Source: Myxococcus xanthus
GTDB taxonomy: Bacteria > Myxococcota > Myxococcia > Myxococcales > Myxococcaceae
DNA length: 64,000 bases
Direction: 5' to 3'
NCBI RefSeq assembly: GCF_900106535.1
Contig: NZ_FNOH01000003.1
Coordinates: 434,001-498,000 of the forward strand
Positions 1-64,000 of this stretch are shown here, one piece after another (positions within the stretch are counted from its first letter, which is position 1; each line of letters starts with the position of its first letter). The position numbers and the translations under genes were made by a program. Under the pieces are notes generated by a model. The model was not told the origin of the DNA, searched no databases, and was given only the letters and a program-made list of their open reading frames with translations.

Positions 1-3000
1 GCGCATGCGCTGCGCGACCACGGCGTGGGCCCCGAGTCACTGGTGGGCATCTGCGTCGACCGCAGCGCGGAGCTGGTCGTCTCCATCCTCGGCGTGCTCA
101 AGGCCGGCGGCGCCTATGTGCCGCTGGACCCCGCCAGCCCGAAGGACCGGCTCGCGTTGATTCTGGAGGACGCGGAGGTCGCCGCGCTGGTGACTGAGTC
201 CAGCCGCACCGGCGAGCTTCCCACCCAGCGTGTGCCCACCGTCTTCGTGGACGCGCTCGACTGGAAGGGCGGCCGGCGCGCGCCGAATCCCGAGCCGGCC
301 ATCACGCCGGACAACGCCGCCTACGTCATCTACACTTCTGGTTCGACGGGGCGCCCCAAGGGCGTCGTCGTCACCCACGCCAACGCCACCCGGCTGTTCA
401 CGACGTCGGAGCCGCTCTACGGCTTCGGGCCGGATGACGTCTGGACGCTGTTCCACTCCGCGGCGTTCGACTTCTCCGTCTGGGAGCTCTGGGGGCCGCT
501 GCTGTACGGCGGGCGCCTGGTCGTCGTGCCCCACTGGATGACGCGCGCGCCCGAGGCCTTCGGTGAGCTGATTGCACGTGAGGGCGTGACGGTCCTCAAC
601 CAGACGCCGTCCGCATTCCGAGCGCTGACGCGCGCGCCGTCCATCGCGGATGGCAAGGGCGGCCGCGGCCTCAAGTGGATCATCTTCGGTGGTGAGGCGC
701 TGGACGCGGCGACCGTGCGCCCCTGGTTCGAGCGGTATGGGGACGCCGGGACGCAGCTCATCAACATGTACGGCATCACCGAGACCACGGTGCACGTCAC
801 GTACTACCGGGTGACCGAGGCCGACCTCACCTCCGCCGCGAGCCCCATCGGGCGCCCGCTCCCAGACCTCGAGCTGCACCTGCTCGACGAGCACGGCCAG
901 CCCGTACCGGCCGGCGTTCCGGGGGAGATGTACGTCGGCGGCGCTGGTGTTGCACGCGGCTACCTGAAGCGCCCAGAGCTCACCGCGCAGCGCTTCATCG
1001 AGGACCCGTCTTCGCCGGGCAAGCGGCTCTACCGCTCGGGCGACCTCGCCATCCGCCTTCCGGAGGGCGGCTTCACGTACCTGGGGCGCATCGACGACCA
1101 GGTGAAGATTCGCGGGTTCCGCATCGAGCTGGGTGAAATCCAGTCGGTGCTCGCCACGCACCCGGCGGTCGCGGATGCCTACGTCACCACGCATGAGCGG
1201 AGCGCGGATGACCGCCGCATCGCCGCCTACGTCGTGCCCAGGGACAACGCCGCGGAGACGCTCCTGTCCTCGGATGCGGACGGCGGCGTCGGCGACACGC
1301 ACGTGGGCGAGTGGAAGGCGCTCTACGACGACCTCTATGCACGCTCCGCCAGCGAGCCGCAGTTGGACCCCAGCTTCAACATCGCGGGCTGGGACAGCAG
1401 CTACACCGGCGCACCGCTCAGCGCGGAGGCGATGAAGGAGTGGGTCGACCACACGGTCCACCAGATTCTCGTGCGGAAGCCCCGCCGCGTGCTCGAAATC
1501 GGCTGTGGCACCGGTCTGCTCCTCACGCGGATTGCGCCGTCCACGGAGGCCTACTGGGCCACGGACGTCTCGGGTGTCGTCGTCAACATGCTCCGGGGCA
1601 ACACGGCGAAGTCGGCCGGACTCGAGCATGCGAAGCTCTTCCACTGCGCGGCGGACCAGTTGGACGGCATCGACTTCGGCGACATGCGCTTCGACGCGGT
1701 GATGCTGAACTCGGTGGTCCAGTACTTCCCGAGCGCGGAGTACCTCGCGCAGGCCCTGGAGAAGGCTTCACAGCGGCTGGACACGGGCGGCGTCATCTTC
1801 GTGGGTGACGTACGGAACTTCCGCCTGCTGGAGGCCTTCCACGCGTCCATCATCCTGGCGCAGGCGTCCGGCACGCTCGACCCACAGGTGCTCAAGACCC
1901 GCGTGGCGCAGCGCATGGCGGCGGAAGAGGAGCTGGTGCTCGCCCCGGACTTCTTCTGGGCCCTCAAGCAGCGCATCCCTCGCCTCACCCACGTGGAGAT
2001 TCGCCCGAAGCGGGGCGCGTGCCTGAACGAGCTGACGCGTTTCCGCTACGACGTGCTCATCCACCTGGACACCCCTCCCAGCCCCGCCTCCGACGTGGCC
2101 TGGGGCCCGGGCAACGTGAGCCTGCCCGAGCTCCGCGCCCGGCTGACCCAGGACGGCACCCGGCGTGTCGGCCTGCGTGGCATCCGGAACGCGCGAGTCG
2201 AGGCATCCTTGGACGCCCTGGCGAGCGTGACGGATGGAGCATCCTCGCGGCCCGGTTCCTTCGAGAAGCTCCGTCGGCGTGTGCTGGACCGCGATGCCAC
2301 GACGCCCGCGAGCGATCCGGAGCCTGGCATCGACCCCGAGTCTCTCCACCAGCTCGCGGAGGCCCTGTCCCTCAACGTCGCCCTCGACTGGTCGCGCGGC
2401 GGCGTGGATGGTTCCTTCGACGCGGTCTTCACCCCGGCTGCGAAGTCGGCGCACGGGCCCGTGGCCCTCTTCGGCAGTGCACCGGAAATCGTCGTGGGGG
2501 CACGCCGCGCCAATGACCCGCTCCGGAGCCGGGTGGATCGCCGCCTGGAGAGCGAGCTGCGCAAGCGGACGCAGGCGAGCCTTCCCGAGTACATGGTGCC
2601 CGCGAGCATCATGGTCGTCGACCGGATTCCCCTGACCGAGAACGGCAAGGTCGACCGGCGCGCCCTGCCCGTTCCATCCGTCTCACAGGGCCTGGAGACG
2701 GCCTACGTCGAGCCGCGCAACGGCGAGGAGGAGATCCTGGCCAGCATCTTCGCCGAACTGCTCGGCGCGGAGCGCGTGGGTGTGCACGACAGCTTCTTCG
2801 ACCTGGGCGGCCACTCGTTGCTGGCCACGCAGGTCGTGTCCAGGATTCGCGCCGTACTGGGCGTGGAGATTCCGCTGCGCACGTTCTTCGCGAGCCCCAC
2901 CGTCGCGGGGCTCGTGACGGCCGTCCAACAGCAGCGCCAGCGCCCCGGAGTGGCCGCGGTCGACTTCACCGGGCCCATGGAGCGCCCGGAGCGCATTCCG

Positions 3001-6000
3001 CTGTCTTCCTCCCAGGAGCGGCTGTGGATCGTGGACCGCATCGAGGAGACGCGGGCCCCCATCTACGTCATCCCGCTGGTGCTCCGGCTCCGAGGCCCCC
3101 TCCATCACGAGGCCCTGCGACTGAGCCTGGACGCCATCGTCCAGCGGCACGAAGTGCTCCGCACGTGCTTCCCGGCGGATGGCGCGCAGCCCTTCCAGGT
3201 CATCTCCACGAACGTCACGGCCGAGCTTCCGCCCACTGAGGAGCTGGTCCACCCGGCCGGCGCTTCGGAGGCGGAGCTGCTCGAGCTCATCCAGGTCCAG
3301 GCGGGCTTGGAGGTCTCCCGGCCGTTCGACCTCGAGCGGGGCCCGCTGCTGCGGATGCGCCTCTTCCGCATCTCGGAGTCGGACCATGTGCTGGTCCTCA
3401 CCATGCACCACGTCGTCTCCGACGGCTGGTCCGTGGGCATCCTCGCGCGTGAGCTCGCGGCCGGTTACAACGCGCTGCGCTCGCAGCGTGAGCTGGCCTT
3501 GCCGCCGCTCCAGGTCCAGTACGCGGACTTCGCGCTGTGGCAGCGGCAGCTCTTGCGGGACGGTGCGCTCGCGGAGTCCATCGAAGCGCACAAGCAACGC
3601 CTGACGGGGGCGCCCACGTCCCTCAACCTCCCCAGCGACCGGCCCCGGCCGGAGACGCCGACGTACCGGGGTGGCGTGGTCCGCTTCGACGTGGACCGTT
3701 CCCTCACGGCGCGCCTGAAGGAGCTGAGCCGCCGGGAAGGCGCCACGCTGTATATGACGCTGCTGGCGGCCTTCACCGCCTACCTGTCACGGCTGAGTGG
3801 CCAGAAGGACCTCATCATCGGCTCGCCGGTGGCGAACCGGAATCGCGCGGCGGCGGAGCCGCTGATTGGCTTCTTCGTCAATACGCTCGCGCTCCGGATG
3901 GACCTGTCCGGCGACCCTAGCTTCCTGGAATTGCTGTCGCGCGTCCGGCGCACGGCGCTGGACGCCTACGCGGACCAGGACGTGCCGTTCGAGAAGCTGG
4001 TGGAGGTGGTCGCGCCCGAGCGGAGCCTCAGCCGCCAGCCCCTGGTCCAGGTGATGTTCGCGCTCCAGAACGCACCGTTCTCACCGCCCGCGCTGGACGG
4101 GCTCGACGTGCAACTGCTCGACCTGGACAGCGTCACCGCCAAGTTCGACCTGACGCTGTCCATGCAGGAATCCGCGGATGGCCTCTCCGGCCTGCTCGAG
4201 TTCAGCGCGGACCTGTTCGACCGCGAGCGCATCGAGCGGATGGCCGAGCACCTCGTCGTCATGCTCCGCGAAGCGGTGCAGGCTCCAGAGCGCCGGGTGC
4301 CCGCGTTCGCGCTACTGGGTGCGAACGAAGCCAGCCTGGTGGCGAAGTGGGAGCAAGGCCCCAGTGCCCCGCTCGCGCCCGGCTCGGTGATGGAGCTGTT
4401 CCAGGCGCAGGTCGCGCGCGCACCGGAGGCCATTGCCCTGGAGCATGGCGACGTCCGCCTGAGCTACGGCGAGCTCGACCTGCGGGCGACGCGCCTTGCC
4501 CGGCACCTGGTTTCGTTGGGCTTCGGACGGGAGAAGCGGGCCGCCATCTGCCTGCCGAAGTCGGTGGACTTCATCACCTGCATCCTGGGCGTGTGGAAGG
4601 CCGGCGGCGCGTATGTCCCGCTCGACCCGGAGTACCCCCAGGCGCGCCTGGGCCACATGCTGGACGACTCGGGCGCGGAGGTGCTGCTCACGGAGCGCGC
4701 CCTGGGCGAGCGGCCGGGCTTCCAGGGCCAGACGCTGTGGATGGATGAGCCCCTGCCGGAGCACGCCGAGCCGTCCACCCTCCCGTTCCCCGACGCGGAC
4801 TCCGCCGCCTACGTCATCTACACCTCGGGTTCCACCGGGAAGCCGAAGGGCGCGGTGCTGGAACACCGGGGCGTGGCGAACCTCGCCGTGGCCTCGGCCC
4901 CGCTCTTCGGTCTCGGACCGGACAGTCGGCTCCTCCAGGCGGCGTCGCTGTCCTTCGACGTATCCGTCTGGGACATCGTGATGGCGTTCGCCAGCGGCGC
5001 CCGGCTGGTGCTGCCCACCGATGAGACCGCGCGCGTGGGCGAGGCCCTGGCCACGGTGCTCACGGAGAAGCACATCACCCAGGTGGTGCTGTCACCCTCC
5101 GCGCTCGCGACGCTGCCGGAGGGTGCCTATCCCGATCTCCGCGTGCTCATCACGGCCGGAGAAGCGCTCCCCGCGGAGCTCGTGAAGAAGTGGGTGACGG
5201 ACACCCGTCGCTTCGTCAACGCGTATGGTCCGACGGAGACGACGGTCATCGCGACGGTCGCCGAGCTCAAGAAGGGCGACACGGGCGTTCCGTCTATCGG
5301 CCGGCCCCTGCCAGGGCTCGTGGCGCGCATCCTCGACGCCGACCAGCGGCAGGTCCCCATCGGGGTTCCCGGCGAGCTGTACGTGGGCGGTGTGGCGCTC
5401 GCGCGCGGGTACCACGGACTCGACGAGCTCACCCGGACGCGCTTCATCCCGGACCCGTACTCCGACGCTCCGAACGCCCGGCTCTACCGAACCGGCGATC
5501 TCACGCGCTGGAGTGCCGACGGCAGCATCGACTTCCTGGGCCGCATCGACGACCAGGTGAAGCTGCGCGGCTACCGCATCGAACTGGGTGAGGTGGAAAC
5601 CGTCGTCGACAGCCACCCCGAGGTCCAGCGGTCGGTCATCACGGTCCACCAGGGGCAGCTCGCGGCCTATGCCGTGGGCCGTCCGGGCACGTCGCTGACG
5701 ATTCAGTCCCTGCGCGACCATGCCATGGGCCTGCTTCCGAACTACATGGTGCCGGCGCACTTCGTCGTGCTGGAAACCTTCCCGCTGACGCCCAGCGGCA
5801 AGGTGGACCGCAAGAAGCTTCCGGACCCCGTGCAGGCCCAGGCGCCCGCCGCCTTCGCCGATGCGCGGACGCGGGAGGAGCAGATCCTGTCCAGCATCTG
5901 GGCCACCGTCTTGAAGAAGGAGTCCGTGGGCATCCACGACAACTTCTTCGCGCTCGGCGGCGACTCCATCCTCGGGCTGCAGATCATCTCCCGCGCCACC

Positions 6001-7520
6001 CAGCAGGGCCTGCGGCTGCGTCCGCGCCAACTGTTCGAGCACCAGACCATCGCCGACCTGGCGCGCGTGGCCTCCAGCACCCAGGTCATCAACGCCGAGC
6101 AGGGGCTCGTGACGGGCAGCGCGCCCCTCACGCCCATCCAGCATTGGTTCTTCGACCAGAACCGCGCCGGGCCGCAGCACTTCAACATGGCGGTGATGCT
6201 CGACGTGGAGCCAGGAATCGACCTGGCCGCGCTTCGCGGCGCGCTCGAAGCGGTGGAGCGCCACCACGACGCGCTCCGCTTCCGCTACCGCAAGGACGGT
6301 GACGGCTGGACCCAGTTCCACGCGGAAGAGGCGGCGCTGACTGGCATTCCCCTGGACACGCTGGACGTGGACGGGAGCGAGCACGTGGAAGAGGCGCTCG
6401 CCGACCTCCACGAGTCCCTGGACCTGGAGCAGGGCCCGCTCATGCGCGCCGCCCTGCTGCGGCTGGGTGGGGACTCCGCGCGGCTCGCGCTGGTGGCCCA
6501 CCACCTGGTGGTGGACGCCGTGTCGTGGGGAATCATCATCGAGGACCTGCTGACGGCGTACAGCCAACTGTCGAATGGCCAGGAGGTCGGCCTCCCGCCG
6601 AAGACGACGTCCTTCCAGCACTGGGCGAAGCGGCTCGAAGCGTATGCGGCGACGCCCAACGCCCGGGCCGAGCTCGACGCCTGGCTCGCCACCGCGCAGC
6701 GGGATGACTCGCAGGACCTGCCGCTGAACGACCCCCACGCCCCGGACACGGTGAGCGACGCGGGCACGCTCGTCACGTGGCTGGAGGCGGAGGAAACCCA
6801 GCTCCTGCTGAACGAGGTCCCGACGGCGTACGACGTCAAGGTCAACGAGGCCCTGATTGCCGCGCTCGCCCGGACGCTCACGGGTTGGTCCGGCAACAGC
6901 ACTGTCCGAATCGACCTGGAAGGCCATGGACGCGAGTTCCTGTTCGAGGACGTGGACCTGAGCCGCACGGTGGGTTGGTTCACCGCGCTCTTCCCGCTCC
7001 GCCTGCACGTGGGTGCCCGGGAAGGCGTGCGTGAGACGCTGGCCCGCGCGAAGGACGCGCTGCGCCGGACGCCTCGGGGCGGCATCGGCTACGGCGTGCT
7101 CCGTGCGCTGTCGCCGGATGCGTCGATTCGTTCGAGGCTCGGCGCGATTCCGAACGCGGGCATCGTCTTCAACTACCTGGGACAGATGGGCGCCGTGCCG
7201 ACGCAGGGTGTGGTGCGAGGCCGCGCCAAGGAGGGACTGGGCCTGCTGCACGCGCCTGGCGCCACCCGGCCCCACCGCATCGAGCTCAACGCCGTGGTCG
7301 AAGCGGGTCAGCGTCTCCGCCTCGACTGGACCTTCGGCGCCAAGGTCTTCCACAAGGAGACCATCGAGCGGCTGAACGCGGAGTTCCACGCCAACGTGCG
7401 AGCGATGATTCGCGAGCGCGCGGAGCCCGCCGCGGCGGTCCGGGTGGCGTCTGACTTCCCGGCGGCGCGTCTGAGTGCCAAGGATTTGAAGCGCGTGCTC
7501 ACGCTGACCAAGAAGCCGCG

Positions 7521-7524
<4 letters not shown>
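1..7524 (+). CDS. mchB: Non-ribosomal peptide synthetase, MchB-like, 5'-truncated by window (A-NMT-PCP-C-A-PCP-E)
   Basis: The frame is open from base 1, so the start lies upstream; the GTG at 25 is internal to an adenylation domain. Domain order by fragment residue: A1 1-395 with an N-methyltransferase inserted after A8 (about 415-850, SAM motif LEIGCGTG) and A10 near 865-890; PCP1 (GGHSL, ~937); C (HHVVSDG, ~1137); A2 1463-1940; PCP2 (GGDSI, ~1986, the form common before E); E (HHLVVDA, ~2167). A1 pocket residues read D-F-W-N-I-G-M-V-H, the classic Thr code, so N-methyl-threonine is predicted. A2 reads D-V-W-V-I-A-A-V-I, nearly the same as module 5, and its product is epimerised to D. The order matches MchB of myxochromide A synthetase, where residue 2 is alanine as I recall; the alanine assignment is inference. 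The stop overlaps the next start by ATGA. Confidence 0.9.
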
Positions 7525-20950
<13,426 letters not shown>

Positions 20951-20954
<4 letters not shown>

Positions 20955-21415
20955 ACGTCCACAACGTCCTGAAGCTCCTGCACCTCATCGCCGTCGTGGT
21001 GTTCCTGGGCGACATCGTCGTGACGGCCGTGTGGCGGTTGCTCGCGGACAGGACGCGCGAGCCCCGGGTGATTGTCTATGCCCTGCGGCTGGTGCAGTTC
21101 ACCGACAAGTACCTGCTGGTGCCAAGCGTCTTCGCGCTCGCCGCCACCGGCATGCTGCGCGCGCACCTCCAGGACATCCCCCTGTGGACGAACCCGGCGC
21201 TCGCCGCGGGACAGGTCTGCTTCATGCTGTGCGGCATCGTCTGGCAGCTCACGCTGCGCCCCATCCAGGCGCGTCAGTTGGCCATGGCCGAGGCTTTCGG
21301 CGACACCGGGGCCTCGTTCGACGACTACCTGCTGCTCACGCAGAAGTGGTTCCGCTGGGGCATCCTGGCCATGGCCCTCGCCTTCGGCTCCATGGCGCTG
21401 ATGGTCCTCCACTGA
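20951..21415 (+). CDS. DUF2269-like integral membrane protein at the 3' end of the NRPS operon
   Basis: A 154-residue protein starting in an ATGA overlap with the synthetase stop, so it is translationally coupled to the NRPS. Four hydrophobic segments are visible (about residues 5-25, 55-72, 85-103, 132-152). The N-terminal pattern LLHLIAVVVFLGDIVVTA followed by WRLLADRT resembles DUF2269 membrane proteins, whose biochemical role is unknown. Position suggests a link to export, self-protection or membrane handling of the lipopeptide, but this is inference from linkage only. A hairpin lies just downstream at 21423-21455. Confidence 0.75.
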
Positions 21416-21422
21416 CATGCAA

Positions 21423-21455
21423 AAGGGAGCCCGCCCCACTGGCGCGAGCTCCCTT
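21423..21455 (-). terminator. Hairpin terminator between convergent NRPS operon and RNA helicase gene
   Basis: AAGGGAGC pairs with GCTCCCTT around a 17-nt loop. Read on the minus strand the stem is followed by TTTT, so it best serves the helicase gene ending at 21501. It may also stop transcripts leaving the NRPS operon. Confidence 0.55.
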
Positions 21456-21500
21456 CCTGGACTTCACGGCGGGCCGGAGCCGACGCCTGGCCTCAGCCGT

Positions 21501-23006
21501 TCAGAACCACTTGGGCGATGGGCGACGCGGAGGAAGCGGGGAGGCCTCGGGGGCCTTCGCCGGAGCCTGCGCCACCGCGGGACGGCCGCCACCCGAACCC
21601 CTGGAACCGCCCTGGCCACCCCGGCTGGCGTTGCCACCGGAGCCACCCGAGCCCTGCGCCGAGCGGCCACCCTCGGGACGACCCTGCCCACGGCCTCCGC
21701 CGCCAGCGCCACCACGGCCCCCCCGGCGGCGGCGCGAAGCCCCCGCGGAGTGCCCGCCTCCACCACCGTTGCCCGCGGGACGCGGCGTGCCCTGGGGCCG
21801 CCCACCGTTGCCCGAAGGGCGGGCCTCCGGCGCGGCGCCGGACGCATGACTCACGGGACGCGGCGCGGGCTGGCCCGAGCGGTACGGATGGTCCTCCACC
21901 ACGGGCACGTTGCGGCGGATGGTGCGCTCGATGTCGCGCAGGTACGCGCGCTCCTCGGCGTCGCAGAAGGACACAGCGGTGCCACTGGCCCCCGCGCGGC
22001 CGGTGCGGCCAATGCGGTGCACGTACTGCTCCGGCACGTTGGGCAGGTCGTAGTTGACGACGTAGCTCAGCCCGTCGATGTCGATGCCGCGCGCGGCGAT
22101 GTCCGTGGCCACGAGCACGCGGAGCGTCCCGGAGCGGAACTCGTCGAGCGCGCGCTCACGGGCGTTCTGGCTCTTGTTGCCGTGGATGGCCGCCGAGCTG
22201 ACGCCCGCGCCCTCCAACTGCTTCGCCACCCGGTTCGCGCCGTGCTTGGTGCGGGTGAAGACGAGCGCGCGGTGGATGTTGCCTTCCTTCAGCAGGTGCG
22301 TCAGCAGCCCGCGCTTCTGCTCGCGCTCCACGAAGTACACCTGCTGGCTCACCGTCTCCGCGGTGCTGGACGCCGGCGTCACCTCCACGCGGATGGGGTC
22401 CGTGAGGATGCTGCGCGCCAGGTCCACGATGTCCGGGGGCAGCGTGGCGCTGAAGAACAGCGTCTGCCGCTTGGGCGGCAGCGCCTTGATGACGCGCCGC
22501 ACGTCGTGGATGAAGCCCATGTCGAGCATGCGGTCCGCCTCGTCGAGCACGAATACCTCGAGCGAGCGCAGCGACACGAAGCCCTGCTCCATCAGGTCGA
22601 GCAGGCGGCCCGGCGTGGCCACCAGCACATCCACGCCATTGCGCAGCGTCTGGACCTGCGGATTCTGGCCCACGCCACCGAAGATGACGGCGTGACGCAG
22701 GGAAAGCCCCTTGCCGTAGGTCCCGAAGCTGTCACCCACCTGACCCGCCAGTTCGCGCGTGGGCGTCAGGACCAGGCAGCGCACCGGGCGCGCCCCGCCC
22801 GCGGGCGCCTTGGCGGACAGCCGCTGGAGGATGGGCAGCGCGAAGGCCGCCGTCTTGCCCGTGCCCGTCTGGGCCACGCCGAGTACATCCCGCCCGGCCA
22901 GCGCGTGGGGGATGGCCTTCTGCTGGATGGGCGTGGGGGTGGTGTAACCCTCTGCCTTGACGGCGCGCAGGAGGGTGTCGTGAAGCTGAAGATCGTCGAA
23001 AGTCAT
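21501..23006 (-). CDS. rhlE: DEAD-box ATP-dependent RNA helicase, RhlE type, with Gly/Arg-rich tail
   Basis: Start chosen at the ATG opening [13 protein letters not shown] because the canonical Q-motif begins there; longer in-frame starts add a Pro/Arg-rich, non-conserved stretch. The 501-residue protein has all helicase motifs: Q motif ([10 protein letters not shown]), Walker [35 protein letters not shown] and [10 protein letters not shown]. Such enzymes unwind short RNA duplexes in ribosome assembly, RNA decay or cold adaptation. After about residue 380 the sequence becomes a low-complexity tail of Gly, Arg, Ser, Pro and Ala, likely a disordered RNA-binding extension. It is monocistronic, convergent with the NRPS operon, and has a roughly 300-nt upstream gap. 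The exact paralogue cannot be fixed, so the symbol is a family-level label. Confidence 0.93.
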
Positions 23007-23355
23007 GGGTTCCTGACGTTGAAGTGAGCCCGCCTCCTCCCCAGGGGAGGAAGCCCGCGCAGCGCGCCCAGTCGGACGTATGTCCGGGGCGCCTGGCGGT
23101 GCGCGGTCGGGCCCGGCCGGCCGAACCGCTTTGGGAACGGATGGGAACAGGGGGTCTCCCCTACCCATTCCGGAGAATCGGCGCGGGACCCTGCACTTTC
23201 CCGTCCCGGAAGTCCCGTGAAATCAACGGCTTGCTTTCCGGTTTTGTGGCCCCTGATGGACATTTGTACAGGGTCCAGATCCTTCCAAGTCGAAAGACCC
23301 GGAATGCCCTACAGGCCCCGGGAGCCACTCCTGGCTCCCGGGGCCGCCCTTCACC
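23007..23355. other. Intergenic region: helicase leader and EF-G terminator
   Basis: No protein-like frame is convincing here. It holds a perfect hairpin at 23314-23345 behind the EF-G gene and the presumed promoter and 5' leader of the helicase gene on the minus strand. I could not fix a promoter with confidence. Confidence 0.5.
23314..23345 (-). terminator. Perfect 13-bp hairpin downstream of the EF-G gene
   Basis: GGCCCCGGGAGCC pairs exactly with GGCTCCCGGGGCC around the loop ACTCCT. It lies 10 nt past the EF-G stop. There is no strong U-run, so it may act as a GC-rich terminator or an mRNA 3'-end stabiliser. Confidence 0.6.
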
Positions 23356-25464
23356 TCAGGCACGGGCCTCCGCCGCGTAAGAGGCCTGGAGTGCCTCTGG
23401 CACCGGCTCGTACGCGCCCAGCCGCATGCTGGCCTGGGCCCGGCCCTGGGTGCGGCCGCGCAGCCCGGTGACGTAGCCGAAGAGGCTGGCCATGGGCACC
23501 CGCGCGGAGACGAGCCGCACCACGCCGCGCGCCTCCATGCCCAGCACCCGCCCCCGCCGCGCCGCCAGGTCTCCCAACACCTCGCCGAGGTACTCCTCGG
23601 GCGTGGTGACCTCCACCTCCATCACCGGCTCCAACTGCTGCACGCCCGCCCTGTGCGCCGCCGCCTGGAGCGCCAGGGAGCCCGCCACGGCGAAGGCCTG
23701 GGGCGTGGAGTCACGCACGTGCGTGTCCCCATCCAAGAGCCGCACCTCCACGTCCACCAGCGGCACGCCGTCCCGCACGCCTCGGGCCATGGCCCCGGCC
23801 ACGCCCTTCTCGATGGCGGGCACCAGTTCCTTGGGGATGGTGCCCCCGCGCGTGTCGTCCGTGAAGACGAGCCCCGCGCCACGCGGCGCCGGCCCCACGT
23901 CCAGCACCACGTACGCGTACTGTCCAGGCCCGCCCGACTGGCGGACGTGGCGGTACTCCTGCCGCACCTGGCGCCGGAGTGTGTCGCGCCAGGCCACCTT
24001 TGGCTGGCCCACGCGGGCCTCCACGCCGTGCTCTGTCCTCAAGCGGTCCACCACCACCTCCAGGTGCAGCTCACCCATGCCGGACAGCAGCACCTGGCCG
24101 CTCTCCGGGTCCACGCCCACACGCAGCGACGGGTCCTCCGCCGCCAGCCGGTGCAGGCCGTCCTCCAGCTTCGTCAGCTCCGCGGGCGAGCGCGCCTCCA
24201 CGGCGAGCTGCACCACGGGCTCCATGACGCCCAGCGACTCCAGCACCACGGGCTCCGCCGGGTCGCACAACGTGTCGCCCGTGCGCACGCCTTTCAGGCC
24301 CAGCGCCGCGCAGATGTCTCCCGCATGGACCTCCGCCACTTCTTCGCGGCGGTTGGCGTGCATGAACATCAAGCGCCCCACCCGCTCACGCCGCCCGGTG
24401 GCGGGGTTGAGCAGGACGGTGCCCGCACGCAGCGTGCCCGAGTAGACGCGGAGGAACACGATGCCGCCCACGGCCTTGTCGCTCATGAGCTTGAAGGCCA
24501 GGGCGCAAGGCGGCCCCGAATCGGATACGGGCCGGGACACACGCTCCTCCTTGCCCGGAACAAAGCCCTCCACGGCGGGCATGTCCGACGGCGCGGGGAG
24601 GTAGTTGACGATGGCGTCCAGCAACATCTGCACTCCCTTCTTCTTGAAGGCCGACCCGCACAGCACCGGCACCAGCGTCCGCGCGAGAGCGCCCGAGCGC
24701 AGCGCGCGCTCCAGGTCCTCCGCGGTGATGTCCTCCAATCGCCCGTCCACGAACTTCTCCAGCACGGTGGCGTCTTCGTCCGCGCACGCCTCGATGAGCC
24801 GCAGCCGCTGCGCCTCCACCTCCGCGCGCACGGCCTCCGGAACGGCCTGGCCGTCGACGAAGCTTCCGTCCTCCCCGTCGAACATCACGGCCCGCATGCG
24901 CACCAGATCCACCAGCCCGCGGAACTCCGAGCCCGCGCCCAGGGGCCACTGCACGGCCACCGGCCGCGCGCCCAGCCGCGCCTGGATGGACGCGACGCTC
25001 ATGGCGAAGTCCGCGCCCACCTTGTCCATCTTGTTGATGAAGGCGATGCGCGGCACGTTGTACCGGTCCGCCTGCCGCCACACCGCCTCCGACTGGGGCT
25101 CCACGCCCTGGCTCGCGTCGAAGACGGCGACCGCGCCGTCCAGCACGCGCAGCGAGCGCTCCACTTCGATGGTGAAGTCCACGTGCCCTGGGGTGTCCAG
25201 GACGTTGATGCGGTGGGGCACACCCGCGCCCATCCCCTGCCGGGGTTGCCAGAACGCGGTGGTGGCCGCGGAGGTGATGGTGATGCCGCGCTGCTTCTCC
25301 TGCGGCAGCCAGTCCATCTCCGTGGCTCCGTCGTGCACCTCTCCCACGGAGTGGATGCGACCGGTGAAGAAGAGGACGCGCTCGGTGAGCGTCGTCTTCC
25401 CCGCGTCGATGTGCGCCATGATGCCGATGTTGCGGTACCGCTCGATGCGTGTGTGGCGAGACAT
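23356..25464 (-). CDS. fusA: Translation elongation factor G (stand-alone paralogue)
   Basis: A 702-residue ribosomal translocase GTPase. Start placed at the ATG giving [22 protein letters not shown], the normal EF-G N-terminus; the frame is open 96 nt further but that extension is not EF-G-like. G-motifs are [16 protein letters not shown] and NKMD; the remaining EF-G domains follow (for example [15 protein letters not shown]). It is not next to rpsL, rpsG or tuf, so this is not the str-operon copy; myxobacteria carry more than one EF-G gene and this may be the secondary form. A candidate sigma70-type promoter is about 355 nt upstream, giving an unusually long leader. Confidence 0.93.
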
Positions 25465-25707
25465 GAAGGACTCCCGTTCCCGTCGAGCAGCGAGGCCCGC
25501 GGGTTGAATTGAGGCGCCGGTTGAAATGAAGGGATGACGCCGCGAACGCCTCAGCGGCACACACGCGCGACTCGCCGGAGGGGCACGTCAGGCCCGCTCA
25601 GGGACGCGTGAGGACACACGAGGACGCGGCAAGAGAGAGGGCGGAGCCGGGGCTCACGGCACACGGGAACCAGCCAACCCGCGCGCCGGAGACACCGGTC
25701 CGCCAAC

Positions 25708-25809
25708 TCAAATGTCGAGCAGAACCTCGTGACGGGGGGCGAGGCACACGTCCGCCGCCGGCGCGAACGTGCGCGCACACAGCAGGGCGTTGAAGAAGAC
25801 GGGCCTCAT
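25708..25809 (-). CDS. Possible 33-residue leader ORF upstream of the EF-G gene
   Basis: A short frame opens a few bases downstream of the candidate promoter and would encode MRPVFFNALLCARTF followed by 18 more residues, ending ...EVLLDI. It lies wholly inside the EF-G leader and has no recognised family. No good ribosome binding site was seen. It is offered only because the leader is long; it could be chance. Confidence 0.2.
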   Translation of the reverse strand: MRPVFFNALLCARTFAPAADVCLAPRHEVLLDI

Positions 25810-25818
25810 GATGCGTTT

Positions 25819-25847
25819 GAATTAAAGCACAGACGCCGTGTTGTCAA
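25819..25847 (-). promoter_or_regulatory. Candidate sigma70-type promoter for the EF-G transcript
   Basis: On the minus strand a perfect TTGACA (25842-25847) is followed after 15-17 nt by TTTAAT/TAATTC (25819-25826) in a locally AT-rich patch within very GC-rich DNA. It points toward the EF-G gene. Confidence 0.45.
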
Positions 25848-25898
25848 TCCGGGCACGGGTGCGAACACGCGAGCCCGGAATCACAGACATGCGCGCCG

Positions 25899-27089
25899 TC
25901 AGGTGCTGAGCGCCCGCACGCGCGCCGCGAGGTTGTGCGTGAAGAGGCGGAAGATGCGCAGCGCCGCCGCGTCATGCGTGTCCAGGTAGTGCTGGAAACC
26001 CGCGCGGGTGACGCGCAGGGCGCGGACCGCCGTGCGCGCGCGGACGTGTGCGGACACCGGGGCATCCTGCACCAGGGAGATTTCTCCCAGGTAGGCGCCA
26101 GGCCCCAGCGTGTTGAGCCGGCGCGCATCCGTCTCCGGCCCGCTGAACACGTCCACCTCGCCCTCCAGGAGCACGAAGAGGCCGCTGCCCGGCGAGCCCT
26201 TCTCCAGCAGCACCCCGCCCGCCGGGATGAGCACCTGCCGCGCCACGCGGTACAGGTCCTTCATGTCATCGAGCGACAGCTCTCCGAAGATGGGGATGGC
26301 CTTCAAGTAGTGGTAGCCATTGGCCTCCGGCGCCGCCGCGTTCGAGGGCAGGCGCGCAATGACGGCCTCGGCCTCCGCGTCCATGCCCAGGCGGCGCAGC
26401 AGCCGGGCCTTCTCCGCCGCCAGCGCCGGGTCTCCCCGTGCCGACTCCGTGCCGCGCACCGTGTCGGCCAGGAGCGCCAGCGCACGCCGCGTGAAGCCCT
26501 CGCCATCCAGCAGCTTGCACATGCGCAGCACGGACTCCAGGTGACGCGGGTCACCGGAGGGAACGCTCGCGAGCGCTTCCACCTCCGCGTGCGGCTGGCC
26601 CAGCTCGCGGTAGAGCTGCGCCGCCTCGTACGGACGCCCCAGGCGCACCAGGCAGTGCGCCATGGCCTCACGCGCGCCCAGGCCGCGGTAGGCCTCCAGC
26701 GCGCGCTCCATGGCGCCGCCCCGCTCGAAGGCGGCTGCGGCGCGCTCCACCTCACCCGCGCGCAGGTACGCCTCCGCCGCGTCCACGTAACGCCCGCCCT
26801 GGACGTACAGCTCCGCCACCAGGCCCGCGGCGCCGCAGCCATCCAGCAGGCGCGCGGCGCCCGAGAAGTCACGGGCCTGGCGCAGGACTTCCGCCAGACG
26901 CTGGCGCTCCGCCACCGCGGCCTGCGCGGCCTCCTTCTGGAGCCGCTCGCGTTGGGAGCTCCCCAGCTCCTCGTAGAGCTGCGCCGCCACCTCGGACGAC
27001 GGCTGCGTGAGCAGCCCGTGGAACGCGCCCTCCCCCGGGACTGCTGCTCGGGGGCCTTCCAAACTCATCTCCGCCTCGGACCGCGACAT
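25899..27089 (-). CDS. Cyclic-nucleotide-binding domain protein with TPR-like N-terminal half
   Basis: Start set at the ATG giving MSRSEAEMSLEGPR, preceded by GGGGGAGG at good spacing; the longer frame runs antisense through the FKBP gene and is rejected. The protein has 396 residues. Residues 35-240 are helical Ala/Leu/Glu repeats of TPR type (AAQLYEELG, AEAYLRAGEVERAAAAFERGG). Residues 265-396 form a CRP-type cNMP-binding fold: FGELSLDDMKDLYRVARQ, GGVLLEKGSPGSGLFVLLEG, LGPGAYLGEISLV. No helix-turn-helix follows, so it is not a DNA-binding regulator. It probably senses a nucleotide or ligand and uses the repeats to contact a partner. Upstream are the FKBP and phosphoesterase genes. Confidence 0.8.
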   Translation of the reverse strand: MSRSEAEMSLEGPRAAVPGEGAFHGLLTQPSSEVAAQLYEELGSSQRERLQKEAAQAAVAERQRLAEVLRQARDFSGAARLLDGCGAAGLVAELYVQGGRYVDAAEAYLRAGEVERAAAAFERGGAMERALEAYRGLGAREAMAHCLVRLGRPYEAAQLYRELGQPHAEVEALASVPSGDPRHLESVLRMCKLLDGEGFTRRALALLADTVRGTESARGDPALAAEKARLLRRLGMDAEAEAVIARLPSNAAAPEANGYHYLKAIPIFGELSLDDMKDLYRVARQVLIPAGGVLLEKGSPGSGLFVLLEGEVDVFSGPETDARRLNTLGPGAYLGEISLVQDAPVSAHVRARTAVRALRVTRAGFQHYLDTHDAAALRIFRLFTHNLAARVRALST

Positions 27090-27207
27090 CGCTCGCCTCC
27101 CCCATTCCGGGTCACCACGAACATCCAGGCCGGTCCACGCCGACCCGAACTTCCCGGAAGACAAGGAAATCCTATAGCACGTCGGCGAGCGGAGTTCCTC
27201 GCCTCCG

Positions 27208-27684
27208 TCAGCGGACGGACACGAGCTCGGTGTCGAAGATGAGGACCGTGTACGGCGGAATCCGTCTGCCCGAGCCGGTGGCGCCATAACCCAGGGACGA
27301 CGGGATGATGAGGCGACGACGGCTCCCCACGCGCATGCCGGCGATGCCTTCATCCCAGCCCGCGATGACCTGCCCCACGCCCAGGGTGAAGCCGATGGCG
27401 GGCCCGTTGCCGGTGGCGTCGAAGCTGCGGCCGTCCGGCAGGTAGCCCGTGTAGCGCACCTGCACGCGCTTGCCCGCCTCGGCCTGCGCGCCATCCTCCA
27501 CGACGAAGGTGTCCTGGATGTAGAGCCCGCTCTCCAGCCGGGTCATCTCGGCCAGGTCCACATTGAGTGACTCCGCGTACGTCACCTTGGTCGGGTCTCC
27601 CGAATCGGGGTTGACGCTTTCGTCGTCGCCACAGCCGAGCAGCGAGACAGCCAGGAGCATGGGAACCAGCAGGGAGCGGAGCAT
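27208..27684 (-). CDS. FKBP-type peptidyl-prolyl cis-trans isomerase lipoprotein
   Basis: A 158-residue protein whose start (MLRSLLVPMLLAVSLLGCGDD) gives a lipoprotein signal with lipobox SLLGC, so it should be anchored at the outer or inner membrane facing the periplasm. The FKBP core follows: KRVQVRYTGYLPDGRSFD, GFTLGVGQVIAGWDEGIAGM, GSRRRLIIPSSLGYG and a final LIFDTELVSV. This family speeds proline isomerisation during folding of exported proteins. It is transcribed away from the phosphoesterase at 27855, the two sharing a 170-nt divergent promoter region. Confidence 0.92.
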   Translation of the reverse strand: MLRSLLVPMLLAVSLLGCGDDESVNPDSGDPTKVTYAESLNVDLAEMTRLESGLYIQDTFVVEDGAQAEAGKRVQVRYTGYLPDGRSFDATGNGPAIGFTLGVGQVIAGWDEGIAGMRVGSRRRLIIPSSLGYGATGSGRRIPPYTVLIFDTELVSVR

Positions 27685-27854
27685 GACGACCTCGAAGGGG
27701 TGCGTGAACCGGGAATCGGCCTCGCGGGATGGCGAAGCCTGCCCCGGCGCGGCGGCGTGGGAAAGGGGCCAGGGGTGTGCCCATGCCGCCTTCCCGCCTG
27801 CCCCCCTGGAATCCTGGAGCGCGGCGGGAACGCATTCGTTATGCAGGATTCCCG

Positions 27855-29051
27855 ATGCCACGCTGGGTCAGCCTGCTCCTCTTCTTCATTCCCGTGCTCG
27901 CCGTACTGTCGGTGGGCCATGTCTATCTCTACCGTCGGCTCGTCCGTGACGTGACGAAGCGCAAGTGGCTGCGGCGCACCGCCCAGGGTCTGTTCGCCGT
28001 GGGCTTCGTCGGAGCCCTGAGCGCGCGGGCCATTGGCTCCGTGCTGCCCTCGGAGGGCGCCCGGCGCCTGGGCATCGTCTTCCTCCTGTGGATTGGCCTG
28101 GTCCTCTACCTGCTCATGTTCACCCTGGCGGTGGACATGGTGCGGGCCCTGGCCGCGTGGCGTGAGCGCCGCAAGGCACGCGCGGAGACGACGGCCCCCA
28201 CCGCGCCCGCGTCGCCGGAGCGCCGGGCGCTGCTGGGTCAGGGGCTCGCGGTGGGCGCGGGGCTCGCGGGCGTGGCGACGAGCTCCTACGGCGGCTGGCG
28301 CGCATACCACCCACCCGATGTGCGAGACATCCCCGTGCGGCTGCCCCACCTGCCGCGCGAGCTGGAAGGCCTCACGCTGGTGCAACTCACCGACATCCAC
28401 ATCGGAGGGGTGATTCAGCGCCGCTTCATGGATGAGCTGGTGTCCCGCACCAACGCACTCAAGCCGGACGTCATCGCCATCACCGGGGACCTGGTGGACG
28501 GCTCCGTGAATGCGCTGGGGGGCTTCGCCGCCAGCCTGGGGAAGCTGCGCGCGCGGTACGGCACCTGGTTCGTCACCGGCAACCACGACTACTACTCGGG
28601 CGCCGATTCGTGGGTCGCCTTCCTGGAGGGGCTGGGCATCCACGCGCTGCGCAACCGCTCCGTGTCCATTGGCGACGGCGCGGCCTCCTTCCAGTTGGCG
28701 GGCGTGGACGACTGGAGCGCGCACCGCATGGGCGAGCGCGGCTATGACCTGGACGCGGCGCTGCGCGACGTGCGGCCCGACCGTGCCTCCGTGCTGCTGG
28801 CACACCAGCCGTCCAACTTCGACGAGGTGGCCCGGCGCGGCGTGGGGCTCCAAGTCTCAGGGCACACGCACGGCGGACAGATGTTCCCGGGCAACCTGAT
28901 GGGCGACCTCATCTGGGGAGACCGCAACGCGGGCCTGAGCCGCACGGGCGACTCGCTCATCTACGTCAGCCGGGGTTGTGGCTTCGTCGGCCCACCCATG
29001 CGCGTGGGCGCGCCCCCGGAGATTGCCCGACTGGTGCTGCTGCCCGCGTAG
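27855..29051 (+). CDS. Membrane-anchored metallophosphoesterase (YkuE-like)
   Basis: A 398-residue protein starting MPRWVSLLLFFIPVLA, with three hydrophobic segments in the first 100 residues and a short fourth one near 145. The catalytic domain begins about residue 175 and shows the full dimetal set: QLTDIHIGG (D-x-H), ITGDLVDG (GDxxD), TGNHDYYSG (GNHD) and SGHTHGGQMFPGN (GHTH). Family members hydrolyse phosphoesters, some acting on UDP-sugar lipids or cell-wall precursors; the substrate here is unknown. It is convergent with the ZIP transporter gene, only 13 nt away. Confidence 0.88.
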   Translation: MPRWVSLLLFFIPVLAVLSVGHVYLYRRLVRDVTKRKWLRRTAQGLFAVGFVGALSARAIGSVLPSEGARRLGIVFLLWIGLVLYLLMFTLAVDMVRALAAWRERRKARAETTAPTAPASPERRALLGQGLAVGAGLAGVATSSYGGWRAYHPPDVRDIPVRLPHLPRELEGLTLVQLTDIHIGGVIQRRFMDELVSRTNALKPDVIAITGDLVDGSVNALGGFAASLGKLRARYGTWFVTGNHDYYSGADSWVAFLEGLGIHALRNRSVSIGDGAASFQLAGVDDWSAHRMGERGYDLDAALRDVRPDRASVLLAHQPSNFDEVARRGVGLQVSGHTHGGQMFPGNLMGDLIWGDRNAGLSRTGDSLIYVSRGCGFVGPPMRVGAPPEIARLVLLPA

Positions 29052-29064
29052 CCCTCGGGCCGCG

Positions 29065-29853
29065 TCAGCCCAGCGACATGTCCAGCACCAACGCGAGCAC
29101 GAAGCCCCACATGAGGCCGGTGGTGGCCTCGCGCTCGAAGCCGCCGCGGTGGCTCTCCGGAATCATCTCGTGGCTGATGACATAGAGCATCGCCCCGCCC
29201 GCGAAGGCCAGTCCCCACGGCAGCAGCGCGGAGCTGAGTGACAGGGCCAGGACGCCGAACAGCGCGCCGACCGGTTCCACCATGCCGGTGAGCAGCGCCA
29301 GGAACGCGGCGCGCGACGCGGACGCCCCCGAGGCCCGCAGCGCCAGCGCCACCACCAGGCCTTCGGGAATGTTCTGCGCGCCGATTCCCAGCGCCACCGA
29401 CAGGCCCAGCTCCGGCTGCGGCGCGGCGAAGGACACGCCCACCGCCAGGCCTTCCGGGAAGTTGTGCAGCGTCATGGCCAGCACGAACAGCAGCGCGCTG
29501 TTCCACTTCGTGCCGCCATGGCCCTCGTGGCCCTTGAGCGCGTGTTCGTGCGGCATCAAGTCGTGCCACACGCGCAGGAACAGCCCACCCAGCAACACAC
29601 CCGCCGCCACGCGCAGTGCCGCCGAAGGCCCGTCATGGCCCTGCCCTCTCACCAATTCCATCGCGGGGATGACCAGCGAGAAGGACGTGGCCGCCAGCAT
29701 CACGCCCGCGCTGAAGCCCAACATCCGGTCCTGGGCCTTCCGGCTGAGCTCCGAGGTGACGAGCACGGGCAGCGCGCCCAGTCCCGTCGCCGTGCCCGCC
29801 AGCAGGCTTGCCACCAACCCCGCCCCCATGCCTTCGATGCTCCAATGGTCCAC
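29065..29853 (-). CDS. ZIP family divalent metal transporter
   Basis: A 262-residue inner-membrane protein starting at GTG. About eight hydrophobic helices are visible, with the ZIP signatures HNFPEG in helix IV and QNIPEG in helix V that form the metal path, and a His-rich stretch (HEHALKGHEGHGG) in the central loop. ZIP proteins import zinc, iron or other divalent ions. The nearest subtype looks like the GufA/ZupT group, GufA itself having been described in Myxococcus; substrate specificity cannot be read from sequence. Confidence 0.88.
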   Translation of the reverse strand: MDHWSIEGMGAGLVASLLAGTATGLGALPVLVTSELSRKAQDRMLGFSAGVMLAATSFSLVIPAMELVRGQGHDGPSAALRVAAGVLLGGLFLRVWHDLMPHEHALKGHEGHGGTKWNSALLFVLAMTLHNFPEGLAVGVSFAAPQPELGLSVALGIGAQNIPEGLVVALALRASGASASRAAFLALLTGMVEPVGALFGVLALSLSSALLPWGLAFAGGAMLYVISHEMIPESHRGGFEREATTGLMWGFVLALVLDMSLG

Positions 29854-30021
29854 GCGTCCGAGGTGCCTCCGCGCCCAACACTAACGGCCTCGCCCTCCAG
29901 GGCAGGACGGGATGCTGCTGGCGTTCGCAACCCCGTGACTTTCCAGAGCTTTCCTCACCGAACCTTGAGAAGCGCGAGCGCCGGAAACACTTTCGCAGGT
30001 GGCCCGTAGAGGAGTCGGGTG

Positions 30022-30573
30022 ATGCGGAGCCAAACGGACGAAGCACTCATGGAACGGTTTCGCGACGGAGCACAGGACGCCTTCGAGGACCTCTTCGCGC
30101 GGCACGCGCCGCGGGTCCAAGGCTTCCTGGCCCGGATGGTGCGCAATGGCGCGCTCGCGGAAGATCTGCTCCAGGCCACCTTCTTGTCCGTCATCCGCTC
30201 GCGGGGCCGCTACGAGCCCGGCACCCGCTTCATCCCCTGGCTGATGACCATTGCCGCGAACGCCGCGCGCGACGCGTTGAGGCATCAGCGGCACGTAGAC
30301 GCCTATGCCTCCCGGGAGGACACCGCGACGCCCGCATCCGCGGCGCCGGATGACAGCGACCCGTCGCTGCGCAGGCACCTGCTGGACGCCTTGCAACAAC
30401 TCCACCCGGACCACCGTGAAGCCGTGGTGCTCAGCAAGGTGGAGGGCTGGTCCTTCGAGGAGATTGGCGCGCTGCGGGGCATCAGCCCTGGCGCCGCGCG
30501 GCTGCGAGCGCACCGGGGCTACGAGAAGCTGCGCGAGCTGCTGGGCGAGCTGGAGCTGGAGGTGGCGCGATGA
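30022..30573 (+). CDS. ECF-family RNA polymerase sigma factor
   Basis: A 183-residue sigma factor. The frame can start at GTG 30019 or ATG 30022; the ATG is preferred because GGAG (30011-30014) is then 7 nt away. Region 2 is AFEDLFARHAPRVQGFLARM to the DLLQATFLSVI segment, and region 4 is LDALQQLHPDHREAVVLSKVEGWSFEEIGALRGIS with a helix-turn-helix. The stop overlaps the next start (ATGA), and the next product is an NrsF-like membrane anti-sigma. This pairing resembles Caulobacter SigF-NrsF, which responds to heavy metals and oxidants. Confidence 0.9.
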   Translation: MRSQTDEALMERFRDGAQDAFEDLFARHAPRVQGFLARMVRNGALAEDLLQATFLSVIRSRGRYEPGTRFIPWLMTIAANAARDALRHQRHVDAYASREDTATPASAAPDDSDPSLRRHLLDALQQLHPDHREAVVLSKVEGWSFEEIGALRGISPGAARLRAHRGYEKLRELLGELELEVAR

Positions 30574-31235
30574 AGCCACCGATGGACCTGGACTCGTTGC
30601 TCACCCAGACGCCCGCGAAGGACAACGCCGCGCTGGAGCGCGTGCTCGCCGCGGCCCGGGGTGAACTGGCGCTTCGTCGTCCGGTGCGGCGCTGGCGCAC
30701 GCAGGCCGTCGGGTTGATGGCGGCGTCGGCGGGACTGGGCCTGCTGGCGGCCGTGGTGCTGCTCGCGGTGGGCGCGGTCACCGGCCCCCTGCTCCTGGCG
30801 CGCGCGCCCCTGCTGGCGATGCTGGTGGGAACCAGCGCGGTGTGCGCCTGGGGCGCGCTGTCTCCCAAGGGCCGCTGGATGCGCCGGCTGGGCGTGGGGC
30901 TGGCGGTGGTCAGCGCGGCGGCCCTGGTGCTCGCCCGGGGCGCGCCGCACAGTCCCCCATCGTTCCCGGGCTGGGTCTGCACCGTCAGTCACCTGGCCAT
31001 CGGCGTGGTGCCGCTGGTGGTGGCGCTGTTCGCGCTGCGCGGGGCCTTCTTCCAGCCGCTGCGCGCCGTGGTGGCGGGCCTGTCGGTGGGCTCGACGGGC
31101 GCGCTGCTCGGAGAGCTCGCCTGTGAGCAGGACTGGCGGCACGTCCTCTCCCACCACCTGCTCGCATGGGTCGTCATCACCGTCGTACTGGTGGTCATCT
31201 CGAAGTCGCTCAAACCCCGTTCCTACGCGCCATGA
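30570..31235 (+). CDS. NrsF/DUF1109-type membrane anti-sigma factor
   Basis: A 221-residue protein with about six hydrophobic helices after a short soluble N-terminus, the layout of DUF1109/NrsF anti-sigma factors. Cysteines sit in AVCAWG, GWVCTVSH and ELACEQDW; in characterised NrsF proteins conserved cysteines sense chromate and cadmium stress, so the same may hold here. ATGA overlaps couple it to the sigma gene upstream and to a small ORF downstream. It probably holds the sigma at the membrane until the signal arrives. Confidence 0.78.
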   Translation: MKPPMDLDSLLTQTPAKDNAALERVLAAARGELALRRPVRRWRTQAVGLMAASAGLGLLAAVVLLAVGAVTGPLLLARAPLLAMLVGTSAVCAWGALSPKGRWMRRLGVGLAVVSAAALVLARGAPHSPPSFPGWVCTVSHLAIGVVPLVVALFALRGAFFQPLRAVVAGLSVGSTGALLGELACEQDWRHVLSHHLLAWVVITVVLVVISKSLKPRSYAP

Positions 31236-31567
31236 TCCAGGACCCCTCACTCATCATCTGCCATGACGTGGACGGCGCACCGGTGCGCATTGGCGCGAAG
31301 GTGAAGGTCGTTCCGCACTCCGAGGACGGCACCATCAGCCAGCGCTTCCTGGGCCAGACGGGAATCGTCGTGGGGCTGGTGTTCGACGACCCGGCCACGC
31401 AGTACCCCGATGACCCGCTCATCCAGGTGCTCGTCGAAGGGCTGGGCGAAGACCTCTTCTTCCCGGAGGAGCTGGAGCTGGCCCCGGAGTGGGCCCGCAA
31501 CCGGATTGCCCAGCACCGTCAGGCCGTGCGGACCGGCGGCCGGAGTTCGCTGGAGCGCCTGCCCTGA
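31232..31567 (+). CDS. Small conserved hypothetical protein in the sigma operon
   Basis: A 111-residue soluble protein whose ATG overlaps the anti-sigma stop. It begins MIQDPSLIICHDVDGAPVRI and is rich in beta-prone segments (GAKVKVVPHS, QTGIVVGLVFDD, LIQVLVEGLGEDLFFPEEL), suggesting a small barrel of SH3/KOW kind. I do not recognise the family. As the third gene of a sigma/anti-sigma operon it could be an accessory regulator or simply a co-transcribed neighbour. It is convergent with the gene at 31584. Confidence 0.65.
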   Translation: MIQDPSLIICHDVDGAPVRIGAKVKVVPHSEDGTISQRFLGQTGIVVGLVFDDPATQYPDDPLIQVLVEGLGEDLFFPEELELAPEWARNRIAQHRQAVRTGGRSSLERLP

Positions 31568-31583
31568 CGTGGCGGGCCCCGCG

Positions 31584-32096
31584 TCAGCGCGTACCCGACT
31601 GCGCTCGCGCGAACGCCACCGCCTGAGAAATCGCCTTGGAGCTGGGAAAGAGGCTCCGCGCCCGTTCCTCCACCTCCAGCGCCGCCTCCAGTTGTCCCTG
31701 CGCGCCCAGCGCGTGAATCCAGCCCGCCCACGCTTCCTCCAGCAAGGCCATCGCGGCGCTGGCCGCGGAGGAGAAGGCGCGCTCCGCCTCATCGGGCGCC
31801 TGTCGCACTGAGACGAGGAAATGTCCCAGCGCCAGCAGGGGCTCCGGGGCCCCCGCGGAGACGTCCGACGCGGAGCGGAGCACCTGCTCGGCCTCAGACA
31901 CCGCGGCCTCCGGGTCCGCCGCTTCGTTCCGGCCGGCCAGCAACGTGCGGCTCAACGACAGGAGATTGGGAACGAACGCGGGACAGCTCTGCGCCAGCGC
32001 GCGGTACGCCTCGAGCCGGTGACCGCCCTCCAGCGGCTCCGCGTTCGCCAGCTTCCACTTCCTACGCAGCTCCTGGGGGGACACGTGCTCAGACAT
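31584..32096 (-). CDS. Hypothetical helical (TPR-like) protein
   Basis: A 170-residue soluble protein rich in Ala, Glu and Leu with no signal peptide. Repeating helix pairs (EAYRALAQSCPAF, EAVSEAEQVLRSA, EPLLALGHFLVSV, LEAALEVEERARSLFP) look like degenerate TPR or SEL1 repeats used for protein contacts. It begins MSEHVSPQELRRKWK. No catalytic motif is visible. It lies just upstream of, and on the same strand as, the outer-membrane-like protein at 32147. Confidence 0.6.
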   Translation of the reverse strand: MSEHVSPQELRRKWKLANAEPLEGGHRLEAYRALAQSCPAFVPNLLSLSRTLLAGRNEAADPEAAVSEAEQVLRSASDVSAGAPEPLLALGHFLVSVRQAPDEAERAFSSAASAAMALLEEAWAGWIHALGAQGQLEAALEVEERARSLFPSSKAISQAVAFARAQSGTR

Positions 32097-32146
32097 GTCC
32101 GCACCCTACGCCTCCGCCGCGCCAGAGTGGGAGCCGACAACGCGCC

Positions 32147-33202
32147 TCAGTAGGACGCGGTGATGCCCCAGTGCAGACTGGAGTACGTCTCCGCCGCCAC
32201 GCCGCCCTCATCCCAGCCCAGCTTCGTGCCGGCGCCGGAGAACGTGTCCTGGAAGCGGGACAGGCGAAAGCGGACCGAGTAACCGAAGGGCCCCCAGATG
32301 TCGCCCCCGACGCCCAGCTCCGCCTCCCAGCCGAAGCTGGACACCGACGTGCCGTAGTCGCTGACCTCGGCGTCCAACGCCGCGCTGCCGGCGCCCAGGC
32401 CCTTGCCCGGCTTCGGGCTCAGGAAGAACTGACCCGCGCCCTCCAGCCGGACCCAGCGCACCAGCGGCACCGACACCTCCAACCCCACGGCGGGGAACAA
32501 GCGGTGCGTCCCGGTGAGCGGGCTGTTGGAGGACGCGTCCACGTCGAAGGCGCGGGTGAGAAGCCCCGCGCGCAGCCCCGCATGGCCCAGCGACGCGTTC
32601 GCCTCCCCCATGCCGAAGAAGTAGCGGTACAGCGCCTGCGCGGTGAGCACCGAGTCGGTGGCCACCGCCTCGCGCGTGGTCGACCGGCCGGCGTCACTCA
32701 CCAGCGTCACGTTGGTGGAGGAATACCCACGCCGATACCCCAGCGACAGGCCCAGGCCGCGCAGCAGGGATTCGCTGTTCGCCAGCGGCAGCAGCTCCAG
32801 TTCGGCGGCGATGCCCAGGTACGGCACCGACGACGCATAGCTCACCGTGTCCCCCAGGCGCTCGTTCGCCGGGAGCCGGTCATATTCGCCACAGGACTTC
32901 ACGCCGGGCCGCGCGCAGAAGTTGCGCCACGTCGTCGTGCCCCCCAACGTCAGCCGCGCCAGGGGCGGGCGCGCCGGCGCGTCTCCCACCGTGCCGCCAG
33001 AGCCCGTATCCAGCGCCACCTCCAGGAAAGGGGCCTGCCGCTGCCGCGCATCTCCCTCCACCTCCAGCACCACGACGCTCGGCTTCGCCGGTCCCGAGTC
33101 CTTCCGCTTCGCCGCGGCAGCCAGGGCCTGCGGCGAGGCCAGCGCCACCACCAGGGCACACCACAGCCCCCAGCGAACCATCGAGTGTCGGGCGGTCGTC
33201 AT
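32147..33202 (-). CDS. Secreted/outer-membrane beta-barrel-like hypothetical protein
   Basis: About 351 residues from the ATG giving MTTARHSMVRWGLWCALVVALASP; an upstream GTG (33223) and an internal ATG (33181) are alternatives. The N-terminus is a clear Sec signal ending near AAA. The mature part is rich in Gly, Ser, Tyr and alternating hydrophobic strands (LGLSLGYRRGYSSTN, LGVGGDIWGPFGYSVRFRL) and ends with an aromatic pattern (SLHWGITASY), which suggests an outer-membrane barrel. A lone Cys pair (FCARPGVKSCGEYDRL) lies near residue 100. Function unknown. Confidence 0.65.
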   Translation of the reverse strand: MTTARHSMVRWGLWCALVVALASPQALAAAAKRKDSGPAKPSVVVLEVEGDARQRQAPFLEVALDTGSGGTVGDAPARPPLARLTLGGTTTWRNFCARPGVKSCGEYDRLPANERLGDTVSYASSVPYLGIAAELELLPLANSESLLRGLGLSLGYRRGYSSTNVTLVSDAGRSTTREAVATDSVLTAQALYRYFFGMGEANASLGHAGLRAGLLTRAFDVDASSNSPLTGTHRLFPAVGLEVSVPLVRWVRLEGAGQFFLSPKPGKGLGAGSAALDAEVSDYGTSVSSFGWEAELGVGGDIWGPFGYSVRFRLSRFQDTFSGAGTKLGWDEGGVAAETYSSLHWGITASY

Positions 33203-33262
33203 TCCCCAGGGAGGTTCACCCACCCCGTCGGGGAAGTCCAGGCTCGGCGGTTCTCCCGCCGC

Positions 33263-34420
33263 TCAGGCGTTGAGCGTCGCGGCAGGTCCCATCGCCGGCG
33301 CCGCGGGAGACATGCGGGAGGAGGCGGGCTCGGACATGGGAGGCGCCGACGTGTTCTCATCATGGGCCGACAGGTGCTCGGCGCGGCCGATGCCCAGGAA
33401 GTCCCGGCGGTAGATGCGGACCATGGCCATGAAGATGGAGGCGATGAGCGGCCCCACCAGCAGGCCCATCATCCCGAACACGGCCAGCCCGCCGAACATG
33501 GACAGGAAGACGAGCAGCGGGTGCAGCGCCATGCGCGAACCACACAGCCGGGGCCGGATGACGTTGTCGATGCTGCCCACCAGGAAGGCGCCCCAGGCCA
33601 GGAGGAACACGCCCTCGCTCACCTGGTTGGCGGCGATGAGCACCACGCCAATGGGCCCCCACACCAGGGCCGTTCCGCCCACGGGCACCAGCGCCACCAG
33701 CACCATGGCCGCGCCCCACACGCCGGCATGCGGCACCCCCGCGATGAGCAGCCCGACGAAGCCCACGGCGCCCTGGATGAGCGCGGTGACGGTGTTGCCA
33801 TAGATGATGGCGTAGGCGACGTCGGTGAACTCGCGCGCGAAGGCCTCGAAATAGCGCCTGTCCAGCGGGATGAGCCGCATGACCTCGGCCACCAGCCGGC
33901 GCCCGTCGAGGAAGAAGTAGTACATGGCCACGGACATCAGGAACAGGTTGATGACCAGGTCCGTGCCCGCCGCCGCCACGTCGCGCAGCAACGACGCGCC
34001 GCCCGTCATCGCGGCCAGGAGCGCCCGCTCCGTCTCCGCGCTGTCCACGCCCAGCCGGAGATAGCGCTCCAAGCCCAGCGGCAGGCTGGCGAGGAACGGG
34101 TGACGCAGGTGCTGCTGCTCCAGCAAGACCTGCGCCTGGCCCACGAACTGGAACACCTCGCGCGCCACCATCCACCCGACCAGCGCCAGCGGCGCCAGGA
34201 TGAGGACGAACACGGTGACGGTGGACACCCCGGCGCTGAGAGACTTGCGGCCCCCCAGCTTCTGGCACAGGGAGTCCTGCACCGGCATGAACAGCACCAC
34301 CAGGAAGCCGCCCAGCAACACCGGCATCAGGAACGGCAGCAGAATCCTGGAGAAGAGAATCAGCGCCAGGGCAAAGAGCCCGGCGAATACAAAATTGGAC
34401 CACCGCCTCGAGTCAGCCAC
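33263..34420 (-). CDS. AI-2E family (UPF0118/PerM-like) membrane permease
   Basis: The likely start is the GTG giving VADSRRWSNFVFAGLF, preceded by GGGTGAGGCG; the frame is open further but would run into the divergent lipoprotein gene. About 385 residues with roughly eight helices arranged as in the TqsA/PerM family: two N-terminal helices (LILFSRILLPFLMPVLLGGF), a large soluble stretch (residues about 85-150), then the conserved core PVGGTALVWGPIGV and IDNVIRPRLCGSRMALHPLLVF. Family members include quorum-signal exporters and Na+/H+ exchangers, so the substrate is open. The C-terminal 40 residues are Ser/Pro/Ala-rich. Confidence 0.85.
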   Translation of the reverse strand: MADSRRWSNFVFAGLFALALILFSRILLPFLMPVLLGGFLVVLFMPVQDSLCQKLGGRKSLSAGVSTVTVFVLILAPLALVGWMVAREVFQFVGQAQVLLEQQHLRHPFLASLPLGLERYLRLGVDSAETERALLAAMTGGASLLRDVAAAGTDLVINLFLMSVAMYYFFLDGRRLVAEVMRLIPLDRRYFEAFAREFTDVAYAIIYGNTVTALIQGAVGFVGLLIAGVPHAGVWGAAMVLVALVPVGGTALVWGPIGVVLIAANQVSEGVFLLAWGAFLVGSIDNVIRPRLCGSRMALHPLLVFLSMFGGLAVFGMMGLLVGPLIASIFMAMVRIYRRDFLGIGRAEHLSAHDENTSAPPMSEPASSRMSPAAPAMGPAATLNA

Positions 34421-34529
34421 CGCCTCACCCCACCCCGCCCTGCGAGCCCACCGAACGCCGCCCTTGCCCAACGTAGGAACCGGCCGTCCCACCGGGAAGT
34501 CCGGCTTCCGCCTCAAGGAGAACCAAGTC

Positions 34530-35003
34530 ATGACTTCTGGACGTTTCGCCCCCTTCTTCGCCGGGTTGCTCCTGCTCACCACCGGAGGCTGTGGCGGAGA
34601 AGCCCCCCGCTGCACGGAATGCCCCGCGGTCGAAGGCCGCTACCGGCTGCAATTCGACACAGGCGCGGGCGTGCCTCCGGAGTGCGCGCTCCTGGGGGTG
34701 GAGGTTCCCACGGGTGAAGTCCTGGACATCGCCCGCTCGGGCGAAAACCTCACCAGCCGGCTGGCGGGCGTCCCCGTCCGGGGCACCATCACCACCCAGG
34801 GGACCTTCCTGATGACGGGAACGGGAGTGCCCTCGGCGAACCGGACGGACACCCTGACGCTCACCGGCAGCTACCTGGCGCCGCTGACGGATGGCGGGAC
34901 GGCGTCCATCAACGGCGTCCTCACGGGCAGCTACGTGCGCGCATCCGACACGGGGGGGCAGCGCTGCAACGTCAACAGTCCGTTCTCGGCGACCCGGGAC
35001 TGA
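34530..35003 (+). CDS. Small hypothetical lipoprotein
   Basis: A 157-residue protein with AAGGAG 9 nt ahead of the ATG. The signal peptide MTSGRFAPFFAGLLLLTTGGC ends in a lipobox-like TTGGC. The mature region has Cys residues at CTEC, ECALLG and QRCNVN and is mostly beta-prone (RLQFDTGAGVP, TLTLTGSYLAPL), fitting a small beta-sandwich. No known family was recognised. It is divergent from the AI-2E permease and convergent with the 39-residue gene at 35035. Confidence 0.7.
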   Translation: MTSGRFAPFFAGLLLLTTGGCGGEAPRCTECPAVEGRYRLQFDTGAGVPPECALLGVEVPTGEVLDIARSGENLTSRLAGVPVRGTITTQGTFLMTGTGVPSANRTDTLTLTGSYLAPLTDGGTASINGVLTGSYVRASDTGGQRCNVNSPFSATRD

Positions 35004-35034
35004 GCCACGGGCCGCACGAGCGCGGTCGGAACGA

Positions 35035-35154
35035 CTACTTCTTCTTCGACTCCGCGGCGGCCTTGGCCTCGGCCTTGTTCTTCTTGGCCCGCTTCTTCCA
35101 GGCCTGCTTGATCTTCATCTGCACGCGACGGTGCTTGCTCTTGCTGCGGGCCAT
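35035..35154 (-). CDS. 39-residue Lys/Arg/Ala-rich small basic protein
   Basis: Starts MARSKSKHRRVQMKIKQAWK and ends in KKK; about half the residues are Lys or Arg and the rest mostly Ala, Gln or Glu. AGGAG lies 7 nt before the ATG, and codon use fits the host. Its composition resembles small ribosome-associated or nucleic-acid-binding peptides, or the tails of myxobacterial histone-like proteins, but no family was recognised. Being so short it is easily missed by gene finders. It sits upstream of the peptidase gene's 3' side, in a compact intergenic space. Confidence 0.7.
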   Translation of the reverse strand: MARSKSKHRRVQMKIKQAWKKRAKKNKAEAKAAAESKKK

Positions 35155-35196
35155 CTTTGACTCCTGTGCTCCGTACGGAGACGTGAAAAGAGGGGC

Positions 35197-36549
35197 TTAA
35201 CTATCAGAACCCGGCGGGCTCCCGGAAGAGGAACCCTCGGGCCCCCCCGGCTCGCCGGTGTCGTCCGGTGCCGGACGGGTGGGAAACGGGATTCCCTCGG
35301 CGCTCCGGACCTGGGTCGGCCGGGCGGTGGACACCGTCACGTCCCCCTCCCGGTCCTCGTTGCTGGGCCGCTCCTTGGCCGCCGGAGCGCTCGACTGCTG
35401 GGGGCGCTTCTTCACGGACGCGAAAATCGGCTTGTAGGCGTCCAGGAAGCGCCGGACCTCGCCCAGGGGGAGCGCCGGACAGTGGTTGCCGTTGGCGCCC
35501 GTCATGGACGTGGCCATGCACATGGCGTTGAGGATGGCCTCCTCGGTGGCCTCCATGACCGCCTCATAGAGGGGGTCCAGGCGCTGATCCAGGAGGAGCT
35601 TCAGCTTGTAGACCATCTTCTGCGTGCGCCGGGGGATGATGTTCGCCGTGGAGAAGCCGACGACAATCTCCCCTGAGCCGTGCGCCGCGTAGCTGCCCAC
35701 GCGGCCAATGCCCAGCGCCACGCGCTTGCAGAGGCGGTTGATTTGATGGCTCAGCAACGGCGCGTCCGTGGCCACCACCGCGATGATGGAGCCGTACGTC
35801 TGGCCGCGCTTGGGCGTGCCCTTGAACTTCTCCGCCAGCACCTCACCCACGGGCATGCCGCCCACCCGCAGGTTGTGCATCTTCCCGAAGTTGGACATCA
35901 CCAGCACACCCAGCGTGTAGCCGCCCAGCACCTCCGGCAACTTGCGGGACGACGTGCCGATGCCGCCCTTGAAGTCGCACGTCACCATGCCAGTGCCGCC
36001 GCCCACGTTCCCCTCGGCCACGGGGCCAGTGGAGGCGTTGTTGATGGCCTCGAAGACATGCTCCTCGCGCACGTGGCGCCCGGAAATGTCGTTGAGCCAG
36101 GAATCGTCACACTCCCCCACCACGGGGATGATGACATCGTGCTCGTCACCGATGCCGGGGTAGCGGTCCACCAGGTAACGCGCCACGCCGTCCGACACCG
36201 CGCCCACCGCCATGGTGTTGGTGAGGAGGATGGGCGTCTCGATGAGGCCCCACTCCATGAGCTGCGTCATGCCGGCGACCTCGCCCGCGCCGTTGAGCAC
36301 GAAGCCGCCCCCCGTCATGCGCTCCATGAAGATGTTCCCCTGGTTGGGGAGGATGGCGGTGACCCCCGTGCGCACCGGACCGTGCCCGGGACGAAGCGGG
36401 CCCTCGCCACGTATCAACGTGCTGTGCCCGACGAGCACCCCCTCCACGTCGGTGATGGCGTTGAACTTGCCGGGCTTGAAGCGCCCCAGCGGCAGGCCCA
36501 GCTCACGGGCCCGAACGCGCGGACCCGTCTCCTCGGGGATGTGCACCAT
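35197..36549 (-). CDS. P1 (DmpA/S58) family self-processing aminopeptidase
   Basis: A 450-residue protein beginning MVHIPEETGPRVRARELGLP. The DmpA fold is recognised by FNAITDVEGVLVGHSTLI, VRTGVTAILP, GAGEVAGM, the glycine-rich NVGGGTGMVTCDFKGGIGTSS and the late GSYAAHGSGEIVVGFSTAN. In this N-terminal-nucleophile family the precursor cleaves itself before a Ser in the GIGTSS region, giving two chains; family members hydrolyse N-terminal D- or L-amino acids or beta-peptides. No signal peptide is visible, so it is cytoplasmic. The last 60 residues are Pro/Ser/Glu-rich and probably disordered. Confidence 0.88.
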   Translation of the reverse strand: MVHIPEETGPRVRARELGLPLGRFKPGKFNAITDVEGVLVGHSTLIRGEGPLRPGHGPVRTGVTAILPNQGNIFMERMTGGGFVLNGAGEVAGMTQLMEWGLIETPILLTNTMAVGAVSDGVARYLVDRYPGIGDEHDVIIPVVGECDDSWLNDISGRHVREEHVFEAINNASTGPVAEGNVGGGTGMVTCDFKGGIGTSSRKLPEVLGGYTLGVLVMSNFGKMHNLRVGGMPVGEVLAEKFKGTPKRGQTYGSIIAVVATDAPLLSHQINRLCKRVALGIGRVGSYAAHGSGEIVVGFSTANIIPRRTQKMVYKLKLLLDQRLDPLYEAVMEATEEAILNAMCMATSMTGANGNHCPALPLGEVRRFLDAYKPIFASVKKRPQQSSAPAAKERPSNEDREGDVTVSTARPTQVRSAEGIPFPTRPAPDDTGEPGGPEGSSSGSPPGSDS

Positions 36550-36659
36550 AGAGGGAGGACACTAACCGACCGATCCCCACAGTCAACCACTCCAGGCAGC
36601 CCCGCCCGCCCCCTCGAAGAGGAGGCATGGGACGGGGCGGCCAGGGCGTCGCGTGGGAC

Positions 36660-38849
36660 TCAGGCCTTCGCGTCCATGCGCGGAGACGGCTCCGGCGCTG
36701 GGGATGCCGGTGCGGGGGCCGTCGCGGCCACGGGCTGCGCGGCGGCGGGAGTCCCCTCCTCCAGGGGCACGCTCTTGCGCAACACCGAAGCGGGGTGCTC
36801 GCTGGCGGCGCGGCGCGCCTCGCGCTCCTTGTAGCGGGGGATGGCGGGGGCCATGATTTCGCCGATGAGCCCCCGGTAGTCCATGCCGGCGCCCTGGGCG
36901 ATGAGCACCAGGTCGCTCCAGCCCGGCGTCAGGCCCGGCAGCGGGTTGCACTCGATGAAGTAGATGCGCCCCTTGTCATCCATGCGGAAGTCGATGCGCG
37001 CGACGTCGCGGCATCCCAGCGCCATGAACGAGTTGCGCGCCGCCGTGCGCAGCCGCTCCAGCAGCGCGGGCTCCAGCTTCGCCGGCGCGTCGTAGCGGAT
37101 GCGGTCCGTCCAATCGAGCTTGTGCTGGAAGCTGTAGACGGGGTTCTTCTCCTCCCGGTCCAGGAAGACGATCTCCATGGGCGGCAGGACGCGGGGACGC
37201 CGCTCGCCCAGCAGGCCCACGGTGAACTCACGGCCGCGGATGTACTCCTCGATGAGCGCGGGCTGCTGGTACTTGCCGGCAATCTCGCGCACCACCTCGC
37301 GCAGCTCCGCCTCGCTGTGGCAGACGCTCTTGGTGACGACGCCCTTGGAGCTGCCCTCCGCCACCGGCTTCACGATGAGCGGGAAGCTGGTGAACTCCTT
37401 GTTGAGGCGCTCCTTGCCCGTCGCCATGAGCTGGAAGTTGGGCGTGAGGATGCCAGCCTGCCGGACAATCTTCTTCGCCAGGCCCTTGTCCAGGGCGATG
37501 GACAGCGTGGCCGGGTCCGAGCCCGTGTACGGGATGTCCAGCAGCTCCAGCAGCGCCGGGACCTGGCTCTCTCGGTTGCGGCCCTTGAAGCCCTCCGCGA
37601 TGTTGAACACCACGTCCAGCGGCGTGCTCGACAGCACCGAGGGAAGCTCGGCCGTGGCCTCCAGGTCGATGACCTCGTGGCCCCACGACGCAATCGCCTC
37701 GCGGATGGCCTGGAGCGTGTTCGGCGAGTCGTACTCGGCCTCGCTGTCCTCCACCGCCTCCGCCGTGGCCGTGGGCTTCACGCGCTTCACGTTGAAGCTG
37801 AAGCCCACGCGCAGCGGACCGCTCTTGCGCGCTGGCTTGCCCTGGCGACGCGACGAGTCCTTGATTTTGTACCGCTTCGCCGCGCTGGTGATGATGGAGT
37901 TGATGACCCCATCCAGGTGCAGGCCGTCCAGCTCCGCCGCCGCGTAGATGCCCGCGCCCGGCTCCAGGCTGGGGAGCGCGTTGATCTCCAGGAAGTACGG
38001 CACGCCGGCGTCACTGAGGCGCACGTCGATGCGGCCCAGGTCGCGGCAGTCGAGCGCCCGGTACACCTTTTGCGCCATCCGCCGGACGTCCTCCGCCGTG
38101 CGAGGCGGAATCTGCGCAGGGGCGCGCACGCTGACCGTGCCCTCCCGCGACGTCTTCAGCGCATAGTCGTAGATGGCGTACTTGCGGCCCTGCGTGACGG
38201 CCGGGTCGATGACGTACTCCACCGGGGAGAGCACGCCGTCGTAGTCATTGTCCACCGACTCCAGGAACGGCACGGCGAGGTCGCGGCCGGAGATGTACTC
38301 CTCCACCAGCACGCCGGACGGGTACTTCTCCAGCGCGGCGGCCACCTTGGCGCGAACCTCGTCCAGCGTCTCCGCGATGGAGTCCTGGCTGATGCCCTTG
38401 GACGAGCCCTCGAAGTTGGGCTTCACGATGACAGGGAAGCGCAGGTTCTCCGCGGACAGCTCGCTGAGCTTCTCCACGTACTGCCAGCCGGGCGTGCGGA
38501 TGCCCTGCTTGGACAGCACCAGCTTGGTGAGCTGCTTGTCGAGCGTCACCGCCAGCGCGTACGCGTCCGAGCCCGTGTACGGGAAGCCCAGCTCGTCGAA
38601 GAGGGCCGGATAGAAGGCCTCGCGGAAGCGGCCGCGGCGGCCCTCGGCGGTGTTGAAGATGAGGTCCGGGCTGTAGGCCTCCAGCCGCGCCACGGTGCGC
38701 GAGGCCGGGCCGCTCACCTCGAAGCGCTCCAGCCGGTGGCCGATGCGCTCGATGGCCGCCGCGAGCGCGTTGACCGTCTCCTGCGTGTCGAACTCCGCCT
38801 CTTCTTCCAAATCAGACAGCCTGAGGTTGTGGGTCAGCGCGATGCGCAT
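36660..38849 (-). CDS. Tandem double ATP-grasp protein, D-Ala-D-Ala ligase-like
   Basis: A 729-residue protein made of two copies of a D-Ala-D-Ala ligase-like unit. Copy 1 (1-330): MRIALTHNLRLSDLEEEAEFD, LIFNTAEGRRGRFREA, PYTGSDAYALAVTLDK, FPVIVKPNFEGSSKGI, VEEYISGRDL, RIDVRLSDAG, LEINALPSLEPG. Copy 2 (about 345-690): VVFNIAEGFKGRNRES, PYTGSDPATLSIALDK, FPLIVKPVAEGSSKGV, IEEYIRGREF, RIDFRMDDKG, IECNPLPGLTPGWSDL. Both keep the ATP-binding Lys, EGSSKG loop and Mg-binding E-x-N motif, so both look active. The C-terminal 40 residues are Pro/Ala-rich. It overlaps the RDD gene by 16 nt. It is not in a murein operon, so a peptide-bond or amide ligase acting on another substrate is possible. Confidence 0.85.
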   Translation of the reverse strand: MRIALTHNLRLSDLEEEAEFDTQETVNALAAAIERIGHRLERFEVSGPASRTVARLEAYSPDLIFNTAEGRRGRFREAFYPALFDELGFPYTGSDAYALAVTLDKQLTKLVLSKQGIRTPGWQYVEKLSELSAENLRFPVIVKPNFEGSSKGISQDSIAETLDEVRAKVAAALEKYPSGVLVEEYISGRDLAVPFLESVDNDYDGVLSPVEYVIDPAVTQGRKYAIYDYALKTSREGTVSVRAPAQIPPRTAEDVRRMAQKVYRALDCRDLGRIDVRLSDAGVPYFLEINALPSLEPGAGIYAAAELDGLHLDGVINSIITSAAKRYKIKDSSRRQGKPARKSGPLRVGFSFNVKRVKPTATAEAVEDSEAEYDSPNTLQAIREAIASWGHEVIDLEATAELPSVLSSTPLDVVFNIAEGFKGRNRESQVPALLELLDIPYTGSDPATLSIALDKGLAKKIVRQAGILTPNFQLMATGKERLNKEFTSFPLIVKPVAEGSSKGVVTKSVCHSEAELREVVREIAGKYQQPALIEEYIRGREFTVGLLGERRPRVLPPMEIVFLDREEKNPVYSFQHKLDWTDRIRYDAPAKLEPALLERLRTAARNSFMALGCRDVARIDFRMDDKGRIYFIECNPLPGLTPGWSDLVLIAQGAGMDYRGLIGEIMAPAIPRYKEREARRAASEHPASVLRKSVPLEEGTPAAAQPVAATAPAPASPAPEPSPRMDAKA

Positions 38850-39481
38850 GGGTACCCCCTTCGCTTCCTGAACGACGAGCGTCCACGGCGCACCTTCGCC
38901 GCGGACATGAGCCTGCCGGAGGCGCGCTCATGCGCGACCGGCGTGCGAGCTGCAACGGTTACGCCCGCGACGACCTTCCCGTCGACCACCTGCGTCTGCG
39001 CCCAGGTGTCGCCCAGCCGCCAGCCCAGCGGATCCCTCAGCACGCACCATGCCTCCACGCTGCCGATGACAATGAGCCCCGCGGCCGCGGCCACCGTCCC
39101 ATGCGGCGCGGGCATCATTCCCAGCAGCACGATGAGCGCCAGCGGCGCGTTGCGCAGGGTGCTGTCGCGGTGCCGCGCCGCCGAGCGCGTGGGCAGATGC
39201 ATCACCTTCACGCCGAAGATGCGCTTGCCCACGCTCTGGCCCTGGAGCATCCCATCCGCCAGCAGCAGGAACAGCAGCGCCACCACCGCGCCCGCCGCCC
39301 CTCCCACGACGTACAGGCCCCACGCCACCGACACGTCCACCGCCCGCGCGCCGCCGCGCAGCCAGAGCGAGGCCTTGGGATAGGGCGAATCGGGTTGCGC
39401 GTCTCCGGACACCAACCGCAAGGCGCGGCCACCCCCTTGCCGGCTTGCCGCCATGAACACGCGGCTTCGCGGGGTGCTCAC
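38834..39481 (-). CDS. RDD-family membrane protein
   Basis: A 215-residue protein starting at GTG in a GTGA overlap with the upstream stop; GGAG lies 8 nt before it. The RDD pattern is clear: LRGGARAVDVSVAWGLYVVGG, a second helix VVALLFLLLADGMLQGQSVGKRIFGVKVM and a third GTVAAAAGLIVIGSVEAW. RDD proteins are small membrane proteins, some shown to be Na+/H+ exchangers, most of unknown role. The C-terminus is Arg/Ser-rich and overlaps the start of the double ATP-grasp gene, so the three genes from 39984 to 36660 form one operon. Confidence 0.8.
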   Translation of the reverse strand: MSTPRSRVFMAASRQGGGRALRLVSGDAQPDSPYPKASLWLRGGARAVDVSVAWGLYVVGGAAGAVVALLFLLLADGMLQGQSVGKRIFGVKVMHLPTRSAARHRDSTLRNAPLALIVLLGMMPAPHGTVAAAAGLIVIGSVEAWCVLRDPLGWRLGDTWAQTQVVDGKVVAGVTVAARTPVAHERASGRLMSAAKVRRGRSSFRKRRGYPCASR

Positions 39482-39984
39482 TCCTCCGGCTCCAGCGTGA
39501 GTCCTTCCTCGCGCGGCTCGGGCTCATCCAGCCCCGCCAGACGCGCGAGCCGTTCGTGGGCGCTCAAAGGAGAAATCATGGGCGCGGCCCACTCGACGTG
39601 CTCGCGCGTGTACTCGGCCGCGAGCGCCGCGGTGGGGCTGCCCGTCTCCGACATTCGCATCAGCCGCCCGCGCGCCGCGTCTTCATCATGCTGGGCGGGG
39701 CTGCCCTGGCGCGTGAAGAGGACGAAGGCCATGGCCGGGCGCTTGGAGGACTCGCGCATCGCGAACTGGATGCCGTCGAGGTTCCAGCCCTTGGCCGCCC
39801 ACTCGTTGAGGGTGCGCTCCAGGGAGCCCTCGTCCACCGTGGACAGCTCGACCACTTTGTACTGCAAGGGTCCTGGGGGGGTGACACGGGCCGCGCGACC
39901 GGCGCCGGACCGCTTCTTCGCGGTGGACCGGCGTTGGGGCGGGGGCTTCTGGGACTTTCGTCCAGGCCGCTTTTTGGTTGGCAT
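39478..39984 (-). CDS. DUF4177-like small protein with basic N-terminus
   Basis: About 168 residues from the ATG giving MPTKKRPGRKSQKP; an in-frame TTG 48 nt upstream is possible. The first 35 residues are Lys/Arg/Pro-rich, suggestive of nucleic-acid contact. Residues 40-85 match the DUF4177 pattern (LQYKVVELSTVDEGSLERTL, EWAAKGWNLDGIQFAM). The rest is polar and ends in an acidic tail (EPREEGLTLEPEE). Role unknown. It is first in an operon with the RDD and double ATP-grasp genes. Confidence 0.65.
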   Translation of the reverse strand: MPTKKRPGRKSQKPPPQRRSTAKKRSGAGRAARVTPPGPLQYKVVELSTVDEGSLERTLNEWAAKGWNLDGIQFAMRESSKRPAMAFVLFTRQGSPAQHDEDAARGRLMRMSETGSPTAALAAEYTREHVEWAAPMISPLSAHERLARLAGLDEPEPREEGLTLEPEE

Positions 39985-40059
39985 CGTGCGACGCACATTT
40001 GGACGCAACGCGCGCGGCGGATCAAGACTCAACCCGCCGCGGGTCCGCCCGGCTGTTGC

Positions 40060-41028
40060 CTACAGGAGCTTCGCCGCCTCCAGGGCGTGGTAGGTGATGA
40101 TGAGGTCGGAGCCGGCGCGCTTCATGGACGTGAGCGTCTCCAGCATCACCCGCTCGTAGTCAATCCACCCGTTCTGCCCGGCGGCCTTGAGCATCGAGTA
40201 CTCGCCGGACACGTTGTAGGAGACGACGGGCAGCTCCCAGCGCTCGCGCACGGCGCGGATGACGTCCAGGTAGGCCAGCGCGGGCTTGACCATGATCATG
40301 TCCGCGCCCTCCTCCACGTCCAGGGCCACTTCCTTGAGGGCCTCGCGGACGTTGCCGGGGTCCATCTGGTAGCCCCGGCGGTCACCGGAGGTGGGCGTGT
40401 TCTGGGCGGCCTCGCGGAACGGCCCGTAGTAGCCGGACGCGAACTTGGCCGAGTACGCCATGATGGGCAGCTCGCCGAAGCCCGTCTCGTCCAGGGCGGC
40501 GCGGATGGCGGCCACGCGGCCATCCATCATGTCCGACGGAGCGATGATGTCCGCGCCCGCCTTGGCGCAGCTCACGGACATCTTCGCCAGCAGCGCCAGC
40601 GTGGCGTCATTGACGACGTGGCCGCCTTCCAACACGCCGCAGTGGCCGTGGTCGGTGAACTCGCACAGGCAGACGTCGACGATGACCTGGAGGTCCGGCT
40701 CGGCCGCCTTGATCTCCTGAATGGCGCGCTGGACGATGCCGTCGTCGGCGTAGGCCTGGGTGCCGCGGGCGTCCTTGTGGTTGGGGATGCCGAACAGGAG
40801 GACGGCGGGCACGCCCAGCTTCCGGGCGTGCCTGGCCTCGGCGACGACGTGCTCCAGCGACAGGTTGAAGATCCCCGGCATGGAGACGATGGGACGGCGC
40901 ACGTCCCGGCCTTCCACGACGAAGAGGGGGTAGATGAAGTCGCCCGGGTCGAGGCGCGTCTCGCGCACCATGTCACGCAGGACGGCGTTGCGGCGCAGGC
41001 GGCGGGGTCGGTGGATGGGATAGGCCAT
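40060..41028 (-). CDS. hemB: Delta-aminolevulinic acid dehydratase (porphobilinogen synthase)
   Basis: A 322-residue cytosolic enzyme that condenses two 5-aminolevulinate molecules into porphobilinogen, the second common step of heme and corrinoid synthesis. Start chosen at [14 protein letters not shown], the usual HemB N-terminus. Signatures: the metal-site stretch [14 protein letters not shown] with three Cys (zinc form), the first catalytic Lys in [13 protein letters not shown], and the Schiff-base Lys in [12 protein letters not shown]. The rest ([23 protein letters not shown]-like segment) is canonical. It stands alone, with the small gene at 41093 just upstream. Confidence 0.96.
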
Positions 41029-41092
41029 GGCGGTCGCCGGTATAAACCGGCGGCGCCGCACCTTCATCGTTTTGCGCCCCCGGCCCGCCTGC

Positions 41093-41302
41093 TCAGCCTG
41101 CGACGAGCCTCCAGCTCTTCTGATGGTTCCGAGCCTCCCGTGCGTGCCGCAGGGCGCGGCGCTCGGCGATGTCCGCTTCGTGCAGGGCGCGGGCGTAGCG
41201 CACGCGTGCCGCCTCCGTCCCGGTCGCCAGGTCCTTGTCGGCCTGCTCCAGCTCGCGGCGGGCATCCAGCAGCTGCTGTTCGATGCGGTCCTCGTACGTC
41301 AT
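41093..41302 (-). CDS. Small hypothetical coiled-coil protein upstream of hemB
   Basis: A 69-residue protein starting [20 protein letters not shown] with AGGAG at proper spacing. It is almost wholly charged and helical (heptad-like Leu/Ala spacing, [20 protein letters not shown]), likely a short coiled coil. It lies 64 nt upstream of hemB on the same strand and may be co-transcribed. No family recognised. Confidence 0.6.
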
Positions 41303-41565
41303 GTCTGGTGCTCCTCGTGGCTTGAGTGTGCCGCCGGCCGATGCATGGGCCGGACCGTGGAGCTCCAAAGAATCTGCAAGCCGCCAAGTCCCCGGAACAA
41401 CGAGCTACCGCGGCGCGGCAGGCACCGCAGGCGTGCGAAGCGGCTTTCCCACGGGCGCGAACGGAGCGCCGCAGCGCGCGGCCAGGAGACCGTTCCGCCC
41501 GTCCCGACGACCGCCCGGCAACCTGACGCAATGGATGGACCGTCCAGTCGTCTACAGTCCCGACC

Positions 41566-42489
41566 GTGACAAACCAGGAACCCGCCATCGAAGTGAGGGG
41601 ATTGAGGAAGACGTACCACCGGGCCTTCCGGAAGGGCGGCACCGAGGCCCTCCGAGGCATGGACCTGACGGTGCCGGAAGGAAGCGCCTTCGGCCTCATC
41701 GGCCCCAACGGTGCGGGCAAGACGACCTTCATCAAGAGCATCCTCGGCATCGTCCAGCCCACGGAGGGGTCCATCCGGGTACTGGGGGGCTCGCCCGAGG
41801 ACCCGCGCATCCGCGCCCGCATCGGCTACCTGCCCGAGCGCCTGCACCTGCCCGGCACCTGGACGGCGCCCGCCTTCCTGGCGACGGTGACGCGGCTGAA
41901 GGGCCTCCCCGTGGACCCCGCGGTGAACCTGCGCCTCCTGGAGCGCGTGGGCCTGTCGGACGCGGTGGGCCGGCGCATTGGCGGGTACTCCAAGGGCATG
42001 CGTCAGCGGCTGGGCCTGGCCGCGGCGCTGGTGGGTACCCCTTCCCTGTTGGTGCTGGACGAGCCCACGGACGGAATCGACCCCATGGGGCGGATGGAAG
42101 TGCGGCGCATCCTCCAAGACGAGGTGCAGCGAGGCACGACGCTGTTCCTCAACTCCCACCTGCTGGCGGAGACCGAGCGTGTCTGTGACCGCGTCGCCAT
42201 CCTCGCGGGAGGCCGCGTGGTGCGCGAGGGCCGGCTGGAGGACCTGGCGCGCGGCGGCGTCCGGTGGCTGGTGCGCTTCGCCCCGGGCGCCAACGCGGAG
42301 GCCCTGGTGACGGCAGGCTTCGTCCGAGGCGTCGCGGAGGGACAATACGTCGTCGAGGCGGAGGACCCGGCGGCGCTCAACCGGGCATTGGACCGGGCGC
42401 GCGCGGCGGGGGCGTTGATGGTGGAGCTGCGGCGTGACGGAACGGACCTGGAGTCGGTGCTGATGGGAACAGTGGAGGCCGCGGCGTGA
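41566..42489 (+). CDS. ABC transporter ATP-binding protein
   Basis: A 307-residue ATPase starting at GTG. It has Walker A GPNGAGKTT, Q-loop region YLPERLHLP, signature YSKGMRQRLG (a variant of LSGGQ), Walker B LLVLDEPTDGIDP and the H-loop LNSHLLAETE, with a C-terminal extension seen in ABC-2 exporters and copper-type NosF-like ATPases. The stop overlaps the permease start (GTGA). Substrate unknown; arrangement suggests export or gliding-machinery-type ABC-2 systems. Confidence 0.92.
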   Translation: MTNQEPAIEVRGLRKTYHRAFRKGGTEALRGMDLTVPEGSAFGLIGPNGAGKTTFIKSILGIVQPTEGSIRVLGGSPEDPRIRARIGYLPERLHLPGTWTAPAFLATVTRLKGLPVDPAVNLRLLERVGLSDAVGRRIGGYSKGMRQRLGLAAALVGTPSLLVLDEPTDGIDPMGRMEVRRILQDEVQRGTTLFLNSHLLAETERVCDRVAILAGGRVVREGRLEDLARGGVRWLVRFAPGANAEALVTAGFVRGVAEGQYVVEAEDPAALNRALDRARAAGALMVELRRDGTDLESVLMGTVEAAA

Positions 42490-43322
42490 AGCCCGTCCTG
42501 GGAATCGCGGGCTACGTGCTCCGTGAGGCGATGTCGCGCAAGTTCATCCTGGCGTTCATGGTGGGCATCACCCTGGTGCTGACCGTGGTGGCGCTGAGCT
42601 TGCGCATCGAAGTGGTGGACGGAGCGCTCGCGGCGTCTCGGCTGTTCGGCGAGGAGATTCGCTCGAGCATCCGCTCCGTCGACGTGGCCCTGCGGCCCGT
42701 GTACCAGGCCGCGGCGTTCCTGGTGTTCTACGGCGGCATCCTGTTCGGCATCGTCGCGTGCTCGGACTTCGCGCCGTCGCTGATGTCACCCGGGCGCATC
42801 GAGCACCTGCTGGCGCTGCCCATCCAGCGTTGGCACCTGCTGGCGGGGACGTTCCTGGGCGTGATGGTGCTGGCGCTGGGTGGGACGCTGTATGGGACGA
42901 CGGGGCTGGTGCTCATCTTCGGCGTGAAGGCGGGGTACTGGACGGCGGGGCCGCTCATCGCCGGATTGCTGGCGTGCGTGGGATTCGCGGCGGTGTACGC
43001 GGTGATGCTGACGGCGGCGACGCTGGTGCGCAGCGCAGCGCTGTGCGCGGCCTCCGGCTTCGTCTTCCTGGTGGGAGGAATCATCGCGGGCTACCGGCAG
43101 CAGATGACGCCCTTCTTCGAGGAGGGATTTGGACGCGAAGCCTTCCGGGCGGTGACGCTGGTGTTGCCGCGGCTGTCCGCGCTGGCCGTGGCCGCGGGCG
43201 ACATCGCCGCGTCCACGCCGCTGGAGGTGCGCTCGCTGGGCTTGCTGTTGCTCGGTGTGCTGGTGTTTGGATTCGGAGCCTTGGCGGTGGGGTTCTGGCG
43301 CTTCGAGGGAAAGGATTACTGA
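42486..43322 (+). CDS. ABC-2 type transporter permease
   Basis: A 278-residue membrane protein starting at GTG in an overlap with the ATPase gene. About six helices: residues 19-40, 78-95, 115-143, 155-180, 184-205 and 247-270. The motif SLMSPGRIEHLLALPIQRW, then a helix, is typical of ABC-2/NosY-like permeases in which the cytosolic loop contacts the ATPase. It forms the channel half of the exporter with the ATPase. The next gene starts 1 nt after its stop. Confidence 0.85.
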   Translation: MKPVLGIAGYVLREAMSRKFILAFMVGITLVLTVVALSLRIEVVDGALAASRLFGEEIRSSIRSVDVALRPVYQAAAFLVFYGGILFGIVACSDFAPSLMSPGRIEHLLALPIQRWHLLAGTFLGVMVLALGGTLYGTTGLVLIFGVKAGYWTAGPLIAGLLACVGFAAVYAVMLTAATLVRSAALCAASGFVFLVGGIIAGYRQQMTPFFEEGFGREAFRAVTLVLPRLSALAVAAGDIAASTPLEVRSLGLLLLGVLVFGFGALAVGFWRFEGKDY

Positions 43323-43323
43323 C

Positions 43324-44436
43324 ATGGACAACCGTGGACGCCGCCGGGTGTGGCTCGTCGTGGCGGCGATGCTGTTCGTGGTGGCCGCGGTGTTGATGTT
43401 CACCGGGCAGGGTGAAGAGCCCGCCATGGAGACGCCGAAGGTGGAATTCCCCCGGCGGATGCGGGCCCCCGAGCGGGAGCGCGCGGAGCGGCGCCGGACA
43501 CACGTCATGCCCGTGCAGGTGGACGCGGGCACGCAGGAGCGCGCGCGTCCCAGGGACCCCCTGCTGGCCGCCCTGCCCCGCGGCGAGGGAAAGACGGCGG
43601 TGGTCATCGAGGCGAACGCACTGCGGCACTCGCCCATTGGTGAGCTGCTGCTGGACTGCCTGATGCGGGATGGCGGAAAGCGGCTGCAGGAGCTGCGGAA
43701 CCTCAGTGGCGTGGACCCGCTCCAGGACCTGGACCGCCTGGTCATCACCGATGAAGGGATGATGCTGTCGGGCAACTTCGGCAACGCGAAGTTCAAGGAG
43801 CTGCTGGGCGAGCGCGTGTCCATGGACTACGGCGAAGGCGCCCGGGTGTACGAGCCGGGCGACATGACGGTGACGCGGCCGGATGGGAGCACGGCGCGTG
43901 GCCGAAGCGAGGCCGCGGTGGCGACGTGGAACAACGAGTTGCTGGTGATTGGCAAGTCGCCGGACGAGGTGAAGGCGGTGGTGGACCGGGTGGAGGGCCG
44001 CGGTCCGGACGAGCCCCCCGCCATCTCCGAGGGCAGCACCTACGGGGAGATGTATGGCGTGCTGTCCGTGGACCAGCTCGCGCGGCTGTTGCCCAAGGAG
44101 CAGGCGGAGCTGGCGGACCGCATCCGCCGGGTGGCCCAGAACGTGGAGCTCCACGTGGACGCGAGCGGCGATGTGGCGATGGTCGCCGAGGTCCGCGGCG
44201 CGAATGGCGACGAAGTCACGGACCTGGGCAAGACGCTGGGCGCCGCGCTGAGCATGGCGCGCATCAAGGCGCAGGCGGAGGGTGAGAAGGACCTGGCGCA
44301 GTTGCTCGACTTCGCCCGCGTCCAGCCGGATGGCACGTCCTTCAAGCTGGAGATGGCGGTGCCGCTCGACGTCATCAAGCAGCGACTGGCGTTCTGCAAG
44401 GAAGAGCGGAGCGCGGCGGAGGCGGCTGAGCGATAG
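43324..44436 (+). CDS. Membrane-anchored periplasmic hypothetical protein, third gene of the ABC operon
   Basis: A 370-residue protein, MDNRGRRRVWLVVAAMLFVV giving one N-terminal membrane anchor with the bulk outside. After a basic spacer (residues 40-75), the domain is Leu/Val/Asp-rich with repeats of the type GEGKTAVVIEANALRHSPIG and NNELLVIGKSPDEVKAVVDR, resembling bacterial DUF-type sensors seen in gliding bacteria, but I cannot name the family. It immediately follows the permease, so it may be a periplasmic adaptor of the exporter. A strong hairpin follows. Confidence 0.65.
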   Translation: MDNRGRRRVWLVVAAMLFVVAAVLMFTGQGEEPAMETPKVEFPRRMRAPERERAERRRTHVMPVQVDAGTQERARPRDPLLAALPRGEGKTAVVIEANALRHSPIGELLLDCLMRDGGKRLQELRNLSGVDPLQDLDRLVITDEGMMLSGNFGNAKFKELLGERVSMDYGEGARVYEPGDMTVTRPDGSTARGRSEAAVATWNNELLVIGKSPDEVKAVVDRVEGRGPDEPPAISEGSTYGEMYGVLSVDQLARLLPKEQAELADRIRRVAQNVELHVDASGDVAMVAEVRGANGDEVTDLGKTLGAALSMARIKAQAEGEKDLAQLLDFARVQPDGTSFKLEMAVPLDVIKQRLAFCKEERSAAEAAER

Positions 44437-44464
44437 GCCGGGAGTCGTTGCTTTCGCGCTGTCC

Positions 44465-44502
44465 ATGACGCCCCCTGGCCTTCTCTGGCCCGGGGGCGTC
44501 AT
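44465..44502. terminator. Bidirectional terminator between convergent genes
   Basis: ATGACGCCCCC pairs with GGGGGCGTCAT, extended past one mismatch by GGCC/GGCC, loop TTCTCT. It lies between the stop at 44436 (+) and the stop at 44514 (-). Confidence 0.75.
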
Positions 44503-44513
44503 CGTTCCTGGAG

Positions 44514-45167
44514 TCAGGGCTGAAGCGACACGCCCGCGCCTTCCTGTTCGCGACGGCGCAGCTCCGCCGCAGCCTTCGCCGCGGTGAAGAGTGTGATGAT
44601 GATATAGGCGCGGATGATGAGGGCGACGACGGGCACGCGCCCTCCCTCCGTGACGGTATCCACCACCGTGGTGAGCGCATCGGCGATGTACAGGATGCCG
44701 GCGAGGATGGGCGCCGCCCGGGTGCCCCGGTAGGTAAAGAAGCCAAGCACCGCGACCACCACGCCGAAGAGGATGGAGCCCAGCCCCATCCCCGCGGCCT
44801 CCAGGGCCTCGCTCTCCACCAGCAGCCCGATGACGCCGAGCAAGGTGTTCACCCCGGCCAGGAAGTAGAGCATGTTCGCCGCGCGCTTGACCTGCTGCGA
44901 CGGGTCCGTGTCCGAGCCTGGAAGTGCCTCCCCGTCGCGCGACACCGCCAGGCCCGTGCGAAAGACGCCGCTCAGGAGCAGGACGTTCAGGGAACTCCCG
45001 TCAGGGAGCGTGAAGAACACGCCCCGCTTGAGCTCGGCCGCCCCACCGTTCAACGTTCCCACGACCTTTCCATCCAGGGTGACGGTGAACTGCTTCCACC
45101 CCCAGCCCCACGACAACTCCAAGCGAGGCGGGCCACCCGCCTCCAGTGCCAGCTTTTTCGACCCCAC
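44514..45167 (-). CDS. Hypothetical membrane protein with N-terminal beta domain
   Basis: A 217-residue protein starting at GTG behind GAGGGGGA. Residues 1-90 are soluble and beta-rich (WGWKQFTVTLDGKVVGTLNG, GSSLNVLLLSGVFRTGLAV). Residues 95-200 hold four helices (MLYFLAGVNTLLGVIGLLV, SILFGVVVAVLGFF, PILAGILYIADALT, ALIIRAYIIITLF). The family was not recognised. The fold suggests a small sensor or channel-like module; convergent with the ABC operon. Confidence 0.65.
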   Translation of the reverse strand: MGSKKLALEAGGPPRLELSWGWGWKQFTVTLDGKVVGTLNGGAAELKRGVFFTLPDGSSLNVLLLSGVFRTGLAVSRDGEALPGSDTDPSQQVKRAANMLYFLAGVNTLLGVIGLLVESEALEAAGMGLGSILFGVVVAVLGFFTYRGTRAAPILAGILYIADALTTVVDTVTEGGRVPVVALIIRAYIIITLFTAAKAAAELRRREQEGAGVSLQP

Positions 45168-45287
45168 GTGAATCCCCCTCTGTCGACCCCAAACCGGGTC
45201 AGGGGGGCGAAGCTAGCTGTCCTATGAATGACATTGCAAAGTCACGGGCGATTTCAGGCGGCGCCGTGGCGAAGCCCCGGGGCCGGC

Positions 45288-45668
45288 TCAGCCTCGCAGG
45301 GCCACGCCGAGGCCGATGATGACCAGCATGGCCATGTGGAACCAGCCAACGTTGCGAGCGAGCACGGCCCATCCCTCCCCTGAGCCAGGAGCGGCACCGC
45401 GCCGGATGGCCGCCAGCTCCTGGTAGCCCAGCACGAGCCCCACGAGGCCCGGCACGAACCCGATGAACCCCACCGTGGCGAAGATGAGCGCCAGCGTGGC
45501 GCGTTTGGAGGGTTTCTCTCCCAGCGCGACGGTGTGGCAGTGAAGGCAGAGCATGCGCCCCACCTGCCACCTGCGGCAGCCTTCACACAAGAAGGTGCCG
45601 CAGCGGCTGCACGTCCCCTCCGCGGGCCGCTCGGGATGAAGGGGGCACAGCGCGACCGTCGCATCCAT
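45288..45668 (-). CDS. B-box-type zinc-ribbon protein with two membrane helices
   Basis: A 126-residue protein, MDATVALCPLHPERPAEGTC first. Cys/His pairs (CPLHP, CSRCGTFLCEGC, LCLHCH) form a B-box or treble-clef-like zinc site. Two hydrophobic helices follow (LALIFATVGFIGFVPGLVGLVLGY and FHMAMLVIIGLGVAL), separated by a short DUF4190-like turn. Such Zn-ribbon plus TM proteins are frequent in myxobacteria, function unknown. Confidence 0.75.
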   Translation of the reverse strand: MDATVALCPLHPERPAEGTCSRCGTFLCEGCRRWQVGRMLCLHCHTVALGEKPSKRATLALIFATVGFIGFVPGLVGLVLGYQELAAIRRGAAPGSGEGWAVLARNVGWFHMAMLVIIGLGVALRG

Positions 45669-45893
45669 GCCCGTTCTCTATCACGCCCCGGGACAGAGAC
45701 AGTCCTCGCGGCGGGCTTTCCCTGAAGAATTACACCCCACAATGACAGGCACTAATAGGACGGGCCCTCACTAGGGCTCGGTCGCGACATCCACTCCCCT
45801 CCCCTGGCGCGCCCCAGCCGATTGTTTGATATATCGTTGCGCGCTGCCGCTCTCAATTCCATGCGAGCACAGCCTCCTCAAGGGAGAATCCAC

Positions 45894-47558
45894 ATGCGCA
45901 TCGTTTCGAAAGGGGCCCGTGGCCTTTCCGCACTGCTTGGCGCGGCGGCCCTGGCATCCATCGGTTGTGGTGATGTCCCGGACGCGTCGGAGAGCTCCCA
46001 GGCCGAGCTCCTGCAGACAAGCGCGCCTCTGGATTGCCTCTCCTCCATCAAACCGGAGCGGGAGCTGCTCATCCAGGATGCGACCGTGCTGAATGACCCG
46101 GTGCGTACGGCCTGGTCCGGAGCGATGCCCATGGTGCGCGGGGCCGCGGACGGCGCGTGGAGCTTCGGCCGACGACTGGCGGAGATGAGCGGAGACGTCG
46201 CGCCCTCCGAGTTCGTCCGCGACAGGCTCCAGCGGGGTGCGGAACAGGACGCGGTCGCCCGCACGCTCGTGCCCCAGCTCCTCGAAGCGTGGCCCCGACT
46301 CGCGGATGGCACCCTGGACATGACGAAGGCACCGATGCGGCTGAAGGCCATCGTCAACCACGTGGACACCCACAATTCGGACCGGCACAGCGCTGGCGAG
46401 GGCCACCTGGTCTTCGATGCAATCGATGCGGACGGCAAGCCACTGCCCCTCACCGCCACCCTCGTGTACGACCTGCATGCATCCAAGCCCTCGGACGCGC
46501 TCCACTGGGCCCGGCAATGGCATGCACTCGCCACGCAGACTCCGGGTACGGAGGCATTCAACACCACCCTCCAGGCCGTCACCGACCGATTCACCGCCGC
46601 CCCAGGCCGGCTCCAGGTGAGCACGACGGAATCGGTCCTCGACTCAGCGCGCTCGAAATCCACCGACGCGCGGCGCCTCGCGAAGGACTTCGGAAACCTG
46701 CTGTGCACCGATAGCGCAGCCCCTACCGTGACGCTCCTCTCGCCGAGCCCGGACAGTGCCGTGCGCGGCACCATCACCCTGACGGCGAGCGCCTACGATG
46801 ACGTCGGCGTCACGCGCGTGGACTTCTTCTCAGGGTCCACCCTCATCGCCTCCGACGCCCAGCCCCCTTTCATCGTGGACTGGGACACGACGACGTCCCC
46901 CTCCGGCACCCGGGCGCTGACAGCCCAGGCCTTCGACGCGGACGGCAACATGGGCATCTCCGACCCGGTGAGCGTCATGGTGGACAACTTCGCTCCCATC
47001 ATTCTTTCGGGCACGCCCCAGTACAACCCGCAGACCCTGAACTATGTGCGCGGCAACATCACCGTGGGCTGGACCGTGACGGACCAGTCCCTCTCAGGCG
47101 TGGTCCTGGCCGAGTTCTTCCAGGAGGGGTACCTCAAGGGCTCGCTGACGAGCCCCACCAGCCTTGGGTACACCTTCCCGTGGGACACGCGGGTGCTGGC
47201 CAATCGATCCTACAGCCTGACCCTGCGCGCGACTGACAGGGCAGGCAATGTCGCGACGCACACCCGTTCGCTGATCGTCGACAACGCGCCGCCCACGTCC
47301 GTCCTGACCGCACCGGCCAACGGAGACGTCGTCAGTGGTGTCGTCACGCTGGCGGCCAATGCGAGTGACAGCCAATCGCTCTACTACGTCGCCTTCGAGA
47401 TCGACGGTGTCATCCAGACACCCTATTCGACCACCGCGCCCTTCACCCGTACGTGGGACACGACGGGCAAGTCCGGCACGCACGTCATTGTCGCCATCGC
47501 GTATGACCGCGTGGGCAACAGCCAACGCAGCAACGCAGTGACGGTCACCGTTCCGTGA
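45894..47558 (+). CDS. Secreted lipoprotein with Ig-like (Big-type) repeats
   Basis: A 554-residue protein with AAGGGAG 7 nt before the ATG. The signal peptide ends at lipobox ASIGC, so it is a lipoprotein. Residues 40-280 are a helical domain of unknown family. Residues about 285-554 are three Ig-like beta modules (VTLLSPSPDSAVRGTITL, FFSGSTLIASDAQPP, DAFDADGN-like turns; IVDNAPPTSVLTAPANGDVV) typical of Big_7/bacterial Ig domains in cell-surface and adhesion proteins. Likely displayed on the outer membrane. A hairpin at 47626-47652 follows. Confidence 0.8.
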   Translation: MRIVSKGARGLSALLGAAALASIGCGDVPDASESSQAELLQTSAPLDCLSSIKPERELLIQDATVLNDPVRTAWSGAMPMVRGAADGAWSFGRRLAEMSGDVAPSEFVRDRLQRGAEQDAVARTLVPQLLEAWPRLADGTLDMTKAPMRLKAIVNHVDTHNSDRHSAGEGHLVFDAIDADGKPLPLTATLVYDLHASKPSDALHWARQWHALATQTPGTEAFNTTLQAVTDRFTAAPGRLQVSTTESVLDSARSKSTDARRLAKDFGNLLCTDSAAPTVTLLSPSPDSAVRGTITLTASAYDDVGVTRVDFFSGSTLIASDAQPPFIVDWDTTTSPSGTRALTAQAFDADGNMGISDPVSVMVDNFAPIILSGTPQYNPQTLNYVRGNITVGWTVTDQSLSGVVLAEFFQEGYLKGSLTSPTSLGYTFPWDTRVLANRSYSLTLRATDRAGNVATHTRSLIVDNAPPTSVLTAPANGDVVSGVVTLAANASDSQSLYYVAFEIDGVIQTPYSTTAPFTRTWDTTGKSGTHVIVAIAYDRVGNSQRSNAVTVTVP

Positions 47559-47625
47559 GCCACAGGCGGGCACTGACGCCCCGGTAGCCCCCCGGGTCTC
47601 ACCTTGTCCGGGTGCCCCGTCGAAG

Positions 47626-47652
47626 GGCCGCGCCAGACCTGCTGGCGCGGCC
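47626..47652 (+). terminator. Perfect 11-bp hairpin after the Ig-like lipoprotein gene
   Basis: GGCCGCGCCAG pairs exactly with CTGGCGCGGCC around ACCTG, followed by TCTCTCC. It lies 68 nt past the stop. Confidence 0.55.
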
Positions 47653-48050
47653 TCTCTCCGCAACCGTCCGGCGAATGACGTGGCGTGAGATGTTGAAGAC
47701 GGTTGGGTGCCGTGCTCGGCGAGCGTTGCAAAAGGACTGGGCGAGAAGGCGTGGTCCGGCGCGAGCTTCCGGGGTTCAAGCGTTCTACGCGGTCGGCTCG
47801 GGCGGTGCGCGGCTCCAGGGTGCGGCTGCGCTCCGACATCGCGCTCTCGCCCAGCGCCGTGGTGTCTCCGGTCTTCACCTGCCGCACCTGGTGAAAGATG
47901 GTGCCGCGATGCTTCCGGCGCGGGGGAAGAAATACGGATGCTGCCAGGTGGGGCGCTTGGGCGACGCCCGCTGCCATGCCCAGGCAGGACTGAGCCCGAT
48001 TTGCAGGGACTGCTTGCTATCCCACCTGCCGTCCGTGCCAGTCTGGCCGG
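47653..48050. other. Non-coding stretch ahead of the DUF1592 gene
   Basis: About 400 nt with no convincing protein. Base pattern has less codon bias than the neighbours, and short open frames on both strands lack conserved motifs. It may be a decayed gene or insertion scar, marking the start of the accessory region. No promoter was identified with confidence. Confidence 0.4.
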
Positions 48051-50378
48051 ATGAACCGCGTCCTCCTGCTGGCCGGACTGTTGAGCCTCGTTGCGTGCAA
48101 GGGCTCCAACGAGCCAAACACCAACACCGGAGGCCCTAACAACCCAGGGGAGCCCGGTGGGCCCGGGGGGAACCTGGGCGCCGCGTGCGTGGTGCAGTCG
48201 GTGCTCGCCGAGCGCTGCGCCAGCTGTCACGGCGCGCTGCCGACCCAGGGGGCGACGATGCCGCTGCGCACCCTGCACGACATGCGGGTGAGTTCGGTGA
48301 TGGATGGAGGGCTCAGCAACGCCCAGCGCGCGCTCATCCGCATGCGCGACGACGCATCTCCGATGCCGCCGGCCCCGCATGAGCGCGCGAGCGCAGCCGA
48401 CCTCGCCGCGCTCGAGACCTGGATCGGGGAGGGGATGCCCCTCTGCAGTGGCACGGGCGGCCCGCCCGTAACCGTGGTGCCCGAGCCCAACCTGCTCGAT
48501 CAGTCTGCGCTCTTCAGCTGCACCGAAGGCGTGCGCTCGGATGCGCCGACGCGCATCCGCCGCTTGAACCGGCGCGAGTTCACCCGCAACGTCGGTGGCT
48601 CGGTCGAGCGCAGCTGGACCGGGTTCAGCTTCTACGACAACCCGCTCGATCCCAGCGCCATCGAGCAGTACAGCTCCTGGGCCACGGACGAGACGCTGGA
48701 CGAGGCCACGGTGGAGCTCTTCCTGCCGGTGGTCGGCGAGGCCGCCGCGCCGTGGACGATGAACTACCCGGACGGAAACCGGATGGAGCGTGTCTACACC
48801 AACAGCCGCTTCAGGTGCATGTTCGACGACGCGAACCCGAGCGACTCCTGCAAGCGCTTCCACCTCGGCCAGATGCTCGAGTTCGGCGTCTTCTTCCGCC
48901 CGCCCACCGAGGATGAGCTCACCCGCATCACCGCCTTCGCGACCGAGGTCATCGCGCAGGAGCCGAGCTACTCCTCGCGAAACCGCGCGGACTCCATCAC
49001 GCGGATCTCCAACGCCGCGTGGATGATGACCGGCGCCATGTTCCGCCGCGAGATGGGCGCCGAGCCGGCCGACGGTCGCGTGGAGCTGACCAGCCTCGAG
49101 CTGGGCTCGCAGCTGGCCTACGCGCTGGCGGGGCGCGCGCCCTCAGCCACGCCAAGCTTCGTGTGGCCCTACTTCTCCGCGCCCCTCGAGGGGCATCTGG
49201 CGGACGTTGCCACCGCCGCGAAGGATGGATCGCTCACGCAGGATGCGACGACCACCGCCCTGATCGAGAAGTACCTGGGCGGCGTCGACGCCCACCAGAA
49301 CGGGACACCGCGCTTCGATCTGGTGCAGGACTACAACGAGGAGCAGCGCTCCAAGCGCGGGCAGTACTGGCTGGGTGACGGCGTCGCGGGCTTCTTCCGC
49401 GAGTGGCTCGGCTACGGGCACGTGGCCGCGGTGTTCAAGGAGTCCCCCGCGGCGACCTCGCGCTTCGAGCTCGAGGGGCTCGGCTACATCAGCTCGGTCT
49501 CATACGAGAACCTGCTCACCAACTTCCATCCGCTGGAGCCGACCTTCATCCAGCAGTTCGACGATCTGATCGCGCGGGTGGTCGTCGAGGATAAAGACGT
49601 GCTGGCGAACCTGCTCACCACGCGCACCTTCTACGTGCCCTCCATGCAGCACGCGGCGTACGACTCGCACAAGGGCCTCTCGCACCCCTACAACGTCAGC
49701 GAGATTCTCCCGGCGACCGTCGCGGGCCGCTGGAAGACGCTGCCTGCCACCGAGCGCGCGGGCGTGCTGACCCACCCGGTGTGGCTGGCCGCGCACGGCG
49801 GCAACTTCGAGGACGACCCGTCCATCGTCCACCGCGGCAAGTGGGTGCGCGAGAACCTTCTGTGCGGCTTCGTCCCACCGCTCAGCAGCGTGCAGGTGGC
49901 AGCCCAGGTCGGCGCTCACGCTGCCGACAAGAACGCGCGCCGCCGCCTGCAGGAGGCGACGGCCGGATCGCAGTGTCAGAGCTGTCACCGCCTGATGGAG
50001 CCGCTCGGCCTGCCCTTCGAGATCTACAACCACGCGGGCTTCCTGCGCGCGCGGGATCACTCGACCAGCGGAGGCTGGACCACGCCGGACGGAAGCTCGA
50101 CGCTCACGTCGATGCCGGACCCCGCGCTGGACGGCCCGGTGCGCGACGCAGTGGAGTTGAGCGAGCGCCTGGCTGCCTCGCGGCACGTGAAACGCTGCTT
50201 CCTGCGACAGGCCTTCCGCTACTTCATGGGCCGCCCGGAGAACGCGAGCGACGCATGTACGCTGACGCAGATGGAGCAGGCCTATGACCAGAACAACGGC
50301 TCGTTCTCCAAGATGCTGACCACGCTGATGACCAGCGACACCTGGAAGACGCGGCGTGTGCCGCAGGCTGGAGAGTGA
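48051..50378 (+). CDS. DUF1592/DUF1588/DUF1585 cytochrome-like lipoprotein
   Basis: A 775-residue protein, MNRVLLLAGLLSLVAC giving a lipoprotein signal. A Gly/Pro/Asn linker (residues 19-44) leads to a c-type heme motif CASCH (56-60). The DUF1587-like stretch RIRRLNRREFTRNV, the DUF1592 core, the DUF1588 part (GKWVRENLLCGFVPP) and a second CQSCH (about 642-646) with the DUF1585-like C-terminus follow. This layout, known from planctomycetes and myxobacteria, is paired with DUF1552 proteins and presumed to be a periplasmic redox or polymer-degrading protein; its reaction is unknown. Coupled to the next gene by a GTGA overlap. Confidence 0.82.
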   Translation: MNRVLLLAGLLSLVACKGSNEPNTNTGGPNNPGEPGGPGGNLGAACVVQSVLAERCASCHGALPTQGATMPLRTLHDMRVSSVMDGGLSNAQRALIRMRDDASPMPPAPHERASAADLAALETWIGEGMPLCSGTGGPPVTVVPEPNLLDQSALFSCTEGVRSDAPTRIRRLNRREFTRNVGGSVERSWTGFSFYDNPLDPSAIEQYSSWATDETLDEATVELFLPVVGEAAAPWTMNYPDGNRMERVYTNSRFRCMFDDANPSDSCKRFHLGQMLEFGVFFRPPTEDELTRITAFATEVIAQEPSYSSRNRADSITRISNAAWMMTGAMFRREMGAEPADGRVELTSLELGSQLAYALAGRAPSATPSFVWPYFSAPLEGHLADVATAAKDGSLTQDATTTALIEKYLGGVDAHQNGTPRFDLVQDYNEEQRSKRGQYWLGDGVAGFFREWLGYGHVAAVFKESPAATSRFELEGLGYISSVSYENLLTNFHPLEPTFIQQFDDLIARVVVEDKDVLANLLTTRTFYVPSMQHAAYDSHKGLSHPYNVSEILPATVAGRWKTLPATERAGVLTHPVWLAAHGGNFEDDPSIVHRGKWVRENLLCGFVPPLSSVQVAAQVGAHAADKNARRRLQEATAGSQCQSCHRLMEPLGLPFEIYNHAGFLRARDHSTSGGWTTPDGSSTLTSMPDPALDGPVRDAVELSERLAASRHVKRCFLRQAFRYFMGRPENASDACTLTQMEQAYDQNNGSFSKMLTTLMTSDTWKTRRVPQAGE

Positions 50379-51781
50379 CCGCCATGTTCTCGCGACGAAC
50401 CGTCCTGAAGGGCATGGCCGCCGGCCTCTTCGCACCCTACTTCCACGACGTCTACGCCCAGTCGTCAGCGTTGCCGGCGCGCCTGGTGCTGGTCCTCGAG
50501 TGCAATGGCGTCTACCCCCGCGCGCTCCTGAGCACGGGCACCCGCGCGGCGCTGGGGGGGCGAGCCAACACCTCCGACCGCATCTTCTGGGACGCGTACA
50601 AGGACACGCCGATGGTGCGCGAGGGCGACAATCTCGCCAGCGCGATCAGTCTCGGGCCGCTGGCGGCGTCTTCCGGCAACATCGACCTGGTGAACCGCTC
50701 CGCCGTGCTGCTGGGGCTCTCGAACCTCATCGCGGGCGGCGGGCACTCCAGCGGGACGGGCGGGCTGAGCTGCGCGGTGAACGGCGCGGGCGCGACCTTC
50801 GACGCGGTGATCGCACCTCGCCTGCGCCGGGGTGCACCGTTCGACGTGCTGCGCCTGGGCACCAGCTCCGCGCGCGTGTCGATCGTGTACGAGACCTGCG
50901 CGCTCGGACCCCGCAAGCCCGCGGGCATCATCGTCAACCCGTCGCTCGCGTTCGACAGCACCTTCGGCTCGCTGCTCGGTGGCTCGACGAACGGGCGCGA
51001 TCGCAAGATGCTCTTCGACTTCGCGCTGGCCGACTCGCGGAAGGCACTGGCGGAGTTCAGCGGCAACTCCAACGAGCGGCTGAAACTGGAGCGCTACGTC
51101 TCCTCGCTCGAGTCGCTGCGCACGCGGGAGGATCAGCTCGAAGGCATGGCGGACCGCGTGCGGCCCTACCTGCCACCGGCGCCGAAGGACAACCCGCTCA
51201 TCACCGGCGCGGGCTCACCGCCCGACTCGCTGAAGTGGTTCGAGGCGCAGTTCCAGATCGCCACGGCGTCCCTCCTGGGCGGGCTGACGAACACGGTGGT
51301 GCTGGCGACGGGTACCTCGGGCTTCGACGTGGCCTACGGCCCGGACGTGACCGACATCCCGCGACACAGCCTGCAGCACGGCCTGGATGCGGGGCAGAAC
51401 TGGGATCGCGTCGCCGAGGTCACCCGCCGTCACGTGCAACTGGTGGCGAACCTGGCGAGGACGCTGGCCACCACGCCCGAGGTCGGCGCGAGCGGCTCGA
51501 TGTTGGATCACACCGCGATCGTCTTCATGTCCGACAACGGCGAGCAGCACCACTCGACCTCGCGTGAGTGGCCGAAGCTCGTGGTGGGCGGCAACGCGCT
51601 GGGCCTGAAGACCGACGGACGCACGGTCGTGTACCCAAAGTACGACGCGGCCCGGAACCGGCAGGTCTCGAACCTCTTCAACACGCTCGGCCACGCGTTC
51701 GGAGACGCGGACTTCAACACCTTCGGGCAGGAGGGCAGCACGCGCATCGCGCCGGGACCGCTGAGCGAGCTGTATGGCTGA
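50375..51781 (+). CDS. DUF1552 protein with Tat signal
   Basis: A 468-residue protein whose N-terminus carries the twin-arginine motif SRRTVLKG followed by a short hydrophobic stretch; export by Tat implies a folded, possibly cofactor-bound protein. Start can be GTG 50375 (overlapping the upstream stop) or ATG 50384. The DUF1552 core is recognised by NGVYPRALLSTGTRAALGG, GGHSSGTGGLSCA, AIVFMSDNGEQHHSTSREW (sulfatase/alkaline-phosphatase-like DNGEHH) and ELYG at the end. It always occurs with the DUF1592 protein and probably acts in the same periplasmic process. Confidence 0.82.
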   Translation: MTAMFSRRTVLKGMAAGLFAPYFHDVYAQSSALPARLVLVLECNGVYPRALLSTGTRAALGGRANTSDRIFWDAYKDTPMVREGDNLASAISLGPLAASSGNIDLVNRSAVLLGLSNLIAGGGHSSGTGGLSCAVNGAGATFDAVIAPRLRRGAPFDVLRLGTSSARVSIVYETCALGPRKPAGIIVNPSLAFDSTFGSLLGGSTNGRDRKMLFDFALADSRKALAEFSGNSNERLKLERYVSSLESLRTREDQLEGMADRVRPYLPPAPKDNPLITGAGSPPDSLKWFEAQFQIATASLLGGLTNTVVLATGTSGFDVAYGPDVTDIPRHSLQHGLDAGQNWDRVAEVTRRHVQLVANLARTLATTPEVGASGSMLDHTAIVFMSDNGEQHHSTSREWPKLVVGGNALGLKTDGRTVVYPKYDAARNRQVSNLFNTLGHAFGDADFNTFGQEGSTRIAPGPLSELYG

Positions 51782-51919
51782 GCCGTGAGAGCGGGCTGGG
51801 CGGGTTCCACGTCATTTTTGGCAGGCATGTCTCGCTGGTGCCACTCCTGGGCCGGCGGTGCTCCCCGCCGTGCGCTGGCCTCGGCATTGAGGGGGCTCGC
51901 GAAGTCCCGCGCCCTTGCG

Positions 51920-51975
51920 TGCGGATGGCCACACCTCACGCAGCCGAACACGTCGAAGTCGAACGTCCTCCTGCC
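51920..51975 (-). mobile_element. Remnant of a transposase (IS91-like zinc-finger region)
   Basis: Minus-strand reading gives RTFDFDVFGCVRCG, matching the second remnant at 54394-54566 (VDVFGCVRCGGRRRVLAYVK). Only the zinc-finger part survives; the flanks do not align. It marks the left border of the LysR-pirin segment. Confidence 0.5.
51929..51956. repeat. 28-nt direct repeat, copy 1
   Basis: Identical to 54527-54554, same orientation; begins CCACACCTCACGCAGCC and lies in the transposase zinc-finger codons. Confidence 0.85.
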
Positions 51976-52188
51976 CTTCTGTAAGCTGCCCCGGGACACG
52001 CTGCGACAGCGCTGCGGGGCATCATCGGCGCGCGCGGTGGCCATCTCCCGCGAGATGCTCCGGGGCGCCCTCCCGGAGAGCACCGCCGCCGCGACACTGG
52101 CCTCGCCCGTCGTCTCCTGGCTGTCCTCGAAGAAGTAGCGCGAGGGCGCGCGCGTGCATCATCGCCGTCGATGTGATGCAGTCGCGCG

Positions 52189-53124
52189 GTGCTCGAAAGC
52201 GTCACCATCGACCAGCTCCGCACGCTCCGCGCGGTGGCCGAGGAGGGAAGCTTCTCCGCGGCGGCCCGGAAGCTCGGCCAGGGGCAGCCCGCCGTCAGTC
52301 AAGCCATGCAGCGGCTGGAGAAGCAGCTCGGCCTGCGGCTCTTCGACCGGAGCGGGCGCGTCCCGCGTCTGACGGCGAAGGGAGAAGCCGTCGTCGCGGC
52401 GGCGCAGCGACTCCACGAGGACATCGCCTCGTTCCAGGCGGTGGTGGGCCGGCTCAAGAGCGGCGAGGAGACGAAGCTGGCGCTGGTGGTGGACGCCATG
52501 TTCCCCACCGACGCACTGCTGGACTTCGTGCGGGAGCTGGCGCGCACGCACCCGGGTGTGGAGCTGGCGCTGGAGGTGGAGCTGCTGTCCGCGGTGACGG
52601 AGCGCGTGCGCGAGCGGCGCGCGACGCTGGGCATCGCCGGCGCGGACCTGGACCTCACCGGCCTGGAGCAGCGCCCCATCGCGCTCCTCAAGATGATTCC
52701 CGTCGCCGCGCCCTCGCATCCGCTCGCGGCGGTGAAGGGCGTCCTCACGGAGGCGCACCTCGCCTCCGCCATCCAAATCGTCCTGAGCGAGCGACTGCCG
52801 GAGGGCAAGACGGGCACGGCGGACCGGGGCGTCATCGGCTCGCGCCTCTGGCGTGTCGCGGACCTGATGACCAAGCACTCACTCCTCGTCGGCGGTATCG
52901 GCTGGGGCCTCGAGCCCGAGCACCTCGTCCGCGACGACCTCGCCGCAGGACGGCTGGTGGCGCTGCGACTGGCGGCCTGGGAGGGGGGGCCCCCACCCCA
53001 GCGCCCGCTCGCCCTGGTGCGCCGCAAGGGCACGCCGCTGGGCCCGGTGGCGACGTGGGCCTCGAACCGGCTCACCTCGCTGTGCCAGCTCGCGCTCGGG
53101 GGCGCGGACCATCACACGACGTGA
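52189..53124 (+). CDS. LysR-family transcriptional regulator
   Basis: A 311-residue regulator starting at GTG. Residues 6-65 are the winged helix-turn-helix (IDQLRTLRAVAEEGSFSAAA, QPAVSQAMQRLEKQLGLRLF), then the ligand-binding domain of LysR type (PVAAPSHPLAAV, LLVGGIGWGLEP). Such regulators control a divergent or downstream gene; the pirin gene follows directly on the same strand. A palindrome overlaps its stop at 53110-53126. Confidence 0.9.
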   Translation: MLESVTIDQLRTLRAVAEEGSFSAAARKLGQGQPAVSQAMQRLEKQLGLRLFDRSGRVPRLTAKGEAVVAAAQRLHEDIASFQAVVGRLKSGEETKLALVVDAMFPTDALLDFVRELARTHPGVELALEVELLSAVTERVRERRATLGIAGADLDLTGLEQRPIALLKMIPVAAPSHPLAAVKGVLTEAHLASAIQIVLSERLPEGKTGTADRGVIGSRLWRVADLMTKHSLLVGGIGWGLEPEHLVRDDLAAGRLVALRLAAWEGGPPPQRPLALVRRKGTPLGPVATWASNRLTSLCQLALGGADHHTT

Positions 53125-53126
53125 TG
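53110..53126. promoter_or_regulatory. Possible LysR operator between LysR and pirin genes
   Basis: CATCAC-N5-GTGATG, a T-N11-A-type palindrome of LysR kind, 59 nt before the pirin ATG and overlapping the LysR stop. Confidence 0.35.
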
Positions 53127-53184
53127 AAAAGCATCACGACCTGGAGCGATTTACAGACGGGGCTCGGCTCTTAGGTTTGGAACC

Positions 53185-54123
53185 ATGAGCACCACGACCC
53201 AAGTCAGCGTTCCCACTTCTCCTCGAACCACTTCCCGCCCCCGCACCCTGGAAAGTGTCCATGGTGGCGGCGAGCTGCACTGGGTGGGTGACGGCTTCCG
53301 CGTCCACACCCTCGTGCCGAGCGGCGGCCTGCGCCAGGAGCGGACCAGTCCGTTCCTGCTGCTCGACTACCATCCGCCCCATGACTACCCCGCGCTGGCG
53401 AAGGGCCAGCGGGGCGTCGGCTGGCATCCGCACCGTGGCTTCGAGACGGTGACGCTCGCGTTCGAGGGTCACGTCGCGCACCGCGACAACGCGGGCCACT
53501 CCGGCGTCATCAGTCCCGGGGACGTGCAGTGGATGACGGCGGCGTCCGGCATCCTCCACGAGGAGTACCACGAGCACGACTTCTCCCGGCGCGGGGGCAC
53601 GTTCCACATGCTCCAGCTCTGGGTGAACCTGCCTCGCCAGCACAAGATGTCCGCTCCGGGCTACCAGCCCATCACGAAGGAGCAGATTCCGGTGGTCCCC
53701 GTTCAAGGAGGCGGGGAGGCCACGGAGCACAGCCGGGTGCGCATCATCGCCGGGAGCTACGGTGACGCGAAGGGGCCCGCCAGGACCTTCACGCCCATCT
53801 CCATGCTCGACGTGAAGGTGCGCGCGGGCGAGGACTTCAACCTGTCGCTGCCCTCGAACCACAACGCCCTGGTGCTCGTCGCCAACGGCCGCGTGACGGT
53901 GGACGCGGAGAGCATCCGGAGCGGTGAACTCGCGGTGTTCGCCAACGACGGGGAGACCCTCTCCCTCCGGGCCGAAGAGGACACGCACTTCATCGTCCTC
54001 GCGGGCGAGCCCATCCACGAGCCCATCGCCCACACCGGGCCGTTCGTGATGAACAACCACCGGGAGATCATCCAGGCCATCCACGACTTCGAGTCGGGCG
54101 CCTTCGGTGGGATTCCCGAGTAA
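53185..54123 (+). CDS. Pirin family protein (cupin bicupin)
   Basis: A 312-residue cytosolic bicupin. The N-terminal cupin shows the metal set in GWHPHRGFETVTLAFEGHVA and GDVQWMTAASGILHEE, with the second cupin in the C-terminal half (VTVDAESIRSGELAVFAND). Pirins act as quercetin 2,3-dioxygenases or as redox-linked regulators of transcription and metabolism. It is probably controlled by the LysR protein just upstream. Confidence 0.92.
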   Translation: MSTTTQVSVPTSPRTTSRPRTLESVHGGGELHWVGDGFRVHTLVPSGGLRQERTSPFLLLDYHPPHDYPALAKGQRGVGWHPHRGFETVTLAFEGHVAHRDNAGHSGVISPGDVQWMTAASGILHEEYHEHDFSRRGGTFHMLQLWVNLPRQHKMSAPGYQPITKEQIPVVPVQGGGEATEHSRVRIIAGSYGDAKGPARTFTPISMLDVKVRAGEDFNLSLPSNHNALVLVANGRVTVDAESIRSGELAVFANDGETLSLRAEEDTHFIVLAGEPIHEPIAHTGPFVMNNHREIIQAIHDFESGAFGGIPE

Positions 54124-54393
54124 CGGGGCGCGCGGCAGCTGACGTCGCGCAAGGTGTGCTGGCGCCTCCGGGACACACCGTCCCGGGGGCGTCAACGTAT
54201 CGGCGGGATAGAGGCCCTGTTGAGGGTGAGGGCTGGAGCGGAGGGGCCGAGGAGGGCCGCTGACGGGGCCTCCCGAGCGATGCTCCCGGCCGGTGGACAG
54301 ACCGCTTGAACCCCCTTGGGGTACACGCCTGCCCAGGCCGCGCTCCCATCAGGTGCGTGGCAGGGGCCGCCGGCCCGGTGGCTGTCTTGCGCC

Positions 54394-54566
54394 TCAACAC
54401 CACGCGGCCTGGGGTGGCCCTCGTGCCGGGGCCAACCTCGCACAGGCCGTGGGCAAGCCCAGGTGCTCCAGAATCGCCCGCACCCCGGGGGCCCACTTCA
54501 CGTACGCCAAGACCCGCCGCCTGCCTCCACACCTCACGCAGCCGAACACGTCGACGTCCTCCTGCA
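54394..54566 (-). mobile_element. C-terminal remnant of an IS91-like transposase
   Basis: Minus-strand reading gives VDVFGCVRCGGRRRVLAYVK, then GVRAILEHLGLPTA and LAPARGPPQAAW. This pattern (CxxC zinc pair, RAILEHLGLP, APARGPP) is what IS91-type (Y2) transposases show at their C-terminus. The N-terminal and catalytic part is absent, cut at the folB junction near 54566. The rest of the gap to the pirin gene (54124-54393) shows no recognised gene. Confidence 0.65.
54527..54554. repeat. 28-nt direct repeat, copy 2
   Basis: Identical to 51929-51956, same orientation, 2598 nt apart, within the transposase remnant. Confidence 0.85.
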
Positions 54567-54838
54567 TCCGCCAGACCCTGGTGTTCGATCTGGAAATGGG
54601 CGTTGACAACCGCAAGCCCGCCGCCACCGACGACATCGCGCACACCCTCAACTACAAGGCCGTCTCCAAGCGACTGATCGAGTTCGTCGGCCAGTCTGAC
54701 TTCGGTCTGGTGGAGACCCTGGCCGAGCGTTGCGCGGCCATCGTGCTGGAGGAGTTCGGCGTGCAGTGGCTGCGCCTGAAGCTGTCCAAGCCCGGCGCGG
54801 TACGTGGCGCGCGCGGTGGGGGTGCTCATCGAACGTAG
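54566..54838 (+). pseudogene. folB: 3' fragment of dihydroneopterin aldolase gene (folB)
   Basis: Translation from 54566 gives QTLVFDLEMGVDNRKPAATD, then DIAHTLNYKAVSKRLIEFVG, ETLAERCAAIVLEEFGVQWL and RLKLSKPGAVRGARG, the FolB sequence from about residue 22 onward. FolB cleaves 7,8-dihydroneopterin in folate synthesis. The first ~20 residues are missing at the transposase junction, and the last ~8 codons are out of frame: the expected VGVLIERS is read only in another frame, consistent with a 2-nt loss. It is not a functional gene here. Style resembles Xanthomonadaceae FolB, by recall of the family. Confidence 0.75.
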
Positions 54839-54886
54839 CCGTCAAGACGGCTGACCGCACCCAAGCCAAGGAGGTATTACCTGCTC

Positions 54887-56176
54887 ATGAATGTGCAACA
54901 ACCCGTGACGATCCTGCCGTGGCTGAGCGCGCTTCAACGCCAGCTGGAGCCCTGGCCGATGGCCTGGCCGGTCACTGTGCTGGCGGCGCTGCTGGGGGTG
55001 GCCTGGCTGGCCAACTTCGTCACCAAGAAGATCCTGCTGCGCGGCCTGCACCATGTGATCGAGCGGCTGTCCGGCCCCGAGCACGACACCCGGCTGGCCT
55101 TGCGCGCGGTGGAGCGCCTGTCCAACGTGGTGCCGTCGGTGGTGATCGCCTCCGGGCTGTCGCTGGTGCCGGGTCTGCCGGCAGCGCTGGTGGTCCTGCT
55201 CCAGGGCGCCTGCCACGTGTGGACAGTGGCCACGCTCGCGCTGGCCGCCAGCCATGCCTTCGACGCTTCCAACGCGTTCTACGAACGCCGCCCGGATGCG
55301 CGGAACAAGCCGATCAAGGGCTACCTGCAGGTGGCCAAGATCATCGTCTTCGTACTGGCCGGCCTGTCCATCGTGGCCACCCTGGCCGGCGTGAAGCTGC
55401 TGCATGTGCTCACCGGTCTGGGCGCGGCCACGGCGGTGCTGATGCTGATCTTCCAGGACACGCTCCTGTCGCTGGTGGCCAGCGTGCAGATCAGCGGCGA
55501 TGGTCGCGTGCGCATCGGTGACTGGATCGAGATGCCCAGCCAGAACGCCGACGGTGATGTGATCGATATTGCCCTGCACACGGTGACGGTGCAGAACTGG
55601 GACAAGACCATCACCACCATCCCGACCAAGAAGTTGATCAGCGACTCGTTCAAGAACTGGCGCGGCATGCGGCAGAGCGGTGGCCGCCGGATCAAGCGCT
55701 CGATCTACCTGGATCAGCACAGCGTGCGCTTCCTGGATGATGCGTTGCAGCCACGCATCTACCAGTTCGCATTGCTCGATGATTACCTGGCCAGCAAGCG
55801 CGAGGAGCTGGGGCAGTGGAATGCCCAAGTGGCCGCCGTGCATCCCGAGCCCGTCAATGCCCGCCGGCTGACCAACCTGGGCACGTTCCGCGCCTATGTG
55901 GAGCGCTACCTGCGCACCCACCCGCGCATCAACCAGAACATGACCCTACTGGTGCGTCAGATGGCACCGACCGAGCACGGCCTGCCCCTGGAGATCTACT
56001 GTTTCACCGCCTCCACGGCCTGGGCCGAGTACGAGGCGACCCAGTCGGACATCTTCGACCACCTGCTGGCGATCCTGCCCGAGTTCGGTCTGCGCGTGTT
56101 CCAGCAGTCCTCCGATGCGATGTTCATGGGCCTGCAGCGCGCCCAGGACTGTGCCACGCCGGTGGTGCGCGGCTGA
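54887..56176 (+). CDS. MscS/YbdG-type mechanosensitive ion channel
   Basis: A 429-residue inner-membrane channel; AGGAGG is 12 nt before the ATG. Five hydrophobic segments (residues 25-45, 75-95, 100-120, 145-165, 172-200) lead to the pore helix GLGAATAVLMLIFQDTLLSL and the MscS beta domain (QISGDGRVRIGDWIEMPSQN, TVTVQNWDKTITTIPTKKL). The closest recall is YbdG/MscM with its C-terminal extension (residues 260-429). Such channels release solutes on osmotic downshock. It lies between a folB fragment and a PQQ dehydrogenase fragment, and the neighbours and codon choice (e.g. GATATT, CTGCTG runs) look gammaproteobacterial, so the gene is probably acquired. Confidence 0.9.
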   Translation: MNVQQPVTILPWLSALQRQLEPWPMAWPVTVLAALLGVAWLANFVTKKILLRGLHHVIERLSGPEHDTRLALRAVERLSNVVPSVVIASGLSLVPGLPAALVVLLQGACHVWTVATLALAASHAFDASNAFYERRPDARNKPIKGYLQVAKIIVFVLAGLSIVATLAGVKLLHVLTGLGAATAVLMLIFQDTLLSLVASVQISGDGRVRIGDWIEMPSQNADGDVIDIALHTVTVQNWDKTITTIPTKKLISDSFKNWRGMRQSGGRRIKRSIYLDQHSVRFLDDALQPRIYQFALLDDYLASKREELGQWNAQVAAVHPEPVNARRLTNLGTFRAYVERYLRTHPRINQNMTLLVRQMAPTEHGLPLEIYCFTASTAWAEYEATQSDIFDHLLAILPEFGLRVFQQSSDAMFMGLQRAQDCATPVVRG

Positions 56177-56210
56177 GAGGCCGGGCCTGCCGACCCGGTG
56201 TCATCCACGC

Positions 56211-56237
56211 AAAAGGCCGGGCAATGCCCGGCCTTTT
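56211..56237. terminator. Strong bidirectional Rho-independent terminator
   Basis: AAAAGGCCGGGC pairs exactly with GCCCGGCCTTTT around AAT, with A-run and T-run on either side. It is of the compact, gammaproteobacterial kind, unlike the longer GC hairpins elsewhere in the window. Confidence 0.92.
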
Positions 56238-56253
56238 ACGTGTGCGAAGGCGC

Positions 56254-56372
56254 TTACTGGCCCTTGGGCGTGAGCTTGAGCAGGCGGCCGGCCTTGCCGT
56301 CCTGGAGCAGCCAGATGGCGCCATCCGGGCCCTGTCCGACCTCGCGGATGCGCTCGCCCATGTCTTGGGCGG
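56254..56372 (-). pseudogene. 3' tail of a PQQ-dependent sugar (aldose/sorbosone) dehydrogenase gene
   Basis: The minus strand reads [20 protein letters not shown], then [18 protein letters not shown] and stop. GERIR-x-V-x-QGPDG-x-(I/L)-(W/Y)-L and GR(L/I)LR/K(L/I)-x-P are the C-terminal hallmark of soluble PQQ sugar dehydrogenases. Only about 38 residues remain; the rest is replaced by an IS66 transposase cut in the middle. The two sequences share a short stretch (CCGCCCAAGACATGGGCG) at the junction. Confidence 0.75.
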
Positions 56373-57502
56373 GTGACGCGGGGCCTGGGCTTCGAGCCAG
56401 ACGCGCAGCCGCGCGAGGATGGGGGCGCTGCGCAGTTGGCGCAGCTCGCGGTGGGCGGCCGTGCGCACCAGGTCCGCGTCTTTGGCCTGGGCCTCCACGC
56501 GGTAGAGTTCGAGGATGAAGTCCAGGGCCTCACGCGCCTCGGGGGCGGTGGCCAGCGCGTCGAAGAAGCGACGACGCACGTGGGCCCAGCAGCCGACGCG
56601 CACCCGGCCCTTTGGCAGCGTCACCGCGTTGTAGCCGGTGTACCCGTCCACCACGAGGGCGCCCGCGGTGCCGCCCAGCACTTCCCTGGGTGTCTTGCCG
56701 CCCCGGCCCATGCTGAAGCGGTAGCCGATGAGCCACTGCCCTTCCTCATTCTGGGTGAGGAAAGTCCAGAGGTAGCCCAGCTTCGTCTTCTTCACGTCCA
56801 GCACGTGCAAGGGCGTCTCGTCCGCCCACACCACGTCCGCCGAGGCAATGCACTGCAAGAGGTGCTGGGACAGTGGCAGCAGCACCGAGGCGGCCTGGTG
56901 GAAGAGGTCCGTTACGCGTGCTGCGACTCATGGGCACGCCGCTTCTCTCCACCCGCTGGGCCAGCCGGTGCAGCGGCATGGCGTCCGCGCACTTCGACGT
57001 GCGCCACGTGCGCGATGAAGCCAGGGCCGTACTCGCCCCTGTCCACCACGCGGGGCGGAGGCGGCGCGGTGACGACGCCCTTGCCGCACGTGCATGCCAG
57101 CACTTCCTGCACGTGCACCTGCCGCTCGAAGCGCGCGGGAATGTGCTCGAAGAGCACCGAGGCGCGGCCCTTGCCCAGCGGCCTCAAGTCCTCGCCGCCG
57201 CATGCGGGGCAGCAGCGCTCCTCGGCGGGCACCGCGTGGCGAATCTCCCGCGCCGGGGCCTGCTCGGCCTTCCGGGCCGCTCTCTCTCGGCGCTTCTTCT
57301 TCGCGGCCTCGGCCTGGGCCGCCGTGGTGTCCGCATCCCCTCGCAGCTCGGAGGCCACCGTCGGCAGCTTCTCCGTCCTGCGGCCGAAGACGTGGCGCTC
57401 CAGCGTCGCCATCTTTGCTTCCAGCGACGTCAGGCGCTCTTTGAGTTCCTCGGCCTCCTCGCGCCAGGGGCAGAAGTGGTCTTGCGGAAGCTCGCGGGGC
57501 AC
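56373..57502 (-). pseudogene. tnpC: IS66 transposase tnpC, frameshifted and 3'-truncated
   Basis: The N-terminal frame (MPRELPQDHFCPWREEAEEL) holds the coiled region and the zinc finger (CCPACGGEDLRPLGKG, CTCGKG). Near 57000 the reading moves to another frame (ADAMPLHRLAQRVERSGVPM) and near 56925 to a third (TDLFHQAASVLLPLSQHLLQ, then DVVWADETPLHVLDVKKTKL). The DDE part follows, with WAHVRRRFFDALA, to [17 protein letters not shown], after which about 140 residues of the family's usual C-terminus are missing. Two frameshifts and one truncation, so not functional. Confidence 0.85.
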
Positions 57503-57548
57503 TCCGCCACAACACGTCGCCGCCGCACTGCGTCCCGGGCCTCTCGTC

Positions 57549-57914
57549 TCAGGTGCCCGTGCGCCCGGGAGGCGTCCAGGCGGGCTGGCGCCTCACCTGG
57601 GCCACGTCGATGCCGTCCAGCAGCATCGCCAACTGCGTGGCGTCCAGGTGCACCACCTGGGCACCCGCGTCCACCGGCGGCAGCCAGAATCTCCCCGTCT
57701 CCAGCCGCTTGTACAGCAGCACGAAGCCGCCTCGGCTCCACGTCAGCACCTTGACTCTGTCGCCCCTGCGCGAGACGAAGGCGAAGAGGTGCCCCGAGTA
57801 GACGTCCTCGCCCCACTCGGCGCGCACCAGCGCCATGAGGCCGTCTATCGACTTGCGCATGTCCACCGGCGTTGTGGCCAGCACCACGCGCACCGACGCG
57901 GGCAGCGAAAACAC
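57549..57914 (-). CDS. tnpB: IS66 accessory protein TnpB (Orf2)
   Basis: A 121-residue protein from the GTG giving VFSLPASVRVVLATTPVDMR, preceded by GTGAGGCG. The family signature (PVDMRKSIDGLMALVR, VYSGHLFAFVSRRGDRVKVL, GGFVLLYKRLETGRFWLP) is intact, so this gene is complete. It is needed with TnpA and TnpC for IS66 transposition, but tnpC is broken. Confidence 0.92.
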   Translation of the reverse strand: MFSLPASVRVVLATTPVDMRKSIDGLMALVRAEWGEDVYSGHLFAFVSRRGDRVKVLTWSRGGFVLLYKRLETGRFWLPPVDAGAQVVHLDATQLAMLLDGIDVAQVRRQPAWTPPGRTGT

Positions 57915-57918
57915 CGCC

Positions 57919-58233
57919 TCACCGCCCCAGTGCCGCGACGAGGCGGGCCACGTACTCCACGTTGGTGCCGGAGGCGAATCGCAGGCACGCACCGCTGGCC
58001 AGCACCACCTCCAGCAACGCCGGCCCCGGCTGCGCCATGCCAGCCACCTCCACCGGCAGCAGGCGCACCGTCTCAGCTTTCTCAGGCTGCTGGCGTCGTC
58101 GTCGGTACACCCACGACTGCAGCGTGCTCAACCTCACGCCTCGCTGCTGGGAGAACGCCTTCTGCGTCAGTCCGCTCCCCTCGAAGGCTTCGGCGACCCG
58201 AAACCACTCCTGCTTCTCCACCGGCGTCGACAT
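57919..58233 (-). CDS. tnpA: IS66 TnpA (Orf1) helix-turn-helix protein
   Basis: A 104-residue protein from the ATG giving MSTPVEKQEWFRVAEAFEGS; an upstream TTG (58269) would add 12 residues. The helix-turn-helix stretch (GLTQKAFSQQRGVRLSTLQS) and the end VEYVARLVAALG are those of IS66 Orf1. Stop and tnpB start are 4 nt apart. Its N-terminal part is repeated in the second remnant at 60909-61069. Confidence 0.88.
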   Translation of the reverse strand: MSTPVEKQEWFRVAEAFEGSGLTQKAFSQQRGVRLSTLQSWVYRRRRQQPEKAETVRLLPVEVAGMAQPGPALLEVVLASGACLRFASGTNVEYVARLVAALGR

Positions 58234-58302
58234 GCTCGCCAGGGTCCACGGCGCCGGCCTCTCACTCAACGCCTCTCAGCACGTCATTGGCCGGACGGAT
58301 AC

Positions 58303-59081
58303 CGCGCCCGCGGCGAGTGCATTGCGGATGCCCTCGGGCGTTATCGCGCGGACGGCCACCTTGCGCTTCGCCTTGTGCGCCTCGTCGATGATGATGCGCA
58401 GCTCGTCGACGGTGAGCGTGGGCATGGCCCAGTCCGCGTAGACCTTCAGCAGGTCCGCGCCCTGCCCCAATTACTCACGTGCGGCGCGGCGGGCCTCCTC
58501 CCCACCGCTGACGAACTGCGCTCCCGTGGACAGGTCCTTCACGTCGGGAGAGGTGCCAAACGGGTGGTAGGCGCCCACCGCCGCGATGCCACGGGTGGCC
58601 ACCAGCATGCGAGGCCCCTCCACGAGCCCCTGGCGGATGGCGTCGCGCAGGGCCACGTCGGCGAAGCCGCTGCCCTCGTTCTCCACGTCGCGCACGGTGG
58701 TGAAGCCGGCGCGCAGCGTGGCCCGCGCATTCGCCGCGCCCTCCAGCGCGCGGGTGGCCTGGGACTTGGTGAGCAGGGCCAGCTCGTAGCCGTTCGGCGT
58801 CTCCGATTCGCGCGCCATCTGGTGCGTGTGGCAGTCGATGAGCTCCGGCAGCAACGTGGACGTCCCCAGGTCCACCACCTCCGTACCCTCGGGGATTTGC
58901 AGCCCGGGGCCCACCTTCACGATGCGGTCACCCTCGATGAGGATGACCGACTGGGCCACGTACTTGCCGCTCTTCACGTCGAGCATCCGCGCGGCGCGCA
59001 CGGCGACGCGGCGGGCTGGGCCGTGGCGACAGCTCCCAGGATGAGGGTGAGCAGGGACAACACAGGGGCAAGCCGCTTCAC
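58303..59081 (-). pseudogene. Exported imidazolonepropionase-like amidohydrolase, triply disrupted
   Basis: The signal peptide MKRLAPVLSLLTLILGAVAT (GTG start 59081, GGAGG upstream) is in a different frame from the body, which begins VAVRAARMLDVKSGKYVAQS. The body has the metal motif LIDCHTHQM and GFTTVRDVE of the amidohydrolase superfamily. At 58471-58473 an in-frame TAA replaces a probable CAA (GEEARRAARE-stop-LGQGADLLKVYADW). The frame then continues to EGIRNALAAGA and ends at the IS66 terminus. So there is one frameshift, one nonsense codon and one IS truncation. Confidence 0.8.
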
Positions 59082-59275
59082 GAAGCCTCCGAAGGGAATC
59101 AGGAACGCAGCGTAGCGTGCGGCGCGTTCAGGACACGACACACTCTCTCAGAACTCTGAGGGTTCAACGGCCGCGAGCCTCAGATCTTCGAGGAGCCATT
59201 CCGCTTCGGATTCGGGTAACACTTCGTGGTGCGACAGGGGCCGACTGTCTCGTGACTCCATTGGGAGGGGAAACC

Positions 59276-60292
59276 ATGTCCTGGAAGCACCCTGGCTCAC
59301 TCACGCTGCTCACGCTCTGCCTGGCCGCCTGTGGAAGCCCCACGGGCAACGAGTCTCTCGACGCCGAGGGCGCGGCACTCGACACACCTGACGTGCAGCA
59401 GCCCGCGGGAGCGGCCCCGGAGCAGCCCGAGCCCCGGGAGCCGCGCACCCTCGTGGTGCCCAAGCACTACGACACCATCCAGGCCGCCATCGACGCCGCA
59501 CAGCACGGAGACACGGTGTACGTCGCGCCGGGCGTCTACTCCGAGCACGTCGTCCTCAAGAGCGGCATCCGGCTCATCGGCGCAGGCGCGCCCATCACCC
59601 TCTGGGACGGCCTGGGCGAGCCCTTCAACCTCATCGACTACTCCGGCGCCAGCGACGTGGAGATCTCCGGCTTCACCTTCCGGAACGTGGGCTCCGACAC
59701 GTGGTGCACGATGACGTCCGACCTGGACCGCTGGTGCGGCGGCAACTGGTACGCCTCCGCCATCTTCGCGGACGGCCATGACGCGACGACGTCCGCGCTC
59801 GTGACGAACAACATCTTCGAGGGCAACGGCACCGGGGTGCTGCTCTACTTCCACGCGCTCGCGGACGTGCGCCGCAACCTCTTCTGGAGGAATGACTACG
59901 CGCTCGCCTTCAACCACCTCCAGGACGCGGCGGTCGTCGAAGAGAACATCTTCTGGAAGAACACCTCGCTCGCCCTCGGCGTGCAGGCGGGCCAGGTCGA
60001 CATCCGGCGCAACGTCATCGCCGGCTCGGCCGTGGGCCTCAGCCACATGTACGTGCAGACGGGGGACATCCGCTGCAACGTCTTCTTCCAGAACGACCAG
60101 CACGTCGCGGAGACCCACGCCGTCCCGCCGCGCGTCGTCCTGGGTGAGAACGGCAACGTGGTGCTGGAGCCGCTCTTCAGGGACGCCGACGCGGGCGACT
60201 TCCGCCTCCGCCCCGACTCGCCGCTGAAGCTCGCCGACTGCCTGGGTGACGTCGACGTCACCTTCGAGGGCCTGGGGCTCGTGGCCCCCTGA
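59276..60292 (+). CDS. Lipoprotein with right-handed parallel beta-helix
   Basis: A 338-residue protein; GGGAGGGG precedes the ATG. The signal MSWKHPGSLTLLTLCLAACG ends in lipobox LAAC. After a Pro/Glu-rich linker (residues 22-60) the beta-helix begins: YDTIQAAIDAAQHGDTVYVA, PGVYSEHVVLKSGIRLIGAG, then NIFEGNGTGVLLYFHAL and NVFFQN-type rungs. Such folds are pectate-lyase-like carbohydrate-binding or -cleaving; no catalytic triad could be assigned. It stands alone between pseudogenes and is intact. Confidence 0.82.
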   Translation: MSWKHPGSLTLLTLCLAACGSPTGNESLDAEGAALDTPDVQQPAGAAPEQPEPREPRTLVVPKHYDTIQAAIDAAQHGDTVYVAPGVYSEHVVLKSGIRLIGAGAPITLWDGLGEPFNLIDYSGASDVEISGFTFRNVGSDTWCTMTSDLDRWCGGNWYASAIFADGHDATTSALVTNNIFEGNGTGVLLYFHALADVRRNLFWRNDYALAFNHLQDAAVVEENIFWKNTSLALGVQAGQVDIRRNVIAGSAVGLSHMYVQTGDIRCNVFFQNDQHVAETHAVPPRVVLGENGNVVLEPLFRDADAGDFRLRPDSPLKLADCLGDVDVTFEGLGLVAP

Positions 60293-60300
60293 GACGAGGA

Positions 60301-60345
60301 CGCCGCCAGCCCCACCCGGTTGGACTCACGGGGGTGCTGGCGGCG
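60301..60345. terminator. 10-bp hairpin between the beta-helix gene and the RND remnant
   Basis: CGCCGCCAGC pairs exactly with GCTGGCGGCG, with CCCC/GGGG able to extend the stem. It lies 9 nt past the beta-helix stop. Confidence 0.6.
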
Positions 60346-60374
60346 TGCGTGGAACGGAAGCTCCGTTCCGCCTC

Positions 60375-60908
60375 TCAGTCGTGCGTGGCCGGCCGGGGCT
60401 CGTCGGTGCGAGGCGGGTGCGGGCCCGACTCGGCATCCGGCTTCTTCCCCAGCCTCGCTCCCACCCGCGTCTTCATCCGGTCCGCGATGACGTAGAAGGC
60501 GGGCACCACCAGCAGGCTGAGCACGGTGGACACGGACAGGCCGCCGAGCACGGCGATGGACATGGGCGCGCGCGTCTCCGAGCCCGCGCCAGCGCCAGCG
60601 CCGCCGGCACCGCCGCCATCATCGTCGCGGTGGACGTCATCAGGATGGGCCGCAGCCGCACCGGGCCCGCGCGCAGCATGGCCTGGAACGCATCCGCCCC
60701 GCGCTCCCGCTCCTGCAGCGCGTAGTCCACCAGGATGCTGGAGTTCTTCTTCACGATGCCCATCAGCAGCAGCAGGCCAATCATGCTGAAGATGTTCAGC
60801 GTACTGCCCGTGGCCAGCAGCGCGAAGGCCGCGCCCGCCACCGACAGCGGCAGAATGGTGAGCACCGTGACGGGGTGCAGGAACGAGTTGAACTGCGCCC
60901 CCAGCACC
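60375..60908 (-). pseudogene. 3' fragment of an RND (HAE1/AcrB-type) efflux pump gene, frameshifted
   Basis: The body frame reads VLGAQFNSFLHPVTVLTILP, then IGLLLLMGIVKKNSSILVDY and RLRPILMTSTATMMAAVPAA, the transmembrane region of RND pumps. Near 60590 the frame changes (missing about 2 nt) to GAGSETRAPMSIAVLGGLSV and STVLSLLVVPAFYVIADRMK, ending ...PRPATHD. The 5' part of the gene is absent, replaced at 60909 by the IS66 remnant, which is read in the same frame as the fragment. A dead pump. Confidence 0.85.
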
Positions 60909-61069
60909 ATCCGCACGCCTCGCTGCGCGGAGAAATCCTTCTGCGTCAGTCCGCTCGCCTCGAAGGCCTCAGCAACCCGCCACCATTCCGGCTTCGACAT
61001 GCACGCCAGGGTCCACGGCGCCGACTCCTCACTCAACGTCTCTCAGCACGTCCTTGGCCGGACGGATAC
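60909..61069 (-). mobile_element. Second IS66 end with tnpA N-terminus (remnant)
   Basis: Minus-strand reading MSEESAPWTLACMSKPEWWR, then VAEAFEASGLTQKDFSAQRG matches tnpA at 58233. Its outer end (minus GTATCCGTCCGGCCAA) is at 61069, as 58302 is for the larger copy; both point the same way. The sequence ends abruptly in the RND gene. It is diverged from the larger copy, so it is a separate, older or independent insertion. Confidence 0.8.
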
Positions 61070-61243
61070 GGATCGACCTGCTGCCAGTAGAGGTGCGGGT
61101 CCACTTGGAAACACGCGGAGAGCAGGCTGCTCACGCGCGAGGAGATTGCGTTCATACGCCGCTCGCTGGACACCACCGGTCATTCCCTTCGAACTTCCGG
61201 CCCATTCCTCCCGTGCGCCTCCCATGCGAAATGCCACCCCTTT
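61070..61243. other. Unexplained stretch between IS66 end and the ferredoxin operon
   Basis: About 170 nt. On the minus strand an open frame reads VSSERRMNAISSRVSSLLSA then CFQVDPHLYWQQVDP, looking like a truncated gene start, but no family was recognised. The promoter for the ferredoxin-P450 operon should lie here; none was found with confidence. Confidence 0.4.
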
Positions 61244-61260
61244 GAGGAGGCCGTGTGCCC

Positions 61261-62898
61261 ATGAGAGTCGTCGTCGACCTCACCCGCTGCCAGGGGTATG
61301 CGCAGTGCGCCTTCCTTGCGCCGAGCGTGTTCAGGATGCAGAGCGGGGATGCGCTGCTGTACGACTCCAACCCCGACGACGCCCTTCGTGAGCAGATCAA
61401 GCGAGCCGCTGCGGCGTGCCCCGTCCAGGCCATCCACATTGGCGGGATGGGCACCCTGGCGGCGATGCGGAAAGAGCCTGCACAGCGACGGAAGCCCAGG
61501 GGGCCCGTGCGTCTCACCGACGCGGAAGCGGCGTTCAAGCGCGGTGGCCGCATCGTTATCGTCGGCGCATCCCTGGCCGGGTTGACTGCCGCCCTCATGC
61601 TCCGCACCCAAGGCTTTGCTGGGTCGTTGACCCTCATCGGGGATGAGGCCTGCGACCCGTACGACCGGCCGCCGCTCTCCAAGCAGGTCCTGACAGGTTG
61701 GGTGAAGGCAGACCACACCCTATTGCCTTACAGCGACGAGCTCGATGCGGACTGGCACCTGGGAGTCCGTGCCATGGGACTGGACCTAGCCGGCAGGCAG
61801 GTCCTCCTTGCTGACGGGAACAGGGTCCAGTTCGACCGGTTGCTGATTGCGACGGGGGCGCGTGCCCGGCCGTGGCCCAACGACGCGGAGGCGTCGCTGG
61901 AGGGCGTAGAGGTGGTGCGCACCCGCGACGATGCGGCCCAGTTGCAGCGCCGTCTGGCCGCCAGACCCGGCCGGGTTCTGGTCATCGGCGGCGGGTTCAC
62001 CGGCTCGGAGGTCGCCTCCGCGTGCCGCGAGCTGGGTCTGCCGGTGACCGTCACGGAGCGGGGGGCCACTCCACTGGTGGGGGCGCTCGGCGGAGTTGTC
62101 GGGGCGGTCGCAGCCGCCTTGCAACGCGACCATGGCGTCGACCTGCGCTGCGGCGTCACCGTCACGCGGCTGGAGGGGGATGCAAACGGGAGGCTGCGGC
62201 GGGCCCACTTCTCCGACGGCTCGACACTGAACGTCGACGTGGCCGTGGTCGCGCTAGGGGCGATCCGCAACGTGGAGTGGCTGCGCGACTCGGGGCTGGC
62301 GGTGACTCGATGGGGAGTGGCCTGTGATGCGGCCTGCCACGCGTTCGACATCAACGGCCTGGTGACCAGGAACATCTTCGTCGCCGGGGACGTGGCCCGC
62401 GTCCCTCACCCGATCTACGACTACCAGTTCCTGTCCCTCGAGCACTGGGGCAACGCGGTCACCCAGGCCAAGATTGCGGCCCACAACATGCTCAGCCCGG
62501 AAGCGGACCGCTGGCCACACCTGACCATCCCCACCTTCTGGTCCACGCAATTCGGCGTCAACATCAAATCGGTGGGTGTGCCGACCTTCTCGGACGCGCT
62601 CGTCATCACCCAGGGCTCACTCGCCGAGCGCCGATTCGTCGCCGTCTATGGCTACAAGGGGCGTGTCACCGCCGCGGTCGCTTTCGACCAGCCCAAATGG
62701 CTGGAGTTCTACCAGGGCTTGATCGATGCAGCCGCGCCGTTCCCGCCCGCCTTCCGCACCGTCCATCAGCCCGCCGAGATGCGGCCCGTCCCTCCCGAAT
62801 TTCCGAAACGGGCCGTGTCCGAGCACGAGGCCACCGTCATGGTCACCGGCCGTGAACCCTACGAGCGGCGGGTCCGGTGGGTGTACCGGCACCTTTGA
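61261..62898 (+). CDS. Ferredoxin-ferredoxin reductase fusion (3Fe-4S type Fd + FAD/NAD reductase)
   Basis: A 545-residue protein from the ATG giving MRVVVDLTRCQGYAQCAFLA; GTG 61255 is a possible earlier start (GAGGAGG lies upstream of both). Residues 1-65 are a P450-type ferredoxin: Cys pattern RCQGYAQC then AACPVQAI (C-x5-C...CP). A 30-residue linker follows, then a reductase: FAD GxGxxG-like IVIVGASLAGLTAALML, NAD site VLVIGGGFTGSEVASACREL, and FAD motif NIFVAGDVAR. So it carries electrons from NAD(P)H via FAD and the Fe-S cluster to a partner. The P450 gene 58 nt downstream is the obvious partner. Usual P450 systems encode these as separate proteins; here they are one chain. Confidence 0.9.
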   Translation: MRVVVDLTRCQGYAQCAFLAPSVFRMQSGDALLYDSNPDDALREQIKRAAAACPVQAIHIGGMGTLAAMRKEPAQRRKPRGPVRLTDAEAAFKRGGRIVIVGASLAGLTAALMLRTQGFAGSLTLIGDEACDPYDRPPLSKQVLTGWVKADHTLLPYSDELDADWHLGVRAMGLDLAGRQVLLADGNRVQFDRLLIATGARARPWPNDAEASLEGVEVVRTRDDAAQLQRRLAARPGRVLVIGGGFTGSEVASACRELGLPVTVTERGATPLVGALGGVVGAVAAALQRDHGVDLRCGVTVTRLEGDANGRLRRAHFSDGSTLNVDVAVVALGAIRNVEWLRDSGLAVTRWGVACDAACHAFDINGLVTRNIFVAGDVARVPHPIYDYQFLSLEHWGNAVTQAKIAAHNMLSPEADRWPHLTIPTFWSTQFGVNIKSVGVPTFSDALVITQGSLAERRFVAVYGYKGRVTAAVAFDQPKWLEFYQGLIDAAAPFPPAFRTVHQPAEMRPVPPEFPKRAVSEHEATVMVTGREPYERRVRWVYRHL

Positions 62899-62956
62899 GC
62901 CGAATGTCGGCAGCCGCGTCACCCCACCCCTCCAACGGACTCAAGGAGACCGCTTC

Positions 62957-64000
62957 ATGGCACAGGCCAGCATCTTCGAGCAGATCCTCGACCCGGCCAA
63001 CCGGGCCAACCCCTACCCGCTCTACGCCGAGTTGCGGAAGACTCCCGTGGCGCGCGAGGCCGACGGCACGTACATCGTCAGCACCTACGATGAGATTGTC
63101 GCGTTGCTCCACGACCCACGGGTCAGCTCCGACATACGCAACCTCGTCCGGCAGGCCGGTGCCACGCCCTCCCCCCAGGAGGGCCCTCCAGGGCTGCCAG
63201 AGCCCTTCATCCGGCGCGACCCTCCCGACCACGACCGGCTCCGGAAGCTGGCGATGAGGCCCTTCGGGCCGCCGCACACCCCCGGACGCATTGATGCCCT
63301 TCGTCCCTGGCTGGTCGAGACCACGACGGGCCTGCTTGACGCGCTCGCGGGCAAGAACCAAGTCGACATCGTCGGCGACGTGGCCTACCCATTCCCTGTG
63401 ACTGTCATCTGCAAGCTGCTGGGAGTCCCTCGCGAGGACGAAGCGCGCTTTCACGAGTTGGCCGACGCGGGCGTCGAGACCCTTGACCCCACCACAGGGA
63501 CGATCGAGCAGCGAAAGGCCAAGCGCGACCGGACGAAAGCGGAGCTGGGGCAGTACCTCGCTGCGCTCGCCGATGCCCACCTGCGCCAGCCGGGCGGCGA
63601 CCTGCTCTCCGGGTTCCTGACGGATAACGGCCCCGACGGGCGGATGTCGCGGGAAGAGGTGTTGAGCACCGCCGCGTTGCTGCTCGTCGCTGGCCATGAG
63701 ACCACCGTCAACCTCATCGCCAATGGCATGCTCACCCTGCTGCGCCACCCCGGCGTGTTCGAGCGGCTGCGCCGCGAGCCCGAGCTGAGCATCCCGCTGG
63801 TCGAGGAGCTGCTGCGCTATGAACCACCGGTGCAGTTCCTGCCTGACCGAGTCACTCTGGCCGACATCGACATTGCCGGCACCACCATTCCCCAGGGCTC
63901 GCCGCTCGTGCTGATGCTCGCTGCGGGCAGCCGCGACCCAGAGCGCTTCGACGACCCCGACCGCTTCATGCCCGACCGGCCCAACAACTCGCACCTGGGC
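62957..64000 (+). CDS. Cytochrome P450, 3'-truncated by window
   Basis: Open from ATG 62957 (AAGGAG 8 nt before) to the window end in frame, 348 residues seen. Features: N-terminal PYPLYAELRKTPVAREADGT, helix C RRDPPDHDRLRKLAMRPFGP, helix I LLVAGHETTVNLIANG (AGxET) near residue 248, ExxR EELLRYEPP near 284, PDRVTLADIDIAGTTIPQGS. The heme Cys loop lies beyond the window. Bacterial class I P450 with no membrane anchor; it hydroxylates small molecules using electrons from ferredoxin, here probably the upstream fusion. Substrate unknown. Confidence 0.92.
   Translation, partial: MAQASIFEQILDPANRANPYPLYAELRKTPVAREADGTYIVSTYDEIVALLHDPRVSSDIRNLVRQAGATPSPQEGPPGLPEPFIRRDPPDHDRLRKLAMRPFGPPHTPGRIDALRPWLVETTTGLLDALAGKNQVDIVGDVAYPFPVTVICKLLGVPREDEARFHELADAGVETLDPTTGTIEQRKAKRDRTKAELGQYLAALADAHLRQPGGDLLSGFLTDNGPDGRMSREEVLSTAALLLVAGHETTVNLIANGMLTLLRHPGVFERLRREPELSIPLVEELLRYEPPVQFLPDRVTLADIDIAGTTIPQGSPLVLMLAAGSRDPERFDDPDRFMPDRPNNSHLG

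Follow-up and report, generated by a model that had tools for sequence, protein, structure and literature searches.

The window analysed here is a stretch of 64,000 nucleotides from Myxococcus xanthus (GCF_900106535.1, contig NZ_FNOH01000003.1, positions 434,001 to 498,000), the genome of which is referred to as G000. Between two mobile-element remnants it contains an insert of about 1.8 kb, made up of the 3´ part of folB, an MscS-type channel gene, a hairpin and the opposed tail of a PQQ/GSDH-type sugar dehydrogenase gene. The features are listed below; G006 is a sister genome, and L017 is the locus of Stenotrophomonas ginsengisoli discussed further down.

53185-54123: 312-aa gene, leftmost neighbour, pirin-like by eye
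54195-54565, minus strand: 371-bp 3´ end of an IS91/ISCR-like element (Y2 transposase), with C-terminal transposase codons and the terminal region; 54195 is the outer, constant end of a dispersed repeat
54565/54566: left junction between the IS91-like remnant and folB at codon ~24, from comparison with donor-type loci (L017, L018, L019, L022, L057); identical in G006
54566-54838, plus strand: folB (dihydroneopterin aldolase) pseudogene, 5´ truncated and frameshifted near its 3´ end (Pfam FolB, comparison with L017)
54887-56176, plus strand: intact MscS-family channel gene, 429 aa, of Xanthomonadaceae origin (Pfam, composition, tree)
56211-56237: terminator-like hairpin between two convergent genes, inherited from the donor (stem core and loop shared with S. 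ginsengisoli)
56254-56364, minus strand: 3´ tail of a PQQ/GSDH-type sugar dehydrogenase gene, ~36 residues kept (Pfam GSDH)
56362-56364: right junction between the dehydrogenase tail and the inside of an IS66 element, donor and IS sequences compared by eye
56363-58302, minus strand: IS66 element without the transposase C-terminus (Pfam, comparison with G006)

The same three genes are present in the same order and orientation in S. ginsengisoli (NZ_LDJM01000010.1), as the preliminary description of this locus had predicted for a single gammaproteobacterial genome. Positions 3685-5557 of L017 are collinear with the whole block (54566-56362), in two alignments of 1685 and 113 columns that keep order and orientation and have a DNA identity of 83% (54566-56237) and 88% (56253-56362). 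Judged by these alignments, the collinearity is beyond chance. In other loci of Stenotrophomonas, Xanthomonas and Luteimonas, folB and mscS are kept together, and the dehydrogenase tail is located about 2.6 to 3.3 kb past the channel gene in L019, L021-L024, L026 and L027. A sample of 395 genomes was taken from the larger set for the family of S. ginsengisoli and scored at two candidate places per genome; 385 of them match some part of the block. The best identity was 83%, reached by S. ginsengisoli itself (G021) and by G364. Together with the channel tree described below, this makes the assignment to the Xanthomonadaceae, already proposed in the preliminary description, solid. Xanthomonadaceae is the usual name of this family; the same genera are labelled Lysobacteraceae in the taxonomy of the tree.

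A near-identical donor was found neither in the 395 donor-family genomes nor among the best 80 of 589 channel relatives nor in plasmids. Since no donor closer than 83% was found, the proposal of a very recent capture, for which a near-identical donor had been predicted, is unsupported (best match 83% for DNA, 84% for protein).

The channel is the only intact gene of the insert. Its reading frame (429 aa, compared to 426 in S. ginsengisoli) contains the MS_channel beta and C-terminal domains of MscS-type proteins at full length (MS_channel_2nd, E 5.5e-16; MS_channel_3rd, E 1.1e-4) and is full length and unbroken in both G000 and G006. The protein is 84% identical to the homologue of S. ginsengisoli and is its sister in a quick tree search with 89 proteins (SH-aLRT 99), within a Stenotrophomonas/Xanthomonas clade. 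Distant homologues in other genomes of the order and family of the host (68% in G017; 73% over 331 bp in G433) are far less similar than the one from S. ginsengisoli.

Codon and composition style, which had been taken as support for a foreign and recent origin, does not carry that argument. GC and GC3 of the channel gene are 0.660 and 0.897, those of the S. ginsengisoli gene 0.646 and 0.876, and GC3 of the host genes is 0.898-0.947 in five of seven (0.849 and 0.868 in two genes of unsure origin). The composition is close to both donor and host, is a weak argument for the origin and was rejected as proof of it. With GC so similar in the genes of donor and host, composition alone would hardly reveal the block. 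Relaxed selection on the captured channel was likewise not retained, since there was no clear difference in pairwise dN/dS (0.239 for the captured channel against S. ginsengisoli, 0.237 for S. ginsengisoli against G364) or in lineage-specific changes (16 versus 11 amino acid and 50 versus 43 nucleotide changes). If expressed, the channel would act as a pressure valve of the MscS family. Matches in the PDB (10 sequences) are YnaI or YnaI chimeras and cover the C-terminal part only, and the predicted structure is a low-confidence model (pLDDT 66); YbdG-like, the earlier label, is a candidate assignment within the MscS family. No sigma-70-like promoter was called in a scan of 54100-56500, a test of little power in this host.

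Both end genes are truncated. The folB part matches the Pfam FolB profile (E 4.4e-22) at positions 22-104 of 113, and since this match starts at position 22, the N-terminus is missing. The donor-type genes of S. ginsengisoli are whole, whereas in the window about 23 residues are missing from the N-terminus of folB, and its reading frame is shifted near the end, ahead of the stop codon. The minus-strand dehydrogenase tail, of which the donor-type locus has the complete gene, comprises positions 302-332 of the 332 of Pfam GSDH (E 8.8e-8), with a DNA identity of 88% to L017 and 90% to L019.

The hairpin at 56211-56237, first described as a terminator unlike others in this stretch, is like that of the donor: in addition to gene order, orientation and 83-88% DNA identity, the locus of S. 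ginsengisoli shares a hairpin of identical stem core and loop, placed between the corresponding two genes. In G364, such a hairpin is located just past the matching block, and at four other loci (L019, L021, L022, L108) the pattern was not found. The exact pattern occurs once in G000 and once in G006, at no place outside the insert in six host-genus genomes and in one of seven donor-family genomes searched. With these numbers, its frequency says little, and a frequent Stenotrophomonas motif was rejected since the exact pattern was present in just one of the seven; to judge from the sequences, its position and the loop identity in S. ginsengisoli say more. The fold predicted for 56205-56245 has -28.3 kcal/mol. 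A simple terminator scan of 54100-56500 called no terminator, and this hairpin was missed as well because its T run is short.

Both junctions were read by eye on the donor and IS sequences. On the left (54565|54566) one base is ambiguous, since it is common to the IS91-like and the folB side. On the right (56362-56364) the dehydrogenase sequence ends inside the IS66 sequence with two bases shared. Thus, both end genes are indeed cut where they meet mobile remnants, as first noticed. Overlaps of one and two bases would fit an illegitimate joining. The IS66 element on the right is well recognisable (DDE_Tnp_IS66, E 2.8e-43; TnpB_IS66, E 2e-35). In G006 the right junction is located about 10 bases earlier than in G000, at the end of another IS66 copy, and because the two genomes have different IS66 copies and joining points, the original right junction is not certain. 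On the left, the constant end of the IS91-like remnant adjoins different sequences in G000 and G006, though the cargo is the same. In G006 and in G001, a third close genome, the flank with the gene at 53185-54123 runs into a 68-bp piece of the IS91-like repeat, at most 3 bases from the position of the constant end in G000. The different left neighbours would also result if about 4.4 kb had been deleted between IS91 copies.

The sister genome G006 (9.3 Mb, one contig) contains window positions 54195-56354 at 99.4% identity, with an identical left junction. This second carrier decides about an alternative that had been kept open initially, namely that the block is an assembly chimera or contaminating Xanthomonad DNA. 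The sharp change of affinity at both block ends would agree with such an artefact, but the same block and left junction are present in the single contig of G006, which is 2.1-7.0% divergent from G000 around most of the block, and the 395 donor-family genomes included no identical genome as a possible contaminant. The chimera is thereby refuted and hardly conceivable any more; since the sister genome carries the same piece, we are dealing with a real gene transfer and not with a sequencing mistake.

The insert itself differs between G000 and G006 at only two of 1789 bp, at 56132 (silent, by codon position) and at 56182 (past the stop codon), whereas eight neighbouring alignments of the two genomes are 93.0-97.9% identical (2.1-7.0% divergence). 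Assuming 2.05% divergence, just under the lowest of the eight neighbours, a Poisson model expects about 37 differences and gives a probability of 8e-14 for at most two. The tract of low divergence starts within the IS91 remnant, with nine differences in 54201-54337, one at 54522 and the two in the insert. From this pattern we infer that the segment was exchanged between the lineages of G000 and G006 after these had separated, either through recombination or because the segment itself moved. The part of the history that appears recent thus looks like an exchange between two host lineages.

The block has a narrow distribution in the family of the host. In 96 host-family genomes, with three candidate places scored per genome, a best E of 0 was obtained in G000 and G006 only, and in the next best genomes (E 3e-169) the match was in the IS91 part; an earlier search of 21 genomes agrees that the block is limited to these two. 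In G001, with a flank 97.7% identical to that of the window, an IS91 remnant is situated close to the same amidohydrolase remnant, and the 20 kb compared there contained neither the insert nor IS66. In the window, this amidohydrolase remnant (58276-59001) has an in-frame stop and is cut by the end of the IS66 element adjoining the insert.

We consider it likely that a random fragment of a Xanthomonad chromosome was illegitimately joined to mobile-element remnants and later became common to close strains. Its source is a Stenotrophomonas-like bacterium of the Xanthomonadaceae, and the fragment may have been taken up as free DNA, perhaps from prey. In a myxobacterial ancestor it would have been joined on the left to the 3´ remnant of an IS91/ISCR-like element, with almost no shared end sequence, while the right side would have ended up against an IS66 element, inside a region prone to rearrangement. 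A later and recent segment exchange, presumably by recombination, would then have made the piece common to two close host lineages. The end genes folB and dehydrogenase are broken and probably have no selected function. The sequences show the origin of the block, its contiguity, its junctions, its presence in two genomes and the low divergence of the segment, whereas the uptake as free DNA, the mechanism of joining, the vehicle, the exchange by recombination and the lack of a selected function are what we infer.

The remnant on the left belongs to a repeat family that is frequent in the family of the host. Its minus-strand reading weakly matches the C-terminus of the NCBIfam model ISCR_clade_Ia (positions 455-508 of 509, E 6e-4). 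The 371-bp repeat was found at 105 places at E<=1e-10 (28 in G000, 38 in G006 and 39 in G001), and 60 of the 96 host-family genomes match a query containing the IS91-like part, with nearly all listed places falling in it. In 149 donor-family genomes the repeat was not found at E<=1e-6 with the same query, which does match host genomes. Thus, the join was probably made in a myxobacterium. Matches to PF04986 (Y2_Tnp) over the cut-off were present at three places in G001 and four in G006, and none was found in G000, G010, G007 and G008. The repeat is present in six of the seven PF04986 loci (at only 71% in L141; absent from L144), and in L145 and L146 it is located just downstream of the transposase reading.

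According to a script criterion set after the loci had been seen, 21 of 29 loci inspected among the 105 places have the constant outer end; three are cut by contig ends, and five are without it (one of these, L150, starts at position 2 of the repeat). In 17 of the 29, the repeat continues into the transposase at its inner end; the other 12 were flagged as broken off there, at repeat positions between 241 and 371, and the flag is probably wrong for one of them (L159). One-ended rolling-circle transposition produces one constant and one variable end. It might be possible that the foreign DNA was carried along by the IS91/ISCR-like element, with rolling-circle replication starting at the constant end (54195) and proceeding past the truncated transposase into the adjoining Xanthomonad DNA. 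The mostly constant end with many different other ends in broken copies would agree with this, as would the location of the cargo opposite the constant end and the different neighbours of this end in G000 and G006 with the same cargo. Near 541 kb in G006 (L146, 2238-2867), a 633-bp duplicate of a LysR region (97% identical) is located between two repeat copies, one of which faces it with the constant end and the other with the inner side; this is a lead for cargo carried by the element, but not proof. A precedent is IS801, for which one study (PMC3189936) describes one-ended events that yield right-end fragments (229, 360 and 679 nt) and, at low frequency, move upstream DNA.

The same study, however, ascribes most IS801 fragments in genomes to rearrangement (PMC3189936), and evidence for transduction by IS91-like elements is called circumstantial elsewhere (PMC4778049). 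The element was not found in the 149 donor-family genomes, so some other route must have linked the foreign DNA to it beforehand, and the left neighbours are equally well explained by the 4.4-kb deletion considered above. Compared with IS91, IS801 and ISCR elements (PMC3189936), the repeat is similar in the Y2_Tnp match of linked copies, the weak C-terminal ISCR match and the mostly constant outer end with variable truncation typical of right-end fragments. It differs in that G000 has no PF04986 match and that, by eye, the loci inspected have no common tetranucleotide of the GAAC/CAAG type beside the constant end, unlike IS91 and IS801. Taken together, we regard movement of the Xanthomonad DNA by the element as unlikely to be the primary event; one-ended transposition could also have come after an illegitimate joining.

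Another route would be delivery of the Xanthomonad fragment by an integrative element, a plasmid or a phage that has since decayed. The near identity of the segment in two lineages would be compatible with such a vehicle, and some 4 kb beyond the right end of the block in G006 (L098, ~10500-10750) the sequence resembles by eye the 3´ end of a tRNA or tmRNA beside the C-terminus of a tyrosine integrase, possibly an old attachment site. ARAGORN, however, detected no gene for a tRNA or tmRNA in the loci surrounding the block, and 72,556 plasmid records contained no near DNA match beyond a 213-bp stretch at 79%. In addition, the end genes are fragments of housekeeping type, which are not the usual cargo. 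We consider delivery by such a vehicle quite improbable.

The frequency of the ISCR-like family in the family of the host permits a more far-reaching speculation, which we hold to be rather doubtful. The family might act as a capture system, in which the origin end picks up adjoining DNA, pieces from prey included, and moves it within and between strains. ISCR elements are thought to move resistance genes likewise in other bacteria.

That a myxobacterium captures a chromosome fragment from another bacterial group is a known kind of event, which is unusually well resolved here. A review states that genomic signatures of the capture of prey DNA are elusive in myxobacteria and that sequence-based evidence for such transfer is missing (PMC8538405). 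Like the acquisitions of non-myxobacterial genes covered in that review (PMC8538405), the present block is foreign accessory DNA, in this case confined to two close genomes among those searched; unlike them, it has resolved junctions and donor synteny. It is a clean case of capture, with the donor family, the donor gene order, both junctions and two carriers known. This suggests that further captured pieces should be sought at junctions with IS91-like ends. No published account of the block was found in the titles and abstract openings of the papers retrieved on IS91 in Myxococcus or on Stenotrophomonas, which is not proof of its absence in print.

The surroundings of the insert contain further joined or exchanged pieces. 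The frame at 60473-61036 consists of the start of an IS66-associated protein fused to part of a transporter of AcrB type (positions 875-984 of the 1021 in Pfam ACR_tran), and 60911-61069 matches IS66 ends in G006; it is thus another gene fragment joined to an IS66 remnant. The stretch 61181-64364 is also common to G006 and is 98.9% identical, compared to 93.0-97.9% in eight other alignments, so the insert is not the sole stretch of low divergence here. It includes a ferredoxin and FAD reductase gene (61255-62898), followed by a cytochrome P450 by eye. A possible foreign origin of 61255-64000 was considered; the best 15 rows from the plasmid collection are actinobacterial at 63-67%. In addition, G006 has about 9.6 kb (L097, 2370-11955) that is absent from the window between 51885 and 52034, with frames that resemble by eye an oxidoreductase of the xanthine-dehydrogenase type and a glutathione transferase, and with two IS91-like pieces; at the corresponding place the window retains a 32-bp trace of the IS91-like repeat (51929-51960).
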